This document shows, piece by piece, positions 1-64,000 of a stretch of 64,000 nt of DNA. This DNA comes from Telmatactis stephensoni. Its lineage: Eukaryota; Cnidaria; Anthozoa; Actiniaria; Isophelliidae. The notes beneath the pieces were generated by a model. It was not told the origin of the DNA and did no database searches. It saw only the letters and a list, made by a program, of their open reading frames with translations. Location of the stretch: the NCBI GenBank assembly GCA_029948255.1, contig JALIZF010001815.1:124001-188000 (forward strand). Direction: 5' to 3'. Position 1 is the stretch's first letter. Each line of letters starts with the position of its first letter. Made by a program: the position numbers and the translations under genes.

Positions 1-425
1 CAGAGAAACAGAAAACGTTTTCGCTTGATGATTGGCTGTCATTATATGTAAACAAACGATGATTGGTTAAAAAATGAGTCGACTTCAAATTGGCTTTCCA
101 AGTCAAGAGAAGACAAAGTGAATGAAATTCTAGAACGTAAAAAAGGAAAAATATATTTGTTTGTTTTTGAAAGTGAATTCATGTAAAAAAACCCTCCGGA
201 TTATTATAAACTTGTGTAATTTAGCTTGTGTAATTTATAACTTTTGATTTGTGAATTTAAAACTACTGACACTGATAAACAAAAATGCATTCAATTATAA
301 TTGAAGCGTACTTGATCAATATGCAAATGAGGGCGGAGAAAGGCGGGCGGAGAAACAGAAAACGCTGTCATTATATGTAAACAAAAAAGTGAGCTGACTT
401 CAAATAGGCTTTCCAAGTCCAGAAA
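1..425. repeat. Diverged direct repeat at left edge
   Basis: Positions 1-116 and 349-420 are diverged direct copies. Both contain an AGAAACAGAAAACG start, a TGTCATTATATGTAAACAAA core and a GGCTTTCCAAGTC end. The copies are separated by about 230 bases of AT-rich sequence. No open frame of note is present. This could be part of a dispersed element whose left end is outside the window. Confidence 0.5.
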
Positions 426-544
426 AACTTCTGAAGACAACTACAGCAACCAACCAGAAAACAAAGTGATTAGAAATTTTTGAGAACGTCAAAAACAGTA
501 AAAATATTCATAATACATTTTGCAGAACAAAGAATTAAAGTTTT

Positions 545-672
545 ATGAAGATTCTGCTCTCGTACGCGTAAAAAGCAGAATCTTCATATACGCATTTTTC
601 GATTAATAAACAAATTTGGCACGTCAATGTCGATTATTAATCGAAAAATACGGGCATTTCGATTAATAATCA
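545..672. repeat. Cluster of short hairpins
   Basis: ATGAAGATTCTGCT (545-558) is followed by its exact reverse complement at 574-587. ATTTTTCGATTAATAA (593-608) pairs with TTATTAATCGAAAAAT (636-651), and a third partial copy of the half-site follows. This looks like a decayed fold-back element. No gene is seen between here and the PX gene exon at 1407. Confidence 0.5.
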
Positions 673-1194
673 CTTTCCAAAATCTGACTGTCCAAAAACA
701 TCTGACTCCTGTTAAAAGTGATTATCAAAATGCATTTATTAAAAATCTTACTAGAAGCACTGGAAGTAAAAATTAGCAATACCAATCAAGTTTAAATCTC
801 ACCACAAGTTGGTACTGGGAGTTCCAGTCTTTTTGTAATGCAATACAGCTGCAGTGGTGTTAACGTGTAAGGTTCCTCCCTCTTCAGTATGTCCTCTCCT
901 ACAGGTACAAGCATATTTGTAAAACTGTATCAATAAACATAAAATGTAAAGAAATTAGAGTGATTTTTATTGCCCATGAAAACATTGGCAAACTAGTGGT
1001 TAGTAGTATCCATTGTTTTCTTTTGTTCAACAAATACAAACAAAATAGTCATCTTTCCTTCATGAGCAAATGAAAATCACTCTTAGTACTTTATAACAGA
1101 CAGTGTGTTTCATGTTACTTTTGGTTCTGAAGTTTGTTTGGAAGTCTAAAAGTTCAAGTCATACTATCATTCATTTGGTGAAATTGAAACTAGC

Positions 1195-1389
1195 CTGCAC
1201 TGCCAGTTCTCAAGGGAAGGGAAGGGGAGGAAAGGGGAAGGGTAAGGAGGGGAAAGGGGAGGGAGGCTGGGGAGGAGAGGAGGGAAATGAGAGTCTCTCT
1301 TTTCCCTCCTCTCCTCCCCTATCCCTTTCCCTTCCCTTTTCCCCTCCTTCCCCCCTCCCTTCCCCTTCCCTTGAGAGGCAGCAATGCAG
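1195..1389. repeat. Polypurine/polypyrimidine fold-back repeat
   Basis: The left arm is almost pure GGGAAGG-type purine and the right arm is the matching pyrimidine tract. The outer ends are CTGCACTGCC..CTCAAGGG and CCCTTGAG..GGCAGCAATGCAG. The whole is an inverted repeat of about 195 bp with a short centre near 1290. It ends 18 bp from a splice donor of the PX gene. Long purine runs opposite pyrimidine runs can form cruciform or triplex DNA; that is inference. Open frames across it on both strands are compositional artefacts. Confidence 0.7.
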
Positions 1390-1406
1390 ACTAAATTGAA
1401 ACTTAC

Positions 1407-4363
1407 TTCATCCACCAATTCAGAAATGTGTTAGAATCAAGATCTGCCCACCGCATGAGTTGTATCATAAAGTAAGGCAGTGCTCTGCCCAAAGAAGTTC
1501 CCAGTTTCATCATCAAAATAGAATCTTCTAACAAAGGCTCATATGATTGAAGAAACTGAATTGTACATAACTTCCAGAAAATATCCATACCCCTACCATG
1601 GAGGGAATTTGTAAATCAACCCCCCCCCCCCCCCCCCCATCCTCTGGAACTTCCATTTTTCATCCATACAAACTCTGTAATTTTGTTCTTTTTCTGACCC
1701 CCTCACTTCCAGAATTTCAACACCCCTCCATGGTTGGGGTATGGATATTTTCTGGAACTACACATTCTAAAAAACTGGGAATGTGTAGTTCCAGAAAATA
1801 TCCATACCCCAACCACAGAGGGAATTTGAAATTGTGGAGGGTAGGGGGTCAGAGAAAGAACAAAATTACAGCATTTGTATGGAAGAAAAATGGGAGTTCC
1901 AGAGGATAAGGGGGATCTATTTACAAATTCCCTCCGAGGTGGGGGTAAAGATATTTCCTGGAACTACACAATTCATGAGTCTGAAATTTGCCAAATGAAT
2001 GAAGTTCACTGTGTCAACTTTTGAAGTACAACTTGAACATTGGAACATCCATATGTACTCTGAAACACACTTGTCACTTATGTAGAATGCCATGTAAAAA
2101 TACAACATTTAGGAATAAATATACCTGTATTGAAGAGTTCCTGTGCTAAGGAATATGTAACACCACAAACATCCTATTTATCATCAGTTACAAGAATCAG
2201 TAATTCATAGGTGGAATGATCTTGTTGGTCTTTCATTTATTGGGACATGGGTGGGGTGAACCTATAGGGGGTACTTGAAAATGGGACGTGAATTTTTGGG
2301 TTTATAAATTAATCAATTAAGAATTTTTTTTGGGGGGGGAGGGGGGTAGCCATGCCCATTATAGCTTATAAACTTTGACAACACTGCTATCATTATAGGG
2401 GGAAAATATTTTTTGGCTCAAGCTTTTAGGGTTGCTTTGTTGGCAGTTGGCCTTGCTTGAGCTTTTTCGATACCTGCAACCCCCCACCCCCACCCCGATG
2501 CCTAAGCACCCCCACTCCCACCCCCACCCAGGGTGTGTAAACTTTAGAAGTGATAGTGATAGTAGGTCATCAAAATATTGGAAGACTTAGAGATGAATGA
2601 TCTTATTAATATGGAAATGGATAGCTAAACACTGCCTGGACAAAATTAACAAAAGAGGAATTTAAATAAATGTTCACTTGATTATGTATCTTGTAATGTG
2701 ATAAATTGTGTTCAGTAAAAGTATGACAAGGCAATTAAATCATTTGCCAGTCAAATCAGCATGTTTATGGGCGATTTGTCCAGTGGGTGGCACTTGCAGC
2801 CCTGCAGACCCAATCCCCCATCCCTCCCCACCCTAACCTTAAGCTCCTAAACATTTTTATAAAATATCTTACATATGTGTTTCCCTCAAGAAAGCAATTC
2901 AGTTCTTCTGGCAGATTCTCCTTGAATCTCTCAATCAAAAGCTCTAAATACTCCTCTAATGCCCATCTTCTGTTCTCTATATGATCAGCATCAAGGTTAC
3001 CAAAGTATTTCTTAGGAGGAAGTAAACTAGGTTCGATGTCATATTTTTTAACAAGCTGGAAAAATAGATGGGAAAAAAACATTATGAATTTCATGAATTT
3101 TTGTGTGGTTTAAAATAATCTTCATTTGTGTCATCCTTGGAAGACAATGAAAAATGAAGAAGAATAAAGAGAAAAGAAGAGAAGAGAATCATGAGCAGAA
3201 GAGTTGAGAGGAGAGGAGAATTGAGAAATTAAGACAAAAAAAAGAACAATAAAAAAGAGAGAATTGAAAAGAGATGACAAGAGAAAAAATGAGAGAGGAA
3301 GATCAAACAATATATAAATGAAAGAAAATTTTGAATGAAAAAAGATACAATGGTCAGAGGGGATGAGAAAAACAACACAGTGATGGTCACTACACTGTAC
3401 TACCTACATTTATTTTAACAATGCTGGCAAGCCAAAACACATATAAGGTTACAAGTTGATTCAACAAACAATACAAATTTGGCATCAATGGAAATAAAGG
3501 TGACAGAAGTCCAACATTTGATAACTTGATATATATTGGTATTAACAGAGTCTGTACATTAATCTACTGGGATAAGATGTAATGTTAAAATATTAAATTC
3601 TACTTTGATAATTAATCTTTACCTTCTCATGTAATTCATAAAACTGGCGATATCTTCTTCTAATTAGCCAAGAATATTCCTTGATAAAAACTTCGATGAA
3701 ATATACCTGTCAAAGTAAATATTTCGAGGAAAAGTTAATATTTCCAAACTTTAGAAACTATTTACATTCAAAGTTGAGGAATATAAGCTTTACATAACAC
3801 TTATTGTGTCAAACGTTTAAGAAATTACGTGTAACGAATTCGAAGAATTAAAAAGTCACGAGAATATTTGGTGTCGCAATATTTGTACCATTTGCAAAGA
3901 TGTCAAAATTACCTAAAGGTAAAACTATTTTTCAGTTAAGGAGACGTCAATAACTTTCATTTAACTTGAACTATACTCAAATATTTCCACAAATAAGTAC
4001 AAAAACACATAGTTGCGAATTGTAACCGGGTTTTCGACGGGATTATGTCTGACCCGTAAATGTTTACAACTTACATAATTTCCTGTAACATAGATTACTA
4101 CATGCGATATTTGTATTGCTGTGATTATTACTCTCAAAACTAACTATTTCTTAAGTCAAACAAAAGGCGAAAGAATAAACTTCCTTTACCAAACACAACA
4201 ATACAAGCAAATTGCCAAATACAGAAATTTCAAGTGTAGTATTTCAACGAATCCTGAAACACAGACTGTTCAAAACAAGACCAAATTAGTGGATCTAAAA
4301 GATACTAACCGTATGTCCATCGACTACATCGGCCACTGGAATAGTAATTTTACGTATTTTCAT
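1407..4363 (-). CDS. PX-domain protein, nischarin-like N-terminus (partial)
   Basis: I build four exons from splice sites and phase: 4310-4363 (start ATG, 18 codons), 3623-3706, 2873-3055 and 1407-1555. Junctions 1-3 are all phase 0. The last exon ends at a GAA|GTAAGT donor, so the gene continues off the left edge. Exons 2-3 encode a PX domain, a phosphoinositide-binding module. It has the basic strand [13 protein letters not shown], the LLPPKK proline-rich loop that packs against the lipid head group, and the helix [12 protein letters not shown]. The LHEKL..LLPPKK spacing is most like the PX of nischarin (imidazoline receptor 1), an endosomal scaffold. The leucine-rich repeats that would confirm nischarin are not in the window. 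Exon 4 (a hydrophobic [13 protein letters not shown] stretch) is phase-consistent but unrecognised, so a different PX protein is possible. Confidence 0.65.
1569..1968. mobile_element. Nested fold-back element (MITE-like)
   Basis: The outer arms are TTCCAGAAAATATCCATACC..GGGAATTTGTAAATC (from 1569) and the matching ATTTACAAATTCCCTCC..ATATTTCCTGGAA (to 1968). Inside them 1639-1907 is a second near-perfect palindrome. It is centred near 1775 and again begins and ends with the GGAACT / AGTTCC and GGTATGGATATTTTCTGGAA motifs. A poly-C run (1620-1638) separates outer and inner arms on the left. It lies in intron 3 of the PX gene. A relative interrupted by other sequence is at 23761-23963. No protein is encoded; this is a non-autonomous element. 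Confidence 0.75.
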
Positions 4364-5067
4364 ATTATCTCTCTTTGGTTGCCATCCTCTTCTTTGCTTC
4401 TAGGACGAAATATTGGCTTGACAAATTGGAGGTTATCAACTTTGTTATTGCACGCCAACAACACTGTAATGTATTCATCAATGCATTGAACTGCTGCAGC
4501 CAGGCCTTATAAGGGTCACGCAATGCTGTCACGCGTGAATGATAGTAATGGAAATAGTTTCCGTTAAAATGACTTGATTCGTTCTGTTTTTATTTCCAGA
4601 GCTGGTTACAGTTTTTTCAAGTCCTAAACGACCAGCATTTTTAATACTTGAAGATTTTTTTCGGACAACAGTAAAGACGATGGGATTCCTGTGTCGATCG
4701 GTCTGAAGAGTCAAGTGGAAGCCATATTTGCCGCCCTTGTTCAATTCACCGAAGCAGATACTGAGCTACAGCGTTTATTCTGCCAGATCCTTTGGTAGAA
4801 GTTTAACTTACCGCCCTATAGACAAGTTTCGGGTAAGAAGAATCAGAATTAAACAATTGATTGTCTGAATTTGATTATTTTTTACGATAAATTGTTGAGC
4901 TCTTGCTCAAAATGTCGGCTGATGAGGACGGCTCGCTCTTGATCCTCTTACTCCTGATCGACCCCCCTCCTATAGCCATTTAGTCAATAATGTTTTTGTT
5001 ATCACTTTTAGATTGATCCACACAAGCAACAATATTGCTACAGTGGACAATTAATACTGAGTCCAGC
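4364..5067. promoter_or_regulatory. Shared divergent promoter region, PX gene / zinc-finger gene
   Basis: About 700 bp separates the start codons of the PX gene (-) and the zinc-finger gene (+), so the region must hold both 5' regions. A ttatcacttttag acceptor ends at 5011, and the zinc-finger coding exon starts at 5012 with an in-frame TGA (5014) before its ATG. That gene therefore has at least one upstream non-coding exon here. No TATA box stands out at either side. Confidence 0.5.
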
Positions 5068-6423
5068 ATGAAGACTTATAACACTGTTGCCATAGAAACG
5101 GACATAAATGGTGTGGATAGCAATGAAGAACTGACCACCCTATTTGCAAAAGCTTTGGAACTTTGTCAGACTGTTGAAACATTTCAAGGGGTACGTGATT
5201 CTTCATCTTCGAGTACTCAGAATTTATTGCATGAAAATGGAACGGAATCGACAGTTATAAAAACCGAGACTGATGATAATGAATGTCTATATAACATGCG
5301 GGCTGTTTTTGTTCAAGTCAAACAAGAAATTTCTGGTGTGAGAAAGGAAGCTGTCCAGAATCATTCTGATGAAACCTGGGTGTCAATAGAGGATGGAAGT
5401 GAGGGAAGTGAATCAGATGAAGAAGAGGAATCAACAAGCCATCTTGTGGAACAAATAACATGCTCTGCTGAAGAGAAAATAAAATGCCCTGAATGCGAAA
5501 AGGAGTTTGAAAACCAAGAGGCTTTAAACCAACATATGAGAATGCACGAAGAAGGCACCCCAGCTGTTGAAGATACAGATATAATTACTGAAAGTTTAGG
5601 GGAAAATTCATCAAAAGAAAAAAGTCAAGCAGTTCACTGTAATGATTTGGAGGTGAAGAAAAATCAAAGTAAAAAGAAACAAGTCATGAAAAAGCACAAA
5701 GCAAGTCCTCAAAAATATAATATATCCTCAGAGGAAAAAATATTTAAATGTCAGAACTGTGATAAGACATTTACAAGGGCTTATTCTCTAAAATTACACA
5801 ACAAGAGGCATTTAGGGGTTAAACTTCACAAGTGTTCTCTTTGTGACAAGTCATTTGTCACGACAACAGAACTTACTGTCCATCTGGGAACACATGCTGG
5901 AGGAAGACGGCCACATAAATGCAAAATTTGTGACAAAACACATGCGCAGAAATCTGCTTTTGTTATGCACATGCGAACGCACACTGGCGAGAGGCCATAT
6001 AAATGTGAAATTTGTCCCAAGGCATTTGTACAAAAATCTATTCTTATGAGACACATGACAACACATACAAGAGAAAAACCACATCATTGTGAATGCTGTG
6101 GTAAGACATTTACAAGAAAGGACTCCCTTTTGAGCCACTTGAGGAATACTGGAGACAAACCACATAAATGTGGAATATGTAATAGGGCATTTGCAAAAAA
6201 ATTCAATCTTACCAGCCATTTGCAAACACACACTGGAGAAAAGCCACATATATGTGATATTTGTGGTAAGAGATTTACAAGAAAGGATTCCCTTTCTAAA
6301 CACCTAAAAGCGCACACTGGAGAAAGGCCATATGTGTGTGACATCTGTGATAAAGGATTTACCAGAAAGTATATCCTTCTTAAACATCGAAAAGTTCATG
6401 ATGGACAAAGAACGAAGAAGTGA
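5068..6423 (+). CDS. C2H2 zinc-finger protein, nine fingers
   Basis: This is a 451-residue protein in one coding exon. I start at the ATG at 5068 because an in-frame TGA lies at 5014 just after the splice acceptor. The first ~135 residues are acidic, with runs such as SDEEEEST and two possible sumoylation sites of VKxE type (VIKTE, QVKQE), which are common in repressors. One isolated C2H2 finger lies at about 140-160. After a basic linker, eight fingers run at about 227-445 with TGE[KR]P-type linkers, which points to sequence-specific DNA binding in the nucleus. Finger 4 has His in place of the conserved core Phe. Finger 6, near residue 357, has lost the last zinc-ligand His: it reads HLRNTGDKP where a His should precede TGDKP. 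No KRAB, SCAN, BTB or ZAD domain is seen. Orthology cannot be assigned because such proteins expand by lineage. Confidence 0.9.
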   Translation: MKTYNTVAIETDINGVDSNEELTTLFAKALELCQTVETFQGVRDSSSSSTQNLLHENGTESTVIKTETDDNECLYNMRAVFVQVKQEISGVRKEAVQNHSDETWVSIEDGSEGSESDEEEESTSHLVEQITCSAEEKIKCPECEKEFENQEALNQHMRMHEEGTPAVEDTDIITESLGENSSKEKSQAVHCNDLEVKKNQSKKKQVMKKHKASPQKYNISSEEKIFKCQNCDKTFTRAYSLKLHNKRHLGVKLHKCSLCDKSFVTTTELTVHLGTHAGGRRPHKCKICDKTHAQKSAFVMHMRTHTGERPYKCEICPKAFVQKSILMRHMTTHTREKPHHCECCGKTFTRKDSLLSHLRNTGDKPHKCGICNRAFAKKFNLTSHLQTHTGEKPHICDICGKRFTRKDSLSKHLKAHTGERPYVCDICDKGFTRKYILLKHRKVHDGQRTKK

Positions 6424-6564
6424 AAATTTTTCCCTTGTTTAGAAGGCTTTGTGGTGATCAACTGAACCCCCCCCCCCCCCCCTGTCCCATCATGGCAGTA
6501 AATTATGACAGTACCAAGAGAATTTAACTTTACTCTAAAAAATGTTAGTTCTTTTAATATCTTT

Positions 6565-9500
6565 TTATGTGTTTTCATTTCCTGATGACATTTCTTCCTC
6601 AATTTCCTCATTTTCCCTACTGTAAGTGCTTTTTTCATCAGTTGTGTCCTCACTTTGTTGTCTTTGCTGCTGTATCGTGGTTTCTGAAGTCAGTGGTGCT
6701 TCTTTGTCTTCCTCTTGTTGATGTTTATGGGTAAGCTTTTTGATACAACTAATTATGAAACACAGCAAAAGTTAATCAGCTGCATATACAGATCTATTAA
6801 TGCCTCAATCAAATTTTTGGATTTGAATTTCCCATCAAAGCATTTTTATAATGCATTCATTCATTTGGGCTTAGAGTTCATCCATTCCTTCATTCATGCA
6901 TTTTTATTTATTTCTCATCCATCTACTCATTCTTTAACTCATCTATTAATTTTATTCATTCATTCATTCATTGATCCACTACCTACCGTACAATACAAGT
7001 AATAAAGCAAACTACAAACACGGCACCTCCGCCCAAGACAACAAGAGGTAAAACAGTAGCAACCCAGTCATTGCTGCCATCTTCCAGATCCACATCTACT
7101 TCATCCACAGACGGAGTCTGAGTAACTTCAGCCTTTTTAAAATCTCTTTTTGTTGCTAGCTTGGGTTTTATTATAACTGATCTTTGAGTTACAGGTTTTA
7201 AAGTGGCTGATGCTAGAGGTGGGAGAGTTGTTGGTGAAGTAGCTTGAGGTATTGGCTTTTTTGTTTGCATAGTCAGTCCTGGTTTAATAGTTGGTTTTGT
7301 CTTTTGGGGTTCTATACAAGGAAAGAGATAACCTTCTAGTTACATTAATTGTTCAAAGTTTTTCCATAATTTACACAGATTATAAGTAAGTTACATTACA
7401 AGACACCTTTCAAAAATATTACTTCTGGTTAAAACTCCTCTATTCTCAAAAAAGATGAAGTTAGTAGAAAATACATCTCATTAGCACTGAAGAGCTATCA
7501 AGATATTACGAGAGTGTAGAGATATGCTACATTTTTGCTTTCCTGTACTTTTTCGTCTTTGTTGGTGTTGTAGGATACCTGTGGTGTGATGACAATGAAA
7601 AAATAGCCAAGAACAAAGGACTTGGAATGAAACAAAACCACACAATACCTGAATACAATACATCGTGCAACACCGAGAAAGACCCTTTTGTCCTAATTAT
7701 GGTCGATAAAAAATTAATGTCTTGATTATGTCTGGAAATGCAAAATGTCCATAATGGAGTCTCAACTACAAGTATGGCCCATATATAACTACTCTCTAAG
7801 CTAGGGTCAGACTTGCAAGCTCTTTCCTATTTCTGATAGGTACTTAATTCTCTACCATTGGTATGCGAGAGATTCAATTTTTTCACATTACAGGAGAAAC
7901 GAGACAAATGTCTTGAACAGGGGGTCTTCTAGTTGATCCTGTAATACACAATACTAGAAATTTCACTATACTCACTTCGGCATCCAGCTACTTGGAGCAT
8001 GTCGTCTATAACCATGCACTTCTCTTCGCCTTTGCAGTTGAATTGAAACTTCTGACACATTCTCTCTGGCCAAATGTCTACATCGATAAAAGTATGTTTA
8101 AATCTTACATGGTCTGCATTAATAACCCAAGGTTTAATAAAAATACATTTTAAAATAATTGAGCAACGTTAACGTGTTTACGCGCGCAATGGGATAATGC
8201 AAGCATTGCGTAACCGTAAGTCATGGTACGGATCTTACGGAACACGCCCAATTCATCCTCGGGTTAGCCAAGGGGCGGGGAACTACTCAAGATGGCTCTC
8301 GCCATTAGCGACAAAAAGAACTAGGCCGTTCTATACTTTTTTTCCGAGGATAAAGCCCGATCACGATTACGGTTGCGTTACGTATTGGTAAGTCGCACCG
8401 TCACTTTAACAAACCTGGTTTACGACATCTAACGTGGAATCAGAAAAAGTTTAACGAGTATGTACTTTTTTCAACTGCGGAGCAAGTTGCAGCGTGTACA
8501 ACATCTATCCAGCAACTTGCAACACAAATTATGTCTCAAATGACCAATCAGAGTGCCGTGACTGCGCTGACTTTTTTATCAGACCAAGAAAGAGTTGCGT
8601 TGCAAGTTGTGAGCGTCTGACATCTCGCCAGCAACTTGCAATGCTCATAGTATACTTTCATCAGCGTTGCATTGCAAGTTGCAAGAAAAATTGAGTGTAA
8701 CAGCGCCTTTAATTAAGCCCCCTAACAGTTAGAAGGAAGTTGACGCCATATCGCGCGCGCAAGGTGTGCACTCAAACAATGAAATTGGTTTTTGCGCGCG
8801 CAGATACGACCTGTTTCTCCTGTCACTGTTTGCGCGCGGGCGATGGTAACAACTTTTATCAATTTCCTGTTGCTAAAAAGAACAACGGCAACGAACATCA
8901 AGCGACATTTCGCTCTCTTATAATCTCTTGATACAATCTAGATCTAGTGATGAATACTCCACTTACCGACAAGTCGTAGCTTGTGCAAGTCTTTGGGACC
9001 GAGCCACTTCTGCTTCAACATAAACTTCACCCAGTATCTTTGTTGTTTCTCTCTACCCTCACGCCATGCACTAACTTTATATGTATAGTAATTAGGGCGT
9101 TTACTGCGGATAAACATATGATAACGAGTCCCTAATATATAAGCAAAGTGTTTCGCGTCGATAAAAAAGGTATTCCAATCGTACAGAACATACGATCCAG
9201 TGAGAATTTCGTCCGCACGAGGCACGACGTCCATGACGAGATTTGAGGCGTAGTATTCGTCTCTGGGTATGAAGTATTCTTCGCCTTGATCATTTCGGAA
9301 GTACACGCCAGTCCAATCATCTTCTCTGCCAACGACGTTGCCTCTGTAGTACACTTTCGTTTTAGAATCATATCCGTACATTTTTGGGCTTGATGCTAGA
9401 ATGATATTTAAGAAGAAGTTAAAGTAAAGAAGAAGTTATAAAAGTAAAGGTGAAGGTTTTTTCGTTTGAATTGATTTTGTATGCTATTGAAAAGGTAATG

Positions 9501-10497
9501 TCTTCTACTCCAATCAAAACCCCAAAGCACTTCATGGATTCGTACGTGGCACGGGCGTCAAATAGATTTAACGTGATGCAATGCGAGACGCAGAAAGTTC
9601 GTTCACTGCATGACTTGCGTCGCGACAACACTACGTTCAGGAGGCAAGATGCCATTTACGACAAGGGCGAAAAACTATTAATTTGGCGGGATTTCGTAGA
9701 CGCGTTGTGATTCGTGTTTACAAATATAAGTTACCGTCGATTCAAAGAGATGTTTTAGGAAAAAAATAAGCACGGACTTTTCACGGACAGCCTGAACTTT
9801 CAAGGTTTACTAAACCTCCAGTGGTTTTATTTTATACTTACGAGTGTGCACAATACGTTTTTCACTCGTATATCGCCATTTCCTTCTTTTCGCATCCCTC
9901 CCGACGTCGGCGGCGTCTACAGCCATTTCGAGAGCTTAAGCTTCTCGTATAGGGGAAACGACAGACAGTAGGCAGACGGCAGCGAGGATCATTTGACCTC
10001 CTTTTTTTGCGCCTGGCGTTTACGGCTAAACGCGAAATTAAAGCAAGTTATTTTGTGTTTGTCGAACGCGAAAAGTCGTGCTCACGTTAATTCACAATGC
10101 CGGCGCGAAGTAACCCGCATGATTATCCACACTGCCGTCTGCCGGTAGAAGCACCGTCCACTTTTAGCAACAAAGAAATTAAATTTGTTACTGTTTAGGT
10201 GGGAAGGACCAACATTTGCTTTGGAACTTGCAACGGAACAATGTTAACGTTGCGCAAAATGGTGCATGATTTTGTCGTCCGTATTGCCGTATCTTTGGTT
10301 TATCTTACGATTTAGAGACTCCACACTAATATATCCACCCAAAAGCAGATCGACTCCACACTAATATCCCCACCCAAAAGCAGAACTCCACACCAATATT
10401 TCCAGCCAAAAGCAGCTATACCTGGTATTCTGTCAGCCATAGCATTCTGAGAAGACAAACCAAGAAAAACCAGCAGACCAAGCTCAAAGATTTTCAT
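6565..10497 (-). CDS. Unrecognised type I membrane protein, five exons
   Basis: The exons are 10422-10497, 8967-9395, 7976-8077, 6987-7311 and 6565-6748. All four junctions keep the frame (phases 1, 1, 1, 2), giving 371 residues. Exon 1 is a signal peptide (MKIFELGLLVFLGLSS). Exon 2 encodes a 142-residue aromatic- and charge-rich ectodomain with four YY/YYxY pairs and no cysteine. Exon 3 adds a four-cysteine module (C-x6-C-x6-C-x11-C) loosely like a degenerate LDL-receptor class A repeat. Exon 4 is a Thr/Pro/Lys stalk followed by one transmembrane helix (WVATVLPLVVLGGGAVFVV) at about residues 284-309. Exon 5 is a ~60-residue Glu/Gln/Ser-rich cytoplasmic tail. I do not recognise the family. 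It could be a lineage-restricted receptor or adhesion protein. The weakest splice site is the exon 3 acceptor, which has a poor pyrimidine tract. Confidence 0.65.
8490..8692. repeat. GTTGC-rich MITE copy
   Basis: The stretch holds repeated GCAACTTGCAA / TTGCAAGTTGC half-sites in both orientations (about 8480, 8512, 8597, 8632, 8674), giving a fold-back arrangement. It lies in intron 2 of the membrane-protein gene. It belongs to the same loose family as 11085-11260, 11500-11700, 12460-12780 and 35558-35903, which share the CAAC/GTTGC-rich termini. Confidence 0.55.
9498..9710 (+). CDS. Small possible ORF antisense within an intron
   Basis: A 70-codon frame begins at ATG 9498 and ends in TGA, opposite to intron 1 of the membrane-protein gene. 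TATAAAA lies about 60 bp upstream. The codon content looks protein-like (…FMDSYVARASNRFNVMQCE…), but there is no domain, signal or splice evidence. It may be chance in a locally GC-richer stretch. I do not recognise it. Confidence 0.2.
   Translation: MSSTPIKTPKHFMDSYVARASNRFNVMQCETQKVRSLHDLRRDNTTFRRQDAIYDKGEKLLIWRDFVDAL
10317..10416. repeat. Three-copy tandem repeat beside a splice donor
   Basis: Three copies of a 32-35-bp unit, ACTCCACACTAATAT…CCACCCAAAAGCAG, start at about 10317, 10352 and 10385. The third copy ends six bases from the exon 1 donor of the minus-strand membrane-protein gene, inside intron 1. The copies differ by a few substitutions. Confidence 0.75.
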
Positions 10498-10660
10498 CTT
10501 TTTAAATCTTTGTAAAAGACCAGAAAACCCGATTTTGTAAAATCATTGTCGGCCGGAGGTTGGCAACCTCTATGACGTCATCGCACACTTCCTATGACGT
10601 CATAATCAAAAACTTGTCACATGCATGACGTATCACGTCATGCACACTTGAAAGAAATCA
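10498..10660 (-). promoter_or_regulatory. Putative promoter with paired CRE sites
   Basis: Immediately upstream of the membrane-protein ATG are two perfect TGACGTCA octamers (10573-10580 and 10595-10602), 22 bp apart. They are followed by two TGACGTAT/CACGTCA half-type sites near 10626-10642. TGACGTCA is the consensus for CREB/ATF-class bZIP factors. The spacing of about two helical turns puts both on the same DNA face. Function is inferred from motif and position only. Confidence 0.45.
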
Positions 10661-12032
10661 GCGCCGAATTCCCAATCGAGGCTTAAAGGTCTGGCAGGGC
10701 GCTTTGGTTTGAAAAACAAAACAAAACAAAAGCCTTACATTGCCATAGAAGGCAGCGGAGATTTCAAAATGACAACGGAGTATGTTAAGACCAAGAAACG
10801 TCGTCATCTTCAACAAAGGCGTTTTTTATTGTCAAGTCCTGAGAGCTCCAAAAAAAAGTAACAATAACGAAATGTCTAATGTTTTATACATTTGAGTAAA
10901 TATTCATTTCAAAATTGTTGAAATGTACTTGTACTTATATTTTTTATAGTTTTTTTATATTAGATAGAGGGCCACTAGTTTATTAGTTACATCAACTATT
11001 CTGTGCTACCCTCTTTAAATAGTTTATTATTATTATTAATTATTATTATATTATTATGATTATTATTGTTGAACTGGACAGCTTTTAGCAGAACACTGTT
11101 GCATTACAAGTTGGTGTAATATGACATGGCGTACGCGGCAGCAAGTAATTCATGGCAACAATGTCGAGTAATTTTTGAAGCTCGTCCAAAATCCTGAAAC
11201 GCGTTGCCGCAACAATGTTGCGATAACAATCGCAGCAGCGCGGAACGTTACGCTACGTCAACTTTTACCGCTTTGCGCGCGCAAAATGATGTCTTTGGGG
11301 TGTCATACCATGCAATTCACCCTGCTCATGTTCGAATGGCGTGTCAACCTCTGTTTAAGGTTTATTTTAAAAAAGACCATCAAATCTTATGCTAGGACCA
11401 TCAAATCAAAACCATCAAATCTTAACATGTAAAGCCGTTGCCCATGCCATTTTTTTCGCTACTCGATGGAAGAAGTCGCACACAACGCTGAAGAAGTAGA
11501 ACTTGATTCAACTTGTGCAGATGTTGCGCGCACATGCAATTCTGCTGCTGTGATATGTTCCAAGAAAATTACATCGAGTATTCAAGTATAGAGAAATAAA
11601 CGCCCGGCATACGAAAAGCAGGGTTAATTGTTCAGCGCACGTTTGTAACAAAAACTGATGAAAGGAAAGAATATCTTCGCATAGGATTTGTGGTAACAAG
11701 TTTGTCGTGCGTGTCGACTCCCGATAACATCAAACTCACATATACGTACTTTGTTTCCCAATTAGGCTATCCCTATTTAGGTAGATGAAAAGAACTAAAT
11801 GACTAACTCGTTATGTGCTGCTTGATCTAAAACTTCACCAGTGAAAGGACAATCACTCACTCTCACTATTTACATTTGTAACTATCCGAAAAAAACAAGC
11901 ATTGTATTCTTGTTTAGATTACATGTAAAAGCCTTGTTTATGAAAGTCCCATTCCAGGACCTTGAAACCTGGGCCTGAAGAAGTCACGCCCTCTCCTTAT
12001 CGTTTTATTTTCACAAATCTCTGACACCCTTT
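10661..12032. other. Intergenic, repeats only
   Basis: No gene is visible. The stretch holds an AT-rich (TTA)n-like run at about 11023-11068 and two diverged members of the GCAAC/GTTGC repeat family (about 11085-11260 and 11500-11700). Small open frames here cross those repeats and show no protein features. Confidence 0.5.
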
Positions 12033-13387
12033 CTATGTTTCACTAGCTACTTGGCTCATGAACTGTGATTTCTTGATGGCTTCATCAATACGAGTAGCTT
12101 TGATCATACACAAAGTACCAAATATGGATAAGCCAATCATAAAGTAGAATGGCCCTGCCCAGCCATAGTGCTGTACCATCCAACCAATCAAAGGTCCTTC
12201 TATTATAGTCCCAATACTACCAAACCCTAAAAATAACAATGACAATACTGTATTTAATATACATTAGAGTTGTGATTATCAAACAATTGAAGGGTGACTT
12301 TTTGGGTTGACTTATTGATACTTTGACATGGGAAAGTTCACTGATACCATGTCATCAGTTGGGGAAACTTGAAAACAACTGGAAAAGTCATTTCAGTCTT
12401 TTTTTTTTCTCTAGAACTCTTTCTTCAAATACATTGTTTTGATGACTGATTGGCTAAATGTACAGTAATACGAGCAACAAAATTGAGCAATGCTGCGCAT
12501 TTTTCCACCCCAAAACAAACTTGTCTTGCAACAAAATAGTTTGCTGCAAGTTGAGCAAACCCTGACTTATGATTGGATCAATCATGAACATGAAGGAAGC
12601 CATTTCACAGTTTGCAGCGAGACAAGTTGACTTTGGGGTGGTAATACATGCAACATCATGAAATTTTGTTGCAAAAAGTACAGGCACTTGAGCAACTGTC
12701 TACTTGCTGCAACAGACTTTTTCAACTTGCAGCAATTTAACTATTTTGTTGCAAGAGCATGTGTGCAGTGTGTGCCTATACCATAGATGTATTTATTCTA
12801 TCATTATACCATTTATAAGCCCAGATACAGCAGCTTGTGCATTTTCTCTCTCTCCAATGGATGCCGCAATTGAGCCTGACAGGTATGGATCAGGTCCACA
12901 GTTACATGCACCAGCAATGAACATAAACAGACAGTTAATGCCAATACCCATGTGACTTGTAAAGTGGAATAATGCAAGTGCAATGGCACTACCAAAGACC
13001 GTTAGACTAACACCATGTACAGCACGGCCCTGAAGTAACCTGCACAAAATAGATTGTAACTTTATTAAAGAACATACAACATAAAGAATATCTATCCTTT
13101 GCATGATTACTGCCTACATATTCATCATATTGTATACCCCTCTTGCCTCACTTTGACACAGCTAAACAATGACAAGATTAAGTGATTATTTTGCATTATT
13201 GAGTCACTCAAAGCAAGGTGAAGGATGTATAGTTATACTTTTGTTCATATGATTAGTAGCTTTATGCAAAGGGTATAATTATTGTAATGTAGCAAATGAT
13301 GATAATGATTGTGATAAATGCTTAAGACCAAGTCAATTTTGGTGAAAATGATGCTGGTAGATGAAGTTGATGTTGGTGATGATAACA

Positions 13388-13419
<32 letters not shown>

Positions 13420-16400
13420 ACTAAAAGGATATCAGCAGTGGTAGTAGTGATAACAGAGGTCAGTTATAGTGGTAATGGTATACATATTGGTGGTCAACAA
13501 CAATCAAAGCTGCGATGATGATGATGATGACTCCACACATGTAAAAGTACACATATGCCAAAAAGTTCACCTGTTAATCACAACCCCAAGCCCTGCTGAC
13601 CCAACCACTCCACCAATTTCAAATACTGTTGACAAAAGACCTGCTTGGATCTTCGTGTATTTTAACTAGAAATAAACACACTTTGATTAATAATGTGATA
13701 TCTAGGCAGCCCAAAAAGGCAGGTAGGAAGACTGAGGATATGTTTTGGAAATATATTCTATAAACAACGAGTACTTACTGACTGGAAAAGATACATTGGC
13801 AGCCACATATACATGCAATATCGAACAAGTTTGACAGAAAAGTTTGTCCAAGACAATTCAGGAACCATTCTAGAACCAGTGGAAATGCAATATTAGGTTC
13901 AATTACAAAATTGCATATCATACACACTAATGGCCAAACAAGATAATATAATAAAAAAGAAAAGAAATTGCAGTTAATGGCATGTGAAGTTTTACCAACC
14001 TGAGTTTCCAAAGTTCTGCATATGATAGTGTGCGTTGCTCATTAGAAGCTGTTGGAGAACTTTTGGGAAGGTTGGTCTCTAATGATACAGTGTCAGATAT
14101 TAAACAAAATACTAGAATTACAAAAGCTAACACTGTATCGCACTGACAAAATTTCCATGCTGGTGGGGAAAAATTATCGGAACGCCCAGATCTATGTATG
14201 GCAGCATTCCTTACAATGTCAAGCACAGCAGGATTGTTTGAGGGTGTTATACTTATATGATGCAATTTTCACTGCAATGTCGTTGTACACAACTGCTAAG
14301 ATTACAGTCTGGAGCTATGTCTTTGCAACTAGATTAATCTTAAATGGCAATTAATGTTGTGAGGAATATTGTATGAATATTTTGGGGGTGACGTTATTGG
14401 GACTTTGATTCAATTTTTGTTACTAGACTAAATGGAAATCTCAAATGAATGAATGACTGACTGAATGAATGAATGAATGAATGAATGAATGAATGAATGA
14501 ATGAATGAATAGGTGAATGAGTGAATGAACAAACAAATGAATAAATGAACAACTGAATGAACGAACGAACGAACAAACAAACAAACAAACGGACAAACAA
14601 ACAAATGAATGAATATGGTTGAAATATTATCTACATGTACCTTTGCCAGGTACTTGCATGCCTACTTCTTCGGGTGTTTTCATAAAAATAAACACTAGTA
14701 TACCAACTGCACCCTGGTAAATAATAAAGACTTAGTGGTAAAACAAATAAACACTAATATACCAACTGCACCCTGGTAAATAATAAAAGAATTAGTGGTA
14801 AAACATGAAGTACAGTATCTACATTGTAAACTCTTTTCCTATTCTAAGCCATTTTCCCATATATTTTGGAAATCTATTCTAGGCTACATGTAGGTACAAA
14901 CAGTGCATACTGTGTCCCAAATGAAACTGCATGAATATAAAAATTGACTAAAGATACATGATTGTATAGTCTTATGAACATACTCACCACTATAAATGAT
15001 GGAACAAGAAATATCATTTTTAAATCTGGTCCGTAACGAGCTTGTAAATGAACCTAAGAAACAAGGGAAGCTATTAATAGGAGTGATTATGTTTAAGGAT
15101 AACAAGATTAAATTTCAATATTACTGACAATACAATTATAGTCAAAATGAAGCCCCCCCCTCTCATCCAAAATAACAAGTGGCCTATAATAATATTATTT
15201 ATAGAGAGATGTAGACTGACTGACTGACTGACTGACTGACTTACTGGAGTGATGGACAGACAGACAGATGGACAGACTGATGGAAGGACAGATGGATTAA
15301 TGTTATACATGTACTTACAGCTAGAGCACTACCCATTATACCACCAGCAAAAGTACAAGTACCAAAAAGTCCAAAAATTGTAGTCCTTTGTTTGTCGTTA
15401 AACCATGCTCCAAGAGACTTCACACAGTTAGGCCATGCTGTTGCCTACAAAAGCAATAATAATTATAATATCTATTAAGATAATAATTAATTATCAGAAA
15501 ATTTATTTGACTATGGTATTGTAAAATAAATTTGCTTTACAGCATAAATTTAGCTGACTGTAAACTTCTTGTCTTTAGTTTGATAGAATGAATCATGTTT
15601 TTTTACTTACTTGTGAAGTTCCATTTAGAAAAAGTAGAATAGCGAAAACTGGTAAATGAATCCAAAATCCAAATGAAAACTAAGAACAAGAAAATTATGT
15701 TAAAATCCTAACTAGAAATATCAATCATTGATATAATTATATGATACTGCAAAATCTTCACCATGAAATTTGCACGAGATAAAATATTAAATTATAACAG
15801 ATATTATTATCTTACCATAGACAAAGCTGAACCAAGCAAGCAGAATGTCAAAGCTAATCTTGCACCAAATTTATCACCACATGATGCAAATAGAATCTAA
15901 AGCAATGGGCATGGCAACTATGAGAATTATCCTAACAAAAACTAAGGATAGAGAAAGGATCACTTGGGCCCTTAACACATGCACTGAAAAACAGCGCAAG
16001 GAAACTGCCACATGAGGCAATAGCTCAGATGATTTCTTGCTGCAGACATTGCATCTTTGGCTACGTGGCCGGGTCTCAAATTATCAAACAAAACATAAAA
16101 TCGGCACATTGCCTTGCGAAGCAAGTAAAAGAGCACACGGTGAGAAGAGTGCCTCATGTGGCAGTTTCCTCACACAGTTTCTCAGTGTGTGCAGCAAGCT
16201 TAAGCCCTGCCTATTTATGTACATCCCATGAAGTTTAGCTTCTTTGCAATTAAACGTTGATGGCCTTTTCAAATGCATGTATTTGGGAAGAGGGTAAGAG
16301 AGACAAAAGGATTACGTAGACAGAGAATGGATGGATAGATGAATGAATGAATGAATGAATGAATGAGTGAATGGATAAATGAATGAATGAACGAGAGAAT

Positions 16401-18057
16401 GAATAGACTAGAATGAGGAAGAAATAAATTAATAATGAATGAATGAATCAATAAAAGAGACTGAAAAAGGAATAAAAAAGAGACTGAAGGAACAAATATA
16501 AGTGAATTACAGAATGAATGGATGGATGAATGGATGATGAGGGTAATCAACCAATACTACATGTACCAGCTACAGCAAAATGACCAATATAATGGGTTAT
16601 TATATAATGCTAACCCAGCTATAATGGACCATTTATCCATCACTTTAACCCCATGAAAAAAAATCCCTGGTATGACTAACCTATCAATACAGTCCCTTGT
16701 CACTACATTATATCAGGTTTGCATTGAGTAATGTTTATATGTTATATACCTGCATCACGGCATAAGGCAAAAGTAAAGCAGTGTCTAGCCATCCTAGATC
16801 AGTACTTGACAACTTATAAATGTAGCCCAAGTCATGTTTGATCTGTTATGTAAGAAATGCAGTCACAAAATAACTCACAGATTTAGCAAGTGTGATAAAT
16901 TTGAAATCTCCATGCAGGATAGTGGTCTAAATAGCATCTGACCACAGTTCCTTTCAGTTACAAGTGCAATCACCAAATGCCAATCACCGTTTGCTCCATC
17001 AACCTCTTTTGAAATAGCTATATGCACTTCCAGTAGCAAAATGCACATGTATAACAAAGGTAGAAGTAAAATACTAGATCTTAGGGCTTTCCCTGAGTTC
17101 CCCCACCTCACCCTCTGTCATCTATATCTATTTAATTTATTATATATTTCAGATAGTACAGGAGAATGCATTGTTTATGTTTTGCTCATTTGCATAATAT
17201 TGAATTTCAAGCTATAGACAAACAGATGAATTGATGAATTTGAATTCAGCCTCACTGAGGTACGTTGGAACTTCTCGCCAGGATAATCAAAGTGTGACAT
17301 GGTTGTTTCTTTCAACAGTTCAAAGAATGTCTAATTTTTATAGTATGTCATCCGTGCAAGATCAACCCTGCACTCGCCTGTTGAATTATTGTACAGAGGA
17401 AAATCAAACTTTTTTAAATTTTCCCCCTAGTTTCAGGATAGTAACGAGGTATATATTTTTGTCAGTGATCCCGATCCCAGGGCTAAAAATCTGATCCCTG
17501 AGCCAAAAAAATAACACTGATGTGATCCCTGAGCCCCAAAATAACACTGATCCCTGATCCCATATACCTCGTTACTACCCTGTAGTTTGTTTAGCATATA
17601 TATAATAAAACAAAAATAAAATACAAAAGCTTTTTCAGTGCTCCATTCAGTTATATAGCACTAAAATAGGAAGTGCTGAGAGCACTCAAAAAGTGTAGAG
17701 AGCACTTGCCATCTCCCTACACTTCTTCCTTGCTCTCCTCACTTCCTGGTGCTGTATAATTTATTGAACGGAGCACGGAAATAGATATGTTTGCATACTG
17801 GGACTCAAGACTGGGTCCTCGACTATTTCTTTATCAACATCAAAAAAAGAACAGTAAAAAACACAGTTCAATAACATGGTATTACAGTTGAGAGTTAATT
17901 CAAGGAAGTTCTTGATTTATCATTCAAATGTCAAAGTTAGGCATGGCTAAATTATACTCACAACTCCAAGTGGTTTTCTGAGTAAGTAAGTTGAAGCATA
18001 GGCACACCATGTTAGCACAAAGCACAGTGCTTGGCGTCTCTGCAAAGGGTTCACCAT
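12033..18057 (-). CDS. SLC37-family sugar-phosphate/phosphate antiporter
   Basis: Twelve exons join in frame to 430 residues: 17962-18057, 16750-16842, 15816-15896, 15611-15679, 15319-15444, 14988-15053, 14641-14713, 14000-14078, 13779-13869, 13571-13665, 12810-13039 and 12033-12226. The protein is a 12-helix major facilitator. Recognisable SLC37 stretches are LRKPLGV in helix 1, NGTSQATAWPNC in helix 4, the loop with KTPEEVG, VRYCMYMWLPMYL at the start of the second half, LSTVFEIGGVVGS, and the GSIG..GP.IGW end. The length matches SLC37A4 (ER glucose-6-phosphate translocase, 429 aa) rather than the longer SLC37A1-3, but sequence alone does not settle the subtype. It would exchange phosphate for a sugar phosphate across the ER membrane. 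It is divergent with FAM72, with 482 bp between start codons. Intron 6 carries a duplicated copy of the exon 7 acceptor (see findings). Confidence 0.9.
12460..12785. mobile_element. GAGCAACA-family MITE in SLC37 intron 11
   Basis: The left end, CAGTAATACGAGCAACAAAA, matches the termini of the tandem copies at 35558-35903. The interior is rich in TTGCAACA / TGTTGCAA half-sites in opposite orientation. It has no coding capacity and lies within intron 11 of the SLC37 gene. Confidence 0.55.
13383..13420. repeat. (GAT)n microsatellite
   Basis: About twelve GAT units lie in SLC37 intron 10. A second short GATGAT run lies near 13514-13530. The Asp-rich open frame across them is an artefact of the repeat. 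Confidence 0.9.
14446..14615. repeat. (GAAT)n microsatellite, decaying to (GAAC)/(CAAA)
   Basis: A run of GAAT tetramers grades into GAAC and ACAA variants inside SLC37 intron 7. Similar GAAT arrays lie at 16330-16450 (intron 2), and a CTGA array lies at 15211-15240 (intron 5). Confidence 0.9.
14690..14807. repeat. Tandem duplication of an exon 7 edge and its acceptor
   Basis: About 58 bp is repeated directly (from about 14690 and again from about 14748), with only a few mismatches. Each copy includes the first ~24 coding bases of SLC37 exon 7 and its acceptor, reading TTTACCAG|GGTGCAGTTGG on the minus strand. Only the downstream copy (14713) is joined to the rest of the exon. Confidence 0.8.
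15966..16209. mobile_element. MITE with ~50-bp terminal inverted repeats
   Basis: Left arm GGAAACTGCCACATGAGGCA and right arm TGCCTCATGTGGCAGTTTCC pair exactly. The outer parts (ACATGCACTGAAAA.. / ..CTCAGTGTGTGCAG) pair with mismatches. It sits in SLC37 intron 2 and encodes nothing. Confidence 0.75.
17434..17582. mobile_element. Short MITE, GATCCCTGAGCC repeats inside
   Basis: The termini CAGGATAGTAACGAGGTATA and TATACCTCGTTACTACCCTG are inverted repeats with one mismatch. The interior has three GATCCCTGA-type subrepeats. It lies in SLC37 intron 1. Confidence 0.75.
17638..17776. mobile_element. MITE ending GTGCTCC
   Basis: Left arm GTGCTCCATTCAGTTATATA..CAGGAAGTG-like and right arm CACTTCCTGGTGCTGTATAA..GGAGCAC form an imperfect inverted repeat. 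It follows the previous MITE by 55 bp in SLC37 intron 1. Confidence 0.65.
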
Positions 18058-18539
18058 GAATGTCGCTATATCTCTATTTCAAAACGATTTACAAAGGTCA
18101 AAAAAACTCCAGTTGATAAATAAGACACGTCCTCAACCTTCCGCCATCTTGAATATGCTAATTTTAGTTCCAGTCATCCAGATAAAGGCGCGACCACAGG
18201 AAGACCGCAAACTAACAAACTCAAAAGTTCCAACGTTTGCTTTATTTAGCGTGAAATAACAAAGTAATTTATCATTCTCCTTTAAATATAAGAAATTTTG
18301 TCATTTAAAATTTCATTTTTAGAAATAGCAGGTTTTCATGCTGATCGTTGAAGAAGGAATCAGCTGAGATCGCGAGATTTAAACTCCTGTTGCATGCGTG
18401 ACGGTTGCTAGGCAATGGCCAATAAGAGACAAGGATATAACGTTATATGAATTTTGTCTCGAGCAGATCGGCCATTGCTGTGCATCGGAAACTCGTGGTT
18501 TTTGTAAATTTGTATTTTTCCTGATATATCTTTCACAAA
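18058..18539. promoter_or_regulatory. Divergent promoter, SLC37 gene / FAM72
   Basis: The 482 bp between the two start codons must serve both genes. It contains CCAAT-type boxes in either orientation (GGCCAATAAG near 18417) and no obvious TATA box, as is usual for housekeeping bidirectional promoters. Confidence 0.5.
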
Positions 18540-19544
<1,005 letters not shown>

Positions 19545-21157
19545 AATAATCACCAATTATAATTTTCTTATTAGCAAAGAGTTTAATAGTACGTGACATG
19601 ATGTCATCACAGACAATTTACGTCAGTGGAATTAATGGCGATTTGAGAGCATATAAAAAAACACAGATTCGTAGATTATTTGCAAAAAAGGGACAACAGT
19701 TTTTGTATGACTGTTAAATGTTACATAGAAGGAACAAAAATTGTATGAGACACGACGCAGACCCAATATGAATCTGCCTCATCAAGCAAGTTTTTGTCAG
19801 TCATGCAAAATGTGTCCTAACTCATCTCTCTTGGAATTAGATTTCTGGTAATTAGTTAAGTATTTGCCATTGCTTCACATTTTTGTGATAATGACTTTAG
19901 AAAATGAAAATGATTAGGATTCTGCACTTGTATCATCTGCGTTAGTAAAAATTACTGGCCTTTATTTGATGATACAGATCAGGGACATATATTTATAAAA
20001 TGTTTGTGGCTACTTTTAATTACTGCAAACTAACAACAAAAATTTCAACCTGTTGAATATGTGAAAAAAAAAAGGTTAGAATACGATAGAATAGCTTAGT
20101 TTTCAAAAGTCAAACCTTAAAACAAATGAAACTGAATTTCATTTATCTTACAGAGCTATAAATAGAATTATTTTGTATATAAAACAATCATAAACTGTTC
20201 AGTTATGTGTCATATTAGAATGGTGACAATTAAAAGTTTCATAGTGCTTGTAAATGTAAATATGTTGTCATCTTTAAAATCAAATAGATATAAAGTATGC
20301 AATAAAATTTATTGCAGTTATTTGCTTTTGTTCATTTTTCTCTTTGGTAGGGTTTAATCTCCTCTGCAGGCATCACTGCAGGTTTTCTCTGTCCTTGGGC
20401 TTCCTGTTTATGATATTAGTGGAAGACCAGGGGGGAGAGGGAGGATGGGAAGAAATGGATAACCATTGCAAAGGAAGCCTAATACCTGTTGCCAAAGGAA
20501 GCCCAAGGAGTTGCCTGGAGAGGAGGAAACGAAGAAAAAAAATAATTGTTAGCATTTATATAGTGCAAATATCTCCTGGGGGGGACTCCATTGTAAAAGG
20601 ATTGGGTATGCTGGTCACATCTCTTAGGGGTGAAAATCATTGAAGTTTAGAGTATTAGCATTTCCTGGTCTCTCTTACGGTATCAAAAGGGCCCATCACT
20701 TATTATCTTGTTCTCAAAAGGAAGACATTTGCCCAACAAAAGCATGTCAACCGTTCAATTTTATGTTCATTATCATAATATTCATTAGCTTATCTCTTTG
20801 ATAGGGATTAAAAATCGTCCAGCCATGCCCTTCTTAAAAGACTTCTCCCCCCTTCCATGAAATATCTATATGTATATAATCAAATGTGCTAAGAGGCTAG
20901 GTTGAGTTGAGGTCACCATTTCATCCTGGCCTGAGTTCACAATTGACTCCATGATGTCATAGTTTTTGCTTTTTTGCTCTGGTAGCTTGCACACCAAGTC
21001 GGTGTGTGAGCAATTACCACAGGAAGACCAACTGAGGAGCAAATAGACCCACTTATGGAATCAGTCTAAGTTCATAACTGAAGGTTGAAACACAGGGCCC
21101 CCTAATCAAACATAATTTTTTAAAATAAAGGTAATAAAAATGTACCTAAATCGTCGT
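19545..21157. other. FAM72 3' flank, no further gene seen
   Basis: The 3' untranslated region probably runs to the AATAAA at 20301. From 20340 the sequence has short motifs shared with the next MITE (GGGCTTCCTG, AAAGGAAGCC). No coding exon or structured RNA is recognisable. Confidence 0.5.
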
Positions 21158-21435
21158 TGTTTAGTCTTGTTATTTGCGCGTGCATGTGTAATATTCTACT
21201 TGGGCTTCCTGTGGAAAGAGCGCGTGCTCTGCCGTTTTTATAAATTAGTGTTGTCAAGGCAAATGGTGCACAAAAACACATAAATGGTCCCTAGCTTGTT
21301 AGGCGCCTTACAACATTTTCCTGTGACAGGAGACTTACACAGGATACCCACGAAGCCTGCGCACGGTGAAGCATCACAGGAAGCCCAATGCAAAAAGAAT
21401 ATTCCATATATGCGCGCGCGCAAAAGACTAAAACA
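21158..21435. mobile_element. 278-bp MITE with ~60-bp terminal inverted repeats
   Basis: The left end (TGTTTAGTCTT..TTGCGCG..AATATTCT..TTGGGCTTCCTGTG) pairs with the right end (CACAGGAAGCCCAA..AATATTC..GCGCGCGCAAAAGACTAAAACA). The interior encodes nothing. The inner TIR motif GGGCTTCCTGTG recurs in other elements of this window, near 49668 and 51900. Confidence 0.8.
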
Positions 21436-22666
21436 TTTATGAATGATTAAGTAGTGGGCCCTGTGGTTGAAACATGGAGTGATAATAGTGCAAAGCTGTG
21501 CAAGCTCATGCATTTGAAGACATGAAGCCTGGGTGAAGCACTTAGCCCCTTGCTTGGACCACATTCATGATTATTCTTTTGTGCGGGCCTAGCGAGCGTG
21601 AAATTGGAGCTAAGGCATGTCAATTCGATTAACAATAAATTTATTAGGATGAAACCAATAAACATTTAGAAAGTAAAGCTTTGGGAAAGCATATATTGTC
21701 CTACACATTTTGAAAGGAGAGAAAGAGTGAGAGAGAAAGAGAAAAATAAATAGGACTCAACTAAAACTCCCCCATACATTTGCATAATTACATCTTTATA
21801 GTATTAAGGATCTTTTCAAAGAAAGCTCCAGTTGGTTTAAAAATGGCTTTTTGTCTCTCCCCCACCTCTGTTATTAAAACAAACAAAAATTAAGCAGGGT
21901 CAGCTGGAAATGATGAAATAGGAAATATAACTGAACAAAAATGTCCAATATAGACTCTTTCCAATGCTGATCTGTGTGGTAATTTTGTTAAAGGAAGTAT
22001 TTTGATGGTCAAATGGTTCTTGAGCACTGGGGAGTTGTTGAGGCAAGTTGTCCCCAGTAGTGCTGGAATCACTCGTTTGTTTTAGTCCAGGGAAAAGAAA
22101 ACAAAAGAGTTTCCCCAGCTATCATGGGCAACTCTCCTTCAATAAACAGTCCCAAATTATATACTCCAACAATAATTATTCATCTGAATGTCATGTCCTG
22201 GAAATAACTTGATTCCTGGGGATTCCCCATGTATCGTTGTCCAATTCCACAACTAAAGTTAAATGTGAAATTGTGCAAACCCTCGATTACTATAAACATT
22301 TAATGTCATATTAAACGTGGTTAATACATTACCTATACATGTGCACATAGTTCTGTCTACATTTAACATGCTCTAGACTGAACTAGACTTATATGCTTTG
22401 TCAATCATTTTTGCACACATATATATTATATTCCATATAGCTTATAAAATCGACATCGTAAGGCAATGAATTCTAGATACGAGTATTTATCAAACTGATA
22501 GTCTGTACGTATTGTACATTGTTACCACGGATTTGCATGTAAGAGCTGCTAGTACCCCTCATTTGTACACAAGTCTTTCGCAATGCCAGATTGGAATGTC
22601 AGTGATCCCAGGTAGTCTTACAGTGCAAAGCGTTTTTCCATCGCATGGAATACCAGGAAATATATC
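21436..22666. other. Intergenic, nothing recognised
   Basis: AT-rich sequence lies between the MITE and the C/EBP gene on the minus strand, and probably includes that gene's 3' untranslated region. A GAGA-rich run lies at about 21715-21750. No exon is supported. Confidence 0.5.
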
Positions 22667-23056
22667 TTATACATCTTCTTCACGCTCAGTTTTTACTATT
22701 ACTTGAGGAGAATTGTTTTCATCTGTACTGTTCGACGGATTGCCATTTGCAAAGATGACATTCACTCCTGAAGTTGGATTCGAAACTCCGCCATTGGCGA
22801 ATAGCGATCTTAAAACATTGAGTTCTTTTTGCAAAAGTGCAACTTTAATTCGAAGATCTTCATTTTCCTTGGCGAGATCGTCAACTCTTTGCTTTGTTTC
22901 CTCGATTCGTTGTTTTGCTTTTCTTCGACTTTTTCGAACGGCAATATTGTTTCTTTCCCTCTTTTTCATATATTCTTCGCCGCCATCTCCCACCTTATCG
23001 TTGGACATTGATGGGCACTGTCCGTTCGCTGTTCGCTTTGAATCCGTCTCTGACAT
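22667..23056 (-). CDS. CEBPG: C/EBP-gamma-like bZIP transcription factor
   Basis: This is a 129-residue intronless protein. Residues 31-50 are the C/EBP basic region ([20 protein letters not shown]) with the signature N-x2-A-V-x-K-S-R that reads the CAAT half-site. A leucine zipper follows at about 52-86, with heptad V/L/L/V/L/L positions ending [10 protein letters not shown]. As in vertebrate C/EBP-gamma there is no long N-terminal activation domain, so the protein would act as a heterodimer partner for other C/EBP or ATF factors in the nucleus. The tail ends with VIVKTE, a likely sumoylation-type site. The intronless structure is normal for C/EBP genes. The symbol rests on the short architecture and the basic region, not on a tree. 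Confidence 0.88.
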
Positions 23057-23760
23057 GATAAAATGTTCTAGAATTCTTGATCAAATGCGCTAAAACTCCT
23101 TTAGTGTAACTTTCTATGATCAATGACTCACAAAACGAGCTTCTGATAGTTTTGACACTTGCGCAATACTTTATCTGGTCCCCAGGCCTCGGACCGTGAC
23201 ATTACGCAATAGTTTCTTTTGTGTCGCAAGATCCGCGGAAATTAATCAAGCAATACGTCTATATTTAACTTAGAATAAAATAATGATGAAACACTCAAAA
23301 GCTTGAAAAAAAATCCGTTTTTCCGCAGAATGTCTTATTCAGGAATTTCGAAAACAAGTATTTTTTTATCTCTTTGAGTTTTTTGCGATAGGTAACATTT
23401 GATATTCTGTGCATTGCGTGACAGCAAGCACAACATTTATTTGGAAGACGAAAATGTAGTAAAAAAACAAATAAATACATAAAAAAATAAAGATAATAAA
23501 ATTAGAAATTTCAAAAAATCAAGAATTAGTGTAAGAAATATCATATTATGCTTTTGGCCAAGATTTATTAATTAATTCAAATTTAACAGTTTTCTTTGTT
23601 TTATGGCTAATCAAGGATTTTATCCAGATAAAGCCCAGGGATTAAAATTTTGGTGAAAAAATCTTTTGATAAATGACTGTGGGATTTGAGCGCAACACTT
23701 ATAGTAACTCTTACTCTTAGAAAATAATAGACCTTGTACATTGTATTCACAAATGTGTTA

Positions 23761-23963
23761 AGTTCCAGAAAATATCCATACCCCCACCATGGAGGGATTT
23801 GGAAATTCTGGATGGGAGGGGGGTATCAATTTAGTATTTGACTGTCTTGGGCCAGATTGGAAAAAAGCATATGCTTTCTTTGTTACCCAATAAAGTTTAT
23901 TATTATTATTATTACTATTTACAAATTCCCTCTGAGGTGGGGGTAGAGATATTTCCTGGAACT
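23761..23963. mobile_element. Fold-back element copy containing a LINE-tail-like segment
   Basis: The ends (GTTCCAGAAAATATCCATACC..GGAGGGATTT; AAATTCCCTCTGAGGTGGGGG..TTTCCTGGAACT) match the outer arms of the element at 1569-1968. Between them, 23840-23917 reads like the 3' tail of a non-LTR retrotransposon (…GTTACCCAATAAAGTTTATT followed by (ATT)n). This looks like a retroposon end captured in or inserted into the fold-back. Confidence 0.6.
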
Positions 23964-24574
23964 CCACAATGTTTTCCAAAATCAGTGTAACAAGTCTCCA
24001 GAGAATTTCTTTTTTAAATTGTCTTCAAAATTTTTTGTGAGCATCCCTGAGAATAAGGATAGTAAAACAAACAAACAAAACAAAAGGAAGGAAGAAAGTA
24101 AGAAAGGAAGGAAGGTAGGAAGGAAGGAAACAAAGAATAGATGATGATTTTCTTTACTGCCAACTGATATATTTTTCACTTTGTTACTCTCTTCAAATCC
24201 AAACTACATTACATGTACATTTCAATATTTACATTGAAATAATAAATTCCAAACAATTCTTACATCCAAGTCTAAAATATACATCTCTAAATTCTATTAT
24301 ATCCATGGAATGTACTAATTTGACCAAAAACTGCCAATTAAGTAATTTATTGATGAACAAAAAATAAATGATTGCCTTGGGGAGGAATTAGGATGTATAC
24401 AGGGAGATGCAAAATCTAGATTTAAAATGGTCGATAATAACTATTTACTGGCATTTCGAGCCTTAGCAGTAGTATAATTTTATTTCAGCAGGATAAACCA
24501 TTCAGAAAATTACAAAGAATTAACTGTTATCAACTGGTGCCTTAAATAAAATTATAAATGCCTTGGCCCTTCGG

Positions 24575-24605
<31 letters not shown>

Positions 24606-24618
24606 GATTTTATACACA

Positions 24619-24796
24619 ATAGACCTCTTTACCTTTGTTTTTTGTTTACCCATTTCAGACCACGTGATGTCACTCTTGGGAATTAATTCTTTCTTATGTT
24701 AATAGGTTAACATTTTCATCATAAAAGAGCAATTCTCAAGGGAATGTCACATGGTCTGAAATGGGCAATTTGGATACGAAGGTAAAGAGGTCTATT
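24619..24796. mobile_element. MITE, TIR AATAGACCTCTTTACC
   Basis: AATAGACCTCTTTACCTT and AAGGTAAAGAGGTCTATT are exact inverted repeats. Inner arms CCCATTTCAGACCACGTGA / TCACATGGTCTGAAATGGG pair with one mismatch. The total is about 178 bp with no coding sequence. Confidence 0.85.
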
Positions 24797-26376
24797 CTCA
24801 ATTTGCTTGAATGGCAACTAAAAATAGATTTAAGGTGTGGCTAAAGTTTTCTAAATACAGTAAATGTAATAATGGATTATAAAACCCCAGCCTTGACTCA
24901 AATCTATTTTACATGGTCAGTCATGCAAATTTGGAAAGGTCTTTTAATATATCTCTCTAATTAAAGACATCCTAACTATTGATAATAAATATTTTAAGGG
25001 TTACTGCTAAAATTATTTTCTGAGAAAACTTAGAACTGTATCCCTTTAAATGTGTATCCAAACTATACAAATTAATTGTGGCAGTTCTTGTTGACGTCAT
25101 TGGTCATACAACTGCAATATGAAGAAAGTTTTGATCATTAGATGTATGATTATGTAGCTAAAATTTTAATGAGGCTAAAGGAAATTTAGGCAAAGCTAAA
25201 AATCGAGGCATGCTGGCCAGCAGTCTCTTGCATGAATGTGCAGGGTGCCCCTAAGCCATGCAGGGGCCCTAACATGTGGCTATACTTGTGCTGCATGGTA
25301 GCCGATGCATCATTCTTGTGGATTGTCACAGATACATCCTTACAGATTATAGTGGATTCATAGCTTGCTTGAGCATTGCACCCAAGTCCAACCTCATCAG
25401 TGCCGATGAGTTTAACACTTAACAGCTTATATCACAACACTAGTCATCAGATCTTGGAGACACTAGATGCAAGGAAGAGTCAAAGCAAGCCTCTGAATGC
25501 AATTGTTAAAAGATATATGAAAGTGCCTGGAAAAAGATTTTGATGCAAAAGTAATACAGCTAACTTACAAATTTATTGTATGGAACATGTACTTGACTTA
25601 TAAATGTACCACTTCAATTAAATGTGCTAGTGCAGTCCACATAAGTGCTTTTCTCAGTTTTTATGCTTTATATAATCAAGTGAAGTGCTTATATTTCCAA
25701 GTACACGTCTGCATATTATATCAATAATTATTATCAATGTGGAATGTCAAAACTGGCAAATGAAACTGGTTAACTTTAAATGTTTAATACTTGGTTTATT
25801 AAGCTGTTACTGTGATGTTTTTCTGGTGTTATGGATCATGGGTGATGATTGGCCTATAATGAAATTGCATTAAAGCAAAAAATAAAAATAAAAAATAAAC
25901 ATGTACAGTAATATGTATACGTGCTTTGGTATTACATTTATGCAACATAATATAATATTCATAGTTAGGAGTCATTGATTAATGAACATCTACACAAAGG
26001 AAAAATACTGCAAAGTCACATATGGGCATGACTGGTATAATTTTTATACTGTTGGCCAAGTGATGAGAGCACTAACAAGTCACCTCTATGGATGAGGTTT
26101 GAAAAAAATTTGGACTTGAACCTTCATCTGAAGGATGATGTCAGTGATATCACTTTAAAGTTTTACTTTTAATTTAATTCACAATATTCAAATGTTATCT
26201 CAAGTATACTCCGCACTTGGACAAAGTTAATGTTTTTGTTTCACAGTGCTGGACAAATTCCCAAATTAGGAAATTAGCATATTGAGGTGGTTTAACCTTT
26301 CCATTGACTGCCAAGTGCTCAATGAAAACCACTCTTATTAGTTATCTACTATAATAAAGTCTTTACATTTAAAGTT

Positions 26377-29300
26377 TCAGACATTGGGCTGTTTTCCAGC
26401 AGCAGTAGAAACTTCTTTAGTCTCCTCACCTTTAGCTGCACTAACTTCCTTGTCAAAAGTTTTCTTCATTTCCGAGTGACGTACATATGTGTAAGCTAAT
26501 GAACCACCAAGTACAAGTACATTACTTAACCACCACAGGGCCGTCTTTATCTCACTAAAGTATGTTACAGAAATGATTGTTTGTACACAAGCTTTGGCCG
26601 TCCCACTGATGTTATGTGTCAAAGGACTAGTCACTTTGATCTGTAGCCCAGTCATATATCCAATAGCGATACCAAATATACCACCCATCGTCATCATAAA
26701 CCAAAAGTACCCTGAGCCAAGCTTAGGAAACACTATAACCTCTTTAATTTCACCCAAGACGGCCATTAATGGGACAAACAGGAAGCAGGCATTAAAGTTA
26801 TTGTAAAGTTGTAGACGCCAGATATTGTTTTCAACAACAGGAATAACTTTCTTAGTATAAATTGCATTGAGGGATACACATAAACTCGCTAGTATACCAA
26901 ATAGTACACCAGAGTAAGATATCTTGGTAGTAGTGCCCTCTTGGTCAACGCCCATCCAAAATCCACCAATGATGATCAAGCAGCAGAAAATCGCTTTGAT
27001 AGATGTCTTTTGGCCAAGAATCACATATGTACAGATCTGGTTCAAGATAAAAACACCTTGATAAGGATACTTCTTGAAGCAGATTCAGAGAGGCGTAAGT
27101 ATATGCACAGTCAAAATAAAGCATGGAAATGACAAAAATGTTGAATAACTTAGCTACACAATACAGTACTGACAGTCAAAGAAAGGTGCAGTCCACTGCT
27201 TACTGATAAGCAAGGGTGTCCAACAGACTGAGAGCACCAGTCTGTCACCTTTGTGGTGTAAATTTGTAACTGTCTCAAAATGAAAGCACCCTCATATACA
27301 TTCATTTCCATCATGTTGAGCTGTGCCTCTTTCCAATTCAGCACTTGTGCTGCAAGGAACGGTGATGAGCTACCCCAAATTCATTTATTAATTATATCCG
27401 TTTTGAAATCACTGGTGATTTCTGCAATCTGATTGGTTAAAAAGTGTGCAATTAATTCCTAAATTGCATCCTTTTGCCTCATTAATTGCATCTTTTTTTC
27501 CAACCAATCACAAAACAGTTTCTTTTATTATCTGGTGTCTTTTATAAAGTTGAGATTTCAAAATGGATATAATTAAGTGGCAATTAAACTTTGTGTCATG
27601 CAATTTTGGGCAAGAAATCATACTCGTGATTATTAAACTGCACTCCTGCTATGCAGTCGTGCAGTTTTGTAATCACTCGTATGATTTCGGCCCAAATTGC
27701 GCTCCACTCAGTTTAATTACCATTATTTATTATATGAAAGCTGCTCTGGTATCAATTCTCATGGCAGAATTTTGCAACAAAAGAATTTTACAACAAATTA
27801 GCTATTACATGTTATAATGTACATATATAATTTGTAATTTGTGTTTACTTACAACATTGAAAACTGTAGTCAATGATCTCCCAACATTGTAGAAGGAAAC
27901 ACCAAGATTTTTAAGACAAAGATTATTGAATGTAATCATGCCAACAAAAACAACTGACAAAGGCAGAACCTAGAACAAGATAATAAAAGAGTACATTACC
28001 TACACATTACTACATGTAAGTATAGTAAATAATTGTAGGTTTGTTTGAGATGGCCAAAGTAATTTTAAATATTGTCAGTAGCTATACCTGTTTGGCAATT
28101 GACAAATCAATCACAAAAGCAGGAAATGTATCAATCCATGGATACTTATCACCAAGGAGACTCAAGAGAAACAAACAAACTACGGACACTACACATTGGA
28201 ACCATGTTACAAAGAGGGGGGCATCAAGCTGTAAAAACAAAAGCAAATGCATTAATAATGTAAACAATGTACTCAACAAAACAAACGGCCTAATACTCTT
28301 GGTTTGGCTGTTATATGTAAGACACCCTAAGGGCCATTATATGATTGGTGTATTAGTTCATGTAGAAAGTATTAGGTCATAGACATTCTTATGTCTTTAT
28401 AGACATTTTTATTGCCATGAATTGGATGTTGTATATTTCCAAAATAATGAACGTAGAAGCACCAATGAAATAATACACTTACAAACACTTATTTGGTTGG
28501 TTTATATTTATTAGATAGCCATTATGGCCCATCCTAATACTACAGGGTGGACACACCCTCAAGCCCATTATTTGGGTGGTACATATTTGCTTTACTTCTA
28601 CTTTATTTTACTACAGGGTGGACACACCCTCAAGCCCATTATTTGGGTGGTACATATTTGCTTTAAGGTATTAGGGCCCAGACACACTTAAGCCAATGAT
28701 TGGTTGAAGTGTATATTAATTATGGTTCAATTTTATCTTTGGTTTAATTTATATTTTCCTTTCTTTTATACTCATTATCATACAAGAAAAAGCAGAGGAA
28801 ATAGAAATTGAACCATGGATGAACTTGAAGCACAACATTATAGAGTGAGTGTTCTGACGTGAGTGTACACATGAGAATGGCATGAGCAAGTGTGGTCGAG
28901 TGGTTGTGTATGTCAGTTCAAGTCAGGAAAGCTTAGAGAGTCATTTTGTTGTTATATAAATAAAAATTTAATTGTCTATCACACTCATGACCAAAGGAAC
29001 TTATACTACAACATATACTATCAATAAAACCAGGAGGCCTTTGTGACCAGCCTTTGCCATGTACCCATACACCTGCAGCAGATTAGACAGTACACTTCTA
29101 CCCACTGACCATTCCATCTTGAGATATTAACTAAAGGTGTTTTCAAAGTGTACTATAAACTAACTAGTCATGTTATGATAAATAACTACCTTACAAAGTC
29201 AAAGTCTACAAAGTTCTACAGTGCAATGCAATAAACAAAACGTGTATACTTACAGTACACATACAACATCAACAGAAGTTAAATAATAGAACAGAACCTT

Positions 29301-29674
29301 AAAAATTAAACATGCAAATAAATTCACATATTTTCAAACCAAACACAACTGCAAATAACAATACCTTCAAATCTGGGCTGCTAAGTAAATACTTATTCAG
29401 AAACACCAAGGAAATAGAGATTATCCTAGAAGTACACAAATAAATATATCAACACATATTGTCCGTGATCTCTTCGTTGTGACACGGTGGGGGATTCAAC
29501 TCCTTCAAACTTTGCAACGTGGCGCATGGCGACCATAAATTAGCATTTCTCTCAGAAAATTCTCCAATTTTTTTAACCAACAAACCAACAAAAATTATCA
29601 CTATATACAACTTACCAATAGCCAGCAACGACGGCTGTGATCTTCAAGGTTCCTCTTAGAAAAGATTCTGTCAT
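26377..29674 (-). CDS. SLC35C1: GDP-fucose transporter 1
   Basis: Five exons (29616-29674, 29365-29425, 28088-28228, 27853-27969, 26377-27036) join in frame to 345 residues; human SLC35C1 has 364. It is a ten-helix nucleotide-sugar transporter of the Golgi membrane, exchanging cytosolic GDP-fucose for GMP to feed fucosyltransferases. Diagnostic stretches include [12 protein letters not shown] in helix 1, [58 protein letters not shown], and [15 protein letters not shown], which lines the GDP-fucose site. The C-terminal tail ([14 protein letters not shown]…) is lysine- and glutamate-rich. I place the last acceptor at CAG|ATC (27036) because it keeps phase 0 and aligns with the family. The gene is divergent with CTU2. 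Confidence 0.95.
27581..27720. mobile_element. Fold-back MITE in SLC35C1 intron 4
   Basis: The left arm (CAATTAAAC..GCAATTTTGGGC..GAAATCATACTCGTGATTA) and right arm (TAATCACTCGTATGATTTC..GCCCAAATTGC..GTTTAATTA) form ~60-bp imperfect inverted repeats around a GCAGTCGTGCAG centre. An additional imperfect pair (TTAATTATATCCGTTTTGAAATC near 27386; GATTTCAAAATGGATATAATTAA near 27553) sits outside to the left, so this may be a MITE adjoining another. Confidence 0.7.
28541..28665. repeat. 71-bp direct tandem duplication
   Basis: TACAGGGTGGACACACCCTC..GGTGGTACATATTTGCTTTA occurs twice without mismatch, starting at 28541 and 28612. It lies in SLC35C1 intron 2. The exact identity implies a recent duplication. 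Confidence 0.9.
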
Positions 29675-29932
29675 TTTGGACAAAACCTCTTGAAACTTTT
29701 TTATACTCAACCAGATTTGAATGACTTCGATCGAATGAAGGAAGCGGTATGAGCCTGCGGTGATTACCGCTGGTCATTGCCTTGGTAACCAGGCCGTATA
29801 GTAGAAAGTGGAGAAATTACACAAAATTTCGTGCTTTGAAAAACTCTCTTTTTCACGCCGATAACAGCATCGATTGGGTTTATAGGACTTATCAGTGTTT
29901 AAAAAAGACGTTTACAAGATAAAATCTCAAAA
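29675..29932. promoter_or_regulatory. Divergent promoter, SLC35C1 / CTU2
   Basis: Only 258 bp separates the two start codons. No TATA box is obvious. CTU2 has A/T-rich sequence (CTCAAAA) directly before its ATG at 29933. Confidence 0.5.
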
Positions 29933-31270
29933 ATGTGCAACATCGAAGAAGACGATGTTCCAATTGCGAATGCCCCACGTGTTTCGATACAAGAAGATCG
30001 AGTTTGTATGAAATGTTCCAAATCTCAAGCAGTTGTTTTGGTTCGATTGAACGATCCACTATGTAAATCCTGTTTTATGACCTACTTTACCCATAAATTC
30101 CGCGCAACGATTGGTAAATCAAGAATTATTCGTCACGAAGATAAAGTTTTGCTTGCTGTGTCTGGTGGGCCATGCTCACTGGCCATGTTGAAAATGGTAG
30201 GAGAGGGACTGAGTGAAAATGTCGCAAGAAAGTTCCGGTATATTCCTGGTGTTGTCTACATTGATGAAGGAGTCGTTTTGGGTTTGAGTGAGCAAGAAAG
30301 AAGCGAGATAAAGCAGGGGATAAAAGACTTTGTAGTTGAAAATGGGAATTTTGATTTTCATGAAGCAAAGTTGGAAGATCTCTTCACATCCAGTAGTTTA
30401 CAAGATGACAAAGATACAGAAAAATCTACTGCAGAAAAACTTAAACACTGCTTCAATTCAGTGACTTCATTAACAGCCAAAGAAGACCTCTTAAAGACCC
30501 TTCGACAACAACTTCTTGTTAAAGTAGCCTTGAAAGCTAGTTATCCCAAAATCATGGTTGGAGACAGTGCATCACGAATCTCCGTCCGTCTTCTCTCTAG
30601 TGTATCTCAGGGAAGAGGAGAGGCATTGTCTTACGATACTGGCTTTATTGACAGTCGTCATGGAGATGTCATGATATTAAGACCAATGAGAGAGTTTGTT
30701 GCCAAGGAGGTTTCCCTTTACGACTTTTTTCAAGGCATTGAAGCACTCAATATCCCAACATTAGCAACAAAAGCTGGCCCTTATGCAAGTATTGATAGAC
30801 TTACAGAGGAGTTTGTGAGTGGATTACAAGCACAGCTACCATCTACTGTTAATACAATCTTCAGAACTGGGGATAAACTTACTGTTAAGGGAACCAAGGA
30901 TTCAGCAAATAATTGTTCTCTTTGTGGGATCCCTGTGGAATTGTCCTTTGAACATATTACTGATGAGCTAAAGCAGCTAAAGTTGAAGGACAACACCAAA
31001 GAACTGCCTGGAAAAGGCTTGGGGGACTGTAATAATGTGTCTGATGATGTTATTTCATCTCAAAATAGTTGCTGTGGTGGTGCAACGTGTTCAAATGTGT
31101 CAGAAAAAAACAATTTTACTGAAACTCTTTGCTATGGATGCTCTTTGACTGTAAAAGACATGAAAGAAGGATTTGATGTTTTGCCTTTGTTTGCTAAAGA
31201 ATCAGCTCAAAGACAGTTGAACCAATCAGAGATGAAAGAACAAATTAGTGACTTTTTACTTGAGAATTGA
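29933..31270 (+). CDS. CTU2: Cytoplasmic tRNA 2-thiolation protein 2
   Basis: This is a 445-residue protein in one coding exon. With CTU1 it forms the complex that thiolates wobble uridine 34 (mcm5s2U) of Lys, Glu and Gln tRNAs in the cytosol, using sulfur relayed by URM1. The N-terminal zinc-ribbon cysteines are visible as CMKC (25-28) and CKSC (44-47). Next comes the PP-loop-like motif KVLLAVSGGPCS (71-82). In CTU2/Ncs2 this loop is degenerate (SGGPxS rather than SGGKDS), consistent with the non-catalytic partner. The middle has the family stretch YDTGFIDSRHGDVMILRPMR. The C-terminal pairs NCSLCG (~328) and CYGC (~400) complete the metal sites. The absence of introns is unusual for an animal CTU2; a fixed retrocopy replacing the parental gene is possible. 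Head to head with SLC35C1. Confidence 0.93.
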   Translation: MCNIEEDDVPIANAPRVSIQEDRVCMKCSKSQAVVLVRLNDPLCKSCFMTYFTHKFRATIGKSRIIRHEDKVLLAVSGGPCSLAMLKMVGEGLSENVARKFRYIPGVVYIDEGVVLGLSEQERSEIKQGIKDFVVENGNFDFHEAKLEDLFTSSSLQDDKDTEKSTAEKLKHCFNSVTSLTAKEDLLKTLRQQLLVKVALKASYPKIMVGDSASRISVRLLSSVSQGRGEALSYDTGFIDSRHGDVMILRPMREFVAKEVSLYDFFQGIEALNIPTLATKAGPYASIDRLTEEFVSGLQAQLPSTVNTIFRTGDKLTVKGTKDSANNCSLCGIPVELSFEHITDELKQLKLKDNTKELPGKGLGDCNNVSDDVISSQNSCCGGATCSNVSEKNNFTETLCYGCSLTVKDMKEGFDVLPLFAKESAQRQLNQSEMKEQISDFLLEN

Positions 31271-32818
31271 GAATTCTGATTTACATCCTCTGCAAACTTT
31301 TTAGGATTTCTAAATGTCCATTGTATAGATGCTTTTTCAACAAAGATAATTCATGGAGACTCTGTTACGACTTAAAGAATGACTAAATTTATTTATAAGT
31401 ATAGAGGTTTTGTATAATCACACTTTGTATTAATAATCAAATCATGATTTTGTTGTTCTGACAATCCAATGTAACTGCTTTCATGTTACAATGCAAAGCC
31501 TCTATTAAGAGAGGCCCTCATTACAATGAATATGTGTCCATATTATAGAGGTGTCTGTATTCAGAAGAGTCCATAGATTCCCGGGATAGATTATAGAGAG
31601 TGTTAAGTCCAAACAATTGTCCTTCTTTTCCTCTATCTACTTTTTTGGATTTCCTGTGTTATGGAAAAAAGGGGATTAAGGTTAAATATTTATTACAGTA
31701 CATCCTGGCCTTACTGACACCACCATTAGATGCCTTCAGTAAAGACCAAACTATTGTCACCTCTAAAAAACAGATGCACAGACACTTCTATATGACAGAT
31801 GCCATTTTATGATGGATATTCTTATGATACATGCACTTCTTTACCATAGAAGAAATATAAGATAAATGATTCCTGTAAAAAGGATTATATTCTAGTAGTT
31901 GTAGTGTTATCATAGTTATTTTCTCATCTTTTTATACAGAGTTCTTGCTAATTATTCTATATGCAGTATGTCTCTTTGATACTGGAAATCTCCTTAGCCT
32001 TAATTTGCTTTTGACTTCTTTTACATGTAATAATCCAAGACAAAAGAAACAAGAAAGTTTCAGTGGAAAAGAATTATTTAGTGAATAACTGAGAAAATGA
32101 ATTGTTTAAATTATAACACTTGATCAAATGAATCTCCCGACAACTGAAAAAAACATTTAATAAACTCTTTACTTTCTCTTTCAAATTGTATCTTTACATT
32201 TACCAATCAGAAGATATGTATTATCGACTACAGTACGTTTTTCATATTTTCAAATTTTCTCTGAATGAAGAAGGCAAATAGAGAAAGCTCAAAATTATTT
32301 CTAGGATTCAATTTCGGGAAGAGGTCTTTCATCTTCAGGGAAAATAAAACTAACCCCATAATTAATGAATGCCAAGTTTGGATTCAGCAGAAAATTGGGA
32401 AGTTGCCGCGAACTAATAATCTCCGATAAAGAATAGGCTGTTTGTGAATTTATTTTATTTTCAAAATTAGTCAATTGTCATTTGAATATTTTAAGTAAAA
32501 AAAGTTAATCCACTGACAAATACTGTGACTGATACTCGACTTATTAAAAATCATAAAAAGAAGTCGGAATTGAAGTGGCCAAAGCTGAACAAGTTGATAA
32601 GCAAAAAGCTAGTTCAAAACATTGGTTGACTCGCCCTCAAAATATTGTCTCTTGTTACTGTATTATACCAACCGGTAAGCGAAGTTCTCGTTCAGTTGTA
32701 TTTGTGTATACTATTTATTTACCAAAACAGCGCACATGTACAGAAGAAAGTTTGTGCTTCATATACAAGGCCTTTCAAAAAACGTTGACGGTACGTCGGA
32801 GATCTGACATCTGAGACC
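31271..32818. other. CTU2 3' flank, no gene recognised
   Basis: AT-rich sequence with scattered short open frames. None has splice sites in phase or a recognisable domain. A poly(A) signal for CTU2 is probably among the AT-rich motifs of the first 300 bp. Confidence 0.45.
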
Positions 32819-32984
32819 AGATGATACTAAGACTGAGAGAAACTCAGTACTGATGTCTATGCGACTGTTCGCGGCGACTAAGGTTATTTTTAGTAATTTC
32901 GCCATCGCGCGCGCAAGGTCGCCGCGAACATGCATGCATGGCCCAGACATCAATACCGAGCTTCGCTTTCTTAGTATTATGATC
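32819..32984. mobile_element. MITE, TIR AGATGATACTAAG
   Basis: The left arm (AGATGATACTAAGACTG..CTCAGTACTGATGTCT..GTTCGCGGCGAC) pairs imperfectly with the right arm (GTCGCCGCGAAC..AGACATCAATACCGAG..CTTAGTATTATGATCT). It has a GC-rich core with GCGCGCGC. No protein is encoded. Confidence 0.7.
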
Positions 32985-33343
32985 TCTTGCTGAGATAGAC
33001 CGAGTAACTAGCTTCAAAATAATTTTGATACACTTTACAAAGTGGAAGTGATGTAACTTATTGTAAAATTAAAATATAAGTTATCATTTTGAGCCAGTAG
33101 ATTTGTGCTTTTTCATAATTTAATCGGAAACACAAAAGCAAAAGAATGCTCCGTATATGATTCAGATTGTCTAATGTCAACGTTTTTGAAATAGTTACAC
33201 GTATAAACTTAATTTTTCAAGTCTGACCAATTTCGATCTGCAATGGAAAATACTACCTTTTCAGTCAAATAACGTATCTTCAAAATTGTCTTTGCGATGA
33301 CATTTGTTGCATTTCCTCTATTTCAGGCCAAAAAAACCTAATT

Positions 33344-34909
33344 ATGTCTTGCGCCGTTCTACTTTTACTTACAGTCAACACACAACTACTATCCAGAGTC
33401 AAAGCAATGAAGTGCGAATCTAGAAGTTCCGAGTACGGCCATGCACTTCAGACGACACATTTTATCTTTGCAAAATTCACGACAGACGATCTTGGTTCTT
33501 GCTATCAACGATGTATTAACGACAAGAAGTGCAGTAGTATTAACTTCTGCTTGCAAAGCGGACAATGTGAGCATAATCATGCCGCTAAAGAAGGCTTTCC
33601 AGACAAGTTTGTCAAGAAAGAGTTTTCAATCTACGCAGAAACGAGACAACCAGGTAGGAATCGAAATACAGGGTATCTCGAAAGTTTGTGCCCATGCATC
33701 TCTATTAAGTGCAAAGGCGTGCGCAATTTATCGAAGTCGCAAAATATCTTGCAATGCTTGCAAGACCTTGCAACAACGTACGCAGAAGTCATGGTGAACT
33801 GGCAGAGCTCAGAAGTTGAATACACAGCTTAGATCGAAACTAGTTCGTTTTTACTGAGGGAGGAAAAACCGGAGTACCCGGAGAAAAACCCTCGAAGCAA
33901 GGGGAGAGAATGAGCAAGAAACTCAAGCCACAAGTTGTATGCAAACTTCCTTTTTTGTGTTCTCGGCCTAAAACCCATTTTTCAATTGTTCTATTTCCGC
34001 CTTTCTTTCCTTCCATTCGCAATAGAATATGAAAATGTGATTAACTTCGCGCAAAGGCTTTACACCGCTAACTTACTAAATCCTTCCCAGCAACCGCAGC
34101 GTGAAGCGACGCGAGTCTGTGGCTAAATCTAAATCTAAATTTATTAATTTGCAAAGTTTGACACATCGCTGCAGATGTGGCTCTCACTCTATAAAACTAT
34201 CACTCATAAGTCCCTGTTTTGCTGTTAAAACGCAGACTATGGATCAAGTCCGCAAACACCATCACCCTCCTGTAAGTTTATCAAATCCAAAAATCCTAAA
34301 GCAAAGTCTGCCATCTACTGGCTTCACCCTCATGACTCACCAACACAGTCATTTGAGGCCTTCTGTGACATGGAGACAGATGGAGGTGGATGGACGCTCG
34401 TTTACTCTTACCACTTTACAAACTTTACCTACTTTTCTAATTATGAGAACGCCGTCTCGCCAATTCCAAACTGGCCCCTATCAGTCCAACCAAGCACCTT
34501 AGCCCCTGTGTCTACGAATGTCCCTTTGGGTGAAGGAATGCCGTATGGAGCAATGGATTTTGACTTGTGGAAGAAAATTGGTCGAGAATTTTTAATCAAG
34601 TCAACTATAAATCACTGGATTGCGTGTTCTAACGGTTCTGGGGACCTTCTCAAATGGGTACAAGGGACAATCAACTGTAGGCCTATGAAAAATGTCCCTA
34701 GTGTTTGCCTTGGATATGTTCCCTCGAGGGTGGACATTATTTCTTACTGTGGGCCGGCCTTGCGTAGTAGTGGGAGTTTATCGATGTATTTTTTTGATGG
34801 GTCGATTAATTCGTGCTATCCTACCCATGATCCTTGCTGCACGAGTAAGATAACCAATCACGTCACGGGTAATGACGTCATACCAGAAGGATCCTTGTGG
34901 GTTCGATAA
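33344..34909 (+). CDS. Secreted PAN/apple plus fibrinogen-like protein
   Basis: Two coding exons (33344-33653, 34236-34909) join at phase 1 to 327 residues. An acceptor (tctatttcag) at 33326 suggests an upstream 5' untranslated exon. Residues 1-21 are a signal peptide. Residues ~24-100 form a PAN/apple-like module with the pattern CYQRCINDKKCSSINFC. The C-terminal part has SAIYWLHP..FEAFCDMETDGGGWTLVYSY, the start of a fibrinogen-related fold, then a conserved tail (AMDFDLWKKIGREFLIKS, NHWIAC, YFFDGS, PTHDPC). This non-canonical fibrinogen-like tail is, from memory, typical of anthozoan secreted proteins such as the coral 'uncharacterized skeletal organic matrix protein 5' type. It is probably extracellular, in adhesion, matrix or lectin-like recognition. 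This is my main argument for a cnidarian source. Confidence 0.8.
33850..33925 (-). mobile_element. SINE core fragment
   Basis: GGAGGAAAAACCGGAGTACC..GGAGAAAAACCCTCGAAGCA is the reverse complement of the segment after the tRNA-like head of the SINE at 52190 (TTGCTTCAAGGTTTTTCCCC..TCCTCCGCGGTTTTTCC). It lies in the intron of the PAN/fibrinogen-like gene. Similar cores occur in metazoan Meta-type SINEs; that naming is from memory. Confidence 0.6.
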
Positions 34910-35557
34910 TGTGTAGCCTGCCGGTTGAGATAGTCAGCTGTCTTCCATCAAAAAGTGTGACGCAGTAGTATGCGAGTGTTATAAGACAATAATTTAGCTA
35001 GAGAAGAAATAAACATCGAATTAGCATCAAATTTTGAGAAGAAATATAGACATCGAACTAGCATAGAACTAGCATCGAGCTAGCAGGGTTTAAGGTGGAG
35101 ATTAAAAAATAGCCCTGAGGCCTATAATAATGTTCGCCTTTCAAAGGTGTCCAGCTATATAATTTACCAACTTTAAAAACTAGTTATTCAACTGATTGTC
35201 TTTGTAAATATGAAACTCCGCGCGCACACCTGAGTCAATACAAGGTATTTCACCGCAACAGCCAACAGGTTTGACTTTGATACAATCAAACCTCCTAGAT
35301 TTCTGCCGTATATATGTGGTTTAACTTAAAGTGTACTCGAGAATGCTCGTGCTAAATACTCTAAATTGTATTCCACCAGTAGCTGATGAATAAATCTATT
35401 CTACTCTAATCCGCGATATAGTTATTAGACTAATGAAATCAATATAATAGATCTAATCAATCCAAGTCTATTTATAATTACCCTTTTTGCTTCCAAAAAA
35501 TAAAATTGTTGCGCATGCACTATCTAAAGATAATGCACTCTCTAGGATCTAAGGTTC
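34910..35557. other. 3' flank, nothing recognised
   Basis: Short ACATCGAACTAGCAT-type direct repeats lie at about 35015-35090, followed by AT-rich sequence. No exon is supported. Confidence 0.45.
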
Positions 35558-35903
35558 GGTAATACGAGCAACAAAATCGTGTAAAATTTTGCACAGGGAG
35601 TACTGTAGAAAGAGCTTCTATTTGTCAAACGTACAACCAAAAATTGTTGCGCGCGGTATGGTAATACGAGCAACATTTGCTCTGTACGTAACTTGTAACG
35701 TTACAATGTTGCGCAAAACGTTGGTAAGGTGCGGTAATACGAGCAACAAAATCGTGCAAAATTTTGCACAGGGAGTACTGTAGAAAGAGCTTCTATTTGT
35801 CAAACAACCATGCAAAAAAATTTGTTGCGCGCGGTGTGGTAATACGAGCAACATTTGCTCTGTAACTCGTAACGTTACAATGTTGCGCAAAACGTTGCCC
35901 TTA
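35558..35903. mobile_element. Two tandem copies of a GAGCAACA-family MITE
   Basis: Units of about 172 bp start at 35558 and 35731. Each begins GGTAATACGAGCAACAAAAT, has an internal second GGTAATACGAGCAACATTTG, and ends CAATGTTGCGCAAAACGTT. Within a unit the two halves are inverted-repeat-like (GTTGCGC / GCGCAAC). The units are nearly identical apart from small indels, so the duplication is recent. Related copies lie at 8490, 11085 and 12460. Confidence 0.8.
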
Positions 35904-36183
35904 CTAACGACACCTTAATAACGTAACGTATCTTCGACCAATGTCTATGTCAAATGTCGAGTAAAACCATGATAAGCAAAATCAATGAAGAAAGTTTCGA
36001 AATGGAATTATTTTTCTGCAGCTTTACAAATAAGTTATTCAGCCGACTATGAATCAATGTAATATTCTTGTTACCCTATCACAACCCACATGCCTGACAT
36101 GTCAGTCAACATATTCCTCAAGCTGAGGGGCAAATGTCCTTTCTTTATTTGTCTAATAAAGACCATTGAGAACCATTTCCAAA

Positions 36184-36310
36184 TTATTTCAAAAGACCAA
36201 GTGTAGACACACCTTTTCGGAGGTGTTTACAATGAGCATACAAAACGGGTAGGCTGACTAGGATAGATTCACATTATAGTCGAGGGTGGATTAGAATACA
36301 CTGACTGATC
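36184..36310 (+). promoter_or_regulatory. Conserved upstream block of carboxypeptidase gene 1
   Basis: The block CAAAAGACCAAGTGTAGACA..GTGTTTACA..GAGCATACAA also lies upstream of carboxypeptidase gene 2 (58356-58412) at a similar distance from the ATG. A second shared block, TTACAA..GAGTTATTCAGC-like and TTACCCTATCACAA, lies farther up (36024-36085 and 58158-58258). GTGTTTAC resembles a forkhead-box site. Retention between tandem paralogues whose surroundings have diverged suggests promoter function. Confidence 0.55.
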
Positions 36311-36691
36311 ATGAAGACACTCTGCTTGTTGTTGTTTCTTGCCCTTGGGGCGTATGCTGGTCATATGTAAGTACCTACAGGCCCACCGATAGAACCTGGG
36401 TAGGGGTGGCTCGGTTTCCGCCATTGAATTTCCGGTAATTGGTTTAAGATACGTATATGTCCTGGGGGCATGGCCTTATGGTGGAATGAAAATTCCTTAA
36501 AACACAAGACATTCAAATGTAATAGATACACGAAATGTATCTGTGACTTGAATATATCTACACACGGGTGTATCATATACAAAGGCGCGACTTACTCGGC
36601 GCAAAATTAGCATTAAAAGTGTATATATTGGGTTCGGGAAATTGTGACTGAAGTTCTCGATTCGATGTTTTCAGGAAACGTTATTTATTTT

Positions 36692-36734
<43 letters not shown>

Positions 36735-37648
36735 TTTTATTTAAACACGTATCGTCCAGGAGCTAGAAACTCGTTCAAAATACGAACGTGTGTGAACAAC
36801 ATAAATTAATTATAACTTGGAAACATAATATAGAAAAAAATGGTATGAAATTATCAATAGTTATAGAAAATAAATTGAACTGAAGAATCTAAAGAATGGC
36901 TTTCTTAAGGTTGCTTTTGAATTCAGTTAGACTCGCTGCATTATGAACTTTGTTGGGAAGACTATTCCAAACGTAAAAACGTTGGTCTAAAGCTCGTAAT
37001 TTTTCGCAGCATTTCTTTCCCTTAATATATTGCGTTAAGATTAATTTGAAAGCCGAGCATCAAGCTAAGGTATCGACGTTTGGTTCAGGAGTTTAATTGG
37101 AAACAAGTCCTCCATAATAAGAGGTTTTTGACACCAAAACTAGTTTTTTCCTTCCGTTTTAAGCCAAGGAATATTAGAAAAGAAAAATATTGATCAATAT
37201 AAAGAAAATTGACGGAAAAAAAGAAAAGCTTTTTGACGCAGGCACGGCTCGACCAGCAACCAAAAAGAAATTAGTATGCTAATTTCATGCAAAATCTAAA
37301 AATCGGACCATGCATCCAGACAAATCGCTGAATCATCGCATGTTACGTATAGGATGGAGATTTCGGCCCCTTCCGCGCTATCCGGTAGAACGCAGCAAGC
37401 TTCGCAGTCAAAGAGGGAGGAAACAGTCGGATCCTAGGCCGTAAATGACTGAACCTTACCACTAGGCTAACTGGTCTACTGAGTGATTTGAAAGACAAAA
37501 TAACCTAGTGTTTCCTGTGAATGGGCTATTGTCTATTGTTGTGCAAATTAAGCGTTCCGGTGGCGTAACGTGAAAGACCATGGAGTTTGAAGCAGATGCA
37601 AAACGGGTGAGCCAGGTTCGAGTCGTGGATTGTGCAAGTTTTTTTTTT

Positions 37649-37680
<32 letters not shown>

Positions 37681-40600
37681 TTTCTTTTCTTTTTTTTTTC
37701 TTTTTCAAAACAATAAAATATAAACTTATATCTATATAAAATGAATAAAAAGGAAGAGAAAGAAAGTTAAAGAAAGAAGAAAATAATGTAAGAAATAATG
37801 AAAATAGGAGAATCATATGACAATTAACAGAACTAGTGATAAAATTAAAAGAATAGAAAAATTAAAATCAAAATTTAAAAATTGGTAATTAAGCTTCTGA
37901 AGAACCAGGTTCGTGTTGATATAAAATTGTCAACAGCGTACATTAAGTTAAGGAAGGCTCCAAAACAAAAACTGCCAAAAGTCTATATTTTAGAAGTACG
38001 ACGGCGGAAAAGTTTCAGGTTGAATGCGACTGTAGTTTCTTGAAGAAAGTAATTTGTCATCCTTTCTTTGTGAATTTATTTTTCTCCCAGATCGCAAAAG
38101 TAATTAACGTCTTTACTTGATTGCGTAAATGTATCCTATATGTGGATTCTGTAGATTGTTTAACAGCTTTTGTTCATCTTTGTCAGTGACTTCGTATATA
38201 GTACTACTAATGGTCCCTATAGCCTGTGAACAGGCTCTTGGGAGGGGAGGGTACATGCTAGTAGGTGTAGGGGAGGGGAGGGTACGTGCTAGTGGGTGCA
38301 GGGGAGGGGAGGGTACGTGCTAGTAGGTGTAGAGACTGGAGTATTACTGTGTTCAGTGACAATGGCATTAAAGTCAAATTTTTATAGCAGAAAGAAAAAT
38401 ATGTTGACGTCCGCTTTGCTGTCTACACTAATACTAATCCTAACCCTGATCCACAGTTTTCAAGGGATCTCAACAAATTAGAGCGTTCTGAATTGAAAGA
38501 CGCTATATTATGATGACAAAATGAAATGAATGATGATGATAATCTATGATAAGCTACCAATGCTGATGGTGATGATAATCATGAAAATGTATATTATTAT
38601 GCATTGCAGGGGCAGGGTGATACGTGCCATCCCTGGAAATAAGGCACAGCTGAGGTTTTTGGTACAACTGAGCAACAATGACGTAAGTATCAACACTATT
38701 TGTCTCATGCAATCACTTCACAAATGATCAATGACTTTCATCCCGCTTCCAAGTCATTTATTCTTTCCTTCATTCATCCATTCTTTTGCTAGTCCATTTA
38801 TCCGCCATCAATTCCTTCTTCCCTTCCTTCTGTTACGGTGAAACCTAAGATATTTAGCTAGTTTGATAGTTAGTGACGTCACAATCGATGATTGCCATTT
38901 ACGCACGTTTTCCTCGCCGAAGTAACATCTCACAAGAGCCATCGGGTAAATATCGATATTATCGTTGATACACAATGTATTTCTATTGTAACATACAGCT
39001 CATAATGTGTAACATCATGTATTAGGTTTCGAAAGACTAACGGACTGACAGATTAACGAACTAGTGAACCGACTGATGACAGACCAATAAAGTCCTTTGA
39101 AAACGCTGGCTAGCTTGTTTGATCGGTCGAGGAAACATTCGAAACCCGTTCTCATATGATGGCCGAAGAAGCCAAGACTGTTCGTCGAACTGCCCAATGC
39201 AGATTCACAAGGAAGAGAAACGAATTGCTAAAATCAATAGCTAACAAAAGCACTAGAGAACTTGTGGAAGCGAATTACGCAGACACTGCGCCTTATACGC
39301 TACGCTCCTGCCTCGGTAAAGAACCCCTGGCCCAAGTGAAAAGCGTAGACGACGACATTCTAGAAATGTGGGAAAGGTTGGACGAGAAATACGGAGACCC
39401 AGCTAAAGTCGCTGATGCAATAATCAATGACATAAGACGATTCAAAATCATCAGAGAAGGCGAAGCCAAGCGATTTACTGAATTTGTCGGGATCGTTGAA
39501 GACGGATATCGAGATCTCAAGAGGCTCGGATTGGAAGCTGAGATAACCACGACGAGCTCTGTAAGCATCATCGAAAGGAAACTGCCAGCCGACGTGAGAA
39601 TTGAGTGGGCCAAACTACTCAGCGCTGATGGAAGTACAGTTGACAAAACGAACAAATTTTCGAGCCTCCTCAATTTCCTCAGTAGTATACAAATGAGAGT
39701 TCAACGCCACCTGAGCGCCGGTGCGCGCGGTACAAGGGGGGGGGTCACGCCTCCGAAAGAGGGGATGTCACGCCGGTGTCAGGGGAGTCACACAACAGCG
39801 ACCAGGGAGTCACGCGCCGGCGATCCGCTTGCAGGATTGAAAACTCCATTGCGCAGCAACCAAACAAATATTTCGGAGCAACTAACCAACGAAATTCTTT
39901 CCGGTGCGACCGAGGAACAAACGTAATACTGAGAACTCCGTTGCGCAGCAACCGAGCAACGTTTTCGGAATTTCAAACAAAAGAACGAATTGGTAGTGCC
40001 ACGCTTAAGGGTCTATTGTGTTCGATTCAGCCACCCGCAAAAGTATTGTTTACCATCAGGCCGATTCTTGCATAATTGGCTAAAGAATTTGGGCCGTTAT
40101 AAAATCTTCAAACGACCGAAAAACGTCCTAAAAACGGTACAAAAATTTCAGTTCAGCGAAGAGCTAGGCCACTCACTTTTGAGTCTTAGAGAGAACTACA
40201 AGGGAAGTCAAGATGAGCTGTCCTGAAGAGAGTTTCTTGTCTCAACAACACAAGGAATCAAATCGAATGCTTGCTCGTTATGTATGTCAGTCGTTAAAGC
40301 AAGAAAATGTAGGACTAGTAGATGAGGAAACGGTCTATCAAATCTTAATAAATGGAGCTGATGATGAAGATCAAACTTTGGACTATAGAGACACTGTTGG
40401 ATTTATAGAAGCCTATCGATATCTTCACAGACTGGCTTCGGACGTCTTGGAAATTGGATTATTAGAGAACAATATCATATGCGAAGTTCACAAAATACTG
40501 ATGGAACATCGTAGTCATTTATGTACCGTAGGGCAATACAGCGTGAAAGAAAGGTTGACAGAATTTGAAGGAAAAATACACTATTATACGAGATTTTGTG

Positions 40601-43600
40601 ACATTGACCAAACCATGCAGATGATAATCGATGAATTTAACCGCCGGCTGGATGAGATCCACCGTAAAAGTCTACGCACAACAGATAGATTAGATTCTTT
40701 GGAAAGTTTAATTCACTTAACGTCATGGCTCGTCTACAAATTTTTGCAAATACACCCCTTTGGCGATGGCAATGGAAGGATGGTCCGACTTTTGTACACT
40801 TACATCATGGAAGCCTTTGGCCTTCCCTTTCCAGCCCCTTTATTTTGGTATACTAAAGAAGAGCTGCAAACAAAGGACGGTTACAAAGAATACATTACAT
40901 GGTGTAAACTTTTATCAAATATCCGCCTAACCCTTGATTTTAAGGAATTAGAGCTTGATATGTTGCGTGCTTTAGGCGAATGTTGTAAGGAATGCAAACA
41001 GTTGTCGAAAAATAATAAAAAGTAGAAATATACGGAAGACTAACAGAATATATTTTGTTATACAATGACCAATCAGAAAAAGACTAGTACCTTTGTCATA
41101 GGAAGATAGACTCTCTTTTCAAAGCAGCTAAAGACAAATATTTTTGTAACATTTGTGTGCCGAGAACATATATGGTCTTCCTGATTTTGTCAATCTTTAC
41201 ACTTTTGTTTTTAAATGTTTGTTTGAAAAATAAAGACGAAAGTTTGAAGATCATTTTTTGTTGATTCTTATATAACATTCTTTGAAAGTATAACATAACT
41301 CTGGAGGTTCCTCTAGTAACCATGGAAACCATCCTTCGAGCTGATCCACAGGTATCCCATGTAGTGTAGATTTTAGTATTTTAGTTAGATTCTAGTATTC
41401 TGGTATAGATTCTAGTATTCTAACTAGATTCTAGCATTCTAATACCTTCTACCAGATTCTAGTATTCTAGCTAGATTCTAGTATTCTAACTAGATTTTAA
41501 TATAGTCTAGTGTAGATTCTACTAGATTCTAGCTAGATACTAGATTTTAATATAGTCTAGTGTAGATTCTACTAGATTCTAGCTAGATTCTAGATTCTAC
41601 TAGATATTAGATTCTACTAGATACTAGATTCTAGCTAGACACTAGATTCTACTAGACACTAGATTCTACTAGATTTTAATATAGTCTAGTGTAGATTCTA
41701 CTAGGTTCTACTAGATTTTAATATAGTCTAGTGTAGATTCTAGTATTCTGGTATAGATTCTAGTATTCTAGATTAGATTCTAGTAGGGGTGATAGCCTGA
41801 TAGCTGTCGATAGCCTGATAGCCTGCTATTTGATAGCCTGATAGCCTGCTATCGATAGCTATTAGTCTATTGATAGCCTGCTATCGATAGACTAATAAAT
41901 ATGCGAAGACGTAAAGACTGCAGGAGGAAGACGTAAAGACTGCGGGAGGAAGGTGTAAAGGCTGTCGGAGGTCCCCGCGGCGGCAAAGTTTGCCGCCCGC
42001 GGCGGCAAAGCCGCCCGAAGGGAACCTCCGACAGCTTTTACACCTTCCTCCCGCAGTCTTTATGTCTTCCTCCTGCAGTCTTTACGTCTTCGCATATTTA
42101 TTAGTCTATCGATAGCAGGCTATCAATAGACTAATAGCTATCGATAGCAGGCTATCAGGCTATCAAATAGCAGGCTATCAGGCTATCGACAGCTATCAGG
42201 CTATCACCCCTACTAGAATCTAATCTAGAATACTAGAATCTATACCAGAATACTAGAATCTACACTAGACTATATTAAAATCTAGTAGAACCTAGTAGAA
42301 TCTACACTAGACTATATTAAAATCTAGTAGAATCTAGTGTCTAGTAGAATCTAGTGTCTAGCTAGAATCTAGTATCTAGTAGAATCTAATATCTAGTAGA
42401 ATCTAGAATCTAGCTAGAATCTAGTAGAATCTACACTAGACTATATTAAAATCTAGTATCTAGCTAGAATCTAGTAGAATCTACACTAGACTATATTAAA
42501 ATCTAGTTAGAATACTAGAATCTAGCTAGAATACTAGAATCTGGTAGAAGGTATTAGAATGCTAGAATCTAGTTAGAATACTAGAATCTATACCAGAATA
42601 CTAGAATCTAACTAAAATACTAAAATCTACACTACATGGGATACCTGTGGATCAGCTCGAAGGATGGTTTCCATGGTTACTAGAGGAACCTCCAGAGTTA
42701 TGTTATACTTTCAAAGAATGTTATATAAGAATCAACAAAAAATGATCTTCAAACTTTCGTCTTTATTTTTCAAACAAACATTTAAAAACAAAAGTGTAAA
42801 GATTGACAAAATCAGGAAGACCATATATGTTCTCGGCACACAAATGTTACAAAAATATTTGTCTTTAGCTGCTTTGAAAAGAGAGTCTATCTTCCTATGA
42901 CAAAGGTACTAGTCTTTTTCTGATTGGTCATTGTATAACAAAATATATTCTGTTAGTCTTCCGTATATTTCTACTTTTTATTATTTTTCGACAACTGTTT
43001 GCATTCCTTACAACATTCGCCTAAAGCACGCAACATATCAAGCTCTAATTCCTTAAAATCAAGGGTTAGGCGGATATTTGATAAAAGTTTACACCATGTA
43101 ATGTATTCTTTGTAACCGTCCTTTGTTTGCAGCTCTTCTTTAGTATACCAAAATAAAGGGGCTGGAAAGGGAAGGCCAAAGGCTTCCATGATGTAAGTGT
43201 ACAAAAGTCGGACCATCCTTCCATTGCCATCGCCAAAGGGGTGTATTTGCAAAAATTTGTAGACGAGCCATGACGTTAAGTGAATTAAACTTTCCAAAGA
43301 ATCTAATCTATCTGTTGTGCGTAGACTTTTACGGTGGATCTCATCCAGCCGGCGGTTAAATTCATCGATTATCATCTGCATGGTTTGGTCAATGTCACAA
43401 AATCTCGTATAATAGTGTATTTTTCCTTCAAATTCTGTCAACCTTTCTTTCACGCTGTATTGCCCTACGGTACATAAATGACTACGATGTTCCATCAGTA
43501 TTTTGTGAACTTCGCATATGATATTGTTCTCTAATAATCCAATTTCCAAGACGTCCGAAGCCAGTCTGTGAAGATATCGATAGGCTTCTATAAATCCAAC

Positions 43601-46600
43601 AGTGTCTCTATAGTCCAAAGTTTGATCTTCATCATCAGCTCCATTTATTAAGATTTGATAGACCGTTTCCTCATCTACTAGTCCTACATTTTCTTGCTTT
43701 AACGACTGACATACATAACGAGCAAGCATTCGATTTGATTCCTTGTGTTGTTGAGACAAGAAACTCTCTTCAGGACAGCTCATCTTGACTTCCCTTGTAG
43801 TTCTCTCTAAGACTCAAAAGTGAGTGGCCTAGCTCTTCGCTGAACTGAAATTTTTGTACCGTTTTTAGGACGTTTTTCGGTCGTTTGAAGATTTTATAAC
43901 GGCCCAAATTCTTTAGCCAATTATGCAAGAATCGGCCTGATGGTAAACAATACTTTTGCGGGTGGCTGAATCGAACACAATAGACCCTTAAGCGTGGCAC
44001 TACCAATTCGTTCTTTTGTTTGAAATTCCGAAAACGTTGCTCGGTTGCTGCGCAACGGAGTTCTCAGTATTACGTTTGTTCCTCGGTCGCACCGGAAAGA
44101 ATTTCGTTGGTTAGTTGCTCCGAAATATTTGTTTGGTTGCTGCGCAATGGAGTTTTCAATCCTGCAAGCGGATCGCCGGCGCGTGACTCCCTGGTCGCTG
44201 TTGTGTGACTCCCCTGACACCGGCGTGACATCCCCTCTTTCGGAGGCGTGACCCCCCCCCCCCCCCCTTGTACCGCGCGCACCGGCGCTCAGGTGGCGTT
44301 GAACTCTCATTTGTATACTACTTTCCTCCTTACTCAAAAACGCGCAATCGAGTACGACGCATCAGAACTACGCGCACCTGGCGGTTCTGCTTCAGCGAAA
44401 GGAGTAGCTCACTACGTTATGACGAACGAACGTCGCGAAAACCCAAAACCAAGATCCGGCAAGTGTATATTCCATGACAACGCCGAGCACGCAACAAGCG
44501 AATGCAGACTCTACCTATCCAAATCGATACAGGAGAAAATGGAAATGCTGAAAGAAAAGGGAGCATGCTTTTCCTGTCTAAAATATGGTCATCGATCGCG
44601 GGACTGCCGAAGGAAAAAGGAATGCGGAATCAATGAATGTAAAAGGAAACACCACATAACTCTGCACGAAGACAAACCCACAGAAACCGAAACTCCGAAT
44701 TTATCAGCCTCGACTAATGCGTGCACTGACAAATTTAGCGAGAATTCTTTACTTCCTTTACTTAGTTCCTTCCTTCCCTTCCTTCCTTCCATCTTTCCTT
44801 GCTTGCTTGCTTGCTCCCTTCCTTCCTTTACCCATTCGATCGTTCATTTATTCATCAATTCGTTCGTTCTTTCGCTTGTACTCTTTTTCTTATTCAATAT
44901 CCTTAATTCCCTTTGGAGTAGTATTATACTCTATAGATATAACTGCATTGTGTACAGTACTAAGGCCACATAATTAATGTATTTCCAGGACCTTGACCTT
45001 GACTTCTGGACTCACCCATCACATGTTTCCGGTCCTGTTGACATCCGAGTCAACGCTGCAATGTACCCCAAGCTTGCCAAACTGCTTAGTGCTAATGGAA
45101 TAGTGTTCACTATTCTTATCCCTGATGTAGACGAACTGCAAGCCAGACAAAACCCACCAGACTCTGGAAGAAGCTCAGGATTTAATTACGCGCGCTACAA
45201 CACTTTAGACCAGGTAATTATTTGATATGGAATGATATGGTAAATGTATGGATCGGATCGATGGCGGGGACGGAAAATATGCTGGCCGTGTTGTTGAGAG
45301 TTGGTCGTTAATTTAGAGAGGTTTCCTTATAGAGCAAATGAATGGATTGGATTGTTTGATGTGCGCGCGCGGACGAAAAAAGCTGGCCGTAGTGGAGAGC
45401 TGTTAGTCCAGAACTGGACCCACTTTATCTTCGCGCGCGCGGCCAAAATTTAAAATTGGAGCGAGCGATGTAACGCTAACGGACTCGATAAAGGGGGTCC
45501 AGGGAAATTTGCCTGCGCATGCGTCAGTTCACATCCCGTTTTCGGGATGTGAGTATTGAGCAATGATTGACACACCCTCTTGGTTTACTTTTCGCGCCAA
45601 ATAAAAATGGCAGCTGTCTGCGATTCGTCGCGTGAAGAAATGTTCGGAAAATTTCGTAATGATTACTCAGATTCTTTTATCGAAGCGGCTTGTCAATCGC
45701 AGGAGAAGTGTCACCTAAACTTTGTTCTGAAGCCAGAGCAAATGCAAGTTTTGCATACTTTTCTCAAAGATAAATTACTTTTGACTTCCGTAACAAGTCT
45801 TGACAGGAGTGGTCTGACAGTGGTATATCACAAAAACCTACTGAAAATCAATTCAAAATTGAGTAGCAAATATAAAACAACTTTTCAGATAATATCCGTG
45901 ATAAAATGACCGAAAAGAATGACATACTTTGATAAAAAATAGCCGCTAAGTTGAATTACAGCTACACGACTATTGCGAAAAGTAAACTGAACTGGAATCT
46001 GTTGGTCTAAACTACCAGTAGATAAAATAACTACACAATAATCACGAAAAAAAGTAAAAAGAAATCATCCTAAGTAAAAAAAAATCATGTCTGATGAGTA
46101 AAATCGGTAATTTCGTTTTCGTTTTTGGCTTCAATGAGTTCAAAGTCACAGCAAAAGTGAATTTTCAGCAAAGCAAACAAATTGTCCTTTATGAAGACAA
46201 AAACGGTATTGTTTAAACAAAGATGAAACAAATAACTTTTTAAATAAAATAAACAGGGAATACACAAGTGCAGACTACCCTTTTTAATACCTTTCAATAA
46301 CTTTTCAGCATCATTCCTTTAGGTTGAAGCTATATTTTGACAAACTTTCACTTTCACATGCCGGTCAGCTCGATCGTTTTTCGCCAGTTTTGAAAAAACA
46401 GCAAAAAGAAATCTTCAAAAGCATCAAATGACCCGTACTTCTTTCATTTTGTGAGCTTTTGGACTTGATTCTATAATTAAATCACCTCTTTTAAGCGTGA
46501 GAAAGCTTCCCGAGTCTGGCCGCCATTTCCTTTTTGGCTTTCTTCTTGCAAAGAAAGAAAAGTTGCCATGGAAACTGTAATTCCTACAACTTTGCAGGTA

Positions 46601-49600
46601 AAGAGAATCTCGCGTTCAATCAATCAAAAACGATAACTTTTCTCTTTTTTCTTCGCAAAAAATAGTTAGAATCGCGCTGGGAGAAAACTCCGCCAACACC
46701 GAATATGTTTTCTCCCAACTAGCCGTCATTATAAACCGATAATGCCGTCTCAAAATCGCGTTTAGTTTATAGTAACATCTGTAAGTAAAATTTGACAAAC
46801 ACGCCATTTTTCGTAGTTCGGCCGCTATAAATGATGAGTGTGGGCTCGTGGTGACTTGTGATTGGATGTAGAGACGCATGCGCAGGCAAATTTCCCTGGA
46901 CCCACTTTTCTCAATTTTCTTTCGAATGCGCGCGCGCTTCTTTTATTTCTTCGTCCACTGTTTATTGTATATAATTGTTATTGAGGAAAGTGGGTCCAGT
47001 TCTGGACTAGAGAGCTGTTCGTTGTACAGAGGTTTCAATATAGAGTAAATGTATGGGTAGGATCGATGACGGGACGGAAAATATGCTGGTCGTTGTAGAG
47101 AGGTGGCCATTGTACAAAGGTTTTAATATAGAGTAAATGAATAGATGGGCCATTGTTGATGTGGACGGAAAATGCTGGTCGTTTTGGAGAGGTGGCTGTT
47201 AGCTGCCGGTAGAGGTTCGACTTTATCGTGTAGTATGACCTAAATTTAAGAACGCTTTTCAATTTTTGATTCGCACGCATCCAACCAAGAGTTAGCAGTA
47301 TTTTGTTTCGTAGTTTTATAGTTGAATATTTTGCTAGAGTAACATTAATAACGTTGCTGTTTTTTACGTGTTTGCTCAGATTAACAGGGAAGTGGATAGA
47401 CTTGTTCGAAGTCGTCCCCAAATCGCTAAAAGGTTCAGTGTTGGGAATTCATACGAAGGAAGACCAATGTATGCAGTCAAGGTATCCAAACATAGCTTGT
47501 ATTGAACACGGATAAATTTCCATTTTCCGTGCACCTGTACTCTAACAGATGCACTGATAACGTCAAAATGTGTCGAGAACAAAGAAGTACGCCAAAAGAC
47601 GAAGTCGAGTGGAATGACAGTGCATCAGTTAGAGTAGAAACTCACGGAAAAATGGAATCTATTTGTTTTTATATAATTTTCATCGAAACTGTACTGTAAT
47701 CACACACGGTTCCCAACCAATCAGAGCGCGCGTAATATATCAATTGCAAATATTATATGGTTTTGAATGACTGAAAACGTAGCTATGATTCAATACCTTG
47801 AGCGTTCAGGACCATTTAGCAACTTCCGTAAAGCTGTTTGCTCATGTAGAATATTTTACACGCGCATAATGAATCTTACTGTAAATAAATAATTCCTCTC
47901 TGTCAGTATGTTGGGTTTTCTGTTCATATAGTCAATGAAAACTCTAGCTCTAGTCTGCATCATATCAATTCCAAATGATCTTCATGGAAAACAATATCTT
48001 ACCGCGGCCCTTTGTGTACGCCCAGGCTAGTTACTAAAACTTCAATTTTTTGACAGAAAACATCCGTTATGTATTTGATAAATTGCAGTTGAGTTCCGGT
48101 TTAGGCAAAAAGACATTGTTTATGAACTGTGGTATTCATGCTCGTGAATGGATTACACCGGCAACCTGCATGTATATGCTGAACCAGGCAAGTATATCTC
48201 AATATCATTGTGCTTCATGTCTTCTGACGGTTGATATCAATGCCGAAATAACCATGTTTTGGGGATGAGAATTAAGCTAGGTTTCTCCATCGTCTTCTCC
48301 CCCACTTAGTATGAGCTTGGTGTATATGCTGAATCAGGCAAGTGTATCGCAATCTTGGTTTTCATATCTTCTGATGGATGATCATCAAAACTAAGGGTTC
48401 TCCACTGTATTCTTCCCTATCAACGTGTGACGTCATATGCGTCACGTGACTTCACATGCGGCCAAACAATACGCTGTTCTTTCTCGTCATTAACTTCCGC
48501 CAATTGAAGACCTCAATGGGGTTAACCATTAACCGTCATACAGCCAAAAATTCAGCCACTAGACGTAAAAAGAATCGTCATTAACTGAGCTTTCTGTTAA
48601 CCGTAATGCAAAGAAATTGTTACCGTAAAAAAGCCAAAATATTAACCGTAAAATCCACCACCCCTATTCTCCAAATAAACTGATATTCTCAACTTGAAAC
48701 ATTTGTATGATATGATTCTATTGCCTTTGTTATTTTTATAATCAGATCATAAGTAAATATGGTTCAGACAGCAGTATCAATGCTATGCTTAATAAACTGG
48801 ATGTTGTTATCATGCCTGTGCTGAATGTTGATGGTTATGTCTACACATGGAGTAGAGTAAGTTATCTGGGCCGGTACTCGATGCTGAGCTTTTTCTGCAT
48901 CATTGCTCGCAGCATAGTTGCACCGGTGTGCTTACCCATGCAATCTTGTGCACAACACAGATACACCGTGTGTCTACCCATGCAATCTTGTGCACATTTC
49001 AGAAAAAGTTGCAGAAGTAGAATTCAATCCTAAACCTGCAACTGGGGTAATGCGCTCAACGTTGCACGCAGCTACTGCAGGGAAACATGGGTAAAAAACG
49101 CCATTGCGTATACTCAGAAGTTTAAAATAAAACCATTGGAGGTTTAATAAATATTGAATTCTAAGTGCTTATATTGTTCCTAAAACATTACTTAAGTTCT
49201 ATGGTCAAATAATACACGAGAAATTCGCATAATACACGACAGTTGAATCGACGGTACTTTTATTTGTAAACACGAACGCGTCCATGATTTCCCGCCGAAT
49301 TTTCGAGCACGGGCAATGCGTTTTTCACCCGTGTTCTGCAAGGGTGGATAAACGATGCAAGAATTAAGAGAATTTACTAATAAGGTCTTTACTAATATTT
49401 AACGCAAATCCAAGAAATAAATGTTGTCTCACACGAATGGAATGCACGAGTATTTTCCGTGTCACCACAATTAAATAACCTGTGTGTAGTTACGAATCAA
49501 TGCGAATATTGTTGATGTGTTTGTGAGTACTGTCCAAGTGGTTACGAGTATTTTTCGAGAGGCCACGAGTGCTCCACGAGTGCTCACGATCATTCTCCGA

Positions 49601-52600
49601 GAGCTTACGATTATTCTCAATGTGTTCATTAGTAGCAGCTGGGAATTTCGTCTGCGCATGCGCTAGCGGGCTTCCTGTGTTACCACGAACAGCTCAAAAT
49701 TTGTAAACAACAGCAGTAAACAAAGATGGCGCCTCGTTAGTTTTGTGAAATGTTTGTTGCGCATTTGCGCGCATGTTTATTGTTGTTTTGTCTACCAAAA
49801 TATAATCAAAGATAGACTGTGCTGTCTGTTGTTGTAAAGGCAACTTGAAATCAACCAGTAGCATTTGCAACAACTTAAATTTTCGTTAGTTGTTTGGGGT
49901 TCGCGAACGATGGACCCTCAAAAGTCACATCTTATATTTGCAATCGCACGTTTTACGACAACTTAAAAATAATCGTATCCAATTTTGACATAATTTTTTC
50001 AAAGGGGATTTGGTTAAACGATGCATTAGAATTGTATTCATGTACATTTGGCTCTGGAGAGTTCGTCTAGATTTTTAGTAAATGCGTGATTTACATCAGG
50101 TTACATCTTTTTAAAATCTAAAATTAAAGCTACAAAATATTCCAATAAAAAATAAACCACACAAATGATTTTTAAATAAATTTATTCATATTGATTATGA
50201 AAGGTACAACCTTGAAGGATATGCCCATGACAAATTAAGATATTATTACCACTGATCATTATTTTTTTCCTCGACATTACTCTCTTACACTTGCATGAAA
50301 GAAATTTTGGAGTACGTGTCATTCAGAATTAATTTTTCACGTGAAGTCCAATTTTGACAGCCAATAAATGGTTTTCACTGGATAGGTCAATACCTAAAAA
50401 CAACTTAAAAACCAAAACTAAATTGGAGAGTTCGGCTAGATTTTGAACTACGAAGTGTCAAACGTTTTTTTGTGATTTCGACCAAACGATGGAGACTTGC
50501 AGTTTTACTCTGGAATATCTTCATAAATACAAGAAGTACCCCGAGGCTTTTTCATTCAGTGAATAAATATAACATCAATTTACAAATGTAATAGGTTTAC
50601 TCGCCTTTCAAGTCCTTTCATTCGTTCTTGTTATAAAAGCTGGTACAGTCCCTTCCATCAGGGGTAAAAACGACATAAAAGGCACTTCAAAGTGGAAATT
50701 TCGTCGGAATTAAGAAAAGTCTTTCAATATCTTGAATATCTGGAAGTACTTGCTCAACAAATAATTGAAGTAATCTCTCTTGTTGGTTCTGATGTCTGTT
50801 TTTGGACCCTTTTTGAGAGGTACTTGAAGGTACTGCTTTATCCACTGCCATGTGTTGTTTATCAGGTCGATGAAAAGCCACCTAAATAATTTCACCGATT
50901 TACAAAAAGACTTATCTAAAAAAAGATGTTATACTAACTACTTGAACTGACCAAATGTCCATATTCGAATAACGATCAAAATAACTCGTTTTCAAAGGTA
51001 TTTTCAAGGATCAACTTTGAACAACTCCATCATCACTTTCAAACGCTGTCAAATGCAAACAAACTCGCGCCTTTTTCGTTTAAGCCCGCGATTTGTCGGT
51101 CAGCGTCCGCGAAATTCCGAGCTGTTTTCATTAGTATTTTTTTTTCGAGAGGTCACGAGTGCTCTACGAGTGCTCACGATCATTCTCCGAGAGCTTACGA
51201 TTATTCTCAATGTGTTCATTAGTATTTTTTTCGAGAGTTCACGAGTGCTCTACGAGTGCTCACGATCATTCTCCGAGAGCTTACGATTATTCTCGATGTG
51301 TTCATTAGTATTTTTAGAGTTGTGAAAAGTATTCTCCGAGGTATTTTACTCAGTCATTATTAACAACAATCATTTTATTTGTTCTTTTTTCTTATAGAAC
51401 CGAATGTGGCGTAAAACCAGGTCTCGTCATAGCAGTGGCTGTTACGGTGCTGATCCTAACAGAAATTTCGACCACAAATGGGGAGGTAGGAAAGAAATTA
51501 AAGTTACTTGTCACTGATTTTATTCCAGGGACCGAATGGACAGATGTTAACCCACTGGAATCGAACCCACATTGCCTCCGCTGGCGTGCGTACTTTTTCA
51601 TAGAGCAATTATCATATGACTGTGAAAAAGGCACGGTCACGGCACGACACGGTCACGACACGGCACGGTTACGGCACTGCACGGTTACGGCAAGAATTTT
51701 GAATGTTTTTTAAGACATTATACGGCTCTGATACGGTCACGACATGGTGCGATCCGTTTCACATTCGTACGAAATCTGATTATCTTAGCCCCATCAAGTA
51801 ACCATTATACCTCTAGTTTAGACTTGCTCAAAGTCTCGCTAGTTAATTTTTATGTTGCTTGGACCTCCTGTGGTGTAATTCGGATTTCAAATCGGGTACT
51901 TCCGGTTTCTCTCAAATTACGACACAGGAAGCCGAAGGAACGGAAAAATAAGGAAGCCCAAGCAACGAAAATAAATAAATAAATAAATAAATAAACGAGC
52001 GAGACTTGGAGCAAGTCTACCTCTAGTTAGGAGCGTGGACGAGCTTGGTGAATTTGAAGGAAGAACGAACTCCCCATTGGTTTTCAGTCCACAAGTACCG
52101 TCCAGCTTCCTCCACGTAGACTACCATAATTTGACCAGTTACTGAATTCTTATTATCAGTTGAAGTGTCGTTAATTCATTCATCTCTAGGGAAGCAAGGG
52201 TGGCCCGGCGAGCAGTGAGGTCGCCGGTCGGTCAACTCTGTGGTCGTGGGTTCGATTCCTGGGCGGGGCACCATTTGACTTGAGTTTGTTAATTGCTTCA
52301 AGGTTTTTCCCCGGGTCCTCCGCGGTTTTTCCCTTTAAGTAACAATGAACTAGTGAGCTGAGAGATTTATGTAGATTATTAGAATGTAGTGGTATTGTAT
52401 GTGAGAGTACAGTGGAGTGCCTGGAAACTAGCTGTGTAGCTAAGCACTCTTACACTATAAACAATGTATTGATATTATTTTTATCTAGGTGTTGGAACAA
52501 GCAGCAACCCTTGCAGAGACACATACCGTGGAACAAAGGCTTTCTCTGAAGTCGAAACTCGTAACGTCGCCCAGTATCTCAAAAGCATCAGGTGGAGCCT

Positions 52601-54346
52601 TGTAGGATACCTGGATATCCACGCTTATAGTCAGTTATGGATGACGCCATGGGGTCATCGTAAAAGGGCGTATCCCTCAACGTACAGTGAAATGGTGCGT
52701 AATGCCGTTGGCTATTAGAAGTGAAATATCGTGTAATTGTTGTAATTAACTGTAATAGCTGTTTATTTAAGTGTCCAATGTCTTCTAGCCCTGGCTCACT
52801 AATTGGCCAGGGCCCGGTTGTTCGAAGGGCGATTAATGCTAATCCTGGGTGTAAATGAATGGTTTTCTTTAGATTTAATCCTTGATTAAGGCTAATCGTC
52901 TTTCGAACAACCGGGCCCAGGGGACAATATACTCTCACACACACACTATCACTACATCATAATATTCTATTCATACAACTCTCAGATCTTTTTACTGAGA
53001 GAAGAAAACCGGAGGTTCCGGAGAAAACTCTCGAGGCAATGGAGAGAACAAACTAGCAGTTGTTCTTTTTAATGCGATGCTTGAAGTCTACAAATCGATC
53101 TCTATTTGTTTTTGTAGATGCGTGTTGCAAGAAAAGCGGTCTCAGCTTTGTATAATGCTGGCTATAGAACGTATTACCGGGCAGGAACATCAGCTGATAT
53201 CATATGTAAGTATTCCCTTTTATAATTAACCTTATAACATCATATTGCATAATACTTCTAGCAAAGCAACTCAAGCTAAGTCCGGCGCATGAAGTCGTTC
53301 AGCAGAAAAGTCTTACAAAAACGGAGACAAAATATTGGAATACAGAGCAAAATTATACGCAATTTTAAGCGCGACGATTCCGCAGCTAGGCTCAGATTTC
53401 ATCCGTAATTGGTTGGGGTTTCGTGCGCATGCGATACTCTTCACAGGGGAAAGTATCGCGGGCGCACGAAACCCCGAGGGCTGAAATCTGAGCCTATTCT
53501 GCAGCTTGCCCACGGTGTTAGAAACTGTCAAGTAGCACCACACGATTAGTAGACTGACCTTACCCTGGAATCTAGAGGCACTTTACAAGGAGAAATAAAC
53601 ATTCAAGATGAGCAGGTGTCATTTGCACCAGAATAGACCAGTTTCGAGTTCCTCTTTGCTCAGGCTTAGCCTCGAATCCAAGTAAAATATTCATGAATTT
53701 TAGCAAAAACCCCGTGGAATTCTAAAGTATTCCCTTTGTTTGTTCATTGCATCCCATCGGACTTGCTAAAATTCTATGGAATAGATTTCGCGTAATCGAG
53801 GCTTAGCCTGAGCAAAGAGGAACTCGAAAATGGAGTATTGTAACCTTATGTCTGATTGGCTATTGTGCTCACCACCTGGCCTTTACCGGGACTTATCAAT
53901 ATAACAAAAACTTCTTTTGGCTAATATAACATGATGCCAGCCCGAGTATCGAGGTGAAATTCCTAATAGATTTGACCTATTCTGTCCTATTCCACCGCCT
54001 TTGGCTAACTCAGTTGAATTGCTTGATTTTTTAAATTTCTCTTTACAAAGCGCCTCTGGATTCCAGGGTAAGTAGTCCCCTTCAAAACACACCAATTTTA
54101 AGAGATTCTTCAGATGCCAAGTTATTTGTTCATCATTACTCATCCATTCATTCATTCATTTAAGATCCCACTACTGGTGGTACAATGGACTGGGTAACAG
54201 CCAAGCTCGGCGTGACATACTCATACGGACTTGAGTTGCGTGACAGGGGTCGTTACGGATTCATGTTACCCGCCAATCAGATTATACCAACAGGAGTCGA
54301 AACATTTGCAGCTATCAAGACCATGGTTGCAGAAATGAGAGTCTGA
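36311..54346 (+). CDS. Metallocarboxypeptidase A-type preproenzyme, gene 1
   Basis: Ten exons (36311-36366, 38610-38682, 44989-45213, 47380-47481, 48089-48187, 48746-48856, 51398-51485, 52489-52694, 53118-53205, 54165-54346) join in frame to 409 residues, the usual length for an M14A proenzyme. Residues 1-16 are a signal peptide. An inhibitory propeptide follows up to the FNYARYNTL start of the mature chain. Zinc ligands are H169 and E172 in HAREW and H296 in DIHAYSQ. Substrate residues are NRMWRKTRS, DPNRNF and Tyr350 (Tyr248 of bovine enzyme). The general base is E373 in LELRD. The residue equivalent to 255 is Met357, which predicts cleavage of hydrophobic or aromatic C-terminal residues rather than Lys/Arg. 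It is probably a secreted digestive enzyme. Intron 5 starts with GC (CAG|GCAAGT). Introns 2, 3 and 6 hold large insertions. Exon 6 ends AGA|GTAAGT. Confidence 0.93.
36664..37035 (-). mobile_element. 5'-truncated LINE, 3' end
   Basis: On the minus strand, about 37008-36889 encodes the C-terminal end of a CR1/L2-like reverse transcriptase ORF: QRFYVWNSLPNKV, then SLTEFKSNLKKAIL and a stop. It is followed by ~150 bp of 3' sequence and a (TAAA)n tail, the (TTTA)n run at 36676-36740. It sits in intron 2 of carboxypeptidase gene 1. Confidence 0.75.
37371..37720. mobile_element. tRNA-like SINE remnants
   Basis: On the plus strand, 37546-37640 ends in a B-box-like GGTTCGAGTCG (37615-37625) and runs into a long (CTTT)n tail (37641-37705). 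On the minus strand, 37371-37485 has an A-box-like TTAGCCTAGTGGTAAGG. Both look like tRNA-derived retroposon heads. Boundaries are uncertain. Confidence 0.45.
38237..38332. repeat. ~36-bp minisatellite, three units
   Basis: GGGAGGGGAGGGTACGTGCTAGT.GGTG is repeated three times in intron 2 of carboxypeptidase gene 1. G-runs (GGGAGGGG) on one strand could form a G-quadruplex; that is inference. Confidence 0.85.
39156..39680 (+). mobile_element. BEL/Pao retrotransposon gag, 5' half (interrupted)
   Basis: An open frame from the ATG at 39156 has the N-terminal gag signature of BEL/Pao elements (LEMWERLDEKYGDPAKVADA, then DDIRRF in related copies, NDIRRF here). It is cut at codon 175 by the palindromic element. 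Upstream 38831-39155 may include the 5' LTR or leader (TGTTACGGTG start), but no second LTR is visible, so this is a fragment. It is in the sense orientation of the host carboxypeptidase gene, in its intron 2. Confidence 0.8.
39675..39680. repeat. Left target-site duplication TTCCTC
   Basis: TTCCTC abuts the first base of the palindromic element. The same hexamer abuts its last base at 44323-44328. A 7-bp reading (TTTCCTC) is possible if one terminal base is given to the target instead. Confidence 0.8.
40098..40104 (+). promoter_or_regulatory. TATA box of left Fic gene
   Basis: TATAAAA lies 109 bp before the Fic ATG, and its mirror is at 43892-43898 on the minus strand. It is the only TATA-type motif close to this gene. 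The element therefore seems to carry its own promoter. Confidence 0.45.
40213..41025 (+). CDS. Fic-domain protein (AMPylase-type), left arm
   Basis: This is a 270-residue intronless protein. Residues 181-192, HPFGDGNGRMVR, match the catalytic Fic motif HxFx(D/E)GNGRxxR completely: His181 as base, Asp185 for the metal, and Asn187, Gly188 and Arg189 for the nucleotide anion hole. Fic enzymes usually move AMP from ATP onto Ser/Thr/Tyr of a target; some move other phosphate groups. The N-terminal helix that normally holds the inhibitory (S/T)xxxE(G/N) motif aligns here at QILINGA (43-49), with Asn47 where the Glu would be. There is no TPR region or transmembrane anchor, so this is not the metazoan ER enzyme FICD. 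The Lys-rich C-terminus (SKNNKK) could act in nuclear localisation. A poly(A) signal AATAAA lies at about 41229. The copy on the right arm is identical. Bacterial Fic proteins are possible sources; origin is not shown. Confidence 0.9.
   Translation: MSCPEESFLSQQHKESNRMLARYVCQSLKQENVGLVDEETVYQILINGADDEDQTLDYRDTVGFIEAYRYLHRLASDVLEIGLLENNIICEVHKILMEHRSHLCTVGQYSVKERLTEFEGKIHYYTRFCDIDQTMQMIIDEFNRRLDEIHRKSLRTTDRLDSLESLIHLTSWLVYKFLQIHPFGDGNGRMVRLLYTYIMEAFGLPFPAPLFWYTKEELQTKDGYKEYITWCKLLSNIRLTLDFKELELDMLRALGECCKECKQLSKNNKK
41365..42632. repeat. Central subrepeat array of the palindrome
   Basis: On the left, 41365-41790 is a degenerate array of TAGATTCTAG / ACTAGATTCTAGC units. Next is GATAGCCTGATAGC / CTATCGATAG (41790-41890), then a GACGTAAAGACTGC..GGAGGAAG triplet (41905-41970). 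The right side mirrors this. The centre 41973-42023 is a GC-rich spacer with two small hairpins: GGCGGCAAAGTTTGCCGCC and GGCGGCAAAGCCGCC. Subrepeats inside long inverted repeats are a hallmark of fold-back (FB/TU) elements. Confidence 0.8.
42971..43783 (-). CDS. Fic-domain protein (AMPylase-type), right arm
   Basis: The product is identical, residue for residue, to the left-arm copy at 40213-41025, with the same HPFGDGNGRMVR catalytic motif and the same Asn in place of the inhibitory Glu. The two genes point toward each other across the palindrome centre, so transcripts reading through would be self-complementary. The mirrored TATAAAA is at 43892-43898. Both frames are undamaged, which over two copies suggests selection or very recent duplication of the arms. 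Confidence 0.9.
   Translation of the reverse strand: MSCPEESFLSQQHKESNRMLARYVCQSLKQENVGLVDEETVYQILINGADDEDQTLDYRDTVGFIEAYRYLHRLASDVLEIGLLENNIICEVHKILMEHRSHLCTVGQYSVKERLTEFEGKIHYYTRFCDIDQTMQMIIDEFNRRLDEIHRKSLRTTDRLDSLESLIHLTSWLVYKFLQIHPFGDGNGRMVRLLYTYIMEAFGLPFPAPLFWYTKEELQTKDGYKEYITWCKLLSNIRLTLDFKELELDMLRALGECCKECKQLSKNNKK
44323..44745 (+). mobile_element. BEL/Pao gag, 3' portion with zinc knuckles
   Basis: After the right target duplication, the frame continues in the same phase as the 5' half at 39156-39680. It contains the BEL/Pao cysteine-histidine series: CIFHDNAEHATSECR, a CCHC knuckle (CFSCLKYGHRSRDC), and CGINECKRKHHITLH. Coding similarity stops at about 44745, where (TTCC)n simple sequence begins; no protease, reverse transcriptase or integrase follows. 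The fragment is non-functional, truncated at its 3' end and split by the palindromic element. Confidence 0.85.
44750..44870. repeat. (TTCC)n / (CTTG)n simple repeat
   Basis: Pyrimidine-rich tetramers follow the gag fragment directly. Similar TTCCTTC sequence (38760-38830) precedes the presumed left end of the retrotransposon, so the BEL copy may have entered or been eroded within a TTCC-rich stretch. Confidence 0.8.
45236..45400. repeat. Minisatellite split by an insertion (left part)
   Basis: Units of GGACGGAAAATATGCTGG..GTTGTAGAGAGGT..TATAGAGTAAATG type occur here and continue at 47010-47215. The 1.6-kb element at 45404-47009 lies between the two parts. All of this is in intron 3 of carboxypeptidase gene 1. 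Confidence 0.7.
45404..47009. mobile_element. 1.6-kb TIR element with 9-bp target duplication
   Basis: The ends are TAGTCCAGAACTGGACCCAC and its exact reverse complement. Inner inverted blocks (GGGTCCAGGGAAATTTGCCT..GCGCATGCG) pair again about 90-120 bp in. GAGAGCTGT flanks both sides (45395-45403 and 47010-47018). A 9-bp duplication fits Mutator-like or fold-back elements; the superfamily is not certain. A plus-strand frame from the ATG at 45607 to 45909 includes FVLKPEQMQVLHTFLKDK, which resembles the Q-motif start of RecQ/DEAD helicases and then loses similarity. The interior is otherwise non-coding. Confidence 0.8.
47010..47215. repeat. Minisatellite split by an insertion (right part)
   Basis: Three diverged units of the same GGACGGAAAAT..GCTGGTCGT type as 45236-45400 run here, beginning with the second copy of the 9-bp target GAGAGCTGT. 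The array ends about 165 bp before exon 4 of carboxypeptidase gene 1. Confidence 0.7.
48306..48395 (+). pseudogene. Remnant duplicate of carboxypeptidase exon 5 end
   Basis: GTATATGCTGAATCAGGCAA..GTGTATCGCAATC..CATATCTTCTGATGG matches the last ~18 coding bases of exon 5 plus the start of intron 5 (48170-48240), with scattered mismatches. The GC splice donor (CAG|GCAAGT) is kept. Only the 3' edge of the exon is present, so it cannot be used as an exon as it stands. Confidence 0.65.
48930..49000. repeat. Short tandem duplication
   Basis: ACCCATGCAATCTTGTGCAC occurs twice 41 bp apart in intron 6 of carboxypeptidase gene 1. It is flanked by CTGCA/TGCAG-rich sequence forming weak inverted repeats with 48880-48910 and 49000-49060. 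Confidence 0.6.
49540..51330. repeat. ~88-bp tandem array split by an insertion
   Basis: Units containing CACGAGTGCTC.ACGAGTGCTC, ACGATCATTCTCCGAGAGCT and TACGATTATTCTC..GTGTTCATTAGTA occur once before 49634 and twice after 51127. The element at 49635-51126 separates them. The units are nearly identical. The array is in intron 6 of carboxypeptidase gene 1. Confidence 0.75.
49635..51126. mobile_element. 1.5-kb element inserted in tandem array
   Basis: The termini CAGCTGGGAATTTCG (49636) and CGAAATTCCGAGCTG (to 51124) are inverted repeats with one mismatch. TTCATTAGTA stands on both sides (49625-49634, 51127-51136) as a probable target duplication, although the tandem array itself contains this string. 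The left TIR continues into TCTGCGCATGCGC, close to the inner TIR block of the element at 45404, so the two may be related. No clear coding region is present; short frames at 50687-50895 exist on both strands. Confidence 0.6.
51630..51750. repeat. CACGGTCACGGCACGA minisatellite
   Basis: Short units (CGGCACGGTCACGACA and variants) repeat about six times. They have a weak inverted counterpart (GCCGCACCGTGCCGTGAC) at 54640-54780. The sequence is in intron 7 of carboxypeptidase gene 1. Confidence 0.65.
51808..52030. mobile_element. MITE, TIR CTCTAGTTTAGACTTGCTC
   Basis: The left arm (CCTCTAGTTTAGACTTGCTC..AAGTCTCGCT..TTGCTTGG..TCCTGTG) and right arm (CACAGGAAG..AGCCCAAGCAA..GCGAGACTTGGAGCAAGTCT..ACTAG) pair. 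A short (AAAT)n lies near the right end. The inner CTTCCTGTG motif is shared with the MITE at 21158. Confidence 0.75.
52190..52485 (+). mobile_element. tRNA-derived SINE
   Basis: The head has an A-box-like GTGGCCCGGCGAGCAGTGAG (about 52200) and a perfect B box GGTTCGATTCC (52249-52259). A core with AAGGTTTTTCCCCGGG..CCGCGGTTTTTCC and an AT-rich tail follow. It ends at the acceptor of exon 8 of carboxypeptidase gene 1 (exon starts 52489), so the SINE tail supplies the pyrimidine tract. A diverged minus-strand copy of the body is at 52925-53060. Confidence 0.75.
52810..52918. mobile_element. MITE, TIR GGGCCCGGTTGTTCGAA
   Basis: GGGCCCGGTTGTTCGAA and TTCGAACAACCGGGCCC are exact inverted repeats about 109 bp apart. 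Inside, GATTAATGCTAATCC and GATTAAGGCTAATC continue the pairing. A second, left-eroded copy is at 57361-57455. Confidence 0.85.
52925..53060 (-). mobile_element. SINE body, opposite strand
   Basis: The reverse complement (GTTCTCTCCATTGCCTCGAG..TTTTCTCCGGAACCTCCGG..CTCAGTAAAAAG..GAGAG..TATTGTCCC) matches the core and 3' region of the SINE at 52190. With that copy it flanks exon 8 of carboxypeptidase gene 1 in opposite orientation. Confidence 0.6.
53382..53505. mobile_element. MITE, TIR GCAGCTAGGCTCAGATTTCA
   Basis: The left arm (GCAGCTAGGCTCAGATTTCA..GGGGTTTCGTGCGCATGCGA) pairs with the right arm (TCGCGGGCGCACGAAACCCC..TGAAATCTGAGCCTATTCTGC). It is in intron 9 of carboxypeptidase gene 1. Confidence 0.8.
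53641..53830. mobile_element. MITE, TIR TTTCGAGTTCCTCTTTGCTC
   Basis: TTTCGAGTTCCTCTTTGCTC..AGGCTTAGCCTCGA and its reverse complement form ~33-bp terminal repeats without mismatch. The total is about 190 bp in intron 9 of carboxypeptidase gene 1. Confidence 0.85.
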
Positions 54347-54782
54347 GAGCATTAATCGGCAATTAAATGCGTTTTAAACTTACGTGTTGTGGTGTTAAAT
54401 TCTTATTTAAAAATAGTACGTACGAGTGCGAGTGCGAACTGGTTCAATTCTTATTAATAGAAGTTCCCTCCTCCCCTCCCCTTTTGCTATATGGATTTCC
54501 GAGGATAAAGAAACTTCGGAACCTACGATGGTTTCACCTTTCTATATACGCATCAAAAACCGTAACGCTCACGTGTATTACGTACGTAGACGTACGTATA
54601 CGCAGCGAACCAAAAGGCCTGTAGAGTAGTTTTAGTATGAGTGGGAACCGGACCGCGCCGTACCGCAACCGTAATACCGTAATGCCTATAAAAATGTAAT
54701 GTCAATACCGTCATGTCTATAAAAACATTCGAGATTTCTGCCGTGACATTGCCGCACCGTGCCGTGACTGTGTCGTTTTCCC

Positions 54783-55950
54783 AGGTCCCGTCCACACGGC
54801 GATTTTTTCCTCCGTATTTGAAAAACTTCACGTCCACACGTATCGTTTTCAAATCGTATTTACACGTCCACATGCACAATACGCGAAAACGATTCGTGTT
54901 AGATATTTGTTATGTTAATTAAGGTAGTACCGGATCTTCCCAAATCTTCAATGAATTTTTTTTAAAATTCTGTCATTTGAAGTTTATTGTTAGGGTATTC
55001 AAATAATGAAAAAAAAGAAGGGGGTCCCCGTATTAGTTATGGAGATATAAGGCGTCAAAAAGGAGGGATTTTTCAGTTTTCCGCGCGTTTTTGCCGAAAA
55101 TCTGATTCCGTCAATAAATTCGAATTACTCGATTGGATTTAACAAAGAAAAACAGAAAACTGCATTAAACGGTAGTTGTTGAATCTAGGAGACATACCTT
55201 GATAAAAAATCCATCCAATCTTTTGAAAGTGACGTGAAAATTAAATTCTAGAAGCGAAATTGCTTGCAATTCGGAGGAGTTATATGCGTGTGTAGTTGTA
55301 AAAATGTTGAAAATTCATGACAATTTTAACTATGAAATTTTTTTTCCCGCACTAAATCGAAAGAATACGATATCTAGCTTCAAATGAAAAGAATAAAACA
55401 GGGGGTCACCGTATTATTTCAAGAGTTAGAGAAGCAGAAAAGAGAAAAATACGCTGAAAACGAACTCCAAATGTCACCATTTTAGCAATTTTCTCACCGG
55501 CTTTTTCGATAAATATTATTAATCAAATTTAAAAATTCGATGCTGAATACCTACATTATACAGTACACAAGATTTCATAGTTAAAATTTTTCCGGTATTT
55601 TGATGACAAAATGCTATTTTTCTCCACTAAAGTTAGAGTTTCTTCACTTTCAATCGTTCGCTTACTAGTGTCCAGACTCCCCACGGTAATACCAATGCTC
55701 TCTAATAAAAGTGCGCGCGCTCGAATGCGCGCGGGAGATGCGCAGTAGCAAGTGTCCGGAACTACCTTAAGCACGGCATGGATTGGATCCTACTTCTGAC
55801 GTCATCGTATTCCAAATTCTCGGTTTTCGGCTGTCCACACGAGTACGCTAAACCGACGTTTTCAAAAATCTAATTAAAGTCTGAAGAGCATGTTCGAGAA
55901 CCTCCGTATTCGGTGACCTAAAACGCCGTTTACGTGTGGACGGAAGGCTA
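54783..55950. mobile_element. CGTCCACACG-family element with a nested insertion
   Basis: The left end (CCCGTCCACACGGCGATTTT and further GTCCACACG sites) pairs loosely with the right end (AACGCCGTTTACGTGTGGACGG, 55925-55946). The 844-bp TTAA element sits between them. The same CGTCCACACG family appears in carboxypeptidase gene 2 intron 5 (62566-62990). Confidence 0.6.
54923..55766. mobile_element. 844-bp element flanked by TTAA
   Basis: The termini GGTAGTACCGGA and TCCGGAACTACC (one mismatch) are each bordered by TTAA (54919-54922, 55767-55770), the target of piggyBac- and Kolobok-type transposases. Two internal GGGGGTCMCCGTATTA motifs (about 55020 and 55400) are direct repeats. No protein is encoded, so it is non-autonomous. 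Confidence 0.75.
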
Positions 55951-57360
55951 AAACGTAGGAAGTACCGCATTGGGATCGCGTTGGCAGTGCGCCACGTACG
56001 TACATGGGAAACAGAAGACATCAAAGACGATCAATTTTCTTTACCTTATCGCCTTCAGTTGCCTTTCCAACATTTCACGTTTGGCGTAAAATTAAAGTAC
56101 GTAAAAGTCCTAAATACGCCCAGACCGGCACAATACGATTTAGAGATACGCTGTTTGTACAGTATGCAACAGCTACATCGTACCATTTTCTAGGCCGGTA
56201 CGAAATCTTTCATGAAGTCAGAAATGATACAATTAATTAAGTTTCGTACAGTACGAAAAATGGTATATAACTGATATAATTAACTGATTGATCTTATAAT
56301 TCTGAGATGGAGAAGAACGAATCATTATTTGAGGGAAAGTTTTATCCTAACCGCTGGAGTGTAAGAAGGTTTTTGGAACTGTTCAAAGTCAATGGAAGCG
56401 TTCAGTACTGATCTGAGCACAAAGTGCAGATGTAGAAGCAGATCAAGAACAGTAACCAAATAAGTGTATAAGTGAATGACACGTATTTGTGTAAGCAAAA
56501 CTGAACCTTGAATCGTTGTAACCACGTTTTTTTCTAGAAAGTGGGCGAAAAAGGAAGCGGAAGTACGCGCATCACTCCTCGAGTAGTCACAGTTATATAA
56601 TGAATTCCTTACTTGACAAGTTTATAAACTTGAGACACGATTGCCATAATTGGTTGATTGTAATTCCTTTCTAGCTGAAAAGCAAACTATAGGCGTAACC
56701 AAAAGAGGAAAACAAACTCCTAGCCATTATTCGTCAATACTAATCTTTGCGTAATCTCAATTTGGCGAAAAATGTACTTTTAAGATGTATATTTTTGCGA
56801 TTTCTGGGAAAGGGGAACAGAAATGTATTTTAATTTCGCGCTTTTGTTCTTGCTTGAAGAAACCCTGATCTATATCGTAAAATGCTAAACTATAGAAAAC
56901 TTTAATTTTCTCTCGACTACTGAAAAACAGAATGTAACAGCTAAACTAGCAATGTATGTCAGTTTCATTGCTGTCGTGAATCTAATCAGATCCATTGACG
57001 TCCGCTGATGCGCGCTGCTGGAGTATTAGTGCTTCCATCCTATGTGTCATTTAACAACAGGATATTAAAGACGAATTTTTCGCTAGTGGATTTTCATAAT
57101 TATTTTCCTTAAAAGGCAAAAACCGCACAATTAAGTATACGGGTAATAATTAGTAAACAGACGTTTACGCGTTCGTCTTGTAAACAAAACGTGTAGAAAT
57201 GAATAAATGAATAATATGAACCTTTCATAAAAGACGTTGTTTACAGAGAAGTCTTTTTAAAACGACACTATACCTTCTCAGATGGACAAAAACGTAAACT
57301 TTAGGGGTTTTGAGGGTTAACATTTCATTTTAGTTTATACAGCTGGACTCTAGACTGCTA
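55951..57360. other. Intergenic between the carboxypeptidase genes
   Basis: Nothing coding is recognised. A short inverted pair around 56165-56275 (CGTACCATTTTCTA / CGAAAAATGGTATA) is the only structure noted. The rest is AT-rich. Confidence 0.45.
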
Positions 57361-57455
57361 GAAGGGGGATTAAAGTTTATCCTGGGTTAAAGTCAATGGT
57401 TTTCTTTAGATTTAATCCTGGGTTAACGCTAATCATCTTTCGAACAACCGGGCCC
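57361..57455. mobile_element. Eroded copy of GGGCCCGGTTGTTCGAA MITE
   Basis: The interior (CCTGGGTTAAAGTCAATGGT..TTTAGATTTAATCCTGGG) and right terminus (TTTCGAACAACCGGGCCC) match the element at 52810-52918. The left terminus is degraded. Confidence 0.75.
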
Positions 57456-58355
57456 GTGTCTTAATCAAAGTTGTGCCTCGTTGTTCTCAGAGGGGGACAA
57501 TAGAAAGGGTATCTAATAGAGCAAAATAGGAGCCCTGTGCAAATCCACAAAGAAAACCCAGACAACTATCGTAAAGAAAAACGTGAAAAAAATCCTAGAA
57601 AACCGGAAAAACGTTCAGAGTAAACTTAGCCAAACCCAAACTCAACCGTAACACCGAAGTAAAAATGTAAAATTACCGATATACAAAAAATTGGCCAATA
57701 ACGCAACACCGCGCATGTAACGCATGCGTTTCAGAAATGCACAAGACGTGCTGGGATATTCCTAAAGATTCAAGGAAAATGACCATTTTCAGGAAGAATA
57801 AGAGTATGGCTCAATAGAGTCAAGAAAGACGAAACTTCCGACAAGAAAAAAGGCGGAGGTCGCTTTTTGGCGACAGTAATATAATTCTACTCATCTGTGA
57901 GTTTAATGGAGTGGTCTTCGAGGGAATTGATTGGATTTCTAGGTCATTGGATACCAGTGCGGTGTTAAGCTCTCCAAGAACTGACCACACGTATCTATTT
58001 TGGTATTTCAAAACTATCAGGTTTTCTTACTTGAGCAGGGTCAATTAATAACTTAATTCATTCATGAAAAAATAACTTTTTTATGTAATAAATCAAACCA
58101 GACTTTTATATAATTGGTTGTCAACAGAAGACTCGAGATTGCAATTGGTATTTAGCAGCTTTACAAGCGAGTTATTCAGCTTAAAGTCTTCAATGAAATC
58201 GAAAAACTACGTGAGCATCTGAATCAATAGGAAATCCTTACGTTACCCTATCACAATCTATCATTAGCACTTCCGTCAAAAGCCCTCAAGAAATTGAGAG
58301 ACGGCCGGCCTCTCGTTGTTTGCCTAGAGATTCATGCAGACCAACAAATCAGCCA

Positions 58356-58477
58356 TTTCAAAAGACTAAGTGTAGAAACACCTTCCCAAGTGTTTACAGC
58401 AGTGAGCATACAACAACGTCGATTGCCCAAAAGAGATTCACTTTGGCTGTTAAGTGGACAGGGAATACATCGAGAGT
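58356..58477 (+). promoter_or_regulatory. Conserved upstream block of carboxypeptidase gene 2
   Basis: CAAAAGACTAAGTGTAGAAA..CACCTT..AGTGTTTACAGCAGTGAGCA corresponds to 36190-36245 before gene 1. The distance to the ATG is similar (about 65-120 bp), as is the following GATTCACTTT.. / GATTCACATT.. context. Confidence 0.55.
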
Positions 58478-61400
58478 ATGAAGACACTCTGCTTATTGTT
58501 ACTTCTCGCCCTTGGGGCGCATGGCGGCCCTTTGTAAGTACATACTTATACCTGACCTGCCTTCAATTTAATCTAGACTTTCATTGTATGATTGCTATAA
58601 TATCCAACAAAGAGTTCAACTTCAGTGTGATTTGTTAGGCCGGATCGGCTGGTAACGCAAAAATATCAGTCAGGGTGTTCGTAATCTTGTTCAATTTGGA
58701 GAATCAAAAAGGCGATAACGTTTAGCATTTAAAAAGTTTTTCAAAAATATTACGCGTTCAAAAGGTTTTTACAAACATTTTGCACTTAAAAGGGTTTTCA
58801 AAAGTATTTAGCATTTAAAAGGTTTTACAAAAATATTTTGCATTCGATAGGCTTTTTAAAAAAAACATTTAGCATTCAAAAGGCTTTTCGAAAACATTTA
58901 GCATTCAAAAGGCTTTACGAAAACGTTTATATTAGCACTGAAGAGGTTTGTCGGATTTCAAGAAAGAATTTTTCTTGTGTTGATGTCGTCTAAGTTGAAT
59001 CTTTACCAATTTCATGCGGTTTACAGTATCATTGTACAAAGTACTCGACTGCGGAATGTTTCTGACCAATGCTGTCAACAATTTTTCACTCAAATTGGAA
59101 ATTATGATAGCAAAAACAAAACAAACGAAAGCAAAAACTTTGAAAAATTGAAACAAAAGAAAAACAAACACAAATAATTTATAACATACAAAAGCAAAGA
59201 CAATCACTGCAAAATAATACAAAACAAAGCAAAGCGAAAAGAAAAACAGCTGAAATAATACTAAGAAGATATATTGTTGGTGTGTGCGTTATAATAGACT
59301 TCCGGTCGATTTAAAATGAAATCTCTTTAAATAACCTCTGCATATATAAGTATCAGTTTTAAAAAAGGCTCCACTGTGCTAGAAAGCTATCAATTAACAC
59401 AACATGCAGCTCTTGGGCTGATCATGAACATCACAGCCTGCGTCCCATCCGTTAAAAAACTCTCGCCTAGTCGGTCTCCGTAACAGTGACGAACCGCGTG
59501 TTTTCGACCCCTAACAATCTTTCTGGTTTTGAAAAGAAGGTAGCTTATGATTGGCTACATATCGTGAAGGTCATTCTAACGCCGTTTCTTATTGGATGTT
59601 CTCTCGTGACGTTCTCAGCATGACGTCAGCGACTGTTTCTTTAGAAATGCCCAATGGCAAGAAAAGTGTCTTAGTCAATCACAAGTTAAGCTTCTTTTGA
59701 AACTCAGAAAGATGTTAGACACGATTCAGTTGACGCAGCTAGAACATGCATCATGGTTACAGATTTATAAGTATTAAAACTTTATCATAATTTTCTAATT
59801 TGTTAGATTTATAACTATTTTGTAAATTAATGAAGTAGCTCATAAATCTACTGAATTGCACTGTATGATAATTATAATGATTTTACCGTGTTTTCACTGA
59901 TTCCAGAGGTAGGGTAATACGTGTTACACCATCCAATGAGGGACAGTTGAACTTCCTAAGAACCCTGAGTGATAATGACGTAAGTATTGACGTCAGTATT
60001 GACGTCACTTTTCATTTCAAACAACCTGATAATTGAGTCCTTTTTGTTAAGATCAGAGTGACATAACCCATAGGCAGTCTACATTAGCTTATATTAATTG
60101 AAGACGTGCTAGAAATCATTCCAGTAGACCTTTTTGCTTTACCGCTATTTTCGAAATTTGTGAGTGGAATGTGAATTTCTTTGTTTAAATTATCACGTAC
60201 GTGTATCATGTAAGTTTGTTTCTTTGTCTGCCAATCAACAATAGATCGATGTGGGTTTGATTTTGCAGCTTCAACAAAAGAAAGTTACATTCCGCACAAA
60301 CTTTCTTGTCACCTATTGTTTTATGGCACACGATGTTCGAAAATAGTGGTAAAGCAAAAAGATCGTTAGTTAGAAAACAAGGCAGCATTTTAGGTTCAAT
60401 TATAGAAGAACGCAGGTATTGTAAGAATGGAGACAAGTGTTGATGCGGCTGCCGGCTTCTTCTTCTTCTTCTTTTTCTTCTTCTTCTTTCTTTTCTTTTT
60501 TTTCCTCCTTTTCTTTTCTTTTATTAAAGCTATAGCTTCTGCCAAGTCTAAATGACTATTTTGAAAATGTGCACGCGTAGTTTGTGCGTTATCATGTGTG
60601 TCACACGCACCTTCTTGGAGCGTGCCATCTCGTACCATCAGGCCATAGTGATTTCGTCTATATTAATAAACCCTGTACTATTAACCTACTATTTCATGGG
60701 TAAATGATAATCTATGCCATTCACTGCCAATACTCTCAGATCTCCAAAACCTAATTAATTCACCAGGACATGCAGACCCACCCATTTGGTACGATATTCT
60801 AATCAGATCAGAGTGACATCATCGTGCATGCAAATAGGGTCTATTTAGCCTAGTATGTCATTCACTGACAATACCTTTTCTCTAGGACCTCGAACTGGAC
60901 TTCTGGACCCATCCATCTAATGTTGGACAATCAGTCGACATCCGAGTCACCAATGCTCAGTACCCTAAAGTGGCTAAGCTCCTTCATGCTCAGGGAATCA
61001 GGTTCATGATTCTCATTCCTGATGTAGACGATCTACAATCCAGACAAAACCCACCAGACTCTGGATTAAGAAATGGAGGTTTTGGTTACACTAAGTACAA
61101 CACATTGAATGATGTGAGTATATTTTATTGTACAACGCTATAGATACTAGTGAAAAACGTCTGCGCATGCGTGCATATTACGATGTTTTCTTAAGAAATT
61201 TGTGAGTTTTAGCTTGAGATGAAATGCTCGTAAAATAAAATAAAATAAATTAAAAAATTTAAAATTTCTGTTGTACACTTTTGTAAGACAAAGATATTGC
61301 ATCAGTGAAAACATTATGTGAGTACTGGCTCTAAGTTTCAAAAATTGACCTTAAGTTTTGACATGTTGTGAAAACCATAAAAATTAAAAAAAAATCGGAA

Positions 61401-62566
61401 AAATGAGACCATATTATGTCAGTAACATTTGATTGGCTTTTCGTTGTCATTTCAAAGTTGAAAAAATTCGGATAAAAATGATAAAATTGGTTTAGATCTT
61501 TGCAGAATTGTATATTAGCCAGCTAATAATGCTGTGAATTTTTACTCGTTACATGCATATTTTGGCTCGCCTAAAGACTCACTAAAACAAACCGAGATGA
61601 CTCGTAAAAATACACAGATTTATTAGTTGGCGAAGTCGATTAAAAACCTATTTAAACATATAAAGGAAATTCTCTCCACTCCTTTCGGAACTGGACGCAG
61701 ACAATAAACCTGTGAAAAAATTCAATTTTTTATTACTTATTAGTTGCTTCTTTTCCATGAATTTATCAAGTGCCTTCATTTTACCCTGAGTTGGCACAGT
61801 AAAGTTTGTCCTAGGTAATTTCAACATGCCTTTCATAACCAGATAGCGTTCTTTTACTGCTTAGATTAACAGCGAAGTAGACAGATTGGTTCGAAGTCGC
61901 CCTAACATCGCACAAAAATTCAGCGTGGGAAATTCGTACGAAGGACGACCAATGTACGCAGTCAAGGTAGGGCAGCAGAAAGAATCGATCATGCAACATA
62001 CTCCACCACACTGCACTGCTTTTGAGCAGTACAGTACTGAGCAGTGCTGAGTCTTCGTGTGTTGCTTTTGCTTATGCTTATGTTACTAGTGAAAAGACAA
62101 GCACTGCTAATGAGCAGTACATTACTGAGTCTGTGTATGTTGCTTGTGCTTATGTTACTAGTGAAAAGACAAGCACTGCTAATGAGCAGTACACTACTGA
62201 GTCCTGCGTATGTCTTGCTTATGCTTATGTCACTAGTGAAAAGACAAGCACTGCTAATGAGCAGTACATTACTGAGTCTGTGTATGTTGCTTGTGCTTAT
62301 GCTTGTCACTAGTGAAAAGACAAGCACTGCTAATGAGCAGTACATTACTGATCGTTTTGTCAAAAATCATAGTAATCATCTTTTGTTTGATTGCAGTTGA
62401 GTTCCGGTGCAGGCAAAAAGACCTTGTTTATGAACTGTGGTATTCATGCTCGTGAATGGATTACACCGGCAACCTGCATGTATATGTTGAAAGAGGCAAG
62501 TATATCTCAATATTACTGTGTTTCATGTCTTCTGACGGTTGATATCAGTCTCTTGATCAGTTTAGA

Positions 62567-62626
<60 letters not shown>

Positions 62627-62656
62627 GTTTAGGCCTTCCGTCCACACGAAGACGAT

Positions 62657-62724
<68 letters not shown>

Positions 62725-63175
62725 TATGCGTCTTCGTGTGGACGGCCGTAAACGTATATTTTTCGTAAACGCTGTGAAAACGCTGACGTCACAATATCAT
62801 TCAATACCTGCTCAGTATAGCGTTTAAAATTATTTTCGAGTTGAAGCGTTTACGCGTGGACGAGTCTAACCGCATAGAAATGTATACGTTTAATAGCATC
62901 AAGTTGTTCGTGTGATCGTTTTTGTGTGAATGCTAATACTTTTGTGCGTTTACAAACTTAAACGCATACATGTGGATGTGGCCTTCGTATACATAAAAAT
63001 ACTTTTCATCCTGAGGCAAATCATATCAGTGTAACAGTTCATATGATTTTAACATTGTATATTTCAGATCATAACCAAATATGGTTCAGACAGCAGTATC
63101 AATGCTATGCTTAATAAACTGGATGTTGTTATTATGCCTGTGCTTAATGTTGATGGATATGTCTATACATGGACA
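58478..63175 (+). CDS. Metallocarboxypeptidase A-type, gene 2 (partial)
   Basis: Six exons are visible (58478-58533, 59907-59979, 60886-61113, 61865-61966, 62397-62495, 63068-63175), in frame, 222 codons with no stop; the rest lies beyond the right edge. Intron positions and phases equal those of gene 1. It has a signal peptide (MKTLCLLLLLALGAHG), a propeptide, and the first zinc site in GIHAREW. The visible part stops after LNVDGYVYTWT. Exon 3 encodes one extra residue relative to gene 1 (76 against 75 codons). Exons 1-3 differ clearly from gene 1 while exons 4-6 are nearly identical. Intron 5 again starts with GC (GAG|GCAAGT). Intron 6 begins the (GGTA)n tract. As for gene 1, a secreted digestive proenzyme is likely. 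Confidence 0.92.
58721..58925. repeat. ~31-bp tandem repeat, about seven units
   Basis: Units of the form AACATTTAGCATTCAAAAGGCTTT (with TTCGAAA spacers) run in tandem with increasing similarity toward the right. They lie in intron 1 of carboxypeptidase gene 2. Confidence 0.85.
60125..60363. mobile_element. MITE, TIR AGACCTTTTTGCTTTACC
   Basis: TAGACCTTTTTGCTTTACC..CTATTTTCGAA pairs with TTCGAAAATAG..GGTAAAGCAAAAAGATC. The interior has GGAATGTGAATTTCTTTGTT opposite ACAAAAGAAAGTTACATTCC. It is in intron 2 of carboxypeptidase gene 2. Confidence 0.8.
60456..60530. repeat. (CTT)n polypyrimidine tract
   Basis: About 75 bases contain only C and T, mainly CTT and CTTTT units, in intron 2 of carboxypeptidase gene 2, about 350 bp before exon 3. 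The Lys-rich frame on the other strand is an artefact. Confidence 0.9.
62025..62350. repeat. ~72-bp minisatellite, about four and a half units
   Basis: Each unit reads TTACTAGTGAAAAGACAAGC..ACTGCTAATGAGCAGTACAT..TACTGAGTCTGTG..TATGTTGCTT. Units differ by a few bases. GCTAATGAGC flanked by ACTGCT/AGCAGT makes a hairpin in every unit (ACTGCTaatgAGCAGT). It lies in intron 4 of carboxypeptidase gene 2, ending 45 bp before exon 5. Confidence 0.9.
62566..62990. mobile_element. CGTCCACACGAAGACG-family MITE cluster
   Basis: CCCGTCCACACGAAGACGAT occurs at 62566, and a second CCGTCCACACGAAGACGAT at 62638. CGTCTTCGTGTGGACGG is inverted at about 62729. Many GTAAACGC / GCGTTTAC half-sites follow, and further GTGGACG and GTGGATG motifs extend to about 62985. 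This suggests a MITE inserted in another of the same family, in intron 5 of carboxypeptidase gene 2. Confidence 0.7.
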
Positions 63176-63212
63176 GTAAGTTTTGTATTCATTAATTTGG
63201 ACAGAAAGACAG

Positions 63213-64000
63213 ACAGGTTAGTAAGGTAGGTGGAAATAGGTAGGTAGGAATCGGTAGGTAGGTAGGTAGGTGGGTAGGTGGGTAGGTGGGTAGGTGGGTA
63301 GGTGGGTAGGTAGGTAGGTGGGTAGGTGGGTGGGTAGGTGGGTAGGTGGGTAGGTGGGTAGGTGGGTAGGTGGGTAGGGTGGGTAGGTGGGTAGGTGGGT
63401 AGGTGGGTAGGTGGGTAGGTGGGTAGGTGGTAGGCTGGGTAGTAGGTAGGTAGGTAGGTGGGTGAAGTGGGGTGAGGTGGGGTAGTGGGGTATGGTGGGT
63501 AAGGTTGGGTGAGGTGTAGGTGGTGGTAGGTAGGTAGGTAGGTGGGTAGGTGGGTAGGTGGGTAGGTAGGTAGGTAGGTAGGTAGGTAGGTAGGTAGGTA
63601 GGTAGGTAGGTAGGTAGGTAGGGTAGGTAGGTAGGTAGGTAGGTAGGTAGGTAGGTAGGTAGGTAGGTAGGTAGGTAGGTAGGTAGGTAGGTAGGTAGGT
63701 AGGTAGGTAGGTAGGTAGGTAGGTAGGTAGGTAGGTAGGTAGGTAGGTAGGTAGGTAGGTAGGTAGGTAGGTAGGTAGGTAGGTAGGTAGGTAGGTAGGT
63801 AGGTAGGTAGGTAGGTAGGTAGGTAGGTAGGTAGGTAGGTAGGTAGGTAGGTAGGTAGGTAGGTAGGTAGGTAGGTAGGTAGGTAGGTAGGTAGGTAGGT
63901 AGGTAGGTAGGTAGGTAGGTAGGTAGGTAGGTAGGTAGGTAGGTAGGTAGGTAGGTAGGTAGGTAGGTAGGTAGGTAGGTAGGTAGGTAGGTAGGTAGGT
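63213..64000. repeat. (GGTA)n microsatellite to window edge
   Basis: The tract starts with mixed GGTAGGTG units and irregular GGTGGGGT interruptions, and from about 63560 becomes almost pure GGTA to the last base. At least ~790 bp lies in intron 6 of carboxypeptidase gene 2. The true length is unknown because it is cut by the window. Confidence 0.97.

Follow-up and report, generated by a model that had tools for sequence, protein, structure and literature searches.

The stretch of DNA analyzed here (64 kb, hereafter the window) contains a palindromic satellite that is real, young, and multicopy, with Maverick-type ends and a twin cargo of Fic genes. Our preferred reading, to which we assign a probability of about 0.7, is that it represents a non-autonomous, Maverick/Polinton-type satellite that carries Fic as cargo and would be moved in trans by a Maverick-type integrase. 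As far as our literature searches reach, a Maverick-type palindrome with twin Fic genes is a new combination: among the papers listed, we saw no account linking Polinton, Maverick, or adintovirus with Fic, the words "maverick" and "fic" co-occurring in PMC4316639. If this reading is true, an AMPylase joins the cargo of virus-like animal transposons, and such elements become a possible source of the scattered invertebrate Fic genes outside FICD.

Architecture and insertion site of the palindrome

A sequence-only reading had described a near-perfect 4.6-kb palindrome at 39681–44322 with exact ends AGTAGTATAC / GTATACTACT, and both the palindrome and its ends (the latter by direct reading of the sequence) are confirmed: the inverted arms 39736–41976 and 42020–44260 match over 2241 nt at 100% identity, as do the terminal segments 39681–39744 and 44259–44322 over 64 nt. 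Leaving the centre aside, the departures from symmetry are 7 additional bases in the G-run of the right arm and two substitutions near the centre, the same sole differences that had been named before. An inverted repeat that is perfect over 2.2 kb is not a chance match. The termini read AGTAGT...ACTACT, i.e., (AGT)2//(ACT)2, and the element is bounded by a perfect 6-bp duplication; with both duplication copies it occupies C124:163675–168328 of the assembly. The features are listed in Table 1.

Table 1. Features of the palindromic element and of its insertion site (positions in the window)
Feature	Position	Strand	Basis or remark
Whole palindromic element	39681..44322		4642 bp; self-alignment, exact ends
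Left arm	39681..41976	+	Inverted-repeat comparison
Right arm, inverted copy of the left with longer G-run	42020..44322	-	Inverted-repeat comparison
Asymmetric GC-rich centre, ~43 nt	41977..42019		Arm comparison
Left target-site duplication TTCCTC	39675..39680		Sequence read
Right target-site duplication TTCCTC	44323..44328		Sequence read
(AGT)2 end motif	39681..39686	+	Mirror (ACT)2 at 44317-44322
TAGATTCTAGTATTCT-type subrepeats, families D1-D6	41367..41790	+	Mirrored in right arm
GATAGCCTG-type subrepeats, family D7	41799..41884	+	Repeat search
Three 22-nt direct repeats adjoining the centre, family D12	41905..41970	+	Repeat search
Fic gene, 270 aa	40213..41025	+	HPFGDGNGRMVR at residues 181-192; S27LKQEN32 inhibitory-type motif
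Second Fic gene, DNA identical to the first	42971..43783	-	Sequence comparison
TATAAA upstream of Fic	40098..40103	+	Mirror 43893-43898; consensus match only
AATAAA downstream of Fic	41229..41234	+	Mirror 42762-42767; consensus match only
Target gag frame, 5' part, DUF1759	39156..39680	+	Pfam E 8e-9
Target gag frame, remainder, zinc-knuckle part	44329..44690	+	Knuckle recognized by eye

The claim of an intact Fic frame on each arm also stands, the two frames facing inward. They are the only ORFs of at least 120 aa that lie wholly inside the window element, and its Pfam matches are to Fic only; among these ORFs and matches, no polymerase, integrase, capsid, or transposase gene was seen, in agreement with the earlier remark that a transposase is missing, and Rfam gave no match anywhere in the 64-kb window. 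The element interrupts a gag frame, which stays open when the flanks are joined with a single TTCCTC and the element is removed; as DUF1759 is typical of BEL/Pao elements, we take this gag to be of the BEL/Pao type. The window also holds a CTU2 gene, whose named best relatives are anthozoan (Oculina 50%, Nematostella 47%), with three others at 59–65%; an anthozoan host is therefore probable.

A multicopy family and its probable Maverick-type relatives

A search of the genome (483,535,264 bases in 1782 contigs) with one arm gave at least 157 matches, the best 40 of 735 candidates being scored and all counts being lower bounds; among the matches listed, most lie in inverted pairs, and several places carry the arm in one orientation only. 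Our analysis of copies covers 20 of these in addition to the window element, and it yielded what the sequence-only reading had proposed to look for, namely the same ends with different flanks and 6-bp duplications, at 14 further sites of the same genome. Both exact ends are present in those 14 copies, one end in two (L163 and L170, the second end of L170 lying outside the stretch examined), and neither in four (L155, L164, L167, L168). A perfect 6-bp duplication flanks each of the 14, with a different sequence every time (15 of 15 elements have one when the window element is included), and the inverted-arm build recurs in all 15 both-ended elements, L162, L165, and L166 being interrupted or composite. 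In the outer 550 bp, no pair of the 21 stretches shares more than 150 bp, one flank of L170 still lying inside the element. Missed hairpin adapters can create palindromes, and an artefact of assembly or library would then be the explanation; given the same ends and proper duplications at 14 other sites, the same centre at many copies, and the arm differences found within one element, we regard the chance of this as practically nil.

FB, TU, and Galileo are foldback transposons that share the long-inverted-repeat shape of the Fic palindrome, and the sequence-only reading had pointed to a resemblance to FB/TU. In shape this resemblance holds, since the element has long inverted repeats and subrepeats; kinship is contradicted by the 6-bp duplications and the Maverick-type ends. 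The foldback transposon Tetris, as portrayed in the available text of PMC4079207, likewise combines very long inverted repeats and inner subrepeats with the lack of a transposase, yet it makes duplications of 8–10 bp and is placed in Mutator, whereas the Fic palindrome carries an intact enzyme gene on each arm. An FB/TU, Mutator-type foldback transposon with a captured gene would explain the long inverted arms, their inner subrepeats, and the many copies without a transposase gene, but the length of the duplications, 6 bp in 15 of 15, makes it a very improbable source of this family.

The commonest end motif of vertebrate Mavericks is 5'-(AGT)2//(ACT)2-3', and intact vertebrate Mavericks have 6-bp duplications, as stated in the portion of PMC8097293 at hand; the likeness of the present family to Mavericks/Polintons lies in these two features and in relatives with a putative packaging-type ATPase. 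The differences concern size, with Mavericks of 12.7–24.6 kb (PMC8097293) against spans of 4.3–6.3 kb here (the exception being the composite L165, 8.2 kb), and organization, the palindrome being an element in which the inverted repeats make up the whole, Fic is the cargo, and no polymerase, integrase, or capsid gene was seen. Because it is without genes for PolB, integrase, and capsid, the window element would be at most a Maverick derivative, and because no transposase gene was seen in a family of many copies, it is probably moved in trans. We propose that the satellite carries the ends recognized by a Maverick-type integrase and none of the Maverick enzymes, and that its integration would take place in trans and leave a 6-bp duplication.

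The relatives came from a genome search with a 200-bp terminal inverted repeat (TIR), which gave at least 40 matches (best 40 of 276 candidates scored). Three TIR pairs (C33, C10, and C171; L173–L175) are longer and hold no Fic element, and they have repeats of ~900 bp in common with the long-form Fic palindrome L154 at 85–91% identity. An A32/FtsK-like ATPase is suggested by Pox_A32 matches in L174 (E 1.6e-5) and L175 (E 5.2e-5), which are above the Pfam cut-off and weak, covering ~25 residues around the P-loop, and by broken pieces recognized by eye in L173; all three also have an acidic, Cys-rich ORF to which Pfam assigns no family. Relatives with (AGT)2 ends are flanked by 6-bp duplications (C171, CTTATC; C539, GGGGTC; C10, TATATA; C33, AACATT), the end sequence at C10 and C33 being AGTAGTAGG instead of AGTAGTATAC, and at C149 and C283 no exact end was found. 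The flanks of C1115 are those of C171 and the flanks of C175 are those of C539, so that C1115 and C175 are probably alleles of these two.

The ends could instead be those of a compact superfamily in its own right, one with an ATPase and a Cys-rich gene whose likeness to Mavericks is confined to the end motif and the 6-bp duplication; the Fic palindromes would then be its satellites. The ATPase copies are indeed numerous (best 135 of 527 candidates scored), and six of them lie inside TIR pairs of 5.4–10.6 kb without PolB nearby. DNA_pol_B_2 has 88 matches in the genome, with frames of up to 1484 aa, and on the shared contigs compared none is near an ATPase or a TIR, the closest lying at 34 kb and 50 kb, respectively; among the TIR pairs and shared contigs compared, no element combining (AGT)2 ends with a polymerase and a capsid gene was found. 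The ATPase has no relative in IMG/VR and has weak matches only against PHROGs and PDB. We nevertheless hold a separate superfamily to be unlikely, as the end motif, the duplication length, and the packaging-type ATPase are all Maverick features, and compact forms may be deleted Maverick derivatives. Judged from the ends, the duplication, and the ATPase with its weak match, assignment to the Maverick-type class appears supported, and the earlier proposal of a wholly undescribed family is better replaced by that of a derivative of this virus-like class. A 17-base exact match to the element's end in IMG/VR (L171) was dismissed as chance; it falls inside an ORF, and the ten ORFs listed there are all on one strand.

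A shared centre and homogenized arms

A 120-bp stretch across the centre of the window element is found end to end, at 94–100%, in 9 of the 20 copies (L151, L152, L157, L158, L159, L161, L162, L164, L169) and in two pieces in another 6 (L153, L154, L155, L156, L160, L167), the split in L160 being due to an insertion of ~690 bp, while an alignment search did not find it in 5 (L163, L165, L166, L168, L170). At the level of sequence, this suggests that most copies share a single old junction. The palindrome may have originated when one end of an element, comprising TIR, Fic, and subrepeats, formed an inverted dimer joined at the GC-rich hairpin centre.

In a fixed palindrome that simply moves, the two arms would predate the divergence of the elements and would differ more. 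The opposite is found. In a comparison across 1353 bp, the nearest match to an element's first arm is its own second arm, rather than an arm of another element, in 12 of 18 cases; five comparisons are ties to printed precision, that of L165 being unreliable because one arm is cut short, and L153 is closer to a foreign arm. Divergence in the 3' flank has a median of 0 within elements, where the mean of 5.1% exceeds the between-element mean of 3.1% because of the cut-short arms of L165. In the terminal 400 bp, an element's own ends are strictly closer in 8 of 15 elements, with six ties and, in L157, a foreign end that is nearer by a single change. Six elements stand 11–30 changes from every other element while their own ends differ by 0–5, and both ends carry the same end variant in 15 of 15. 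This pattern shows, from the sequence comparisons, that the arms have been homogenized in most divergent copies.

Mavericks are thought to replicate as linear DNA by strand displacement, which would expose single strands. Each strand of the palindrome would be able to fold into a 2.3-kb hairpin, and arm mismatches would be corrected at this single-stranded stage of replication; mismatch repair on the hairpin, plausibly by fold-back during replication, would equalize the arms, and we propose that arms and ends stay alike in this way while elements diverge. Palindromes also convert readily in animal genomes, and gene conversion by the host, acting once the element has inserted and not while it replicates, could keep the arms alike and would be expected to leave the same arm pattern. 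On its own, such conversion leaves the joint switching of both ends to a new variant unexplained, although whole-arm tracts could produce it, and we consider this explanation possible if rather doubtful. The Fic palindromes would offer a natural system for studying how a long palindrome in an animal genome keeps its arms identical and remains stable.

The Fic cargo

The Fic protein has both the Fic fold and the motif HPFx[D/E]GN[G/K]R, which is given as the Fic catalytic motif in the part of PMC2686095 available, and its active-site motif is intact. The inhibitory motif (S/T)xxxE(G/N) that precedes the Fic core is matched by S27LKQEN32, with C in place of S/T in two close relatives, and the predicted structure (pLDDT 74) has a helix at residues 8–30. 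With FICD/HYPE and class II Fic proteins, as characterized in the available text of PMC8097203 and PMC3667792, the product shares the fold, the catalytic motif, and an inhibitory-type motif at the N-terminus, whereas identity is ~17%, the Pfam match is to the Fic domain only, and the gene is multicopy and mobile; a single functional fic is what has been reported, in the source text at hand, for most metazoans. Motifs and predicted fold place the cargo among the self-inhibited Fic nucleotidyl-transferases of class II, and the same features make enzymatic activity likely. Among the copies, 9 synonymous and 24 replacement variants do not depart from the neutral expectation (p 0.37); there is no signal of purifying selection, and Fic is no more conserved than its 3' flank.

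An enzyme gene as the cargo of a Maverick-type element has a parallel in nematode Mavericks with wosp/krma cargo, which according to the accessible part of PMC10680173 carry protease or kinase genes; the difference is that Fic travels in a palindromic satellite instead. In the mechanism that we propose, Fic is probably expressed from TATA and poly(A) signals of its own and would modify a protein of the host or of a helper virus to the element's benefit; the sequence-only reading had likewise suggested that Fic may serve the spread of the element. The fuller version of this proposal, a new way of life for a mobile element, is tentative, and we would not ourselves bet on it: a Maverick-like virus would have the element as its hairpin satellite, one arm copied twice and kept identical by self-annealing in each round of replication, and its self-inhibited Fic AMPylase would be used against host or helper, as phage satellites use interference genes. 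If Fic does act on either, the family would represent, at the level of Mavericks, what interference is in phage satellites.

The Fic protein has relatives of 42–85% identity; none was found in phage and plasmid records or, with the single protein as the query, in IMG/VR, where the Fic alignment as the query drew 50 remote Fic matches. The best 80 of 285 matches on GTDB contigs are remote bacterial or archaeal Fics; neither set of matches has a bearing on the element. A solo Fic fragment on C1016 (L172) adjoins a YqaJ/PHD ORF and a DDE_Tnp_4 ORF, which were regarded as unrelated.

Palindromic organization

A palindrome-like element distinct from the Fic palindrome is found on contig C10 (L174, a non-Fic relative), with outer arms of 2012 bp that share 99.65% identity, inner arms of 1909 bp that share 91%, and ATPase copies that are inverted relative to each other; palindromy may be recurrent in this lineage. 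The two DNA_pol_B_2 frames on contig C1311, about 250 bp apart, are possibly another inverted dimer.

Coordinates of the features (G000, the T. stephensoni assembly)
Location	Feature
G000:C10:951300-960800 (L174)	9.3-kb palindrome-like element
G000:C1311:1625-3789	two DNA_pol_B_2 frames, opposite orientation
G000:C1016:97500-103500 (L172)	solo Fic fragment; adjoining ORFs with YqaJ, PHD and DDE_Tnp_4 domains
L160 (Fic palindrome copy), 2600-4200	palindrome centre interrupted by ~690-bp insertion
window 44984-45168	carboxypeptidase exon-like (judged by eye)
window 60881-61065	77% similar to 44984-45168
window 63224-64000	repeats up to the window end; numerous overlapping self-matches (82-90%)

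ATPase family and probable alleles

The A32/FtsK-like ATPase genes form a large family in the genome (at least 135 places), which has probably spread recently, since many of the matches listed have open frames of ~500 aa and identical scores. Because contigs C171 and C1115 have the same flanks and target-site duplications, and likewise C539 and C175, the assembly probably contains both alleles at some sites.

Other window features

The resemblance of window 60881-61065 to the carboxypeptidase exon-like stretch at 44984-45168 suggests tandem paralogues.
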